A stretch of DNA of 44,564 bases, from assembly GCA_012729975.1 (NCBI GenBank), contig JAAYBW010000115.1:1-44564 (forward strand), read 5' to 3'. A program made the position numbers and the translations under genes. This stretch comes from Clostridiales bacterium. GTDB taxonomy: Bacteria; Bacillota; Clostridia; Oscillospirales; Oscillospiraceae. This document shows, one piece after another, positions 1-44,564 of this stretch. Under the pieces are notes generated by a model. That model was not told the origin of the DNA. It saw only the letters and a list, made by a program, of their open reading frames with translations, and did not search any database. Numbering within the stretch: the first letter of the stretch is position 1; each line of letters begins with the position of its first letter.

Positions 1-2
1 CT

Positions 3-30
3 TTGAAAAGGATTCGGAATGTAATATAAT
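3..30 (+). promoter_or_regulatory. SigA-type promoter of the M32 carboxypeptidase gene
   Basis: TTGAAA at 3-8 and TATAAT at 25-30 are separated by 16 nt. An inverted repeat AATCAC (28-33) / GTGATT (42-47) overlaps the -10 and start point and could be an operator, though this is only suggestive. The window starts here, so nothing is known of what lies upstream. Confidence 0.6.
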
Positions 31-65
31 CACCTTATTATGTGATTACCGGGAGGATGCTTTGA

Positions 66-1565
66 ATGGAACTAAAGGAACTAATCGAAAGGCTCGACAG
101 GCTACAGGCAAAAAAGAAGGCTTATTCTCACGCTACCGGTATGCTCTATTACGACTCGGTGACCGGCGCGCCGAAAGGCGGAGCCGAAAACAGGGGAAAT
201 ACCCTGGCTGTTTTGTCTGAAACCGTATATGAGCTTTCCGCGGGGGAGAAAACGGGTCAGCTGCTCAGTGAGCTCATTGAAAAGTCGGGAGAACTTTCCC
301 CCGTTACAAAGCGCGCGGTAAACGAGCTTTGGCGGGAATATGAGCGCACTAAAAAGATACCCGAATCGGAATACATAGAGTATCAGATGCTCTTAAACGA
401 AGCGGAAAATGTTTGGCACTCAGCAAAAATTAACAGCGACTTTAAGTCCTTTGCGCCTTATCTCGAAAAGATATTCAATACGAACATCAGGTTTGCGGGG
501 TACTTTGATCCGACGGAAAAACCGTATAACGTGATGCTTGATATGTACGAGCGCGGTCTGAATACCGAAAGATGCGATTTGTTTTTTTCGCAGCTTCGCA
601 AAAAGCTTGTGCCGCTCATAGCGGCCGTAAGTGAAAGCAGCGTTAAGCCGGATAATCTGTTTTTAAAACAGTCATATCCGGTATGGAGACAAAGGCAGCT
701 TTCGGACTGGCTGATGGAGTTTATGGGTTTAAACCGAAATCACTGCGCCATAGGGGAAACAGAGCATCCTTTTACGATTCCTTTTGATAAAACGGACGTG
801 AGGATAACCACACATTACTACGAGCGCGATATGGCAAGCTCGCTTTATTCGGTTATACACGAGGGCGGGCACGCGCTGTACGAACTGCATACTTCGGACG
901 AACTAAAAAACACTTGTCTGGGCAGCGGTGTATCAATGGGTATACACGAAAGCCAGAGCCGTTTTTATGAAAACATAATAGGACGCGGAAGGCCGTTTTG
1001 CGCATTGCTGCTCGGTAAGCTCAGAGAGCTATTTCCTGAGCGGATGAGCGGTGTGACTGAGGACATGCTATACAGCGCGGTGAACATCAGCATGCCGTCG
1101 CTGATACGGATAGAAGCGGACGAACTGACCTACAGTCTTCACGTTATGCTCAGATATGAGTTGGAAAAGGCTGTGGTGGAGGGTTCTCTGACTGTGAGCG
1201 AGCTGCCGGGGGCGTGGAACGATAAAATAAAGGAATATCTGGGGATCGATGTGCCGGATGACGCGAGGGGAGTATTGCAGGACAGCCACTGGTCCGGAGG
1301 ATCGATTGGATATTTTCCGGCTTACGCGCTGGGCAGCGCTTACGGCGCTCAGATGCTCGCGAAGTTGAAAGAAAGCATAGACGTAGACGCGCAGATAGCA
1401 TCAGGCGATATATCACCGATATCGGCGTGGCTGGAGGACAAGATATGGAAACACGGGTCTATGTTTGATCCTGCGCCATTGTTTGAATCCTGCTGCGGTC
1501 CTTTTGACCCGACATATTACACCGATTACCTGACCCGAAAATTTACAGAACTGTATAACTTATAG
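66..1565 (+). CDS. M32 family metallocarboxypeptidase (carboxypeptidase Taq type)
   Basis: Cytosolic zinc carboxypeptidase that removes C-terminal residues from peptides. The zinc motif HEGGH is at residues 265-269, and the family's second motif HESQSRFYENIIGR begins at H294, with E295 the expected third ligand. The 499-aa length is normal for M32 and there is no signal peptide. The ATG at 66 is preceded by GGGAGG at the proper distance and by a clear promoter at 3-30. It appears monocistronic: a strong hairpin follows the stop at once. Together with the M3 and M20 peptidases elsewhere in the window it fits intracellular peptide breakdown. The family call is secure; the physiological substrate is unknown. 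Confidence 0.95.
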   Translation: MELKELIERLDRLQAKKKAYSHATGMLYYDSVTGAPKGGAENRGNTLAVLSETVYELSAGEKTGQLLSELIEKSGELSPVTKRAVNELWREYERTKKIPESEYIEYQMLLNEAENVWHSAKINSDFKSFAPYLEKIFNTNIRFAGYFDPTEKPYNVMLDMYERGLNTERCDLFFSQLRKKLVPLIAAVSESSVKPDNLFLKQSYPVWRQRQLSDWLMEFMGLNRNHCAIGETEHPFTIPFDKTDVRITTHYYERDMASSLYSVIHEGGHALYELHTSDELKNTCLGSGVSMGIHESQSRFYENIIGRGRPFCALLLGKLRELFPERMSGVTEDMLYSAVNISMPSLIRIEADELTYSLHVMLRYELEKAVVEGSLTVSELPGAWNDKIKEYLGIDVPDDARGVLQDSHWSGGSIGYFPAYALGSAYGAQMLAKLKESIDVDAQIASGDISPISAWLEDKIWKHGSMFDPAPLFESCCGPFDPTYYTDYLTRKFTELYNL

Positions 1566-1573
1566 AATATGGC

Positions 1574-1613
1574 AAAAGCTGACTCCGTTTAATTGCGGAG
1601 TCAGCCTTATTAT
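1574..1613. terminator. bidirectional intrinsic terminator
   Basis: A perfect 10-bp stem GCTGACTCCG (1578-1587) / CGGAGTCAGC (1596-1605) with an 8-nt loop sits between two convergent genes. AAAA lies on the left and a CTTATTAT tract on the right, so it can end transcription from both sides. Confidence 0.8.
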
Positions 1614-1630
1614 CGGAAATGAGCGAAAAA

Positions 1631-2113
1631 TTACTTTATAAGTCTGAACTTGCCGATGACAGGAAGATCCTTGCACTTGCCGTTCACTGCGTTTATTATG
1701 CCGATTATGCAAAGCGCAACAATCACAAGCCAGAGAACGATATTTATTATTGTGCCCAGCACGGGTATCCATCCGAGGATAGACATAACGATTCCGGCGG
1801 CAATTTCGAAGAGGAACAAAACAAGCCCCTGATTGGCATGATAACGCGCAAACGGAGACTCCTTGGCTGCAAGAAGCGGGATGAGGAAGAGAATTCCGAT
1901 GTAAGCGAAGACAGCCATTACTTTATTCGCGGCAATATCTTCGGGACGATAGCTTGAACTATAATCGGTTGTGTTATTAATCTCATTAAACTTATCTGTT
2001 ACTTTAGTGGAGAAATCTCCCGCATTCTGTTGGGCAGCTTGAGCGGCACCGCATTGGGGACAGAAATTCTTACCGTCCGGTACCTGTGAACCACAGTTTG
2101 AGCAAAAAGGCAT
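1631..2113 (-). CDS. zinc-ribbon membrane protein, DUF4870-like
   Basis: Small protein of 160 aa with an N-terminal zinc ribbon (CSNCG, then CPQCG about 12 residues later), a polar linker, and a hydrophobic C-terminal half with three likely membrane helices. The segment FARYHANQGLVLFLFE is typical of the DUF4870 (Tic20-like) family. The molecular function is unknown. The open frame begins at 2119, but AGGAGG at 2121-2126 sits only 1 nt from that ATG and 7 nt from the ATG at 2113, so 2113 is the better start. It has its own promoter, divergent from the ABC importer operon. Confidence 0.8.
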   Translation of the reverse strand: MPFCSNCGSQVPDGKNFCPQCGAAQAAQQNAGDFSTKVTDKFNEINNTTDYSSSYRPEDIAANKVMAVFAYIGILFLIPLLAAKESPFARYHANQGLVLFLFEIAAGIVMSILGWIPVLGTIINIVLWLVIVALCIIGIINAVNGKCKDLPVIGKFRLIK

Positions 2114-2154
2114 ATGCATTTCCTCCTAATTCTTTATTGGATAAAGGTAATGTA

Positions 2155-2183
2155 ATAATAGCAGATATACTGTTAGTGTTCAA
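2155..2183 (-). promoter_or_regulatory. SigA-type promoter of the zinc-ribbon protein
   Basis: On the minus strand, TTGAAC (2178-2183) and TATTAT (2155-2160) are separated by 17 nt, about 40 nt before the start codon. Confidence 0.6.
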
Positions 2184-2218
2184 TAGAAAATAAGAAAAGA
2201 TAAGAAGGAGAGCGGATA

Positions 2219-2247
2219 TTGTCAAAGATGAGATTATAATATATACT
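2219..2247 (+). promoter_or_regulatory. SigA-type promoter of the BMP-type ABC importer operon
   Basis: TTGTCA (2219-2224), 17-nt spacer, TATACT (2242-2247). The leader to the TTG start at 2302 is only about 50 nt, too short for a purine riboswitch, and none is seen. Confidence 0.6.
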
Positions 2248-2301
2248 TAAGCATCCGAAAGAATCGGACAGACAGCTCGCTGAGGGAACGGAGGCTGCTA
2301 T

Positions 2302-3855
2302 TTGGCGGATGAACTAAACGCGATTAAGCTTGTTGATATTACAAAAAGCTTCGGAAACGTTGTTGCCAACAACCGCATCTCGCTGGACGTGAGAAAAGGT
2401 GAGATACTTGCTTTGCTCGGAGAAAACGGCAGCGGCAAAACCACGCTCATGAATATACTTTCGGGTATATATTTTCCCGACGGCGGACGGATATATGTAA
2501 GCGGAAGAGAAGTGACTATACGCTCTCCGAAAGAAGCGTTTGAACTGGGTATAGGGATGATACACCAGCACTTTAAGCTTATCGACGTGCTGACCGCGGC
2601 GGAGAACATTGTGCTCGGTCTGCCGGGCAGTGTCGGCATTAACAGGAAGGCTCTGTTCGCCGAGATAAAAGAGCTGGCCTCTCGTTATGGATTTGAAATA
2701 GATACCGGTAAGAAAATATACGACATGTCGGTATCCGAAAAGCAGACCGTTGAGATAATCAAGGTGCTCTACAGAGGTGCCGACATACTGATATTAGACG
2801 AACCTACCGCCGTGCTGACACCGCAGGAGACCGAAAAGCTTTTCAATGTGCTTCGCAATATGAAAGCAGACGGCAAGGCCATTATCATCATTACCCATAA
2901 GCTCAACGAGGTGCTTGCGGTATCCGACCGCGTATCGATTTTACGCAAAGGGGAATCGGTCGGTACGGTAGATACGGCAAAAACCACGCAGCAGGAGCTT
3001 ACCGATCTCATGGTAGGGCGTCGCGTGAGCCTGGAGATAGATCGGCCGCAGCCTGATGAAAACGCGGTTGAATGCCTTAAAATTGTAGATCTAACCTGCA
3101 AGAGCCCTGAGGGCCACAGAGTGCTCGACAGCGTTAGCTTTTCGCTTTATTCAGGAGAGATACTGGGCATTGCGGGTATTGCCGGAAGCGGGCAGAGGGA
3201 GCTTTGCGAGTCGATAGCAGGCCTGTATCCGGTACATGGAGGAGCGATTCTCTGCCGGGTACAGTCGCAGGATGGGGACTACAGAGAGAATATTGTAGGT
3301 ATGAAGCCTACCGAGATAATTAAAAGGGGAGTTGCAATGGCATTCGTCCCCGAGGACAGGCTTGGCATGGGCCTTGTGGCCTCGATGGATATGACTGACA
3401 ACATGATGCTCAAGAGTTATCGCAGCGGCAAAGGTATATTTACGGACAGAAAGACACCGCGCGCGATGGCTGAAAATCTCATTAAACGTCTGGATATCGT
3501 AACGCCCGGCGTTTCAACTCCGGTAAGGCTTCTTTCAGGCGGAAACGTTCAGAAAGTGCTTGTAGGGCGTGAGATCGCTTCAAGTCCTTCGGTTCTTGTG
3601 GTTGCATATCCGGTGCGCGGTCTTGACATAAATTCATCATATACGATATACGACCTGCTAAACGAGCAGAAAAAGAAAGGCGTTGCCGTGCTGTTCATAG
3701 GGGAGGATCTTGACGTTCTTATGGAGCTCTGCGATCGTGTAATGGTTCTATGCGGCGGCAGAGTGACCGGAATAGTTGATCCGAAAAGCACAACAAAGGA
3801 GCAGATTGGGCTGCTTATGGCAGGAGCGGGCTCGGGAAAGGCGGCGAGCAGCTGA
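2302..3855 (+). CDS. ABC importer ATPase, BMP/nucleoside family (NupO-like)
   Basis: Twin-cassette ATPase, 517 aa, that powers a BMP-type (basic membrane protein) importer; relatives carry purine nucleosides. Cassette 1 has Walker A GENGSGKTT at residue 40 and Walker B ILILDEPT with D166/E167. Cassette 2 has the family's usual lysine-free P-loop (GIAGSGQREL) and a normal signature LLSGGNVQK. Cassette 1 has SVSEKQ in the signature position and cassette 2 has AYPVRGLD where AQPTRGLD is usual. The start is TTG at 2302 with GGAGG at 2290-2294, 7 nt upstream. The stop overlaps the next ATG (TGATG), so it is translationally coupled to the permeases. The neighbouring xpt favours a purine substrate, which is inference. 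Confidence 0.9.
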   Translation: MADELNAIKLVDITKSFGNVVANNRISLDVRKGEILALLGENGSGKTTLMNILSGIYFPDGGRIYVSGREVTIRSPKEAFELGIGMIHQHFKLIDVLTAAENIVLGLPGSVGINRKALFAEIKELASRYGFEIDTGKKIYDMSVSEKQTVEIIKVLYRGADILILDEPTAVLTPQETEKLFNVLRNMKADGKAIIIITHKLNEVLAVSDRVSILRKGESVGTVDTAKTTQQELTDLMVGRRVSLEIDRPQPDENAVECLKIVDLTCKSPEGHRVLDSVSFSLYSGEILGIAGIAGSGQRELCESIAGLYPVHGGAILCRVQSQDGDYRENIVGMKPTEIIKRGVAMAFVPEDRLGMGLVASMDMTDNMMLKSYRSGKGIFTDRKTPRAMAENLIKRLDIVTPGVSTPVRLLSGGNVQKVLVGREIASSPSVLVVAYPVRGLDINSSYTIYDLLNEQKKKGVAVLFIGEDLDVLMELCDRVMVLCGGRVTGIVDPKSTTKEQIGLLMAGAGSGKAASS

Positions 3856-4976
3856 TGGGAGCGAATTCTGAAAAAACAAAACGCGTCCTTTCGCATGCAG
3901 AACCGCTGGTACGTCTGGCAAAACGCAGCGATATGCCGGCTTCAAAAGCCTGGGCTATACGCGTGGCGTCGATAGTTGCGGCGCTTGCCATAGGCGCGGT
4001 GCTTATTGTGGCGCTCGGGCATAACCCCTTTTCTGTTTACGCCGATATGGTGAAGGGTTCGTTTTTTACAAAGACCTCGAGAGTTGAGACGATAAAGATA
4101 GCGATTCCTCTTCTGGGCGCCGCGCTGGCGATAACGCCCGCGTTCAAGATGAAGTTCTGGAACATCGGAGCGGAGGGTCAAATACTGGCCGGAGCGATAG
4201 CGGCCACATATGTCGCGCTGTTCTGGATTGACAAAATGCCCAGACCCGTACTTATTCTCGTGATGTTTATCGCAGGCGCTGCGGCCGGAGGCATATGGGG
4301 AGTTATACCGGCATTGTTCAAAGCCAAATGGGGAATAAACGAGACCCTGTTTACGCTGATGTTCAATTATATCGTGTTAGGCTTTGTTCGTTACCTGCAA
4401 AACGGCCCGTGGAGAGCACCGGCTTCAAGTTTTCCGCAAATCGCGATGATCGGTTTTCAGTCACGTCTGCCGAAGGTGTTTGGAGTTCACATAGGCTGGA
4501 TTATTATTCTGGCGATAACCGTTGCTATGTTCTTTTATCTTAAATACGCAAAACAGGGTTATGAAATATCGGTAGTGGGCGAATCGGTGAAAACCGCGCA
4601 GTACGCTGGCATGAACGTCGGGTGGATAATAATCCGAACCATGTTCATCTCGGGCGCGATAGCCGGAATCGCCGGATTTCTCATCGTGTCGGGCGAGGAT
4701 TTTACGCTGAGCGAGTCAACGGCGGGCGGAGTCGGGTTCACGGCAATAACGGTGGCTTGGCTTTCCAGGCTTAATCCCTTCGTGATGGTATTTATATCTA
4801 TGTTTCTTGCCACATTATCCAAGGGATCAAACACGATACAAACAAACTTCAAGATACCTGCTTCAGCGGCGGAGGTTTTAACCGGCATTATACTCTTCTG
4901 CATGCTCGGCTGCGAATTTTTTATTAATTATAAACTGATATTCAGGCACAGAAAGGGAGATGAAGCCGGTGTATAA
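3855..4976 (+). CDS. BMP-family ABC importer permease 1 (NupP-like)
   Basis: Integral membrane subunit, 373 aa, with about nine to ten hydrophobic segments after a roughly 30-residue polar N-terminus. Family sequence features include MKFWNIGAEGQILAGAI and GYEISVVGESVKTAQYAGM, the latter resembling the cytoplasmic loop that docks to the ATPase. The ATG overlaps the ATPase stop codon. It probably pairs with the second permease (next gene) as a heterodimer, as in NupP-NupQ. Substrate by family and context: purine nucleosides or a related compound. Confidence 0.9.
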   Translation: MGANSEKTKRVLSHAEPLVRLAKRSDMPASKAWAIRVASIVAALAIGAVLIVALGHNPFSVYADMVKGSFFTKTSRVETIKIAIPLLGAALAITPAFKMKFWNIGAEGQILAGAIAATYVALFWIDKMPRPVLILVMFIAGAAAGGIWGVIPALFKAKWGINETLFTLMFNYIVLGFVRYLQNGPWRAPASSFPQIAMIGFQSRLPKVFGVHIGWIIILAITVAMFFYLKYAKQGYEISVVGESVKTAQYAGMNVGWIIIRTMFISGAIAGIAGFLIVSGEDFTLSESTAGGVGFTAITVAWLSRLNPFVMVFISMFLATLSKGSNTIQTNFKIPASAAEVLTGIILFCMLGCEFFINYKLIFRHRKGDEAGV

Positions 4977-5949
4977 GTTTATTCAGTTTATCTGCGCTAC
5001 AATACTGGCCGGAACTCCGTTCCTATATGGCACCGTGGGTGAGATACTGACCGAAAAATCCGGCAATCTCAATCTCGGCGTTGAAGGCATGATGTTCATG
5101 GGCGGTATTGCGGGCCTCGCCGGCGCTTTTTACTACGAAAAGTTCACGGCAGTACCGATCGGCGGCATCGCGGCGCTTATAGCCGTTGTGTGCGCGTTTT
5201 GTTGTGCCGCGCTCGGAGCGCTTATATACTGCTTTCTGACTATTACTCTTCGCGCGAACCAAAACGTTACGGGCCTTGCGCTGACTATATTCGGTACGGG
5301 CTTCGGAAATTTCTTCGGTGAGGTATTGAGCAGCAGAGCCGGGGGATACGTAGCCGTCAGCGCGGCGACCAAAGCGGTATTCAACGGTAATGTTCCTGTG
5401 CTTTCCTCCATACCTACGGTCGGGAAGCTGCTGTTTTCATATAATTTCGCTGTTTATCTGGCCGTGATAGTGGCAATAGCGATAGCTTTATTTCTAAACA
5501 GAACACGCAAGGGACTTTCCCTGCGCGCGGTGGGTGAAAACCCCGCGACCGCGGACGCGGCGGGAATTAACGTGACGCTTTACAAATACCTCGCAACCTG
5601 CATAGGCGGTGGTATCTGCGGAATCGGCGGAATGTATATTGTAATGGTGACCTGCTCGGGCGTATGGGTGAATAACTGCATAAGCGGCTACGGATGGATA
5701 GCGGTGGCACTGGTAATATTCGTGACATGGAGTCCCTGGCGCGCTCTTATCGGCTCGTTCATTTTCGGCGGACTGTCGGTGCTAAGGTATTACCTGCACC
5801 TGGGTTTGAACAACGCGCAGTCGCAGCTGTACGACGTGGTTCCCTACGCGGCAACCGTAATAGTGCTTATAATAACGGGGATAAGACAGTCGCGGGAGCA
5901 CGCCATACCGGCAAGCTGCGGAGAGAATTATTTCCGGGAGGAAAGATAG
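4969..5949 (+). CDS. BMP-family ABC importer permease 2 (NupQ-like)
   Basis: Second membrane subunit, about 326 aa. It contains the hallmark LTEKSGNLNLGVEGMMFMGG near the N-terminus and GLSLRAVGENPATADAAGI in the ATPase-docking loop. An ATG lies at 4960, but GGGAG (4955-4959) abuts it. The same ribosome site is 9 nt from the in-frame GTG at 4969, which I prefer, giving VYKFIQF as the N-terminus. It overlaps the first permease's end by 8 nt. Last gene of the operon, followed by a strong hairpin. Confidence 0.88.
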   Translation: MYKFIQFICATILAGTPFLYGTVGEILTEKSGNLNLGVEGMMFMGGIAGLAGAFYYEKFTAVPIGGIAALIAVVCAFCCAALGALIYCFLTITLRANQNVTGLALTIFGTGFGNFFGEVLSSRAGGYVAVSAATKAVFNGNVPVLSSIPTVGKLLFSYNFAVYLAVIVAIAIALFLNRTRKGLSLRAVGENPATADAAGINVTLYKYLATCIGGGICGIGGMYIVMVTCSGVWVNNCISGYGWIAVALVIFVTWSPWRALIGSFIFGGLSVLRYYLHLGLNNAQSQLYDVVPYAATVIVLIITGIRQSREHAIPASCGENYFREER

Positions 5950-5963
5950 CTTTAACAGTTATA

Positions 5964-6003
5964 AAAAGTTAAGCGGAGGGCTGTGCGAGCCCTCCGCTTC
6001 AGT
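5964..6003. terminator. bidirectional intrinsic terminator
   Basis: A perfect 12-bp stem AAGCGGAGGGCT (5971-5982) / AGCCCTCCGCTT (5988-5999) with a 5-nt loop lies between the convergent permease and xpt genes. The T-rich tail is best on the minus strand (AACTTTTTAT), so it mainly ends the xpt transcript. Confidence 0.8.
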
Positions 6004-6016
6004 TATATAGAGTTGA

Positions 6017-6586
6017 TTACTTTCTGAAAACAATACCGTTATCCGTTGACTCGATGAGTGCAAGCGACTCAAGGTGTATGCCGGAAGCGCGGAGCTTGTC
6101 TCCTCCCGACTGAAAACACTTCTCGACCGCGATACCGACGCCCACCAGAGAAGCGCCTGCCTGGTTAACGATTGATATAAGGCCGCTTGCGGCTTCTCCG
6201 TTTGCAAGAAAATCATCGATTATCAGCACGCGATCAGAGGGCGAAATGTATTTTTTGTTCACCGTAATCTCCGAGACGCTTCCATGTGTAAAAGAGACCA
6301 CCGACGCGGTGTAAACATCCTTATCCATGTTCCTCGCGCCCGCTTTTTTCGCGAATACGACGGGAACCTCGAAAAACTGAGCGGTTACACAGGCGATGCC
6401 TATTCCGGATGCTTCTATGGTCAATATGAGACTGACGTTATCTGAACTGAAAAGGCGGAAAAACTCGGCTCCCATCTCTCTGTAAAGGCACCAGTCAAGT
6501 CTGTGATTTAAAAAGCCGTCTACTTTAACTATACCGCCCGGCCGAACCTCGCCGTTCTCGCGGATCATGTCTTCAAGATACTTCAT
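6017..6586 (-). CDS. xpt: xanthine phosphoribosyltransferase
   Basis: Cytosolic salvage enzyme that converts xanthine and PRPP to XMP. The 189-aa length and sequence track Bacillus Xpt closely: VKVDGFLNHRLD near residues 21-31, TIEASGIG at 56-63, and the PRPP-binding loop VLIIDDFLANGEAA at 120-133. Its ATG overlaps the stop of the upstream BMP-like gene by 4 nt, so the two are one transcription and translation unit. No purine riboswitch precedes the operon, unlike the classical xpt-pbuX arrangement. Next to a BMP importer it points to uptake and salvage of purines. Confidence 0.96.
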   Translation of the reverse strand: MKYLEDMIRENGEVRPGGIVKVDGFLNHRLDWCLYREMGAEFFRLFSSDNVSLILTIEASGIGIACVTAQFFEVPVVFAKKAGARNMDKDVYTASVVSFTHGSVSEITVNKKYISPSDRVLIIDDFLANGEAASGLISIVNQAGASLVGVGIAVEKCFQSGGDKLRASGIHLESLALIESTDNGIVFRK

Positions 6587-8535
6587 GCGCTCGGATTCCT
6601 TTCGGATTTACCGCGGAAGCCCGCGGAGCTGCTGTTATCGGCTATAACGGAGCTTTCGTGCCAGTGAATTCGCTGGATTTCGATAAGAGTAGGCAGATAG
6701 TTGTGTTCAAAGCGCAGGATACCCTTCGTGTCGTACACAGGTCCCTCAAAGGGGTTAAGTAAACCTTGCTTTATAAGGTTTCTGAAGGTGCGAATCAAAC
6801 GGCATGTGGAGTTACCGATAGCCTGATCATTTGTGAAGAGATCCATTATACCTGTTGAAAGGCCCCATCCGAAATGTATCGGATTACCCCCGATATGCTG
6901 GCTTTCAAGAAGGCTTGTGCGGCCGATTATTGCATCGGAGATGACCTTGTCGTAAAAAGGCTCCCAGTCGAAAATTGCGGCGCCCATGGACTCGATAGGA
7001 TAACCGCTTTTTTTATCGAGTCGGTATATCTGAGCAAAAACCTCGGGAAACGCCTTCCTTTCAAGCGGGTTATCGGGAGAGTGGCGGCAGAAGGCCATGT
7101 CGGAGCCGTTTTCGGCGAAATATTTCCTGCCGTCGGTGTGTTCCTGCCAGTCATTAATGCCCTTTAAGCGGAACTCAAGAACCTTAGCGCGCGGATTAAT
7201 GAGTTTTGCGCCGAGAGCAAAAGCATTAATATCATATGTTGGCGAGTGCCTGAATGAAGCGGTGCTCATATATCCGAGAATACCGGTCTCGCTTTGAGCA
7301 GCAGCAAGAATACCGTACAGAAAATCCGCATCGTATTCCTTGCAAAAGTAGGTGTTGAGATTTTTACCTTCGCGGGCTAAATCGCAGTTGAGGACGATCA
7401 TCGAAGGGTTTTCAAGAGCGATGCGCAGAGCGGCTGCTGATTGAGTCGGGGAGGTTGCAAAGAGTATTGCGGGTTCCTTTTTCGCCAGCGCGGCTAAATC
7501 CTCGTATATACCGCCCGGGCCTTCACCGACGTTATATGCGCGATCTGTTATTAGTTTGGATCCGAGTCTGCGTTCTATCCGGTCGATCGCGACCGAGTGC
7601 CATCTGGTCCAGACATAAGTCTCGGGGGTTTTATCAAAGGCAAAGGCGACGCTCAGCGTGGATTGCTTTGCCCTTGCCTTTTTGTCGCTTGGTGCGATCT
7701 CGCGGTCTGAAATCTCGACAGTATCGCGGGAACGCATACCCGCGGCGACCAGAAGCTGCGGATACATGCGCTTTATGTTGCTTTGAAGCTCCCTGGCAGC
7801 GACCTTCCACGGAAAACCGAATATATCGATATATACGTTCAGCGCGTCACCGGTAGTTACGCCGGGGGTGTCGAGACCAACCCTTTTGTAAGCGGCTCGA
7901 AAGGTCCTGTGGATCTGGTTTATAAAGCTCTCGATATCCAAGCCGATTTCCGGATGCTCAGAAAGGAAGTTCTGCGACTTTTTGACAAGATATTTAAAGC
8001 GTCCCTTTTTAGAAAACCATAGATTATCAAAAAACAGGCGTTTGTCATAATCCAGAAATTCGTAGTAAATAGAAATTTCCGTGTTGCTTTCATCGCGCTC
8101 GGGAATGAGCCGGATTACGTCGGCGTTTATGGAGGCCGCACCGACATAATTCAGTATTGATACTCGTTTGTTTCCCTCAAGCACATAGTAGCGGTTTATA
8201 TACTCGTAAACTTTGATGGACTCGCGGATACCTTCCTGAAGCTGGCTGGCGTAAACATTTCGCCACTTAGCCGCAAACTCCGTGTCCTCCGCAAGAAGCG
8301 GCATCCAATTGGCCGCGAAGGAATTGCTGCGCGCGGCCGTACGTGTGCCGATGATCTTGCGCAGCGGTATCTCGTGGTTGCCGAGTTTAATCTCTCCGAG
8401 AATTTCGACTCCTCTGAGCCTGTCATCGAGCACGGGAAGATAGCCTTTGGTCTCGTCGTCTTCATGCTCGGAGAGATATTTTCTGCCGAGTTTTCTGGCG
8501 TTTAGGTAAGCGGTTTTGCTGACCTGATCAGGCAT
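6583..8535 (-). CDS. cytoplasmic ParB-like / BMP-like fusion protein, candidate purine sensor
   Basis: About 650 aa with no signal peptide or lipobox. The N-terminal part (about residues 40-150) resembles a ParB/sulfiredoxin-type fold: I-x-L-x-x-I, then FAANWMPLL, FAAKW, then EGIRESIKVYEYINRYYVLEGNKRVS at about 101-126. A middle helical region follows. Residues about 295-640 look like the BMP ligand-binding domain: PFEGPVYDTKG mirrors VFDGPLYDKDG of the BMP lipoprotein encoded just upstream. An open GTG lies at 8544, but GGGGG at 8545-8549 is 9 nt from the ATG at 8535, which I use. It is coupled to xpt by a 4-nt overlap. A cytosolic BMP domain cannot be an importer's binding protein, so sensing a purine or nucleoside is a reasonable guess, not shown. 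Confidence 0.8.
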   Translation of the reverse strand: MPDQVSKTAYLNARKLGRKYLSEHEDDETKGYLPVLDDRLRGVEILGEIKLGNHEIPLRKIIGTRTAARSNSFAANWMPLLAEDTEFAAKWRNVYASQLQEGIRESIKVYEYINRYYVLEGNKRVSILNYVGAASINADVIRLIPERDESNTEISIYYEFLDYDKRLFFDNLWFSKKGRFKYLVKKSQNFLSEHPEIGLDIESFINQIHRTFRAAYKRVGLDTPGVTTGDALNVYIDIFGFPWKVAARELQSNIKRMYPQLLVAAGMRSRDTVEISDREIAPSDKKARAKQSTLSVAFAFDKTPETYVWTRWHSVAIDRIERRLGSKLITDRAYNVGEGPGGIYEDLAALAKKEPAILFATSPTQSAAALRIALENPSMIVLNCDLAREGKNLNTYFCKEYDADFLYGILAAAQSETGILGYMSTASFRHSPTYDINAFALGAKLINPRAKVLEFRLKGINDWQEHTDGRKYFAENGSDMAFCRHSPDNPLERKAFPEVFAQIYRLDKKSGYPIESMGAAIFDWEPFYDKVISDAIIGRTSLLESQHIGGNPIHFGWGLSTGIMDLFTNDQAIGNSTCRLIRTFRNLIKQGLLNPFEGPVYDTKGILRFEHNYLPTLIEIQRIHWHESSVIADNSSSAGFRGKSERNPSA

Positions 8536-8561
8536 GTTGTCCACCCCCGATGTTTTTCGCT

Positions 8562-8590
8562 ATTTTATCACCGAGCATATAATTTTACAA
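8562..8590 (-). promoter_or_regulatory. SigA-type promoter of the BMP-like fusion/xpt operon
   Basis: Minus strand TTGTAA (8585-8590), 17-nt spacer, TAAAAT (8562-8567). The leader is only about 20 nt, so control by a riboswitch or attenuator is excluded and any regulation must act at the promoter. Confidence 0.6.
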
Positions 8591-8644
8591 GTGCGCCGAC
8601 GTCCTGCAGAGGATTTTGGAAATCCGAGCACATATGTGTAAGTA

Positions 8645-8680
8645 CTAAAAAACCCGGAGACTGTTGCCTCCGGGTTTGAT
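8645..8680 (-). terminator. intrinsic terminator of the BMP lipoprotein gene
   Basis: Minus-strand hairpin with arms AACCCGGAG (8651-8659) / CTCCGGGTT (8668-8676), followed on that strand by a T run, about 30 nt after the stop codon. Confidence 0.85.
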
Positions 8681-8706
8681 AAAGAGATGTATCGTGAAGA
8701 AAATGA

Positions 8707-9885
8707 TCAGCCGAGCTCGTTTATTCCCTGGATAATAGCGCTCCAGGAGGGCGCGGATTGTTCGGCGGACTCGGCGAAGAATTCGCCCTCGGCGACTACC
8801 ACATTTCCGTCCTTGTCATAGAGAGGACCGTCAAAGACATGGATTTCGCCGGAAACAATCTTCGCGGCCGCGGCGTCAATGGCGGACTGAGTGCCCTCGG
8901 CGGCGATTGCGGTGTTAAGCGGGCTCAGATAAACGGCGCCATCGGCATAACCCTTGCACCAATCGGTATCAATGGGTTCGTCTTTTACAACGGCGCTTAC
9001 AGCGTACTTAAGGTATATGCTCCAATCAGCGCGGGCCGAGATAAGCGAAGCTTTGGGGGCGGCGGAAATCATATCGGCATTGTAACCGACCTGCCATACA
9101 CCGTTAGCCTCAGCTGTGGTGGCAGGGGCGGTGGAGTCGGAGTGCTGGGAAATAACGTCGCAGCCGCCGTCAATGAGAGCCTGTGCTACCTGGGCCTCAA
9201 CCGTAGGATCGTTCCAGGAGTTGACATACATTACGTCCATGGTGACATCGGGATTGACGCTCTTCGCGCCGAGATAGAACGCGGTGAATCCGGATATCGG
9301 CTCAGCGAAAGCAAAGGCGGCGACATAGCCGAGTTTGTTGGTTTGTGTTTTAAGACCGGCGGCAATTCCGGCAAGATAGCGGGCTTCAAAAATGGAAACG
9401 AAATAGTTATGCATGTTGGGCAGACCGGAGCCGGCAGCCTGGTAGCCTGTGGCATGGCAGAACTCAACGTCTGGGTATTCGGCCGCAACTGTGAGGCAGT
9501 AGGGCTCGAATCCGAAGCTAGTGGCAAAGATTATGTTGCAGCCGGCTTCAACCAGTTCGCGAAGAGCGGTTTCACACTCGGAACCTTCGGCGACATTGAA
9601 CTTATTAATGACCTGTGACTCACTCAGGCCGAGGTCTGCCATCATTTTCTGAGTGCCGAGGTCGTGGTTGAAAGTATAGCCCATGTCCGAAGGATCGCCT
9701 ATATGGACAAAGCCGACTTTGACATTGGAGAATGTCAGTCCGTTGCCGTCGGGGTCATCCGAGGGGGCGTTTGTAGCGGGAGCGTTTGTAGGCTCAGTGC
9801 CGCCGTTGCCGGGCTTGTTCGAGGAGCAGGCGACAAGAGAGAAAATCATAAGAATGCAAATAAGGAGAGCCAGAAGCTTTTTCAT
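8707..9885 (-). CDS. BMP-family substrate-binding lipoprotein
   Basis: Extracytoplasmic binding protein, 392 aa, for the importer encoded at 2302-5949. The lipoprotein signal is MKKLLALLICILMIFSLVAC with lipobox LVAC and Cys20. A Ser/Asn/Pro/Thr-rich linker follows, then the BMP fold (VGFVHIGDPSDMGYTF near the start of the domain, VFDGPLYDKDGNV near the end). GGAG lies 9 nt before the ATG. It is transcribed separately from the ATPase/permease operon, from its own promoter and with its own terminator. This suits the excess of binding protein over membrane complex. The ligand is probably a purine nucleoside, by family and by the xpt neighbour. Confidence 0.93.
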   Translation of the reverse strand: MKKLLALLICILMIFSLVACSSNKPGNGGTEPTNAPATNAPSDDPDGNGLTFSNVKVGFVHIGDPSDMGYTFNHDLGTQKMMADLGLSESQVINKFNVAEGSECETALRELVEAGCNIIFATSFGFEPYCLTVAAEYPDVEFCHATGYQAAGSGLPNMHNYFVSIFEARYLAGIAAGLKTQTNKLGYVAAFAFAEPISGFTAFYLGAKSVNPDVTMDVMYVNSWNDPTVEAQVAQALIDGGCDVISQHSDSTAPATTAEANGVWQVGYNADMISAAPKASLISARADWSIYLKYAVSAVVKDEPIDTDWCKGYADGAVYLSPLNTAIAAEGTQSAIDAAAAKIVSGEIHVFDGPLYDKDGNVVVAEGEFFAESAEQSAPSWSAIIQGINELG

Positions 9886-9932
9886 TTGTTATACTCCTTC
9901 AATAATAAATGCGGCAGTTTTACGCCTATAAT

Positions 9933-9974
9933 ACGCGAATATAAATATATCTGACGCGAATATAGAAATATCTG
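9933..9974 (-). repeat. tandem 21-bp direct repeat in the bmp leader
   Basis: Two adjacent 21-nt copies (9933-9953 and 9954-9974), identical at 19 of 21 positions. Each begins ACGCGAATATA and ends TATCTG on the plus strand. They lie just downstream of the predicted start point (about 9980) of the lipoprotein gene. The period is two helical turns, as expected for a pair of protein-binding sites on one DNA face. CGGCAG (minus strand, 9977-9972) and CTGCCG (9917-9912) could also close the leader RNA into a stem around the repeats. Confidence 0.75.
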
Positions 9975-9986
9975 CCGAACGCGATT

Positions 9987-10015
9987 ATTTTAATACACAG
10001 GCACCGTATTTGCAA
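9987..10015 (-). promoter_or_regulatory. SigA-type promoter of the BMP lipoprotein gene
   Basis: Minus strand TTGCAA (10010-10015), 17-nt spacer, TAAAAT (9987-9992). This gives a leader of about 95 nt. Confidence 0.6.
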
Positions 10016-10224
10016 GGTTTTTCGGAAAATAGAATAATTTTGTGCATAGTGTATAAGAAACGCATAATTATACAGGATTTAGTGGTACGCAATTAATACG
10101 ATACAAGAAAATGTGCCCGTGAATATTCGGAATTCGCCGAATTCTGTCTTTATCCGAATCCGGCAGAAACCGCGGAGTGTATCTGACGCCGGAATACGGT
10201 CCGCTCCGGCAGTCCGGTTTCGGC

Positions 10225-11025
10225 TTATTTTGAGGGGGTTGACTCAAGGCCCCACATATCAAACAGTTTGGCGTAAAAATGCGGCAGCGGATACTCCAGG
10301 GGAAGCTCAAGAAGATCGTTTGAGTAGGTCATACCGAACCTGGGTGTCTTAAACTGCTCGGCGAGCTCCGGAAGCTTTGCTGCGGGTACGGATAATATAA
10401 CTTCGTCATCACCGGCTCGGGCGCGCTCTCTGTCGCCCGGATCGGGAAATGTAAGCTGGTACTCACCTGAAAGTAAGGGAACGATAGTCGCATAGACGCA
10501 GGAATCGATACCGTCGAAAAAGCTCTTCAAGCATTCGCCGGTCATACCCTTGATTGCGCGAATGATAACGTTCATTTGAGCGGTATTTGAATAAATCACT
10601 GCGACATCGGGCTCAAAAGTACATTTTGTGAGCGGAGTAGTCACAACAGCCTTATACTTGTCAAGGGGCAGACGGGGAAATTCGGTGAAAAACGCGGCGG
10701 CTTTATCCGGATCCTTTATTCCGAGTATTTTTATGACCTCCGTGAAGGTAGGCTGTCCTGGTACGCATTCGACGCAGCCCAAAGCGATAAGCGGATTCCA
10801 GCACCAATGATCTTCCTTTGTCATCGCAACCGTCATGCCGCGGAAGCGGGTGAGGGCTGTGCATTGGCAAAAAGATATATGTTTGCCCAGGTCTTTTTTG
10901 GGGAATACGGCGTTTTCGGGTACATCCTCGAGCCTCTCGCAAAACTTCACCGCGATAGGGTGCGTATTGAGCCTGAGAGCAGTCTGAAGAGCTTCGCCCA
11001 TTCGATTATATTCGGCAGCTTCCAT
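10225..11025 (-). CDS. DUF169 family protein
   Basis: A 266-aa soluble protein of the uncharacterised DUF169 family, recognised by HPIAVKF near residue 22, a cysteine-rich stretch (FCQC, WCWN, LGCVECVPG between about residues 52 and 89), and the C-terminal FKTPRFGMTYSN region. The clustered cysteines hint at a metal or cofactor site, but no function is established. AAGGAG lies about 8 nt before the ATG. It has its own promoter and no co-transcribed partner in the window: the M3 peptidase gene diverges from it. Not evidently linked to the purine genes. Confidence 0.85.
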   Translation of the reverse strand: MEAAEYNRMGEALQTALRLNTHPIAVKFCERLEDVPENAVFPKKDLGKHISFCQCTALTRFRGMTVAMTKEDHWCWNPLIALGCVECVPGQPTFTEVIKILGIKDPDKAAAFFTEFPRLPLDKYKAVVTTPLTKCTFEPDVAVIYSNTAQMNVIIRAIKGMTGECLKSFFDGIDSCVYATIVPLLSGEYQLTFPDPGDRERARAGDDEVILSVPAAKLPELAEQFKTPRFGMTYSNDLLELPLEYPLPHFYAKLFDMWGLESTPSK

Positions 11026-11059
11026 ATATACATCTCCTTAATTATACCATTATGCACAG

Positions 11060-11088
11060 ATAATAACACCGGCCTGCGGCTAAGTCAA
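11060..11088 (-). promoter_or_regulatory. SigA-type promoter of the DUF169 gene
   Basis: Minus strand TTGACT (11083-11088), 17-nt spacer, TATTAT (11060-11065). Confidence 0.6.
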
Positions 11089-11121
11089 ATAACAGCGAAA
11101 AGCGGCGGTTGAATGTGGCGG

Positions 11122-11150
11122 TTGAAAAGAATACCCTCCGGTGTTAAAAT
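11122..11150 (+). promoter_or_regulatory. SigA-type promoter of the M3 oligopeptidase-rqcP unit
   Basis: TTGAAA (11122-11127), 17-nt spacer, TAAAAT (11145-11150). An in-frame ATG at 11113 lies upstream of this promoter and cannot be the start of the transcript it drives. This supports the start at 11197. Confidence 0.65.
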
Positions 11151-11196
11151 GATGGAAATAACCGCTGCCGTTGCAGGCAGCCGGGGAGGCTTATAC

Positions 11197-12906
11197 ATGG
11201 CGATTAAGTTTTCGGATATGCAATATAAACGACCGGATTTACAAAAGCTCAAGGAGAAGCTGGCTTCTGTGACCGGCGCGTTTTCTAAGGCGGCTTCCTT
11301 TGAAGAAGCCGAAAGGCTAATGCTGGAATTCGACAGGGAAAGCGGCCATTTTACCAGTATGTGCACATTGGCACTCATACGTCATCAGATGAATACGGAA
11401 GACAAATTTTATGAGGCGGAGACGGAATATTTTGACGAAGTCGTTCCCGAAGCCCAGGAAAGCCTTCAGGCGTGGACGCTCGAATTCATTAAAACGCCGT
11501 TTCGCAAGGAGTTTGAGGACAAATACGGCAGGCTGCTTTTTGTAAACGCCGAGATGGGACTTAAGACTTTTTCTCCCGCGATAATCTCCGAGCTGCAGTC
11601 TGAGAACGTGCTTATAACCGAATATGTCAGGCTTTTGGCATCCGCGCAGATCCCGTATGAAGGAGAGGTATACACCATATCGCAGCTTTCACCTATGAAG
11701 CAGCAGAATGATGACCGGCGACGCAGAGCGGCTTGGGAAGCGGAGGGGAAGTTTTACGAGTCCGTGGGCGAAAGGCTGGATTCTCTATATGATGAATTGA
11801 CAGCGCTTCGCACCGCGATGGCCAAAAAGATGGGTTACGTCAGCTATACACAGATGGGTTATTACAGAATGACCAGAAACTGCTACGATAAGGAAGATGT
11901 TGAACGCTTCAGAGATGCTGTCGTTAAATATATCGTACCGCTGGCCGAGAGTATATTTAAAAAACAGGCCCGGCGAATGGGCTTTGATTATCCCATGAGC
12001 TATGCTGATGCCGCGCTCGAATTCAGAAGCGGTAATCCGAAACCCAGGGGAACCGCGGACGATATTTTAAAGCAGGCGGGAAAATTCTACGCCGAGCTTT
12101 CCGCGGAAACAAAGGAATTTATCGAGTTTATGTATTCCGGCGAGCTCCTTGATGTGCTTTCGAGAAAAGGGAAGGCAGGAGGCGGTTTTTGTACCGAGAT
12201 AGCCGACTATGCCGCTCCTTTTATTTTCGCCAATTTTAACGGTACTCAGGGCGATGTTGAGGTCATGACTCACGAAGCCGGGCACGCCTTTGCCGCTTAC
12301 ATCGCCAGAGATATTGTCCCGGGGGATTTGAGGACACCGTCCATGGAATCGGCGGAGATACACTCAATGTCCATGGAATTCTTCGCCCGGCCCTGGGCTG
12401 AAGGATTTTTCGGCGATGACACGGAGAAATTTCTATATAGCCATCTTGCCTCCGCACTCAAATTTATACCTTACGGAACGATGGTGGATCATTTTCAGCA
12501 TCTGATGTACGCTAAGCCGGAACTAAAACCAAGTGATCGCCACGGTGTCTGGAGAGAGCTTATGACAATCTATATGCCTTGGATTGCGCTTGATGACGGC
12601 ACCCCCTTTTATAGTGACGCCAGAGCCTGGCAGCGCCAGAGTCATATTTACGAAGTTCCTTTTTACTATATAGACTACTGCCTCGCGCAGGCCGTAGCGC
12701 TTCAGTTCTGGGCGCTGGCCGATATCGATCGGGACGGCGCATGGCAGGCTTATATGCGTCTTATAAGGTGCGCAGGGAAAAAGACTTTTTCGGAACTGGT
12801 GGAGGTCGCCGGTCTGAAAAGTCCGTTTGGGGACGAAGGACTTAAAGAAGTGTGTGAGGCTGCCGAAAGAAGACTGGACGCATTTGATCAGTCAAAGCTT
12901 ATCTAA
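11197..12906 (+). CDS. M3 family oligoendopeptidase (PepF-like)
   Basis: Cytosolic zinc oligopeptidase, 569 aa from the preferred start, that cleaves short peptides internally. The zinc motif HEAGH is at residues 359-363. The downstream S-A-E-I-H-S-M-S-M-E-F segment supplies the third ligand (Glu) typical of M3. The frame stays open back to an ATG at 11113, but only the ATG at 11197 has a good ribosome site (GGGGAGG at 11183-11189). The promoter at 11122-11150 falls between the two. The 25-nt gap to rqcP implies co-transcription. Confidence 0.93.
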   Translation: MAIKFSDMQYKRPDLQKLKEKLASVTGAFSKAASFEEAERLMLEFDRESGHFTSMCTLALIRHQMNTEDKFYEAETEYFDEVVPEAQESLQAWTLEFIKTPFRKEFEDKYGRLLFVNAEMGLKTFSPAIISELQSENVLITEYVRLLASAQIPYEGEVYTISQLSPMKQQNDDRRRRAAWEAEGKFYESVGERLDSLYDELTALRTAMAKKMGYVSYTQMGYYRMTRNCYDKEDVERFRDAVVKYIVPLAESIFKKQARRMGFDYPMSYADAALEFRSGNPKPRGTADDILKQAGKFYAELSAETKEFIEFMYSGELLDVLSRKGKAGGGFCTEIADYAAPFIFANFNGTQGDVEVMTHEAGHAFAAYIARDIVPGDLRTPSMESAEIHSMSMEFFARPWAEGFFGDDTEKFLYSHLASALKFIPYGTMVDHFQHLMYAKPELKPSDRHGVWRELMTIYMPWIALDDGTPFYSDARAWQRQSHIYEVPFYYIDYCLAQAVALQFWALADIDRDGAWQAYMRLIRCAGKKTFSELVEVAGLKSPFGDEGLKEVCEAAERRLDAFDQSKLI

Positions 12907-12931
12907 ATGCGCATAAAGGAGAAAATGCAGG

Positions 12932-13174
12932 ATGAGACTTGATAAATACCTGAAGACAGCGCGTTTGTTAAAGCGCAGGACCGTGGCAAACGAGGCCTGC
13001 GACGCTGAGCGCGTCACGGTTAACGGGAAGGCCGCGAGAGCTTCATACGCGGTTAAGCCCGGAGACGTTATTGAGATTCGTTTCGGGCAAAAGACAACAA
13101 AAGTAGAGGTAGTAAGCGTTTCGGAAAACACCTCAAAGGCGGACGCACCCGCGATGTACAGGGAACTTGTGTAA
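12932..13174 (+). CDS. rqcP: S4-domain RNA-binding protein RqcP
   Basis: An 80-aa protein that is almost entirely an S4 RNA-binding domain: MRLDKYLKTARLLKRR at the N-terminus, then VTVNGKAARASYAVKPGDVI and FGQKTTKVEV. It matches RqcP (YabO), which helps RqcH add poly-alanine tails to stalled nascent chains on the free 50S subunit. The ATG follows an AGGAG-like site (AAGGAG at 12916-12921). It is co-transcribed with the M3 oligopeptidase. A strong terminator follows. Confidence 0.9.
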   Translation: MRLDKYLKTARLLKRRTVANEACDAERVTVNGKAARASYAVKPGDVIEIRFGQKTTKVEVVSVSENTSKADAPAMYRELV

Positions 13175-13216
13175 CATAAAAAGCACATTCGCATAAATGC
13201 GGATGTGCTTTTATCA
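13175..13216. terminator. bidirectional intrinsic terminator
   Basis: A 14-bp stem with one G-T pair (13179-13192 / 13199-13212) and a 6-nt loop, with T-rich flanks on both strands, lies between the convergent rqcP and HEAT-like genes. Confidence 0.88.
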
Positions 13217-13235
13217 AGAGAAGTGTTCAGATCGT

Positions 13236-13574
13236 TTATTTTTTCGCTTCTTTAAGGGTCAGGAGAGACTCCGATACTGCCTTTTTGAGCTCCTCTTTAT
13301 CATCGGGAATCCGCTCGGCAAGCCAGTGAAGTCTTGTCATTTGGCTGGAAATATCGTAACGGAGAGCTCCGAGACCCTGTATGGCCGCGAGCTTCACGCT
13401 GTCTTCTTTGCTGTTGAGCAAGTTCACAAGTATGTTGTAAGGTTCTTCGGACCTGCCGGTTCCGCAGGCTTCCGCTGCCTGACACACTGTTTCAATGTTT
13501 TTTGAGCCTGCCAACTTGCTTATTTTTTTCCACTGCTTTTTTTCCGCCAGCTTTAAAAGCTTGTTCTCTGCCAT
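13236..13574 (-). CDS. small HEAT-repeat-like helical protein
   Basis: A 112-aa basic, all-helical protein. Residues about 58-80 (DSVKLAAIQGLGALRYDISS) look like a HEAT/armadillo-type helix pair, and a preceding IETVCQAAEACG helix suggests at least two repeats. No catalytic motif, signal or membrane segment is seen. It is probably a protein-interaction module; the partner is unknown. The ribosome site is mediocre (AAAGG and GAAAG upstream of the ATG). It stands alone, ending at the shared terminator with rqcP. Confidence 0.7.
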   Translation of the reverse strand: MAENKLLKLAEKKQWKKISKLAGSKNIETVCQAAEACGTGRSEEPYNILVNLLNSKEDSVKLAAIQGLGALRYDISSQMTRLHWLAERIPDDKEELKKAVSESLLTLKEAKK

Positions 13575-13764
13575 CTTTCAGATCATCCTTTCGAGCATAC
13601 GTTTCTTTAATATGTATTTCGACAAAGATTGCCGTTTGCTTTCACAGTGTATGAATATATATCATTTTCCGCGGCGATGTCAAGATTAAATGACTATAAC
13701 GGTAAATTCTTAAAATAAAAAGCGGCACTACAGGTCAAAAACCTATCTGAAATCACCTGAAATA

Positions 13765-13773
13765 TGCTATAAT
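13765..13773 (+). promoter_or_regulatory. extended -10 promoter of the membrane-anchored protein
   Basis: TGC-TATAAT (13765-13773) is an extended -10 element with no good -35 hexamer. A second TATAAT is present at 13782-13787. Confidence 0.4.
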
Positions 13774-13819
13774 CGAAGCCGTATAATATGCGTATCCACA
13801 TGGCGGCAAAGGAGAAGAA

Positions 13820-14437
13820 ATGAAGATAAAGAATGAAAAGTTCGAGTACTGGCTGGAAAATATCTTTTGGTACCATTACAAATGGTACTATATAATCGGA
13901 CTTTTTGTGCTTACGCTGCTCATAGCATGGATTGTGACTATGGTTTCGCAGGTGAACTATGACTGGACTGTCGTTTACGCGCACAGGGGGACGGCCGATC
14001 CGGAAAACCTGTCAAAAATTACGGAGTATTATTCCGAGTATGCGGAAGACATTGATTTAAACGGTCGCGTCAGAGTGAAAGCCGTTGAAATCCTCCTGAC
14101 GGACACTCCGGAAGAACCGCTGTACGGTCCGCTCTCCGACAGCGATTATCTGGTATTCTTTATGGATGACTTTACGGCGGAAAAGTATACGCAGCTCGGC
14201 TATTTTGAGGAGCTCCCGAGCGGGATAAAGACTGTGTATATTTCTTCGCTTAATCTTTACGCGGCAGTTAATTACGCGCCTTATAGACCGCATGATAATT
14301 CCGAAAACGAATATTCCGTGTATACTGATACTGAAATGGCGGCTCTGAATGAGCTTATGTCCGAAAAACACGATAAAGCCGCCGTCTCGGCTATAACGGT
14401 TCTCGAAGCGCTCGGCAAAACACAGAACAGGGACTGA
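13820..14437 (+). CDS. single-TM membrane-anchored protein, unknown function
   Basis: A 205-aa protein. A short aromatic cytosolic tail (ENIFWYHYKWYY) leads into one membrane helix at about residues 25-44. An extracellular domain of about 160 residues follows, with alternating strands and helices and no cysteine. No catalytic motif is recognised. AAGGAG lies 6 nt before the ATG. The flavin oxidoreductase gene follows about 95 nt later on the same strand, with no terminator seen between, so they may be co-transcribed. Clostridial genomes carry many such proteins without assigned roles. Confidence 0.7.
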   Translation: MKIKNEKFEYWLENIFWYHYKWYYIIGLFVLTLLIAWIVTMVSQVNYDWTVVYAHRGTADPENLSKITEYYSEYAEDIDLNGRVRVKAVEILLTDTPEEPLYGPLSDSDYLVFFMDDFTAEKYTQLGYFEELPSGIKTVYISSLNLYAAVNYAPYRPHDNSENEYSVYTDTEMAALNELMSEKHDKAAVSAITVLEALGKTQNRD

Positions 14438-14532
14438 GCTGATCCGAGAGAAATATGATATATCGGCGCTGCCGGCCGAAAACGGCAGATACGGGCCATG
14501 CTCGGGAGCAGGCACGGGTATTGGAGGGACAT

Positions 14533-16440
14533 ATGATACCGGACAGGTACAGCGCTATATTCACTCCGATTAAACTCGGGCGGGTGACGGCAAAAAACCG
14601 GATCGAGGTTGGGCCGGCCGGCTGTTTTCTTACGGCGAGGGGCGGGGGAAACTCCGAGCAATATATGCAGTATATAAAACCTCTTGCCGCAGGCGGAGCC
14701 GCTATTGTAACGCAGGGAGTGTCTTCGGTCGATGAGCTTGGCTCGTCTTCAACCGGTCGCATTCTGAACGTCGGAAGCGACAGCTTTGTGCACGATCTGT
14801 ACGAGATTACAGAGTGTATACATTCGATGGGAGCATTGGCCAGTATAGAGCTCGTATGCAGCTGTTTTATGAGAGGAGAACCGCGTAAAACGGCAACAGA
14901 GACGTCTAAAGAGGATATAAGAGAGATATTCCGCCTTTTCGCCAACGGAGCAAAAAGGTGTGTACGCGCGGGCTTTGATATGATAATGATACACGGCGGA
15001 CACGGAAACGTCCCGGCTATGTTCTTTTCTCGTATGTACAATAAAAGGGCGGATGAGTACGGAGGCTCTTTTGAAAACAGATGCCGTTTTGCGGGGGATC
15101 TTCTCGACGCCATACGAAGCAGTGTCGGAGATGATCTTTCCATAGAATACAGGATTAGCGCCGAAGAGCTTATAGAGGGCGGTAGTGAGATACCCGAAAC
15201 GATAGATTTCGCCAAGACAATCGAAGATAAAATCGATTTAATACATGTAAGCCGCAGCTTACTCCACGTTGACAGCATACTGCCGGAAATGTTTCCGCCC
15301 GCGTATTACCCCCGCGCGATAAATCTGGACGCGGCGGAAAGATTTAAAAAAGAGCTCAGCATACCGGTGAGCGTTGTTGGAGGCTTTGATCTGGAGCACG
15401 CCGAAGCGGCGCTGAAATCCGGAAAGGTTGATGTAGTGGCTATGGTGAGGAATATGCTCGCCGACCCGTTTTGCGTAGAGAACTTAAGGCGCGGGCAGCC
15501 CGAAAAAACCAGGCCGTGTGTGCGCTGCAACTCCTGCATAGACAAGACTCATTCACATTTTCTTCCCGTGCGATGCGCCGTTAACGCCGTATTGGGACGC
15601 GAGACTCAGTTTCTCGCGAGGGAAACCGCGGCGCGGTTTTTAAAAAAGGTCGTTATCGCCGGGGGAGGTCCGGCCGGATTGGAGGCTGCCCGGGTTGCCT
15701 CTGGACGCGGACACAGAGTAGTACTGCTGGAGAAGACTGCTCAGCTTGGCGGGACACTCAACATCGCCTGCGCCGCGGACTTTAAGTATGATATGAAAAA
15801 GTATCTTGATTGGTCAATAAAAACCGTGCTCAGTGATCCGGGCATACAGGTGAAGCTCAATACTGCCGCGTCGAAGGAAACAATACTGGCTGAAGCTCCC
15901 GACGCGCTCATCGCGGCAGTCGGTTCCAAGCCGATAATTCCCGACATGCCCTCGGATAAAGCCGGGAAAACCGTTTGGGTGGGCGACGTAGAGCTCGGAC
16001 TGGTTGAGACCGGGGACAGGGTCGTTTTAGCGGGAGCGGGATTCACCGGCCTCGAAGCGGCTCTTTCGCTTGCGAGGAAAGGGAAGAAGGTTACGGTTAT
16101 CGATATGCTGCCTGAGGAAAAAATAGGCGCTGACGGCATTCACATAAGTGTTGTGGGGCTCAGGAAGCTTCTGGCGCGCGAAAACGTTTCGTTTATATGC
16201 TCTGTGAGACTTTGCGATGTTAATTCCGAAGGCGCTGTGGTGTCTGATTCAGACGGGAACAGGAAGGTCATCCCTTGTGACAGTGTCGTTTTATCACTGG
16301 GAGTCAGACCCGACACCGAAAACGCGGAGCAAATCGCCGGACTAGCCGCCGAAAGCTATATTATAGGAGACTGCAGCTCTGACGGCGGAACGCTCTATAA
16401 GGCCGTGCATTCCGCTTTTAATACAGCGATGCGCCTTTGA
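14533..16440 (+). CDS. NADH:flavin oxidoreductase with 4Fe-4S cluster (TMADH/FadH/BaiCD type)
   Basis: A 635-aa three-domain enzyme. The N-terminal old-yellow-enzyme barrel binds FMN, with H154-x-x-H157 in IHGGHGN and the family segment NKRADEYGGSFENR. Next comes a 4Fe-4S motif C329-x2-C332-x2-C335-x12-C348, the spacing of trimethylamine dehydrogenase. The C-terminal Rossmann domains begin at VVIAGGGPAGLEAARVA. Relatives reduce enoyl groups or oxidise amines; the substrate here cannot be read from sequence. The frame opens at 14455, but GGAGG at 14523-14527 serves the ATG at 14533 and the extra 26 residues look unlike protein. Monocistronic or coupled to the preceding TM protein. Confidence 0.9.
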   Translation: MIPDRYSAIFTPIKLGRVTAKNRIEVGPAGCFLTARGGGNSEQYMQYIKPLAAGGAAIVTQGVSSVDELGSSSTGRILNVGSDSFVHDLYEITECIHSMGALASIELVCSCFMRGEPRKTATETSKEDIREIFRLFANGAKRCVRAGFDMIMIHGGHGNVPAMFFSRMYNKRADEYGGSFENRCRFAGDLLDAIRSSVGDDLSIEYRISAEELIEGGSEIPETIDFAKTIEDKIDLIHVSRSLLHVDSILPEMFPPAYYPRAINLDAAERFKKELSIPVSVVGGFDLEHAEAALKSGKVDVVAMVRNMLADPFCVENLRRGQPEKTRPCVRCNSCIDKTHSHFLPVRCAVNAVLGRETQFLARETAARFLKKVVIAGGGPAGLEAARVASGRGHRVVLLEKTAQLGGTLNIACAADFKYDMKKYLDWSIKTVLSDPGIQVKLNTAASKETILAEAPDALIAAVGSKPIIPDMPSDKAGKTVWVGDVELGLVETGDRVVLAGAGFTGLEAALSLARKGKKVTVIDMLPEEKIGADGIHISVVGLRKLLARENVSFICSVRLCDVNSEGAVVSDSDGNRKVIPCDSVVLSLGVRPDTENAEQIAGLAAESYIIGDCSSDGGTLYKAVHSAFNTAMRL

Positions 16441-16445
16441 GTTGA

Positions 16446-16484
16446 ACGGAAAAGCCTCCCGGTGTGCCGGGAGGCTTTTTTGCG
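16446..16484 (+). terminator. intrinsic terminator
   Basis: A 13-bp GC-rich stem (16450-16462 / 16467-16479) with TGTG loop and a T6 tail follows the oxidoreductase. It lies 60 nt past the convergent groEL stop and probably serves that gene too (TTTTCCG on the minus strand). Confidence 0.9.
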
Positions 16485-16539
16485 GGTCAAGCGGTTATAC
16501 CTGTAGGAATTTTTATCTGAGTCTGCGCAAAAAGTCAGA

Positions 16540-18189
<1,650 letters not shown>

Positions 18190-18206
18190 TTATTATCTGT
18201 GCGGAA

Positions 18207-18491
18207 TCAGCCGACTACTGCGAGAATGTCGTTTTGACGGACAATTAGCAGCTCTTCGCCGTCCACCTTGACCTGTGTGCCGCTGTATTTGCCGGTTATG
18301 ACTTTATCGCCGGGCTCTACCGTCATTTCGACTTCGTTGCCGTCTACCATGCCGCCGGGGCCTACAGCTATAACTTCAAAGATCTGCGGCTTTTCCTGCG
18401 CCGCGCTGGTGAGGATTATGCCGCCTTTCGTGGTCTCTTCGGCTTCAACCTGCTTCACGATGACCCTGTCTGCCAAAGGAATGAGTTTCAT
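18207..18491 (-). CDS. groES: co-chaperonin GroES (10 kDa)
   Basis: A 94-aa lid of the GroEL chamber. It has the family N-terminus MKLIPLADRVIVK, the mobile loop around EAEETTKGGIILTSAAQEKPQ, and GDKVITGKYSGTQVKVDGEELLIVRQNDILAV at the end. AGGAGG is 7 nt before the ATG. First gene of the operon; the leader contains a CIRCE operator. Confidence 0.98.
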   Translation of the reverse strand: MKLIPLADRVIVKQVEAEETTKGGIILTSAAQEKPQIFEVIAVGPGGMVDGNEVEMTVEPGDKVITGKYSGTQVKVDGEELLIVRQNDILAVVG

Positions 18492-18532
18492 GCTTATACC
18501 TCCTAAATAATATAGTAAACAGTTTTAGCGTG

Positions 18533-18559
18533 TTAGCACTCAACATGACGGAGTGCTAA
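18533..18559. promoter_or_regulatory. CIRCE operator (HrcA binding site)
   Basis: A perfect TTAGCACTC-N9-GAGTGCTAA match (18533-18541 and 18551-18559), downstream of the groES promoter. The inverted repeat extends outwards without mismatch to 15 bp per arm (18527-18541 / 18551-18565). Established function: heat-shock repression by HrcA. Confidence 0.97.
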
Positions 18560-18568
18560 CACGCTATT

Positions 18569-18597
18569 ATAATAGAACATGTTTTCTTTTTTTGCAA
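18569..18597 (-). promoter_or_regulatory. SigA-type promoter of groES-groEL
   Basis: Minus strand TTGCAA (18592-18597), 17-nt spacer, TATTAT (18569-18574), immediately upstream of CIRCE. Confidence 0.65.
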
Positions 18598-18781
18598 GTG
18601 TATTTTATATATTTTTCCCATAAAATTTGCACAAATTCGGAAATGTAAGCGGAAGCTGCAAGGTAAAATTGACCAAAAAATGAGATATGACAATATGCGG
18701 GCCGATTATGAGATATACAGCCGTAAATATATCGGAAGTCACGCGGCGGTCAGGGTAAGTTTGCGGATAAGGAACAAGGTG

Positions 18782-19885
18782 TTAATAATACATATAAAGC
18801 TGACACTGAATCATGCCGTTATACAGTTTGCGCCTTTTTTGCGCTTTCATACCGAAGGATCGCTCGAAATCAAGGCTGGAAGACAGAATATATTTTTTCC
18901 ATGACGTTAAGCCGCGCCAGGCATTTCCCATTCCTTTAATCAGTTTGTCGGCTTCCTGTGCGGTAAGCAGCCGTTCGCCGTACGGAGGATTTAACATTAG
19001 TATACCGGATTCGCCGGGAAGCTTTAAGGAAAGCGCGTCCGCAGCAAAAAAACGAATCGTATCCGAAACTCCGGCGCGAGAGGCGTTTTCACCGGCAGCC
19101 GCAACGCAGGCCGAATCAATGTCACTGCCGAATATTTCGTAATTACCCGAGTATTCCGAGGCCCGGGCTTCTTCGCGCGCCTTATCCCATACAGAGGCGG
19201 AAATAATTCCCCAATCCTGGGCAGCAAAGCGCCTTGATATACCGGGGGCCCTGTTTTTTGCGGCCAAAGCTGCCTCAATCGCTATGGTACCGCTGCCGCA
19301 GAAGGGGTCGCAGAACACTTCGCGGCCTTTGTATCGCGAAATCTTGACCATAGCCGCAGCGAGTGTTTCGCGAAGCGGCGCCGCTGCCGATGCCGGGCGG
19401 TAGCCGCGCTTGTGAAGCGCTGCACCGCTTGTATCTATATATATCGCGGCGATATTTTTATTGATGGTAAATCTTATTTGCAGCTCGCTGCCGGTTTCGG
19501 GCAAACGCTGCAGCGAGTAAACGGAAGCAAGCTTCGTCGCCATTGCTTTTTTTATTATGCGCTGGCAGTCCGGAACGCTCATAAGAGCGGAATCGAGGCA
19601 GTGGCCTTTTACGGGGAAGGCAGAGTCTTTTTGTATAAACTCCTCCCAGCTTAACGCCTTGACGCCCTCAAAGAGTTCATCGAAACTACGGGCGGGAAAT
19701 TCGCCCGCAAGAATCTGGACACGCTCCGCGGTGCGAAGGCGAATGTTGGTTTTGGCAATCTCCTCGGCTCCCCCCTCAAAGAGTACGCGGCCGGTTTCAA
19801 TCTTAACGTCGCTGCAGCCCATATAACGAAGCTCGTCGGCTGTGAGGCTCTCAACGCCGAATAGGCAGGAGGCGGATAATTTCAT
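18782..19885 (-). CDS. ypsC: THUMP-domain RNA (guanine-N2) methyltransferase, YpsC/RlmL family
   Basis: SAM-dependent RNA methyltransferase, 367 aa. The N-terminus is KLSASCLFGVESLTADELRYMG. A THUMP RNA-binding region covers about residues 50-155. The Rossmann methyltransferase domain has FCDPFCGSGTIAIEAALAA for SAM and NPPYGERL as the N-methylation motif. Relatives make m2G in 23S rRNA. The frame opens at 19921, but the ATG at 19885 overlaps the prmA stop codon (ATGA) and matches the family N-terminus, with AAGGA upstream. Second gene of a prmA-ypsC operon. Confidence 0.9.
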   Translation of the reverse strand: MKLSASCLFGVESLTADELRYMGCSDVKIETGRVLFEGGAEEIAKTNIRLRTAERVQILAGEFPARSFDELFEGVKALSWEEFIQKDSAFPVKGHCLDSALMSVPDCQRIIKKAMATKLASVYSLQRLPETGSELQIRFTINKNIAAIYIDTSGAALHKRGYRPASAAAPLRETLAAAMVKISRYKGREVFCDPFCGSGTIAIEAALAAKNRAPGISRRFAAQDWGIISASVWDKAREEARASEYSGNYEIFGSDIDSACVAAAGENASRAGVSDTIRFFAADALSLKLPGESGILMLNPPYGERLLTAQEADKLIKGMGNAWRGLTSWKKYILSSSLDFERSFGMKAQKRRKLYNGMIQCQLYMYY

Positions 19886-20820
19886 ATAGCATTTTCCTTT
19901 CTTCGTGAAAGCGCATAACACAGCCAGCCATCGCTTTCATAACGCTTTATGATACGCAGACCGGCGTCGCGGGCGGCGGCTTCAACCTCCGGCGCGCGCT
20001 CTGAGAGTATCCCGGAGCAAATGACAACGCCGGTATCGGAAACATGACTGGAAGCGGCGGGCAGCAGAGATATGACTACATCGGCGACGATATTTATGAA
20101 GATCAGGTCAAAGCTTTCCGACGGCGACAGGGAAGAGCCGAGGTTTGAGGCGTCTTCGCTGCGCACATTAAAACGATCGGAATGTATTGAGTTTCTCGCG
20201 GCATTTAATGCAGCGACTTCCGGAGCCTTCGGGTCTATATCGCAGCCGACCGCATGGCCGGCTCCGAGAAGAAGAGCGGCAATAAATAGAATTCCGCTGC
20301 CGCATCCCAAATCGAGGACGCTCGCGGCAGATGGAACGTAGTGTTCGGCAAGCTCGAGACACATACGTGTAGTGGGATGGGAGCCCGTTCCGAAAATGAG
20401 CCCCGGGTCAAGGCGGAGCGCTATTCTCCCGGCGGTATCCGGCGATTCTTCCCAATCGGGAACGATGATAAGCTTCTCGCCGACCGGAAAGCTACGGTAA
20501 TATTCCTTCCAGTTATTTTCCCAATCCTCGTCTCTGACGTGTTTTATATCCGTACAGTAACCTCTTGAGGAGATTTCGGCGCTCAGAATCTGTAATCGCT
20601 CAAGACCTTGCGCATCATTGAAAAGATAGAATTTAACCCGGGAAAAGGTTTCTTCAGGCACGGATTCCCCATCACCCCAAAACGGGCAGTCCTGAGCGGC
20701 GAGAGCCGAGAACTCGGCCGAATCTTCAATGACAAGTCCCGAAACATCGAGCGATTCAAGAACAGCGCATAGGGTATCGGGGTCGCCTTTCGTATCGACG
20801 GATATTTCAAGCCAGTCCAT
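19882..20820 (-). CDS. prmA: ribosomal protein L11 methyltransferase
   Basis: Methylates lysines and the N-terminus of ribosomal protein L11. The motifs LIFGTGSHPTTRMCLE (substrate/SAM region) and VLDLGCGSGILFIAALLLGA (SAM loop) are followed by FINIVADVVI at the catalytic site. The frame opens at 20874, but GGAG sits 7 nt before the ATG at 20820. That start gives MDWLEISVDT, the usual PrmA N-terminus and length (312 aa). Translationally coupled to ypsC by a 4-nt overlap; both gene products modify the translation machinery. Confidence 0.94.
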   Translation of the reverse strand: MDWLEISVDTKGDPDTLCAVLESLDVSGLVIEDSAEFSALAAQDCPFWGDGESVPEETFSRVKFYLFNDAQGLERLQILSAEISSRGYCTDIKHVRDEDWENNWKEYYRSFPVGEKLIIVPDWEESPDTAGRIALRLDPGLIFGTGSHPTTRMCLELAEHYVPSAASVLDLGCGSGILFIAALLLGAGHAVGCDIDPKAPEVAALNAARNSIHSDRFNVRSEDASNLGSSLSPSESFDLIFINIVADVVISLLPAASSHVSDTGVVICSGILSERAPEVEAAARDAGLRIIKRYESDGWLCYALSRRKENAI

Positions 20821-20864
20821 AGACATTCTCCGTTCGGGATATATCATAGTGCGAATCCGCAGGT

Positions 20865-20894
20865 ATTCTATCACAGATGTGAGCTCAATCGCAA
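20865..20894 (-). promoter_or_regulatory. SigA-type promoter of prmA-ypsC
   Basis: Minus strand TTGCGA (20889-20894), 18-nt spacer, TAGAAT (20865-20870). Confidence 0.5.
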
Positions 20895-20944
20895 CTGCGT
20901 TCCCGCAGGGTTATATTTTTACCGGGATTATATTAACTATAAGA

Positions 20945-20996
20945 AATACGAAAGCCCGGAGACGGGGATTTTTTGACCTCAATCTCCGGGCTTAAT
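20945..20996 (-). terminator. intrinsic terminator of the SLH-domain gene
   Basis: An 11-bp stem AAGCCCGGAGA (20952-20962) / TCTCCGGGCTT (20983-20993) with a long 20-nt loop lies 19 nt past the stop. The tail on the minus strand is only moderately T-rich. Confidence 0.7.
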
Positions 20997-21012
20997 ATGT
21001 GGAGGCGGAAAA

Positions 21013-23262
21013 TCAGCCTATGGCATCATCAACGGGCATAGGTTTGACAGGATAAAAATTACCGGAAGTGGGCTCATGCGGGCGATCCATAAATCTGTAG
21101 AGCATGACAGCAGCTTCCTGGCGGGTAACCGTATTGTAAGGCTTGAAAGCGCCCGCGAGGTCGCCTTTTATGATTCCGAGTCCTTTAGCTATAGCAACGT
21201 ATCCGTAATCGGAGTCTGAAATCAAAGCGTCGTCCGAAAACCCGCAGATATATATACCGGGGAGCTCGGCGGCTTTACCGTAGCCGGACATGGTTATTAA
21301 TATGCGACAAAGCTCGGCGCGGGTGATCTTGCGTTCGGGTTCCCTCTGGCTTCTTTTTAAAATACCGAGGCTTTCGGCGCTGCTGTATATCCATTCAAGA
21401 TCTTCCTCGGTAACGGTGTCGTATTCTATCGTGTAGCCGCCCGCTGAAAGCAGAAAGATTACCAAGTCCTTTTGCGTAAGCCCGGCGTATGGTTTAAACT
21501 CGTCCGCGTAAAAGCCCACGCCGTACTTAGCTAGCGCTTCTATCTCTTTTTTGGCAAAGCTGCGGGATATGTCGGTATATTGTATCGACATGTCCTGCGC
21601 TTCATAGATGTCTTTGAGGAGCTCGCCGGTTTCCGCGTCGATACCGTTTATAAAGCCCTCATAGCCCGGAGCCCAGGCAAGCATCATCTCATAGTATGAA
21701 TTCCAGTAGTCGTCATATGTATAGCTGCTGATTCTATAGCACAGCTCGGTTTCAAGCGCTGCGGCGTAAACATCCGCAGCCTGCTCGGGCGTTACGGTTA
21801 CGTTCGCCGGAGCAAATTCAACGGTGTCATCCCAGTTAGCCCAAAGGTTGTCTATGCTTCCCGTTGACACACAAACGGTTATGCTTATCTGGTTGCCGTA
21901 GTAGTAATAGCCGTTTACCTTCTGTGAATATGTGAAGCTGTCTGTTTTAACTCCGTAGCTGTATCCGTTCGAGTGGGAGAGTTCGCTGGCGGCGAACTTT
22001 TCGCCGTACTTCCCGGCGAGGTAGTCGGAAACGGCTGTGGGAACCGAGCCTGCCTCCCTGTCTTTGCCTTCCCAACCAAAGCCGCTGTATGAGGTGGAAA
22101 CAGAGTCCAGCTCTCCGGTCTTGCCGTCTAAAGTGAAGTATTTGTATACGGTGGGGGTATATCCGTCCGCGAGAGCTTTATCCCACTCGGACTTATCAAC
22201 GCCGTATTTCGAAGGGTTCTTAACGGTTTCGGCATAGCGGACGTAGGCGGTAATTTCGCCGGTGGCATTGTCGAGATAATAGCCGGTATAAATGAGCTCA
22301 AAGTCACTGTTTACGCCGAAAACGTTATTTGCGCGAACGATCGCGTCAAGCTTGTCTGAAGTTAGTGCGCCTTCGAGCTTGCTTATGCCCTCAAGCTCGG
22401 CAGGGGTCAGATCGTTTTCCGTGTCCGCTGCTTCGGAAGCTCCGGGCGCGGCGCCCGCGGCTTTGTCGATATAGCGATAGGCACCATCAAGGTTAAAGGC
22501 TTCGCCGGTTTTCGCGTCTACCACCCAGGTGCCGTCGGTTGAGGGAACATAAACAACTCTTGCCGTGCTGCCTTCAACGAGGATATACCTTGGCTCGAAT
22601 TCATACTTGGCCGTGATCGTTTTAGCGGCCTGAGAAGCCGTTATCGACGTGTCGGGCGAAGGATATCCGTTCTTAATAACGCCGGAGCTGTCCGAGCGCG
22701 AAAACGACATAACGCGCAGGTCGCTCATTCTTACGTTTACGCTGACGCTCTGGGGAGTCTCCAGCCCGTTTACCAAAAGGGTTCCGTAAAAGTATCCGTC
22801 GGAGCCGGACAACGGCTGCACGTCATTTTTCCGGAACACGACGCTTTCATTCGCTCTCAGGAGGTTTGAGGCATAGCTCTCGGCGACTGCCTGAGCTTCT
22901 TCGCGGGTAGCTTCGGGGAAAATAGGAGCGAAGTACGGATCATAGCGGTAGTAATCGTTATACTCATAGTAATACACATAGTAAACCGTACCGTCTTCAC
23001 CGGCAGTTACGTTAACGGATTTGTTGTCGGTGCTCCAGTTAAGACTCCAGAGCGGATTTTCATTTTCCTGAGTGAGATACCCGTAGAATTCGGTGTATTC
23101 GCTTGTTATTCCAAGCTGTTTTTTTACCAATACGGTAACCGCTGCCAGACGGGAATCCAGAGCTTCCGAGGAGTCCTCCGGAGCAGCGAGAGCGGGAGCC
23201 GAAACCGAAGCGATGAGTAATACCGCGAGTACCAGCGCTGTCAGCTTTTTCATTCCTTTCAT
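21013..23262 (-). CDS. secreted YcdB/YcdC-like protein with C-terminal SLH domains
   Basis: A 749-aa exported protein. Residues 1-27 are a signal peptide with an ALAA cleavage site. The central part (about 40-520) has PepSY/YcdB-like repeats marked by recurring elements such as DAKTGEA, DAETGELL, SASQAAKTI and TPEQAADVY. The C-terminal 200 residues form SLH repeats (ITRAELCRILITMSGYG, GLGIIKGDLAGAFKPYNTVTRQEAAVMLYRFM), which bind cell-wall polymers. GGAGGG is 7 nt before the ATG. It is likely a surface-attached protein. YcdB-like modules have been linked to inhibiting or regulating peptidases, but no function is established here. No Cys after the signal. Confidence 0.88.
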   Translation of the reverse strand: MKGMKKLTALVLAVLLIASVSAPALAAPEDSSEALDSRLAAVTVLVKKQLGITSEYTEFYGYLTQENENPLWSLNWSTDNKSVNVTAGEDGTVYYVYYYEYNDYYRYDPYFAPIFPEATREEAQAVAESYASNLLRANESVVFRKNDVQPLSGSDGYFYGTLLVNGLETPQSVSVNVRMSDLRVMSFSRSDSSGVIKNGYPSPDTSITASQAAKTITAKYEFEPRYILVEGSTARVVYVPSTDGTWVVDAKTGEAFNLDGAYRYIDKAAGAAPGASEAADTENDLTPAELEGISKLEGALTSDKLDAIVRANNVFGVNSDFELIYTGYYLDNATGEITAYVRYAETVKNPSKYGVDKSEWDKALADGYTPTVYKYFTLDGKTGELDSVSTSYSGFGWEGKDREAGSVPTAVSDYLAGKYGEKFAASELSHSNGYSYGVKTDSFTYSQKVNGYYYYGNQISITVCVSTGSIDNLWANWDDTVEFAPANVTVTPEQAADVYAAALETELCYRISSYTYDDYWNSYYEMMLAWAPGYEGFINGIDAETGELLKDIYEAQDMSIQYTDISRSFAKKEIEALAKYGVGFYADEFKPYAGLTQKDLVIFLLSAGGYTIEYDTVTEEDLEWIYSSAESLGILKRSQREPERKITRAELCRILITMSGYGKAAELPGIYICGFSDDALISDSDYGYVAIAKGLGIIKGDLAGAFKPYNTVTRQEAAVMLYRFMDRPHEPTSGNFYPVKPMPVDDAIG

Positions 23263-23380
23263 GAAAATACCCTCCTGTTAAAATCAATATGTGTTTGACG
23301 CCGCGTAAGGGAAAAAGTTCCGCTCAAGGCAGTACATCCCGAATTATTTCCGCATTCTGATTACGATACGGGCTATGGCG

Positions 23381-24655
23381 TTAGATGATGATTTCAGGAG
23401 CGGGTTTGAGCCCGGTAAGGCACCGCCTTAGCATGTCAAGAGCATTTGATGCGGCTGCAGTACGAACCCTGTCTCTGTCATAATTGCCGAAGCTCATTTT
23501 CTTTATAAAGCGTGATGTGCCCGCGGCAAGTGCGATATAGACCGTGCCTACGGGAATATCCGAGCCGTCCGAATCGGGACCGGCGAGTCCCGTAATGCCG
23601 ATTGCGATGTCTGACCCGAACCTGTTCATAGCGCCCTCCGCCATGGAAACGGCGACCTCGGGGCTGACAGCGCCCTTCAGGGAGAGCAATTCTGAGGGGA
23701 CGTCCAAAAAAGATGTTTTCGCGCGGTTAGAATAGGCGACTACGCCGCCGGAAAAGGCCGCGGAAGAGCCGGGGATATCCGTAAGGCGCTTTGAAAGCAG
23801 ACCGCCGGTGCAGGACTCACCGCAAGCCAGTGTGAGCCCCTTTTCCTTAAGGTGATTTATACATGCCTCTTCGAGACTGTCGACGTCGACACCGTATACA
23901 ACATCTCCGAGTATCGCCAGAACGTCATTTAAAATCGGTTTCATCATGCGCTCGCATTCTTCCGGGCCATTGGCTTTAGCGGTGAGGCGAAGGCTCATCT
24001 CGGCTGTCTGAGCGTAGGGCGCGAGCGTGGGATTTGTCAGCGAGAGCATGAGATCATGCAGTCTTTCCTCAACCGCCGACTCGCCCATGCCGAAAACCCG
24101 TATATTGTGCGATAGGATGTGTGAATCGGATAAAGCCAGAAGATACGGTACCACCCCGGATTTTAGCATGGCACGGCATTCGCGCGGGGGGCCGGGCAAC
24201 ATAATCACATGCTTGCCTTCGGACAGGAAAGCGCATCCCGGCGCTGTTCCGCAGCTGTTTTCCAATATTGTGCTGTCTTCCGGAAACCATGCCTGAAGAA
24301 GATTGTTATCGGTCATTTTGCCGGTTTTGTTCAGATGACGAAAAAAGCCGCGTACGCGTTCAGCCTGATCCTCATGAAAGATCAGTTTTTTCCCGAAGGA
24401 TTCGGCGAGAGTCTGCTTTGTCAGATCGTCATAGGTTGGGCCGAGACCGCCTGTGGTGATAATAATATCCGCTCGGTTTTTGGCAAGCTCAACCGCTGCT
24501 TTTAACCTGTCAGGATTATCACCGACAACCGTATGATAATATACGTTTATTCCAAGCTCGGAGAGAGCCTTTGATACATCCATAGCATCTGTGTTCACAA
24601 CGCTGCCCAATAACAGCTCTGTGCCGACGCATATAATCTCTGCAGTATATTCCAA
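23381..24655 (-). CDS. cinA: CinA-family protein with NMN amidohydrolase domain
   Basis: Two-domain protein, 424 aa. The N-terminal molybdopterin-binding-like (COG1058) domain has AEIICVGTELLLGSVVNTDA and TTGGLGPTYDDLTKQTLAE. The C-terminal CinA/PncC domain (ACGESCTGGLLSKRLTDIPG, GITGLAGPDSDGSDIPVGTVY) hydrolyses nicotinamide mononucleotide in relatives, which are competence/DNA-damage associated. The frame runs back to an ATG at 24673 inside thiI. However, AAAGGGAG followed 7 nt later by TTG at 24655 is a far better start, gives the usual N-terminus, and lies 4 nt past the thiI stop. Co-transcribed with thiI. Confidence 0.93.
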   Translation of the reverse strand: MEYTAEIICVGTELLLGSVVNTDAMDVSKALSELGINVYYHTVVGDNPDRLKAAVELAKNRADIIITTGGLGPTYDDLTKQTLAESFGKKLIFHEDQAERVRGFFRHLNKTGKMTDNNLLQAWFPEDSTILENSCGTAPGCAFLSEGKHVIMLPGPPRECRAMLKSGVVPYLLALSDSHILSHNIRVFGMGESAVEERLHDLMLSLTNPTLAPYAQTAEMSLRLTAKANGPEECERMMKPILNDVLAILGDVVYGVDVDSLEEACINHLKEKGLTLACGESCTGGLLSKRLTDIPGSSAAFSGGVVAYSNRAKTSFLDVPSELLSLKGAVSPEVAVSMAEGAMNRFGSDIAIGITGLAGPDSDGSDIPVGTVYIALAAGTSRFIKKMSFGNYDRDRVRTAAASNALDMLRRCLTGLKPAPEIII

Positions 24656-24659
24656 ATGA

Positions 24660-25841
24660 TTACTCCCTTTCATTACCTATGCGAACACGTTCGATTCCGG
24701 ACAGAGCACGGGAAACAAGCGCATCGATATCAAGAACCTTCTCGACCGCTTCGAGCTCGTCCGGGCGGGGTTTTGTCTTCGGATGACGAGGCGTAAAAAC
24801 GGTGCAGCAGTCCTCGTAGGGTTCTATCGATGTATCGAATGTTCCGATGCGGCGCGCGCCGGCTATAATATCCAGCTTATCCATTCCGATGAGAGGACGC
24901 AGGATCGGGCGGCTGACGCAGGCGTCGGTACAGGCGATTGCTTCAATAGTCTGGCTGGCGACCTGACTGAGATTCTCGCCGGTCACGATTGCCCCGCAGC
25001 CGTACGCCTCGGCAATTCTGTCGGCAATACGCATCATAAAGCGGCGCATGACAAGCGTGAAGAATTCCTCGGGACAAGAACGGTGAATTTCCTCTTGTAT
25101 TTCGGTGAAAGGGATTATCTGCAAAGTCAGCCTGCCGCACCAGGGTTCAAGTATAGTCGCGAGCTTTATAACCTTTTGTTTGGCAAGTTCGGAGGTATAG
25201 GGAAAAGAAAAAAAGTGTAAAGGGACGATTTCTACGCCGCGTCTGGCAATCATCCAGGTGGATAGCGGGCTGTCAATGCCTCCCGAGAGCAGGGAAACAG
25301 CTCTTCCGCACGTCCCTACGGGGAGACCGCCGGCACCGGGAGCAGCGCCGCAGTGGACATAGGCCGCATAATCCCGCACTTCCAATCTGACCGTTAAACC
25401 GGGATTGCGCATCTCGGCTTTCAAATGAGGAAACGCGTTATTCAGTTCCGTGCCGACATACCGGGAAAGCTCTATGCTTGTCATCGGGAATGATTTGTCG
25501 GAACGCTTTGATTCGACCTTAAAGGTATGTGCCGCGGCAAGAGACTCGGCTAGGTAAGTTTTCGCCGCGCTCGCTATTTCTTCTTTTGTTTTTCCGCAGG
25601 CAACCGCGCGTGTAACGGAAACAATGCCGAAGACACGTCGCAGCGACTCTGTCACGGCGTCTATATCGAAGCCGGTTCCGCGAGGCTCTGCGTAAATTGT
25701 TGACTGAGCGCAATAAACGCGGAAATCGCCGAAAGGAAGAAGCTTTTTTCGGACATTGGATATAAGACGCCGCTCGAAAGCCCTTTTATTTAGTCCTTTT
25801 AAGACCATTTCGCCTTCTTTGAGTAAGATTATTTCATCCAT
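24660..25841 (-). CDS. thiI: tRNA 4-thiouridine synthase ThiI
   Basis: Adenylates and thiolates U8 of tRNA and provides sulfur for thiazole synthesis in some bacteria. The N-terminal ferredoxin-like and THUMP regions (to about residue 165) precede the PP-loop ATPase SLLSGGIDSPLSTWMIARRG. Near the end is the family segment EPYEDCCTVFTPRHPKTKP. The 393-aa length is the short form without the C-terminal rhodanese domain, as is usual in Gram-positives, so the sulfur relay must use a separate protein. AAAGG lies upstream of the ATG and a consensus promoter is at 25871-25899. First gene of thiI-cinA. Confidence 0.95.
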   Translation of the reverse strand: MDEIILLKEGEMVLKGLNKRAFERRLISNVRKKLLPFGDFRVYCAQSTIYAEPRGTGFDIDAVTESLRRVFGIVSVTRAVACGKTKEEIASAAKTYLAESLAAAHTFKVESKRSDKSFPMTSIELSRYVGTELNNAFPHLKAEMRNPGLTVRLEVRDYAAYVHCGAAPGAGGLPVGTCGRAVSLLSGGIDSPLSTWMIARRGVEIVPLHFFSFPYTSELAKQKVIKLATILEPWCGRLTLQIIPFTEIQEEIHRSCPEEFFTLVMRRFMMRIADRIAEAYGCGAIVTGENLSQVASQTIEAIACTDACVSRPILRPLIGMDKLDIIAGARRIGTFDTSIEPYEDCCTVFTPRHPKTKPRPDELEAVEKVLDIDALVSRALSGIERVRIGNERE

Positions 25842-25870
25842 TTAACAATACCTTTCTTTTACTGGACGAT

Positions 25871-25899
25871 ATTTTATATCTGACTGTGCGGCTTGTCAA
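25871..25899 (-). promoter_or_regulatory. SigA-type promoter of thiI-cinA
   Basis: Minus strand TTGACA (25894-25899), 17-nt spacer, TAAAAT (25871-25876); a near-consensus match. Confidence 0.7.
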
Positions 25900-25968
25900 T
25901 CGCAGCGGAATATCCGGGTAACGCCCGTCATATGCTCGTACAGGTACTTATGTCTGGAGGTATTCGTG

Positions 25969-27192
25969 ATGAAGGCAATCGGGAAGATAGTATTAACATT
26001 GGTGATTGCGGCGATATTATCGGGGTACACGGCAGCGCAGGAAGCATTGCCGGAGGAGGTGTTTGATGAAAAAGAGTGGGAAGCGGTGGAAGCGCTTGCC
26101 GCTGTAGAGGATATCGCACTCAAGGTGCCCTCGGCCATACTTATGGAAAAGGAAACCGGAACTGTTATATACGAGCTCAACGCGCACGAGCGTATGACAC
26201 CGGCGTCCGTTACAAAGATTATGACGATGCTGCTGACGGCGGAGGCTATTGAGTCGGGCAGGATATCTGTTGATGACGCGGTTATCGCCAGCGCGTTCGT
26301 CGAGACTTTTGCCTCATCAATGGGCGGTTCGCAGATATATCTTAAGGAAGGCGAGCAGATGACAGTCGAGGAACTGCTGAAGTCTGTCGCGGTAGCAAGC
26401 GCAAACGACGCGTCTGTAGCACTTGCGGAGCATATCGCCGGCAGCGAGGACGCATTTGTAAATATGATGAATGCCAGGGCCGCGCAGCTCGGCATGGAGG
26501 ATACGCATTTTGCAAACTGTACGGGACTTCCTTCCAAGGAAGAACACCTTACCTCGGCGTGGGATATTGCGATTATGTCCCGAGAGCTTTTAAAGCATGA
26601 GTTTATTAAAAAGTACACTACAATATGGATGGATTCGGTTCGAAACGGCGAATTCGGGCTTTCAAACACAAATAAGCTTGTGCGCTTTTATAAAGGCACA
26701 ACCGGACTGAAAACCGGATTTACGCAGGAGGCCATGTACTGCCTTTCCGCTTCCGCGCAGAGGGACGGAATTGAGTTTATCGCAGTGATAATGCACGCTG
26801 AAACTTCCGATATCAGATTTGAGGCGGCGAAGCTTCTGCTCAATTACGGATTTGCCAACTATACGCTGGTACCCGCGGCACCGGAAGGGGTATTGAGTCC
26901 CATCGCCGTCGAGTTGGGCATACGCGACTGGGTGCAGCCGGTGCTCGCGGGAAACGAAAAGCTGTTGGTTGAAAAATCAGTCGCGTCAGGTGTTGTCAAA
27001 ACCGTTGATATACCCGATTCGCTCGAGGCTCCGGTTGAGGCCGGACAAAAGATAGGTACGCTGTACGTCAGGGATAAAAGCGGAGCGCTGCTGGCGGAAA
27101 CAGCCATAATAGCAGGCGATGATGTGGGTCGTTTGTCGCTTTGGCAGATATTCGTCAAATACCTTAAGCTTCTTTGCGCGGGTGTGTTTTAA
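25969..27192 (+). CDS. D-alanyl-D-alanine carboxypeptidase (DacF/PBP5 type)
   Basis: Secreted low-molecular-weight penicillin-binding protein, 407 aa, that trims the terminal D-Ala of peptidoglycan stem peptides. N-terminal signal peptide (about residues 1-24). The three S11 active-site motifs are present: SVTK (S-x-x-K), SAN in VASANDAS, and KTG in GLKTGFT. A C-terminal PBP5-type beta domain follows; the last hydrophobic stretch (LWQIFVKYLKLLCAGVF) is an amphipathic membrane anchor. A GTG lies at 25966, but GGAGG is 8 nt from the ATG at 25969. Could be sporulation-linked DacF or a vegetative paralogue; context does not decide. Confidence 0.93.
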   Translation: MKAIGKIVLTLVIAAILSGYTAAQEALPEEVFDEKEWEAVEALAAVEDIALKVPSAILMEKETGTVIYELNAHERMTPASVTKIMTMLLTAEAIESGRISVDDAVIASAFVETFASSMGGSQIYLKEGEQMTVEELLKSVAVASANDASVALAEHIAGSEDAFVNMMNARAAQLGMEDTHFANCTGLPSKEEHLTSAWDIAIMSRELLKHEFIKKYTTIWMDSVRNGEFGLSNTNKLVRFYKGTTGLKTGFTQEAMYCLSASAQRDGIEFIAVIMHAETSDIRFEAAKLLLNYGFANYTLVPAAPEGVLSPIAVELGIRDWVQPVLAGNEKLLVEKSVASGVVKTVDIPDSLEAPVEAGQKIGTLYVRDKSGALLAETAIIAGDDVGRLSLWQIFVKYLKLLCAGVF

Positions 27193-27237
27193 TGCGTCCC
27201 GAACGAACTCTATTCATGGTTTGTTCGGCAGCCGCTA

Positions 27238-27266
27238 TTGTAGAAAACGAGTTTTTAGGATAAACT
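27238..27266 (+). promoter_or_regulatory. SigA-type promoter of pgi
   Basis: TTGTAG (27238-27243), 17-nt spacer, TAAACT (27261-27266). A hairpin CCGAACGAAC (27199-27208) / GTTTGTTCGG (27219-27228) lies between dacF and this promoter but lacks a T tail. Confidence 0.5.
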
Positions 27267-27285
27267 GTACACGAGGTGATTACTC

Positions 27286-28569
27286 GTGATAACAGCGGAT
27301 CTCAAGGGAGTATATCCGTTCGTTGAAGAAAATGAGATTTTCGGATCCAGATGCGGCGCTGCTGAAAAAGCACACAGGCTCCTGGAGAGCGGCTCCGGTG
27401 AGGGGGGAGAATATACCGGGTGGTTTCGGCTTCCCTCGAGGATCGGCAGCGATGAGCTTTCGGAAATTGAAGACGAGGGGAAGCGCATAGCCTCCGATTC
27501 CGAAGTGCTTCTTGTTATAGGCGTCGGAGGCTCTTACCTCGGTTCAAAAGCGCTGGTTGACATGCTGTATCATGAAAACGGTACGAGCGGAACAAACATT
27601 GTATACGCGGGGAACGGGCTGTCGTCCAGACGTATTGTTCAGCTTAAGGAATATTTGGCCGACAAGGACTTTTCGATTAACATAATATCGAAATCAGGCG
27701 GTACGCTTGAGCCTGCGATCTCTTTAAGGATCTTCTATGATCTGCTGACGGAAAAGTATGGTACAGGCCGCGCGGACGCGCGTATAACGGCAACGACGGA
27801 TGCGCGGCATGGAAACCTGCTGAATATGGCAAAGGAACGGGGCTGGAAACGCTTTGTAATTCCCGCCGATGTCGGAGGGCGCTACGGAGCGCTCACAGCG
27901 GCGGGGCTTTTGCCCTGCGCCGCGGCGGGCGCGGATATACGCGCGATTATTAAGGGCGCGAAGAACGCGTCTGAAGCGTATGCGCTAAAAAGCGCCGATA
28001 ATCCCGTATGGCAGTACGCCGCTTCAAGAAGAGCACTTTACGACAAAGGTTTTACAACGGAGCTTTTGTGCATATGGGAACCGCAGATGCGCTGGTTCGG
28101 CGAGTGGTGGAAACAGCTTTTCGGCGAATCGGAAGGGAAGTGCGGCAGGGGAATCTTCCCGGCATCTCTGGAGATGACAGCCGATCTTCACTCGATGGGA
28201 CAGTATATACAGCAGGGACCGCGAAACATTATGGAAACAATGCTCTCGGTATGCAGCGGTCCGGATGTTATCGTACCTGCCGGGAAGGCCGGTAAGGACG
28301 GGTTTGACTTTTTGGAGGGACAGTTCCTTTGCCAGATAGCGGAGAAAACGCTCCGGGCTGTAACCGATGCGCATGTTTCCGGCGGGGTTCCGGTGATAGG
28401 TATAAAGTCTGACGCGATGAAATTCGAAGGCGCGGGAGAACTGATATATTTCTTTGAGTTAGCCTGCGGTATATCCTCATATATGGACTGCATTAATCCG
28501 TTTAACCAGCCGGGGGTTGAAGAATACAAAAAGAACATGTTCCGTCTGCTGGGAAAGCCCGGATTCTAA
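27286..28569 (+). CDS. pgi: glucose-6-phosphate isomerase
   Basis: Interconverts glucose-6-phosphate and fructose-6-phosphate in glycolysis/gluconeogenesis. The 427-aa length is the short form found in many Firmicutes. Sugar-phosphate-binding SIS-type segments GVGGSYLGSKAL and SKSGGTLEPAISLRIF are clear, as are GGRYGALTAAGLLP and the C-terminal INPFNQPGVEEYKKNMF. The start is GTG at 27286 with an AGGTG site upstream. Monocistronic from a promoter at 27238-27266. Confidence 0.96.
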   Translation: MITADLKGVYPFVEENEIFGSRCGAAEKAHRLLESGSGEGGEYTGWFRLPSRIGSDELSEIEDEGKRIASDSEVLLVIGVGGSYLGSKALVDMLYHENGTSGTNIVYAGNGLSSRRIVQLKEYLADKDFSINIISKSGGTLEPAISLRIFYDLLTEKYGTGRADARITATTDARHGNLLNMAKERGWKRFVIPADVGGRYGALTAAGLLPCAAAGADIRAIIKGAKNASEAYALKSADNPVWQYAASRRALYDKGFTTELLCIWEPQMRWFGEWWKQLFGESEGKCGRGIFPASLEMTADLHSMGQYIQQGPRNIMETMLSVCSGPDVIVPAGKAGKDGFDFLEGQFLCQIAEKTLRAVTDAHVSGGVPVIGIKSDAMKFEGAGELIYFFELACGISSYMDCINPFNQPGVEEYKKNMFRLLGKPGF

Positions 28570-28637
28570 AGACAATGGACCTAACCGGCCGGTATTTTTT
28601 CAGGTTGTTAACAATATCTTAATTGAGTAAAAAGCGG

Positions 28638-28666
28638 TTGAAGTCGGGAGCCTGCGATGATACAAT
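28638..28666 (+). promoter_or_regulatory. SigA-type promoter of the small P-loop protein
   Basis: TTGAAG (28638-28643), 17-nt spacer, TACAAT (28661-28666). Leader of about 60 nt. Confidence 0.55.
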
Positions 28667-28733
28667 AAGAAAAAAATAAGTGCTTAAGCATTAAATAATA
28701 AAATAATGATTGAAATAAAGGAGTGTGGTCAAC

Positions 28734-29156
28734 TTGGTCAAGGTGATGATGGGCGTCAAGGGTACGGGTAAGACCAAAAGACTGGTAGAACTTGTTAAGC
28801 AAGCGGCCGAGGAAGCGCAGGGAGATATTATCTGCATAGAAAAGGACCGTTCGCTGACCTACGAAATCCCATACAGTGCACGCCTTATCTTCGCCAGCGA
28901 TTACAGCATCGGTACATTTGAGTTCTTGAAGGGTCTGATAAGCGGACTGAACGCGGGCAATTACGATATTACGCATGTCTTTATCGACAGTCTTCTGAAA
29001 CTGGTTAACAAAAGTGAATATCAGGACATATCTCAGGTGGAGAGTTTTCTTGATTGGCTCTCCGATTTTTCACAAAGAGAGAATATAAACTTTTTTATTA
29101 CGATAAGTATGGATGTTTCCATGGCCACTCCTGCTATCAGGAAGTATTTTGAGTGA
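28734..29156 (+). CDS. small P-loop ATP-binding protein, unknown function
   Basis: About 140 aa. It begins almost at once with a Walker A motif GVKGTGKTKRL. A THVFIDSL strand in the middle may be the Walker B equivalent, and IDS/ITIS strands complete a P-loop fold. There is no signal or membrane segment. Similar short proteins occur in clostridial genomes without a known job. The open frame starts at GTG 28725, but AAAGGAG (28717-28723) touches it. TTG at 28734 is 10 nt from that site and gives a Walker A seven residues from the N-terminus. Own promoter and terminator, so a free-standing gene. Confidence 0.75.
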   Translation: MVKVMMGVKGTGKTKRLVELVKQAAEEAQGDIICIEKDRSLTYEIPYSARLIFASDYSIGTFEFLKGLISGLNAGNYDITHVFIDSLLKLVNKSEYQDISQVESFLDWLSDFSQRENINFFITISMDVSMATPAIRKYFE

Positions 29157-29229
29157 TATAAACCGGCACGCTGATACGGGCCGGTATAAATGTTTAAGAA
29201 TGCATCAATCAGTCGCTTTGACTGCTGAG

Positions 29230-29266
29230 AATACGAAAAACCCGCTTGAAACGGGTTTTTCGTTAT
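29230..29266 (+). terminator. intrinsic terminator
   Basis: A 12-bp stem with arms containing GAAAAACCCG and CGGGTTTTTC (29233-29244 / 29252-29263) and a 7-nt loop lies between the P-loop gene and the NTPase gene. Confidence 0.8.
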
Positions 29267-29300
29267 ACCGAAGTAAATTCGGCGCGGAGGATATAAATAT

Positions 29301-29801
29301 ATGAAAAATCTCCTGCTGACCGGTGAGCCGGGGGTCGGTAAGAGTACTCTCCTGAGAAAACTTCTGGCGGGTCGGAAAATTTGCGGTTTTATAACGGTAA
29401 AAAAAGAAAGGGAACCGGACGGCTCATTTCCGGTTTTTATAGGCCCGGCGGCGGGCGGGCCGCAGCGTCTGGCTGCCAGAGTGAATACGGGCGGTGGTGA
29501 GCGCTTTTCCGATGTGTTTGATAATTTCGGAACAGAGCTTTTGCGGGATTTACCGAATGACGCGATCGCCGTAATGGATGAGCTTGGCTTTCTTGAGGAC
29601 AGCGCGGAGCGCTTTAAGGAAAGCGTACTCTCTGTTCTGGAGAACGGCCCGCACGTTATCGGCGTTATCAAGCCTCGTTCGACGCGATTTCTTGACTCGG
29701 TGCGCGCCGTACCCGATACGCTGATTGTTCATGTCGATGAAAATAGCAGAAACGAACTATTTTCGGAATTAACAAACTTGCTCAAGGAATGGGATTATTG
29801 A
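29301..29801 (+). CDS. THEP1-type nucleoside-triphosphatase
   Basis: A 166-aa P-loop NTPase of the NTPase_1/THEP1 family. Walker A TGEPGVGKST is at residues 7-16 and Walker B AVMDELGFLE in the middle, followed by the family's HVIGVIKPRS. Relatives hydrolyse NTPs slowly in vitro; the physiological role is unclear. In clostridia such NTPases are found among the accessory genes of selenium/molybdenum hydroxylases. Here it is joined to xdhC by a 1-nt gap, which supports a maturation role. GGAGG lies 10 nt before the ATG. Confidence 0.87.
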   Translation: MKNLLLTGEPGVGKSTLLRKLLAGRKICGFITVKKEREPDGSFPVFIGPAAGGPQRLAARVNTGGGERFSDVFDNFGTELLRDLPNDAIAVMDELGFLEDSAERFKESVLSVLENGPHVIGVIKPRSTRFLDSVRAVPDTLIVHVDENSRNELFSELTNLLKEWDY

Positions 29802-29802
29802 T

Positions 29803-30810
29803 ATGAAGAAACTTCTTTCGGCTGCCGTGGCGGAACTCGATGCGGGTCGGCCATTCATGGCGGTCAGCGTAATCGCAAGCAGTGGAAGTACCCCGCGTGG
29901 AGCGGGCGCTATGATGACGGTTTTTTTAAACGGTGAGATTGCCGGAACGATAGGCGGAGGGGCGGTAGAACACGCCGCGCGGGAGAGAGCCGCGCAGCTG
30001 CTGTTAAATCAAGGTTCCGAACTGCGCGGTTATGTCCTGTCTAAAAATGATGTCGCTGACCTTGGTATGATATGCGGAGGGGACGTTAAGGTTTACTTTC
30101 AGTATGTATACCCCGGTGACTCGAAGCTATCGCAAGTGTTTCGTTACCTTCTTGAGGCTGCGGACAGGGATGAGAGTGTGTGGCTGATCCGGCGATTTAA
30201 TGACGGATTGATGACCGACGCCGGTGTTTATGACAGTTCGGGTCTTCACTTTGCCGACACAATAACCGCTCAGGAGCTCAAGCCGATGCTGCGAAGCAGT
30301 GCTGTTTTAACCGATACCCTTTGCTCCGAGCCTGTAGTGCGCGCGGGGAAGGTGTATGTATTCGGCGGAGGACACGTCGCTCAGGAACTTGTTCCGGCGC
30401 TTGCAAGGGTTAATTTCAGATGCGTGGTTTTTGAGGACAGGGAGCAGTTTTCAAATCCCGCACTTTTCCCGGGGGTTTTTTCAACGATTCTCGGTGACTT
30501 TAAGAACATTCGGGAGAAGGTTGCGATCGGCCGCTCAGACTGTGTCGTGATTATGACAAGAGGACATCAGTCGGATTTTGACGTGCTGGCGCAAACCTTA
30601 CGCACGGACGCGTATTATATCGGCTGTATAGGCAGCAGCGGGAAGATAGCGACTATAAAGCAAAGACTCGCTGCTGAACACGGCTATTCGGAAAATGAAT
30701 TTAACCGGGTGCATATGCCGATCGGCCTTGCGATTAAAGCGGAGACCCCGGCTGAAATCGCGGTCAGCATAGCGGCTCAAATGATACTTTCAAGAGCCGA
30801 AAACGGATAA
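29803..30810 (+). CDS. XdhC/CoxI-family molybdenum hydroxylase maturation protein
   Basis: A 335-aa protein. The N-terminal XdhC/CoxI domain has SSGSTPRGAGAMM, GTIGGGAVEHAA and MICGGDVKVYF. The C-terminal Rossmann domain has YVFGGGHVAQELVPAL and ends with the hallmark MPIGLAIKAETPAEIAVSIAAQM. XdhC proteins bind molybdenum cofactor and drive its sulfuration and insertion into xanthine dehydrogenase-type enzymes. No hydroxylase subunit is in the window. It starts 1 nt after the NTPase stop and has only a weak ribosome site, consistent with translational coupling. Confidence 0.93.
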   Translation: MKKLLSAAVAELDAGRPFMAVSVIASSGSTPRGAGAMMTVFLNGEIAGTIGGGAVEHAARERAAQLLLNQGSELRGYVLSKNDVADLGMICGGDVKVYFQYVYPGDSKLSQVFRYLLEAADRDESVWLIRRFNDGLMTDAGVYDSSGLHFADTITAQELKPMLRSSAVLTDTLCSEPVVRAGKVYVFGGGHVAQELVPALARVNFRCVVFEDREQFSNPALFPGVFSTILGDFKNIREKVAIGRSDCVVIMTRGHQSDFDVLAQTLRTDAYYIGCIGSSGKIATIKQRLAAEHGYSENEFNRVHMPIGLAIKAETPAEIAVSIAAQMILSRAENG

Positions 30811-30826
30811 AACAGATTATTGGTTA

Positions 30827-30855
30827 TTGAAATAGTCCGATAATTGTTCTATATT
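30827..30855 (+). promoter_or_regulatory. SigA-type promoter of the six-TM protein and ogt
   Basis: TTGAAA (30827-30832), 17-nt spacer, TATATT (30850-30855). The predicted start point falls inside the hairpin at 30857-30881. Confidence 0.55.
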
Positions 30856-30856
30856 C

Positions 30857-30890
30857 AAGGCGGCGATATACTCGCCGCCTTAAGTTTTTG
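30857..30890 (+). terminator. intrinsic terminator of the NTPase-xdhC unit
   Basis: A perfect 10-bp stem AAGGCGGCGA (30857-30866) / TCGCCGCCTT (30872-30881) with a 5-nt loop, followed by AAGTTTTTG. It lies at the expected start point of the next transcript. Confidence 0.75.
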
Positions 30891-30909
30891 CGTGAAAGGG
30901 GGAGCAATC

Positions 30910-31545
30910 ATGGTCAGCGGGAAATCCGGGAAGCCCGAAAGGGTGTTTTGGTCTCTGGAACCGAGCGGGTTCGGAGCATCAGCAGCGATGATTTTTTTCG
31001 CATTGTCGGCGATTGGCATCCTGGTTTACAGATGGGGGTTCTGGAAGGGAACCGATACGGCAACGGTATGGACACAGGTAATACTGCCGTGGATATCCGC
31101 AGCGCTTTTTATTATCCTGATTCTTTTGGCCGGCAAAAAGGCCTTGTGGATGACGGTAATTCCCTTTGCGATAGGCTGCGCTTTTTTTATGACAAAGGCC
31201 ATAAGCGATATGAGCACATGGAAAGCGGTTATGTCGGTGGTCGTGTACATACTGGCGCTCGCGCTGTACTTCGGAACATTGTTCGGATATGTGCGAACAA
31301 AGGTTCCTCTGGCAGCGCTGTTCATCCTTGAGTTCTTATATCACCTGCTGCTGGCGGATATAGGAATCGGCAGAATAAAAGGAATATATGTGCACAGAAC
31401 CGATCTTTTCGGATGGAAGGGCTGGGTCTTGGAGACAGTGGTATTGTGCATCATCGTTGGTATGCTTCTTTTAGTGCTTTCAATGAAAAAGCAAATTAAA
31501 AGAACTGCCGCTGTGCCCGATACAATAGGCGGATCCGTACAGTGA
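30910..31545 (+). CDS. six-TM integral membrane protein, unknown function
   Basis: A 211-aa protein with six hydrophobic segments (roughly residues 17-38, 54-76, 80-101, 107-131, 135-151, 172-194) and short loops; both ends are probably cytosolic, with a basic C-terminus (KKQIKR). No family motif is recognised. The frame opens at 30844, but that would translate through a terminator hairpin. GGGGGAG is 6-7 nt before the ATG at 30910. Its stop overlaps the ogt start (GTGA), so the two are coupled. Confidence 0.75.
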   Translation: MVSGKSGKPERVFWSLEPSGFGASAAMIFFALSAIGILVYRWGFWKGTDTATVWTQVILPWISAALFIILILLAGKKALWMTVIPFAIGCAFFMTKAISDMSTWKAVMSVVVYILALALYFGTLFGYVRTKVPLAALFILEFLYHLLLADIGIGRIKGIYVHRTDLFGWKGWVLETVVLCIIVGMLLLVLSMKKQIKRTAAVPDTIGGSVQ

Positions 31546-32015
31546 AAATGCAGCACTATAACTCGCGAGTCGCCTGGGGCGAAACCATTTTTGAAATAAG
31601 CGGCCGCGAAGATAAAATATGCGGTATATATATTGCGGACCGCGGCAGTAACCCTGCGTTCACGGAGTCGGAGATGACAAGGCGCGCGGCGCGGCAGCTT
31701 AAAGAATACTTCCGTAAAGAACGCCGGAGCTTTGATCTGCCGCTCTTTGAGGAGGGGACAGAATTTCAACAGCGGGTTTGGCACGCACTCAGGCAGATAC
31801 CTTGGGGCAGCACATTAACTTACGGTGAGCTCGCCGCATTGATAGGCTGTCCGGGTGCCGCCAGGGCTGTGGGGAGCGCGGCGGGCAAAAATAAGCAGCT
31901 CATCGTGACTCCGTGCCACAGGCTCATCAGCGCCGGCGGACGGCCGGGGGGCTTTTCGGCGGGATTGCCTTTGAAAGAAAAACTGCTTTGTCTTGAGGAA
32001 ATCAGACTGCCGTGA
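31542..32015 (+). CDS. ogt: methylated-DNA-protein-cysteine methyltransferase
   Basis: Suicide repair protein, 157 aa, that removes O6-alkyl groups from guanine. It has the helix-turn-helix segment FQQRVWHALRQIPWGSTLTYGELAALIG, the asparagine-hinge region, and the active site PCHRLISAGG with the acceptor Cys in PCHR; GGFSAGLPLKEKLL closes the fold. The start may be GTG at 31542 (overlapping the preceding stop) or ATG at 31548. No Ada-type N-terminal domain, so no sign of autoregulation. Confidence 0.93.
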   Translation: MKMQHYNSRVAWGETIFEISGREDKICGIYIADRGSNPAFTESEMTRRAARQLKEYFRKERRSFDLPLFEEGTEFQQRVWHALRQIPWGSTLTYGELAALIGCPGAARAVGSAAGKNKQLIVTPCHRLISAGGRPGGFSAGLPLKEKLLCLEEIRLP

Positions 32016-32322
32016 TAGCGGAAAAGGGGACAGGTAAAAAGACTCACGCGGTTTTTACCGTGCGGGATGAATTATGTCGGTTCCGAGACCTTCGGCTGTC
32101 CAGCTTATCCTGACGCGGCGTAGTAAGATCCTCTGAGCTATAATTGAGAAAAAACGTTATTTGTAAAATATCAATCAAAATTATGCGTCGAATTCAGTCG
32201 AAAAGAGGCGCACAGATGTTCTTGTAACGAAGGGTATAGTTTGATAACATATTTCCGCGCTGATGTGAAAGAGTATACATTTACATCAATACTAATGCAG
32301 GAAGGGCGGAAATGCGGTTAAA
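32016..32322. other. 307-nt intergenic stretch between ogt and the DUF6514-like gene
   Basis: No gene is supported here. An A/T-armed hairpin GGTAAAAA (32033-32040) / TTTTTACC (32052-32059) after ogt may act as a weak terminator. A TATAAT is present near 32140 without a matching -35, and I cannot place a convincing promoter for the downstream genes. Base composition is more AT-rich from about 32140 on, as expected for a regulatory leader. Confidence 0.5.
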
Positions 32323-32529
32323 ATGGAGTATCGGACGTTTAAAAGTACTGTATATCTGGAAGGCGCAAGCGTAGAAACCTGGGGCATCGAGGCACTTAAT
32401 GTTATATCGCGTTTGGCTGACATTTCACCTGAACGCGAGCTTGCGGAAAAGCTGTGTATGCAAATGAACACATACATGCTTGAGTCGGTACATATGCCGG
32501 ACATCGTGGAAGATTTTTTAAACAGATAA
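32323..32529 (+). CDS. small DUF6514-like protein
   Basis: A 68-aa protein. A short strand-forming start (YRTFKSTVYLEGASVETWGIE) is followed by ISRLADISPERELAEKL and ends VHMPDIVEDFLNR. The tail pattern (ISDIS..., then ...HL-DVVEDFL) is what I recall of the clostridial DUF6514 family, whose function is unknown; this assignment is from memory and tentative. The ribosome site is weak (GGCGG 13 nt before the ATG). It is 16 nt upstream of the dipeptidase gene on the same strand, so it is probably co-transcribed with it. Confidence 0.6.
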   Translation: MEYRTFKSTVYLEGASVETWGIEALNVISRLADISPERELAEKLCMQMNTYMLESVHMPDIVEDFLNR

Positions 32530-32545
32530 GAGACGGAGAAAGAGT

Positions 32546-33949
32546 ATGAGCACAGACCGGTACAGCGCAATCGGATCATGGGTGGATAGTCATCGCGGCG
32601 ACATTGTTAAAGCAATTTCGCGACTTGTCGCAATAAAGAGCGTTCGAGGCGAACCGCAGGAAGGAATGCCATTCGGTAGCGGACCGAAAAGAGCGCTTGA
32701 CGAGGCGCTTGAAATATGTGCGGCATTGGGTTTTCAAACCGCCGAATACGGCGGAGCCGTAGGAACCGCAGATCTGTGTGAAGGCGAAAGGAAACTGGAT
32801 ATACTTGCTCATCTCGATGTAGTAGACGCGGGTAAAGGATGGGACACAGACCCATTTACAGCGGTTGAAAAGGAAGGATGTCTATACGGACGGGGGACGG
32901 ACGACAACAAGGGAGCACTGATAGCTGCTTTATACGCCATGCTTTGTGTAAAGGAGCTAGGCATACCTCTTAAAAACTCGGTAAGACTGATAATGGGAAC
33001 CGATGAGGAATCGGGATCGGGAGACTTGCCATATTATTTCAGTACGCAGAAATCCGCGCCCAACACATTCACGCCGGATTCGGAGTTTCCCGTATGTAAT
33101 GTGGAAAAGGGAAGGTACACGGCATCACTGACAGCGAAATGGGATAAAAAGGAAGTCTTGCCGCGAGTGACAGCCTTTGAAGGCGGCTATCGGATAAATG
33201 TGGTTCCTGCCGAAGCCTTTGCTCTTGTGGAAGGGCTTGGGGCGGAAGATACGGGAAGCCTTCAGGAAGCGGCCGAACTTTTAGGGGTTTCGCTGGAGGT
33301 AAGAAAATCGGAAAAAGGGATCGAACTGAAAGTTTCGGGAACCGCCGCGCACGCCTCACGTCCGGAAACCGGAACAAACGGAATAACCGCAATGCTTGCC
33401 CTGCTTTCCGGTCTGCCGTTGGCGGATTGTCCGTCTTCCTCGGCGATATGCGCGCTCGGTGAGCTGTTTGCGCACGGAGACTTTAACGGCAAGGCTCTGG
33501 GCATTGATATGAGCGATGATGTTTCGGGCGAAATGACGATTTCTCTGACCCGGCTTAAGCTGGATGATGCCGGAGCCGAAGGCTGCTTCGACGCACGTAT
33601 ACCTGTGTGCGCCACAAAAGAAAACTGCAGCAGTGTTGCCGAGGCAAGACTGGCCGAGAGGGGGTTTGCCGCAGACGGAAAGATGATACCTGCCCATGTG
33701 ACCCCCTGCGACAGTAAGTTCGTTCAGACTCTTCTTCGCTGTTATCAGCGGGTTAGCGGACAAAAGGGAGAGTGCTACAGCATGGGCGGCGGAACATATG
33801 TTCATGACATAGAGGGCGGGGTTGCCTTCGGAGCCACGTTCCCCGACTTCGTGTCTAATCTGCACGGCGCGAATGAGCGTGTGTGTATTGACAATTTACT
33901 TGATGCATGTAAAATATTCGCTCTTGTCATAACAGAGCTTTGTTCGTAA
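32546..33949 (+). CDS. M20 family dipeptidase (PepV-like)
   Basis: Cytosolic zinc dipeptidase, 467 aa. Metal-site segments are LAHLDVV (His and Asp ligands), GRGTDDNKGALIA (bridging Asp), GTDEESGSGD (catalytic Glu pair) and DSEFPV. The lid domain inserted in the middle (about 185-375) and the C-terminal MGGGTYVHDIEGGVAFGATFP match PepV. It splits dipeptides released by other peptidases, which fits with the M3 and M32 enzymes in this window. GGAG lies about 8 nt before the ATG. Terminator downstream. Confidence 0.93.
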   Translation: MSTDRYSAIGSWVDSHRGDIVKAISRLVAIKSVRGEPQEGMPFGSGPKRALDEALEICAALGFQTAEYGGAVGTADLCEGERKLDILAHLDVVDAGKGWDTDPFTAVEKEGCLYGRGTDDNKGALIAALYAMLCVKELGIPLKNSVRLIMGTDEESGSGDLPYYFSTQKSAPNTFTPDSEFPVCNVEKGRYTASLTAKWDKKEVLPRVTAFEGGYRINVVPAEAFALVEGLGAEDTGSLQEAAELLGVSLEVRKSEKGIELKVSGTAAHASRPETGTNGITAMLALLSGLPLADCPSSSAICALGELFAHGDFNGKALGIDMSDDVSGEMTISLTRLKLDDAGAEGCFDARIPVCATKENCSSVAEARLAERGFAADGKMIPAHVTPCDSKFVQTLLRCYQRVSGQKGECYSMGGGTYVHDIEGGVAFGATFPDFVSNLHGANERVCIDNLLDACKIFALVITELCS

Positions 33950-33971
33950 GACCGATACTTAACTGATATGC

Positions 33972-34012
33972 TGATAAAGGCCCGGGATACTCCGATTCCC
34001 GGGCTTTACTTA
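33972..34012 (+). terminator. intrinsic terminator of the dipeptidase gene
   Basis: An 11-bp stem (33977-33987 / 33997-34007, one G-T pair) with GC-rich core CCCGGGA / TCCCGGG, loop of 9 nt, and short T tail. Confidence 0.75.
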
Positions 34013-34158
34013 TGCCTGCAACTTTTTTACCGCCTGTTAACAAAAATGCTTTGATATAAGCTATAATGTTTTCCGTGCTCAAACCGGGCGCAGCCTCGGC
34101 GGGAATCAAGTCAGCCCGCGTGAGGATAATACAGCTTATATAAAGGGGGAATGCTCTG

Positions 34159-35178
34159 ATGATCGAGGTCACCGGCCTGACTAAACATTACGGTTCGCAT
34201 ATCGCGGTTCGGGACTTGAATTTCAGCCTGGAAGGTTATGGATCGTACGGTCTGCTCGGCCCGAACGGTGCCGGTAAATCAACAACAATGAATATTATCA
34301 CAGGCTGCATAGCCGCGACGGAAGGCAATGTGAAAATATTCGGATATGATATTTATGAGGATGCCTGCGATGCTAAGCGGCAGATAGGATATCTGCCCGA
34401 ACAGCCGCCGCTGTACGACGATATGACTCCCTCGGAGTATTTGCGCTTTGTAGGTATGGCAAAGGGGCTCAGGGGAGCGCAGCTGCATGAGCAGATAGGA
34501 ACTGTCGGTGAAGTTACGGGAATTACGGAGGTTCGGGACAGACTCCTTAAGAATTTGTCAAAAGGATACAGGCAGCGTGTCGGAATAGCACAGGCGCTGT
34601 TGGGCGACCCGAAACTTATAATACTCGACGAGCCTACCGTGGGTCTAGATCCGAGACAAATTATTGAGATACGCGAGCTCATACGCAGCCTTGGCAGAGA
34701 TCATATGGTGATACTGAGCAGTCACAATCTTTCGGAGGTTCAGGCTGTCTGCGGGCACATTATGATAATATCCGAAGGCAGGCTGGTAGCCAGCGATACT
34801 GCAGAGAACCTAGAGAAGCTTTTAACGGGTTCGACTTCTTTAAAGCTGACCGCGCGGGCCTCCAGAGAGGAAGCTGCAGAAGTCCTTCAAGGAGCGGGAT
34901 TCGTTGCAGAAACCGAAGAAAGCCGTGACGGCAATGGGAAAATACAAATAACCGTCCAAACATCCGGCGATATTGACGAGGCTGCGGAAAAGCTGTTTTT
35001 CGCTTTCGCTGAAAAAAGGCTGCCGATACTGAGCATCAATCAGGTAACGGCGAGTCTGGAGGACGTTTTCCTCGAACTGACCGACGGACATGACCCGGAT
35101 GATGCCGATTCAGTGCCCGTTGGACCGGAGAACACACACGAAAAGGGGGATGAAAATGGGCTCGATATTCATCCGTGA
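34159..35178 (+). CDS. ABC transporter ATPase, GldA/CcmA-like
   Basis: A 339-aa single-cassette ATPase. Walker A GPNGAGKST begins at residue 34, signature LSKGYRQRVGIAQALL, Walker B LIILDEPTVGLDP, and a switch His in SSHNLSE. A C-terminal extension of about 120 residues follows. First of a four-gene operon (ATPase, permease, GldG-like, DUF4340) of unknown substrate. AAAGGGGG lies before the ATG. A TATAAT element about 90 nt upstream may be its promoter; no good -35 is seen. Confidence 0.9.
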   Translation: MIEVTGLTKHYGSHIAVRDLNFSLEGYGSYGLLGPNGAGKSTTMNIITGCIAATEGNVKIFGYDIYEDACDAKRQIGYLPEQPPLYDDMTPSEYLRFVGMAKGLRGAQLHEQIGTVGEVTGITEVRDRLLKNLSKGYRQRVGIAQALLGDPKLIILDEPTVGLDPRQIIEIRELIRSLGRDHMVILSSHNLSEVQAVCGHIMIISEGRLVASDTAENLEKLLTGSTSLKLTARASREEAAEVLQGAGFVAETEESRDGNGKIQITVQTSGDIDEAAEKLFFAFAEKRLPILSINQVTASLEDVFLELTDGHDPDDADSVPVGPENTHEKGDENGLDIHP

Positions 35179-36019
35179 GGTTAAAGCTTACTATAGCAGC
35201 ATGACGGGCTGGATATTTGCCATGGTTCTGCTGATAGTGGCGGGAATTTATATGATGGCCTGGAATCTGTTCGGGGGATATGCCAATTACGAGTATACAC
35301 TGCAGGGTATGGCCTTTTTCTTCATTATCCTTACGCCTCTTCTTACTATGCGCGTTGTTGCCGAGGAAAGACGCAGGAAGACGGATCAGCTACTGTATTC
35401 TCTGCCGATAGGATTGAACAGAATCGTACTGGGCAAGTTTTTTGCCCTGCTGATCGTGCTGGCGGTTCCATGCCTTGTTATGTGTCTGTATCCCGCTATT
35501 CTCTCAGCCTTCGGAGAAGTTAACCTCGCTACGGCATATGCGGCACTGACAGGATATTTCATGCTGGGAGCAGCGCTTTTGTCGATCGGCATGTTCATAT
35601 CTTCATTAACGGAAAACTTCCTTATCTCGGCTGTTATCGGCTTTCTCGCGATGATAGTCATTTACTTTATGCCTAGTTTGGCAGCCTATGTCTCCGACAG
35701 CTCAAAAGCCTCCTTCTGGGCGATTTTTATTGCTGTTCTGGTCATTTGCGCAATCATATGGCGGCTGACGAAAAGCAGTTTTACGGCTCTTTTAACTGCC
35801 GTGATACTCGAAGGCGCGAACGTAGTTCTTTATATAATAAAGCCTGAGCTGTTCCGGAGTCTTTTCCCCGCCGTTATGGAAAAGCTCTCCGTGTTTGACA
35901 GATTCAGAGCGTTCACCGGCGGTATATTCGATATTGAAGCATTAGTATATCTGGTGACTGTTTGCGGAGTCTTCGTATTTCTTACGATTCAGTCGCTTGA
36001 GAAAAGGAGGTGGAGCTGA
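35156..36019 (+). CDS. ABC transporter permease, GldF-like
   Basis: A 287-aa membrane subunit with six predicted helices. It starts MGSIFIREVKAYYSSMTGWIF, and the family's MRVVAEERRRKTDQLLYSLPIG loop follows helix 2. The frame opens at 35090, deep inside the ATPase gene, but GGGGG at 35145-35149 is 6 nt from the ATG at 35156, so that start is chosen. It overlaps the ATPase 3' end by 23 nt. Its stop overlaps the next start (TGATG). It belongs to the ABC-2 permease type. Confidence 0.88.
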   Translation: MGSIFIREVKAYYSSMTGWIFAMVLLIVAGIYMMAWNLFGGYANYEYTLQGMAFFFIILTPLLTMRVVAEERRRKTDQLLYSLPIGLNRIVLGKFFALLIVLAVPCLVMCLYPAILSAFGEVNLATAYAALTGYFMLGAALLSIGMFISSLTENFLISAVIGFLAMIVIYFMPSLAAYVSDSSKASFWAIFIAVLVICAIIWRLTKSSFTALLTAVILEGANVVLYIIKPELFRSLFPAVMEKLSVFDRFRAFTGGIFDIEALVYLVTVCGVFVFLTIQSLEKRRWS

Positions 36020-37470
36020 TGGAAAAAAGAAAACGCCGTGCGGTATTCTCCGCAAAGTCGCTCCGCCTCGGAGGTTACAGTTTTGTTATTTCAGCGGTAG
36101 TGATCGCTATTGCAGTCATTATAAATCTTCTTGCGGGGAGATTGCCCGTGAGCTTTACAAAAATAGACACTACAAAGAGCGGACTGTTTGAATTGTCCCC
36201 GCAGACGCGGCAGATTGTCTCGGAGCTGGCCTCGGAAGTAACCGTGTACTGGATCGTGCAGGATAGGAAGGAGGATACCACACTTGAGAATATGCTCGAC
36301 AGATACAGGGATCTTTCGGATATGCTCACGGTTAAAAAGATAGATCCCGTGGAGTATCCTGCCTTTACAGACAGCTATACGGATCAGACGATATACAATA
36401 ACAGCCTTATAGTGGAATCCGGGGAGCGCAGCCGTTATGTGCCGTATACCGACATTTATGTGACAACCTATGACTATTCAACTTATTATACTACCGGTCA
36501 AGTGACGGATAGCACTAAGTATAACGGTGAAAACAGCCTTACCGGAGCAATTGACTACGTAATCAGCGAAAATCTGCCTAAGCTATATTTTCTAACGGGG
36601 CATGGGGAGTCCGCGCTGGCGGGCACATTTGAAGCGGCAGTAAAAAAAGAGAACATAGATATTAAGGAAATCAATCTGTTTTCCCTTGAGTATGTGCCCG
36701 AAGATTGCGACTGTCTGTTTATAAATGCTCCGGCGGGAGATATTTCCGCCGATGAACTTCAAAAAATAACGGAGTACATTTCAGGCGGAGGCAACCTGCT
36801 GCTTTTAACTTATTTCACGGCAGAGAAAAAACCGAATATAGAAGCTCTTGCCGAATATTACGGATGTATTATACAGGATGGAATCGTAATAGACTCAGAC
36901 GGCAATCATAACCTTTGGGGATATACCTATTATCTGCTTCCGGATATAAGCAGCCACGTGATAACGCAGCCGCTGAAGGATGCGGGTTATAAGGTTGTAA
37001 TGCCGATAGCGCAGGGGATAATCGCATCTGATACTCCGCGCGACGGCTTAACCGTGACTCCTCTGCTGAAAACCTCCGACGGAGCCTATTCAAAAATTGC
37101 CGGTCAGGAAATGACGACCTATGATTATGAGGAAGGCGATATCTACGGCCCGTTTTTGCTGGGAGCCGCGATAACGGACAGTTCCGGCGAGGAAGAGGGA
37201 AAGACGGTAATATTCACGACGGGAATGCTCCTTGATGAAACGGCAAGCAGCTACGTTTCCGGTGCGAATCTGGATTTGTTTATTAACACCCTGGGCTGGA
37301 TGTGCGAGCGGGAGTCATCAATATCCATACACAGCAAGGATCTTCCGGAAGCTTATCTGAGTATGCAGACCGGGGCTTCCGTCTCTATTACGATTATCGC
37401 CGTATTTGTTATACCTCTGGTGTTTTTAGCTGCGGGTCTCATTATTTTCGTCAGGAGGAAACGAAGGTAA
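36019..37470 (+). CDS. GldG-like ABC auxiliary protein
   Basis: A 483-aa protein. An N-terminal membrane helix (about 15-40) is followed by a large extracellular domain of the ABC-type auxiliary (GldG/PF09822-like) kind with YFLTGHGESAL and ITEYISGGGNLLLLTYFT. A C-terminal membrane helix ends in RRKRR. In Bacteroidetes GldG works with GldA/GldF in gliding; outside them the operon's role is unknown. A GTG lies 9 nt upstream, but AAAGGAGG is 8 nt before the ATG at 36019. Coupled to both neighbours. Confidence 0.85.
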   Translation: MEKRKRRAVFSAKSLRLGGYSFVISAVVIAIAVIINLLAGRLPVSFTKIDTTKSGLFELSPQTRQIVSELASEVTVYWIVQDRKEDTTLENMLDRYRDLSDMLTVKKIDPVEYPAFTDSYTDQTIYNNSLIVESGERSRYVPYTDIYVTTYDYSTYYTTGQVTDSTKYNGENSLTGAIDYVISENLPKLYFLTGHGESALAGTFEAAVKKENIDIKEINLFSLEYVPEDCDCLFINAPAGDISADELQKITEYISGGGNLLLLTYFTAEKKPNIEALAEYYGCIIQDGIVIDSDGNHNLWGYTYYLLPDISSHVITQPLKDAGYKVVMPIAQGIIASDTPRDGLTVTPLLKTSDGAYSKIAGQEMTTYDYEEGDIYGPFLLGAAITDSSGEEEGKTVIFTTGMLLDETASSYVSGANLDLFINTLGWMCERESSISIHSKDLPEAYLSMQTGASVSITIIAVFVIPLVFLAAGLIIFVRRKRR

Positions 37471-38835
37471 ATGAAACGCGGGGCAAAGCTTATAATTCTG
37501 TTTGCGGTTCTGGTTGTTCTCGCGGGGGCGTACGCGCTGATCACAAAGCTTACGGATGAAGACGAAGCGCCCGGCGATGAAACGGCACTGACTATACTGG
37601 GAATTGCGCCGGACGAGGTTTCTTTGTTATCGCTTCAAAGCGAGAAGTGGGAAGGTACGCTTACCGGCGGAGAAAAATGGACGCTTGAAAAAGACGAAAC
37701 CTTTCCCGTAGATCAGCAGAAGGTGTGGAGTATGCTCGATAAGCTGGTATCCGTATCGGCGTCACGCGTGCTCGGTGCGCCGGAAGATTTATCTCAGTAC
37801 GGTCTTGAGAATCCGTCGAATACGGTAACCGTAATTATGGCAGACGGAAGCTCGAAAATCCTGCGTTTCGGCAACCAAAACAAACTTACCGAGGAGTATT
37901 ATCTGCGCGTCGGGGACGGCGCGCAGGTATACCTGGTCAGTGAGTCACTGTATGACGCATTTGATCTTGCGCAGGAGAGCCTGCTAAAATATGAGGAATT
38001 GCCGGTTTTGGGACAGGTGACTTCCTGTACGATAAGAAAAGGTGATAGATCAACCGAGCTTAAATACTTCGAGGATAACGCCGGATTGTCATACAGCCCG
38101 TACTACAACTGGTTTGTTCATGAAGAAGACAGCTTTACGGAGCTTGATACAGAAGCGGTGAGCGCATATACGGATCTTGCCGCTAAGATTGAATGGGAAT
38201 CCTGCGCGGACTGGAATGCATCGGAGGAAGAACTGGCCGCATACGGACTGGATGAGCCTTCGGTTCTATACCTGGAAGGCTCGGACGGCTCGTTCGCGCT
38301 TGAAATCGGAGCCTCGGGGCCGGACGGATACTACGCAAGGCTTGCGGGGTCAAAGATGGTTTATGTTATTGACGCGAAAAACGCCCGGACTCTTGTCGAA
38401 GCCGATATCGAAGCAATGCTTCCGTCGGACGTGTGCCTGATGGATTGGAGTACGGTCCGGGAGCTTTTATTTGCATTGGACGGGCAGACACACAGTCTGC
38501 AGTTCGTATATGAAGCGAGCTCCGAAGGCCAGGACGGACAGGCAGTCAGTTATAACGTTGACGGAGCTCCGGCCGATATACAATCCGTTCAGTCTGTAAT
38601 TAATATGATAGATTCGATGGAGAGCTCCGGAACTACAAACGTCGGATCATCCTCGGAGCCTGAGCTTGAGCTTCGGTTCATACGTTCCGCCGAAACCTTT
38701 AAAGAGGTGACCTTGTCTTTTTCACCCTATGACGTTTCGGACGCGGCAGTAACGCTCAACGGAACGTCAAGACTGCTTGTGACAAAGGAGTCGGTGGCTC
38801 AGTTAAAGCGGCTGCTGTCCGCGCTGATGACCTGA
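37471..38835 (+). CDS. DUF4340 domain membrane-anchored protein
   Basis: A 454-aa protein with an N-terminal signal-anchor (about residues 3-24). A large extracytoplasmic part then holds repeated DUF4340-type units: WTLEKDETFPVDQQKVWSMLDKLVSVSA, and later a similar block around VDGAPADIQSVQSVINMIDSM. The unit's YGLENPSNTVTVIMADGS and YGLDEPSVLYLEGSDGS segments are near repeats of each other. AGGAGG precedes the ATG, which immediately follows the GldG-like stop. It is the usual last member of this ABC operon; function unknown. Confidence 0.85.
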   Translation: MKRGAKLIILFAVLVVLAGAYALITKLTDEDEAPGDETALTILGIAPDEVSLLSLQSEKWEGTLTGGEKWTLEKDETFPVDQQKVWSMLDKLVSVSASRVLGAPEDLSQYGLENPSNTVTVIMADGSSKILRFGNQNKLTEEYYLRVGDGAQVYLVSESLYDAFDLAQESLLKYEELPVLGQVTSCTIRKGDRSTELKYFEDNAGLSYSPYYNWFVHEEDSFTELDTEAVSAYTDLAAKIEWESCADWNASEEELAAYGLDEPSVLYLEGSDGSFALEIGASGPDGYYARLAGSKMVYVIDAKNARTLVEADIEAMLPSDVCLMDWSTVRELLFALDGQTHSLQFVYEASSEGQDGQAVSYNVDGAPADIQSVQSVINMIDSMESSGTTNVGSSSEPELELRFIRSAETFKEVTLSFSPYDVSDAAVTLNGTSRLLVTKESVAQLKRLLSALMT

Positions 38836-38862
38836 GCGGGAAGTATCTGAAAAAATATACAC

Positions 38863-38891
38863 TTTACTAACTAAGGCCGGTATTATATAAT
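38863..38891 (+). promoter_or_regulatory. SigA-type promoter of the carboxytransferase cluster
   Basis: TTTACT (38863-38868), 17-nt spacer, TATAAT (38886-38891). The leader carries a 9-bp hairpin TTCACCGCA (38912-38920) / TGCGGTGAA (38928-38936) ending 7 nt before the GGAG ribosome site. Confidence 0.6.
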
Positions 38892-38955
38892 CAGCCCTAA
38901 GTATTCCTATTTTCACCGCAGCGGATATGCGGTGAACAAAGCTGGAGTTTAAATT

Positions 38956-40497
38956 ATGGGCGCTATTGACGAACTGAAGATTAACCGTGCTCAGGTAATG
39001 CTTGGCGGCGGCGATAAGGGCATTTTGGAACAGCATAACAAGGGTAAACTGACAGCCCGGGAGCGGCTGGCTCTGCTGTTTGACGAAGGAGAGTACACAG
39101 AGCTCGATCTTTTCGTTAAGCATAGGTGTACGGACTTCGGTATGGATAAAAAAGATATTGCCGGTGACGGCGTTGTGACAGGCTTCGGCAGGGTTGAGGG
39201 AAGAATGGTGTATGCCTATTCGCAGGACTTTACAGCGCAGGGCGGTTCGCTCGGTGAGTACCACGCTGAAAAAATAGTCAAGTGTCAGGACTACGCGGCA
39301 CGCAACGGCTGTCCGATAGTCGGACTTATGGATTCTGGCGGAGCGCGCATTCAGGAGGGTGTCAACTCTCTGATGGGCTTTGCTAAAATATTTTACAGAA
39401 ATACGATATATTCCGGAGTCGTGCCGCAGATATCCGCGATAATGGGGCCATGTGCCGGCGGCGCGGTTTACTCGCCGGCAATAACGGACTTTATTTTTAT
39501 GGTCGACAAAACCTCAAATATGTTCATAACAGGGCCTGATGTAATAAAGTCAGTAACCGGTGAATCTGTCACCTCGGAAGCTCTCGGAGGCGCGGTCATT
39601 CATAATAAGACGAGCGGAGTAGCGCATTTTGTTTCAAAAGATGACGCTTCATGCATAGCCGAAATCAGAAACCTTCTTTCATACCTGCCGAGCAACAACG
39701 CGGAGAAGCCTCCTGTTTACGACATGCCGGACGATCCCGGGCGCATACCTTTTGAACTCGACGCTATAGTGCCGGAAAATCCGAACACGGCCTATGATAT
39801 GTATTCGGTCATAAAATCGATCGTTGACTGCGGGACTATTCTGGAGGTTCAGCCGCTGTACGCGCCGAACATGATTACGTGCCTGGCGAGAATGGCCGGT
39901 CAGACGATAGGCATTATAGCGAATCAGCCTAAGTATCTGGCGGGTTGTATTGACGTAAACGCTTCGGACAAAGCGGCGCGCTTTATAAGGCGCTGTGACG
40001 CTTTTAATATTCCTCTGCTAACGCTTGCGGACGTACCGGGATTCCTGCCCGGCACAGGACAGGAATACGGCGGTATCATCCGCCACGGCGCGAAGATGCT
40101 CTACGCGTACAGTGAGGCCACCGTGCCCAAGATAAGCATAGTAACCAGGAAAGCCTACGGCGGAGCATATATCGCTATGTGCTGCAAGGGGCTCGGCGCC
40201 GACCTGTGCTTTGCATGGCCAACCGCGCAGATAGCCGTTATGGGAGCGGAAGGAGCCGCAAATATAGTATTTAAAAAGGAAATCGCCGCAGCGGCAGACC
40301 CCGCGCAAGCGCGTGAGCAAAAGATCAATGAGTACAGAAACAAATTCGCGGGCCCGTACAGAGCCGCGAATTTGGGATATATCGACGATGTGATAATACC
40401 CAGCGAAAGTCGACTTAAGATTATTAAGGGACTTGAGGTGCTTTCGGGCAAAAGGGAATCATTACCGGATAAAAAGCACGGCAACATCCCACTTTGA
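38956..40497 (+). CDS. biotin-dependent acyl-CoA carboxytransferase (MmdA/PccB type)
   Basis: A 513-aa carboxytransferase subunit that moves a carboxyl group between an acyl-CoA (propionyl/methylmalonyl type) and biotin on a carrier. Two crotonase-like halves are clear: GLMDSGGARIQEGVNSLMGF and ISAIMGPCAGGAVYSPAITDF in the first; LADVPGFLPGTGQEYGGIIRHGAKMLYAYSEATVPKISIVTRKAYGGAYIAM in the second. GGAG is 8 nt before the ATG. An OadG-like and a biotin-carrier gene follow, the order of Na+-pumping methylmalonyl-CoA decarboxylases. The membrane decarboxylase subunit (MmdB) is missing from the cluster, so the exact enzyme is open. Confidence 0.92.
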   Translation: MGAIDELKINRAQVMLGGGDKGILEQHNKGKLTARERLALLFDEGEYTELDLFVKHRCTDFGMDKKDIAGDGVVTGFGRVEGRMVYAYSQDFTAQGGSLGEYHAEKIVKCQDYAARNGCPIVGLMDSGGARIQEGVNSLMGFAKIFYRNTIYSGVVPQISAIMGPCAGGAVYSPAITDFIFMVDKTSNMFITGPDVIKSVTGESVTSEALGGAVIHNKTSGVAHFVSKDDASCIAEIRNLLSYLPSNNAEKPPVYDMPDDPGRIPFELDAIVPENPNTAYDMYSVIKSIVDCGTILEVQPLYAPNMITCLARMAGQTIGIIANQPKYLAGCIDVNASDKAARFIRRCDAFNIPLLTLADVPGFLPGTGQEYGGIIRHGAKMLYAYSEATVPKISIVTRKAYGGAYIAMCCKGLGADLCFAWPTAQIAVMGAEGAANIVFKKEIAAAADPAQAREQKINEYRNKFAGPYRAANLGYIDDVIIPSESRLKIIKGLEVLSGKRESLPDKKHGNIPL

Positions 40498-40528
40498 CAC
40501 TTCCTAAACTGATTCGGAGGTGTGAGGA

Positions 40529-40924
40529 TTGTTCGGAATCGCATTTTTAAACAGATCGATATCTGCCGGAGATATCGAGACTTTCGCGTACATCATGATG
40601 ATTCTCGGAATTGTTATATTCATCGCTGTGCTAACCGTTATAATAGTATGCGTGAAGTTATCGCGCGGTGACGCAAACACAAAAAGACGCATTGCGGACA
40701 AGGTCTCGGATACCGCAGATGCGGAAGAGCCGTATGGCGGAACGCCGGACGGGTATGAAGGAGAGATTGCTGCAGCTATTGTCGCGTCAATAAGCATGAT
40801 GCGCAAAGACGGTGATTTTCGGGTAAAAAGCATAGCCCCGGCAGATACGTCCAGAGAAACGTGGGCCGCGGCGGGTCTAAAAGAGCAGTTTAAGAGCAGA
40901 AAAGCGGGCAGCTGCCGGAGATGA
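40529..40924 (+). CDS. OadG-like small membrane subunit
   Basis: A 131-aa protein with one membrane helix (about residues 18-42: AYIMMILGIVIFIAVLTVII) and a polar tail. The tail carries EGEIAAAIVASISMMRKDG, the motif that recurs in gamma/delta subunits of Na+-translocating decarboxylases. These subunits tether the carboxytransferase to the membrane pump. The start is TTG at 40529 with GGAGG 8 nt upstream. Its stop overlaps the open start of the biotin carrier, so the genes are coupled. Confidence 0.8.
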   Translation: MFGIAFLNRSISAGDIETFAYIMMILGIVIFIAVLTVIIVCVKLSRGDANTKRRIADKVSDTADAEEPYGGTPDGYEGEIAAAIVASISMMRKDGDFRVKSIAPADTSRETWAAAGLKEQFKSRKAGSCRR

Positions 40925-40929
40925 GCGAG

Positions 40930-41343
40930 ATGAAAGCATATAACGTTAAAGTGAACGGGAAGAAATATTTTATCGAGGTTGAAGAAGCGGTAACGCAAAC
41001 GCCTTTTTCAATTAATAAGGGATACACCGACCCTTACAATGCACGTGTCCCTGTACCTCCCGCAACATCATTCGCCGAACCGGCTCCCGGAACTTCAATA
41101 CCCGATCCTGTACCGGCTGAGCCCGGAGCCTGTATTAAGCTGGTGACGAGTCCTCTGCACGGCACGGTGTTATCGGTTAATGTTAAATTGGCGGATCACG
41201 TTTTAAAGGGCGATCTGCTGATGACGATAGCGGCAATGAATAAGGTAATCGAGATACTCGCCGAAGCGGACGGCATAGTGACGCAGATTTTGGCTGTCAG
41301 GGGCAAAGCTGTTGAAACCGGCGATGTTCTCTTTATTATGTGA
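40930..41343 (+). CDS. biotin carboxyl carrier-like protein with displaced acceptor lysine
   Basis: A 137-aa protein. A short N-terminal strand region (AYNVKVNGKKYFIEVEE) and a Pro/Ala-rich linker (about 35-62) are followed by a C-terminal biotinyl domain. The domain shows SPLHGTVLSVNVKLADHVLKGDLLM, then IAAMNKVIEI where the family has EAMKM. Asn104 lies 33 residues from the C-terminus, the normal position of the biotinylated Lys; Lys105 is one place later. An ATG at 40921 is also in frame, but GGAG (40917-40920) touches it and is 9 nt from the ATG at 40930. It may be an unmodified, divergent carrier, or be biotinylated at Lys105; sequence alone cannot decide. Confidence 0.82.
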   Translation: MKAYNVKVNGKKYFIEVEEAVTQTPFSINKGYTDPYNARVPVPPATSFAEPAPGTSIPDPVPAEPGACIKLVTSPLHGTVLSVNVKLADHVLKGDLLMTIAAMNKVIEILAEADGIVTQILAVRGKAVETGDVLFIM

Positions 41344-41428
41344 TCTGCCCCTGAGCAATGAAAAAAGTCTTCGAAGTTCAACTTAACCTGAATATGAGAG
41401 CACATATGCTGTAACATGGGAGGATAAG

Positions 41429-43201
41429 ATGGAAAAAATTCTTATGAGCGGCGACGAGGCTATCGCGCGCGGTGCGTGGGAAGCCGGAGTATGCGTTGCC
41501 TCGGCTTATCCGGGAACGCCGAGCACCGAAATACTTGAAAATATGGCACAATACAAGGATGATCTATACTGCTCATGGTCAAATAACGAGAAAACCGCGA
41601 CCGAGATCGCCTTTGGCGCTTCGCTGGGCGGAGTGCGAGCCATGGTATCGATGAAGCATGTGGGTATGAACGTTGCGGCGGATCCCATATTTACTGCGGC
41701 TTATACCGGAGTAAACGGAGGCCTTGTTATTGTAAGCGCCGATGACCCCGGCTGCTACAGTTCACAAAACGAACAGGACAACAGATTGTATGCGCTGCAT
41801 GCGCGTCTGGGTATGCTGGAGCCTTCCGATTCTCAGGAATGCCTGGAGTACACCAAAGCGGCCTTCGAGCTTTCCGAAAAGTTTGATCTCCCTATGATGA
41901 TCAGAGTAACTACCCGGGTATGCCATAGCAAGAGCGTAGTGCAGACGGGGCAAAGAAATGAAATAAAACCTCTGCCGTATGTATCAAATCCCGAGAAGTA
42001 CGCGATGCTTCCGGCTAACGCACGAGTGCGTCATGTGCAGGTCGAAAAGAACCTTGAAGCACTGAAGGATTACGCCGAGACTTGCGCGCTGAATAAAACG
42101 ATTTATAACGAAGGCGACATAGGCATAATTTGCTCCGGAATCTGTTATATGCACGCAAGAGAGGCTTTCGGAGACAGTGCTTCGTATCTGAAGCTTGCCG
42201 TTACGCATCCGCTTCCCGACAAGCTTATAAAAGCTTTCTGCTCGAAAGTAAAAACAGTTTACATAATTGAAGAAGGCGAGCCCTATCTCGAAAACGCAAT
42301 AAAGGCTTTGGGAATTGAATGCAGCGGAAAGAACAGGCTCGGACCCCAGGGCGAGCTTGACGCGCAGCGGATACGCGCCGCGTTCGGATTGGGTGAGCCG
42401 CCCGAAATATATCCTCAGCCGGCACAGGCTCCGGCCAGGCCGCCAGTGCTCTGTGCGGGCTGCCCGCACAGAGGCTTTTACTTCGCGATGCAAAAGCATA
42501 AGGATTCAATAGTGGCGATAGGCGATATCGGCTGCTATTCACTCGGTGTATCGGCTCCGTTTTTCGGATTTGAAGCGTGCATTTGCATGGGCAGCGGATT
42601 TTCGATTCCGATAGGCCTGTCAATCGCGCTCAAGCGCCAGGGAGACAAGAGAAAGGTAATCGGAATACTGGGCGACTCGACTTTTTATCACAGCGGTTTT
42701 AACAGTCTGGTGGATGCGGTGCATCAGATGGCTGACGTGTGTTTGGTTATATTGGATAACAGCATTACGGCAATGACCGGGCATCAGGTCAATTCGGGAG
42801 TTGAGCGCGACCTGATGGGCAGGGAGGTGCCGGTTATACCTCTCGAGGGCATGGTAATGTCTGCCGGATTGGATAAGGATAGAGTCAGGATCGTAGATCC
42901 GATAGATCAGCAGGCCATGAACGCAGCGATAGAAGCCGCGGTTTCCACTCAGGGTACTTTTGTGATAATCAGCAGAAGACCCTGCGCGCTACTCAAGGAA
43001 GAGATTCGCTTAAGAGCGGGCCGCCACTGTGAGATTGATCGTGAGCTCTGCCGCGGATGCAAAGCGTGTACAAAGACAGCCTGCCCTTCGCTGGCGTTCG
43101 AGGGTAAAAAAGCTTATATAGCCGATGCCGCAAACTGTACGGGCTGCGGTCTGTGCTTGCAGATGTGCCGCTTCGGCGCGATTAAAACGGTGGGAGGTTA
43201 A
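41429..43201 (+). CDS. iorA: indolepyruvate:ferredoxin oxidoreductase alpha subunit
   Basis: Large subunit, 590 aa, of the enzyme that oxidatively decarboxylates aryl pyruvates (from Trp, Phe, Tyr) to aryl-acetyl-CoA and reduced ferredoxin. The N-terminal pyrimidine-binding half begins MSGDEAIARGAWEAGVCVASAYPGTPSTEI. The thiamine-diphosphate half has CAGCPHRGFYFAM, GDIGCYSLG and GDSTFYHSGFNSLVDA. Two 4Fe-4S motifs end the protein (CRGCKACTKTACPS, CTGCGLCLQMCRFGAI). GGGAGG is 6 nt before the ATG. Operon with iorB; 85 nt after the biotin carrier gene. Confidence 0.96.
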   Translation: MEKILMSGDEAIARGAWEAGVCVASAYPGTPSTEILENMAQYKDDLYCSWSNNEKTATEIAFGASLGGVRAMVSMKHVGMNVAADPIFTAAYTGVNGGLVIVSADDPGCYSSQNEQDNRLYALHARLGMLEPSDSQECLEYTKAAFELSEKFDLPMMIRVTTRVCHSKSVVQTGQRNEIKPLPYVSNPEKYAMLPANARVRHVQVEKNLEALKDYAETCALNKTIYNEGDIGIICSGICYMHAREAFGDSASYLKLAVTHPLPDKLIKAFCSKVKTVYIIEEGEPYLENAIKALGIECSGKNRLGPQGELDAQRIRAAFGLGEPPEIYPQPAQAPARPPVLCAGCPHRGFYFAMQKHKDSIVAIGDIGCYSLGVSAPFFGFEACICMGSGFSIPIGLSIALKRQGDKRKVIGILGDSTFYHSGFNSLVDAVHQMADVCLVILDNSITAMTGHQVNSGVERDLMGREVPVIPLEGMVMSAGLDKDRVRIVDPIDQQAMNAAIEAAVSTQGTFVIISRRPCALLKEEIRLRAGRHCEIDRELCRGCKACTKTACPSLAFEGKKAYIADAANCTGCGLCLQMCRFGAIKTVGG

Positions 43202-43204
43202 AGC

Positions 43205-43786
43205 GTGATGACCAATATACTTCTGACAGGCGTAGGCGGTCAGGGCACGATACTGACAACGAAAATCCTTTCAGCGGCGCTGGTTAAGCTGGGTTATGAT
43301 GTAAAGATGAGCGAAATTCACGGTATGAGTCAGCGCGGCGGTACGGTGAATACACAGCTTCGGTACGGGGAGAAGGTCTACGCGCCCAATATCTCGCAGG
43401 GGGAGGCAGACCTTATAGTGGCTTTTGAGAAGGTAGAAGCGCTTCGGGCTCTTCCGTATTTGAAAAAAGGCGGAACCATAGTAATGGATGATCGTGAGAT
43501 ATACTCAATGCCGGTTCTCATCGGCGCTCAGGAGTATCCTCACAACGCGGTCGAGCTCTTAAAAGAGACGGCAGACTCGGTGATCGTGATTCCGGCGAGC
43601 CGTATTGCGGAAGAGCTGGGAAATATCAAGGTTCAGAATATCTGCCTGTTGGGTGCACTGGCCGGAACTCTGGAACTTAACGGCGTGGATTGGAACGCCA
43701 TTATTGCCGAAAATGTACCGGCAAAGACGGTTTCGCTAAATCAGGAGGCTTTTAAACGAGGCCGGGAATCCGCTCTGAGTGTGTAG
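43205..43786 (+). CDS. iorB: indolepyruvate:ferredoxin oxidoreductase beta subunit
   Basis: Small subunit, 193 aa, with the CoA/gamma-type domain of 2-oxoacid oxidoreductases: NILLTGVGGQGTILTTKILSAAL and SEIHGMSQRGGTVNTQLRYG. It starts at GTG 43205 (GGGAGG 7 nt upstream; an ATG follows directly), 3 nt after the iorA stop. It completes the heterodimer, so the enzyme is fully encoded. Reduced ferredoxin from this step could feed energy conservation; nothing in the window identifies the acceptor. Confidence 0.95.
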   Translation: MMTNILLTGVGGQGTILTTKILSAALVKLGYDVKMSEIHGMSQRGGTVNTQLRYGEKVYAPNISQGEADLIVAFEKVEALRALPYLKKGGTIVMDDREIYSMPVLIGAQEYPHNAVELLKETADSVIVIPASRIAEELGNIKVQNICLLGALAGTLELNGVDWNAIIAENVPAKTVSLNQEAFKRGRESALSV

Positions 43787-43804
43787 TTAAATCTTACCGA
43801 TGAT

Positions 43805-43844
43805 AGTTGAACGTGCAGGGGAAAACTCCTGTACGTTCTTTTAA
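43805..43844 (+). terminator. intrinsic terminator of iorAB
   Basis: A 13-bp stem (43809-43821 / 43826-43838, two G-T pairs) with AAAA loop and TTTT tail. It may also serve the convergent ABC gene. Confidence 0.85.
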
Positions 43845-43898
43845 AATAATAGCTGTATAAACATACGGTGAGGATAATTGTCACATTGGACTTAATAA

Positions 43899-44564
43899 TC
43901 AGGCTTCCGCTCCGCTGAGTATGTTCATAGATTTTTCCAGCTGCTCCGAGCGGAACTGACCCATGTAAAGGTCGAAATAGCGTCCCTTTTTAGACATAAG
44001 CTCCTTGTGCGTACCCTCTTCAACGACCTCTCCCGCGTCTATAACCAGAATTCTGTCTGCGTTTCGGACCGTGGAAAGCCGATGCGCTATTATAAAGCTG
44101 GTGCGGTTATGTAACAGAGTTTCTACGGCGGTTTGTATTTTCATCTCCGCCTCGGTATCAATAGAGCTAGTTGCCTCATCGAGGACAAAAATGGCCGGGT
44201 TTGCGATAATGGCTCTGGCAAAGCTGATCAGCTGCTTTTGACCGGTTGACATAAGATTGCCGCCCTCGCCCGCGTCGGTATCGTAACCGTTTTCGAGCTT
44301 TGTTATAAAGTCATGGGCACCTACGAGCTTCGCCGCTGCCTCTACCTCTTCGTCGGTTGCATCCAGCTTGCCGTAACGGATGTTCTCGCGAATGGAGCCG
44401 GAAAAGAGGTGAGGGGTTTGCAGAACATAGCCGAGGGAGGACTGAAGCCAGAGCTGGCTTCGCTCGCGAATGTCCTTTCCGCCGATGAGTATCCTGCCCT
44501 CCTTGGGCTCGTAGAACCGGCAGACAAGATTAACGATAGTTGATTTGCCGCCTCCGGTTTCACC
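43899..44564 (-). CDS. ABC exporter, C-terminal nucleotide-binding part (partial)
   Basis: The frame is open from the window edge to the stop, giving 221 codons of the end of an MsbA/multidrug-type half-transporter. Visible: Walker A GETGGGKST at the very edge, Q-loop VLQTPHLFSGSIRENIRYG, signature LMSTGQKQL, Walker B IFVLDEATSSID, and switch His in IIAHRLSTV. The signature has STGQ where SGGQ is commoner, a variant seen in Firmicute exporters. The membrane domain and start lie outside the window, so substrate and partner cannot be judged. Confidence 0.93.
   Translation of the reverse strand, partial: GETGGGKSTIVNLVCRFYEPKEGRILIGGKDIRERSQLWLQSSLGYVLQTPHLFSGSIRENIRYGKLDATDEEVEAAAKLVGAHDFITKLENGYDTDAGEGGNLMSTGQKQLISFARAIIANPAIFVLDEATSSIDTEAEMKIQTAVETLLHNRTSFIIAHRLSTVRNADRILVIDAGEVVEEGTHKELMSKKGRYFDLYMGQFRSEQLEKSMNILSGAEA

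Follow-up and report, generated by a model that had tools for sequence, protein, structure and literature searches.

A cytoplasmic ParB/SerK-like–BMP fusion protein encoded beside xpt and a metallophosphoesterase found almost only together with it suggest a sensor-enzyme pair of gut bacteria

The window analysed here is a stretch of 44,564 nucleotides, positions 1 to 44,564 of contig JAAYBW010000115.1 (Clostridiales bacterium, Oscillospiraceae). Its minus strand carries a gene for a fusion protein of 650 amino acids plus stop (6583..8535), assigned from its ATG, its homologues and its conservation; a GTG nine bases upstream of the ATG is another possible start. The gene ends in a 4-nt overlap (ATGA) with xpt, which encodes xanthine phosphoribosyltransferase on the same strand (6017..6586; NCBIfam equivalog NF006671, 242 bits versus a cut-off of 177). 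The overlap had already been reported in an earlier note on this DNA, and an operon is likely. At 8562..8590 (minus strand), 26 bases 5' of the fusion-gene ATG, a site resembles a promoter by consensus match only: TTGTAA-17-TAAAAT, with an extended -10 (TG in front of the second hexamer). Intrinsic-terminator-like hairpins occur on the minus strand 3' of xpt (5971..5999; fold -23.7 kcal/mol, z -6.8) and between the fusion gene and bmp (8647..8677; fold -21 kcal/mol, z -7.9). The bmp gene, upstream of the fusion gene on the minus strand (8707..9885), encodes a BMP lipoprotein assigned as PF02608-type and by purine-pocket alignment, and a nucleoside-type ABC transporter with an ATPase and two permeases (nup; 2302..5949, plus strand; family matches) is convergent with xpt. 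Because the promoter-like site and the terminator-like hairpins flank the pair, the fusion gene and xpt are likely a single transcription unit, with bmp transcribed separately. A DUF169 (COG2043) protein is encoded at 10225-11025, 5' of bmp and on the same strand. No known riboswitch matched at the Rfam gathering level in the window, and nothing relevant appeared at E <= 1 in 5900-10400, which agrees with the earlier observation that a purine riboswitch is absent.

A chance open reading frame is excluded, because fusion homologues are present in 52 of the 295 sampled genomes of the order (searched with an N-domain profile), almost always as a long reading frame uninterrupted by stops. The protein shows no signal peptide (maximum Kyte-Doolittle 19-residue mean 1.13 overall, 0.37 near the N-terminus), and these values support the cytoplasmic location first proposed for it.

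The N-terminal ParB/Srx/SerK-like domain (residues about 47-150; 8086..8397, minus strand) is the most conserved part of the fusion, with a mean identity to the window protein of 51% versus 29% for the BMP part. It was assigned from profile matches and invariant residues, and its matching segment contains, in this order, a Box I helix, a 'Gi..PI.vye' strand and a GxxR motif. The predicted C-motif (Box I) helix (residues 85-101, EFAAKWRNVYASQLQEG; 8233..8283, minus strand) was placed by its ParB-like position relative to GxxR in hhalign and by its invariant residues; E86, F87, K90 and W91 do not vary in 34 diverse homologues, and both AF2 models contain the helix at low confidence. The P-motif (Box II, GxxR), EGNKR (residues 120-124; 8164..8178, minus strand), follows 3' of the helix, is conserved as E-G-[NH]-K-R in fusions and aligns with GERR of ParB (hhalign). 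The EGNKRVS segment, from which the earlier note had proposed a ParB-like fold, proved real: it falls within the most conserved stretch of the family, and E120, G121, K123, R124 and S126 are invariant in the same 34 homologues. The motif reads EG[NH]KRV in fusions versus DG[NH]HRV in relatives that lack the BMP domain.

A profile of the fusion family together with these stand-alone relatives (A6) gave 17 PDB matches, all of ParB, Noc, Srx or SbnI type (Srx 2.6e-5, Noc 7e-4, ParB 1.8e-3, Spo0J 1.9e-3, SbnI 0.009). The NCBIfam models SerK, ParB and Noc each match 15 of 26 family members, weakly; SerK is best (1.1e-6), with family scores of 13-19 bits that do not reach its curated cut-off of 380 bits (NF053625). 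No PDB match was obtained with a profile of the fusion N-domains alone (A3), which does match the stand-alone relatives (down to 2.9e-16), and the window protein's N-domain by itself has no Pfam match. The window protein matches neither PF02195 nor HTH_ParB, and PF02195 is matched by two of the 34 homologues, below cut-off (best E 0.03). With hhalign, ParB proteins of relatives align in the expected register (E 0.01, low probability). Membership of the N-domain in the ParB/Srx/SerK superfamily is supported by the family and its stand-alone relatives taken together. Structure prediction, proposed earlier as a check on both folds, was too low in confidence to serve: two AF2 runs (full length and residues 1-275, each with ten close sequences) gave pLDDT of about 50 overall and below 50 over most of residues 25-170, and neither model was taken into a fold search. 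It is the sequence profiles that assign the N-domain to its fold. No helix-turn-helix or other DNA-binding family was found in the fusion protein, and the earlier proposal of a DNA-binding regulator gained no positive evidence.

The N-domain is followed by a helical middle region (residues 176-285; 7681..8010, minus strand; AF2 helices, pLDDT about 75-92 at 181-264), whose counterpart in the stand-alone relatives resembles DUF4032. The family profile found 20 such relatives without a BMP domain elsewhere in the phylum, and several of about 320 aa carry C-terminal 4Fe-4S ferredoxin motifs. In one group from outside the class (L153-L167), the proteins are of this stand-alone ParB/SerK-like type, several of them with a 4Fe-4S ferredoxin motif at the C-terminus and resemblance to DUF4032, and most of their genes immediately follow a gene of the metallophosphoesterase subfamily described below. 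Shorter fusions of about 565-580 aa occur in family f2 (L062, L068, L076), where the BMP part is diverged and C-terminally truncated and the phosphoesterase is not adjacent. Viral contigs scanned with two profiles yielded no relatives.

The C-terminal part of the fusion is a BMP/PnrA-like (PF02608) domain (residues 290-628; 6652..7668, minus strand; Pfam and profile matches), with an E-value of 3.8e-12 and 46.3 bits against a cut-off of 24.1. PF02608 is matched by all 34 diverse fusion homologues, and residues 292-606 share 28% identity with the neighbouring BMP lipoprotein (7.5e-13), in line with the similarity noted at the outset. The nearest solved relatives are 3s99 and AtzT (about 1e-61, profile), followed by Med/2hqb (9e-10). 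Given the PF02608 match and the transporter nearby, one could take the fusion for a normal binding protein of a transporter that carries an unusual N-terminal extension, either because its start is wrongly called or because it leaves the cell by some other path. However, the signal peptide and hydrophobic N-terminus expected of an exported lipoprotein serving an ABC transporter are absent, no nucleoside transporter is conserved beside the homologues, the N-terminal extension is present in 34/34 aligned homologues as their most conserved part, and relatives without the BMP domain exist. We regard this explanation as very improbable.

In the periplasmic binding protein AtzT, guanine is sandwiched by Tyr45 and Trp194 and contacted by Ser97, Phe98 (backbone), Glu165, Asn218 and Asn220 (PMC6834077). 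The clamshell domain of AtzT (PDB 6pi5, guanine bound) and of the Brucella BMP 3s99 (adenine modelled) is common to the fusion, which differs in having no signal peptide and a ParB-like domain in front. We mapped six AtzT positions (45, 97, 165, 194, 218, 220) by alignment. They read W,S,E,W,H,D in 3s99 and Y,S,E,W,H,D in the window BMP lipoprotein; the latter has a complete 3s99-type pocket and is therefore likely a purine-base importer component. In the window fusion the positions read W,S,S,I,P,N, with insertions that make the alignment uncertain around 165-220. The stacking aromatic and the serine (W309, S362) are retained and N489 lies at the Asn220 position, but the equivalents of Glu165, Trp194 and Asn218 appear changed. 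These changes are not proof that purine binding was lost, because the alignment near 165-220 carries those insertions. Among the 68 fusions compared, 10 retain five or six pocket positions, nearly all of them class-level relatives such as L138-L152; the L148 fusion reads W,S,E,W,H,N (alignment). In one set of loci (L138, L142, L143, L146-L152) the BMP part mostly has a full or nearly full purine pocket, the phosphoesterase gene faces the fusion gene convergently instead of running in the same direction, and some loci adjoin rpoB/rpoC-like genes. Most simply read, the fused BMP domain descends from a purine-binding protein, and its specificity was altered in several lineages, that of the window included.

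Its place beside the salvage enzyme and the importer had led to the proposal that the fusion is an intracellular purine sensor for purine salvage, which would bind a purine and control expression of xpt, bmp or nup, or the activity of Xpt. Consistent with this idea are the 4-nt overlap within an apparent promoter/terminator unit of its own, the bmp gene with its intact purine pocket and the nup genes alongside, and the one clade with a full pocket. We compared 68 fusion and 20 stand-alone loci, which are not independent and are mostly the best matches of each search. Outside the window, xpt was found beside the fusion gene only in one relative (L034), 24 nt downstream. Queried for these genes, the other order-level loci examined showed no xpt, bmp or nup next to the fusion, and none recurs among the clustered neighbours of all loci; as conserved partners the three were rejected on these surveys. 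A general association with purine genes, whose lack the earlier note had named as refuting its reading, thus did not hold for most homologues, and the purine claim is weakened accordingly. We observed guaB near the fusion in three f7 loci (L043, L045, L047) and purA near it in four close relatives (L072-L075), a weak, clade-bound purine association. The purine-gene neighbours in the window are mostly local. Since the purine sensor also has to contend with mostly changed pocket residues in the window clade, the failure to find a DNA-binding domain and the terminator-like hairpin that separates bmp from the fusion gene, we consider it unlikely.

The one recurring neighbour among the 68 fusion and 20 stand-alone loci is a calcineurin-like metallophosphoesterase of a single subfamily, about 200 aa long. 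All 22 members compared match PF00149/PF12850, their metal-ligand motifs are invariant (D8, GD33-34, GNH56-58, H129, G164-H165-x-H167), and the closest proteins of solved structure, MPPED2 and lariat-debranching enzymes, match only weakly. The phosphoesterase gene is adjacent in 48 of the 68 fusion loci, most often as the next gene downstream, with a 4-nt overlap or after a short gap; in ten it is convergent and in three upstream. It also adjoins 14 of the 20 stand-alone loci, where it is upstream in 13. It is not adjacent in the window clade, in most of f7 or in f2. The same partner thus recurs in different layouts, and a functional link is therefore favoured over inherited order. The window genome has the phosphoesterase too, unlinked at C28:3516-4106; it is invisible in the window because the gene sits on another contig. 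There it lies between alcohol-dehydrogenase-like and flavin-reductase-like genes, and a similar reductase-like gene is also near the phosphoesterase in another genome (G222).

A phosphoesterase profile run on the same 295 genomes (E <= 1e-20) detected the gene in 54. Both genes are present in 51 genomes, the fusion only in one, the phosphoesterase only in three and neither in 240 (Fisher p 2e-52, phylogeny ignored). The sole fusion-only genome (G147) is 47% complete. Of the phosphoesterase-only genomes (G260, G025, G216), the copies in G025 and G216 score lower, and the lone copy in G260 sits close to the start of its contig, where no piece of a fusion gene precedes it. Moreover, presence and absence of the two genes shift together inside genera: in g2 two genomes have both (G125, G194) and two neither (G013, G289), in g11 one has both (G275) and one neither (G204), and in g18 five have both and one neither (G001). 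Co-occurrence does not show interaction. It suggests that the fusion protein and the phosphoesterase, found almost only together across many gut bacteria, are an undescribed sensor-enzyme pair. The idea of a sensor or switch survives in this form with a different partner, one that the earlier note overlooked because it is unlinked in the window genome. The conserved unit would be the ParB/SerK-fold domain plus the phosphoesterase, with a tail that varies by lineage, BMP in this class and ferredoxin-like in several relatives outside it, where the BMP module is absent. The variable tail looks like an input module.

From the observed domain content, conservation, adjacency and genome co-occurrence we infer nucleotide binding, a ligand, coupling, physical interaction and enzymatic roles as follows. 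The N-terminal ParB/Srx/SerK-fold domain, followed by its helical region, would bind a nucleoside tri- or diphosphate via GxxR. The C-terminal BMP-type clamshell, which lacks an export signal, would detect a cytoplasmic small molecule, ancestrally perhaps a purine base; the pocket appears changed in the window lineage, where the ligand is uncertain. Ligand on the BMP half may set the nucleotide state or the enzymatic activity of the N-module. In turn, the N-module and the phosphoesterase may form an opposed pair, phosphate transfer versus hydrolysis, or the N-module may be a switch that controls the phosphoesterase. The link to xpt may give the fusion of the window lineage an additional or a substitute partner, and Xpt could be an alternative one. 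That the fusion is a cytoplasmic ligand-sensing ParB/SerK-fold protein acting with the phosphoesterase, its sensor module exchangeable, has in our judgement about an even chance of being right. A more specific form, in which a nucleotide-dependent ParB/SerK-fold protein with an exchangeable BMP or ferredoxin-like tail is coupled, as an undescribed kind of cytoplasmic signalling or metabolic pair, to a dedicated phosphoesterase that makes or destroys a particular nucleotide-type metabolite or second messenger, is possible, though clearly short of an even chance.

The N-module could act like ParB and Noc, which are switches, or like SerK and SbnI, which are kinases. Were it a SerK-type small-molecule kinase, its substrate, for example a nucleoside, would be delivered or selected by the BMP domain and the phosphate removed by the phosphoesterase. 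SerK as the best NCBIfam match, SbnI among the PDB matches and a phosphoesterase as the constant partner all fit such a kinase. However, scores lie far under the SerK curated cut-off, the motif itself changes between fusions (EG[NH]KR) and stand-alone relatives (DG[NH]HR), and the domain may be a mere switch. We judge the kinase rather improbable.

ParB, Noc and Spo0J, with their CTPase fold, agree with the fusion in how the Box I helix and GxxR are ordered and spaced, whereas the fusion falls below the PF02195 cut-off, has no detected helix-turn-helix and is partnered by a phosphoesterase instead of ParA. The free-serine kinases SerK and SbnI belong to the same superfamily as the N-domain, but the fusion family, besides its distance from the curated cut-off, has a BMP or ferredoxin-type tail. 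SerK, annotated as ParB, is an ADP-dependent serine kinase (PMC5120207). Med, the 'transcriptional activator of comK gene' (PDB 2hqb), is a BMP-type protein named as a regulator and not for transport; however, it is a 296-residue chain that matches only the BMP part of the fusion, leaving the ParB-like domain unmatched, and it has other partners. The survey by Kaljevic et al. 2025 established that lineage-specific domains have been joined to the ParB-CTPase fold many times over and that CTP, ATP or GTP is bound by this fold (PMC12704722). That survey was seeded with PF02195, which mostly misses the present family, and its main text does not mention periplasmic/BMP, ferredoxin or phosphoesterase (PMC12704722). 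ParB-fold fusions to other domains are thus already known; our literature search found no description of the ParB-like/BMP/phosphoesterase combination, an absence that is not proof of novelty.

The database matches make it likely that proteins of this kind are recorded just as BMP-family transport proteins. If the proposed reading is true, gut bacteria would widely possess a cytoplasmic switch or enzyme that responds to a ligand and comes with its own phosphoesterase partner. The ParB fold would then gain a small-molecule-sensing role, open to direct testing with two soluble proteins, and the constant phosphoesterase partner would offer a concrete route to the substrate.
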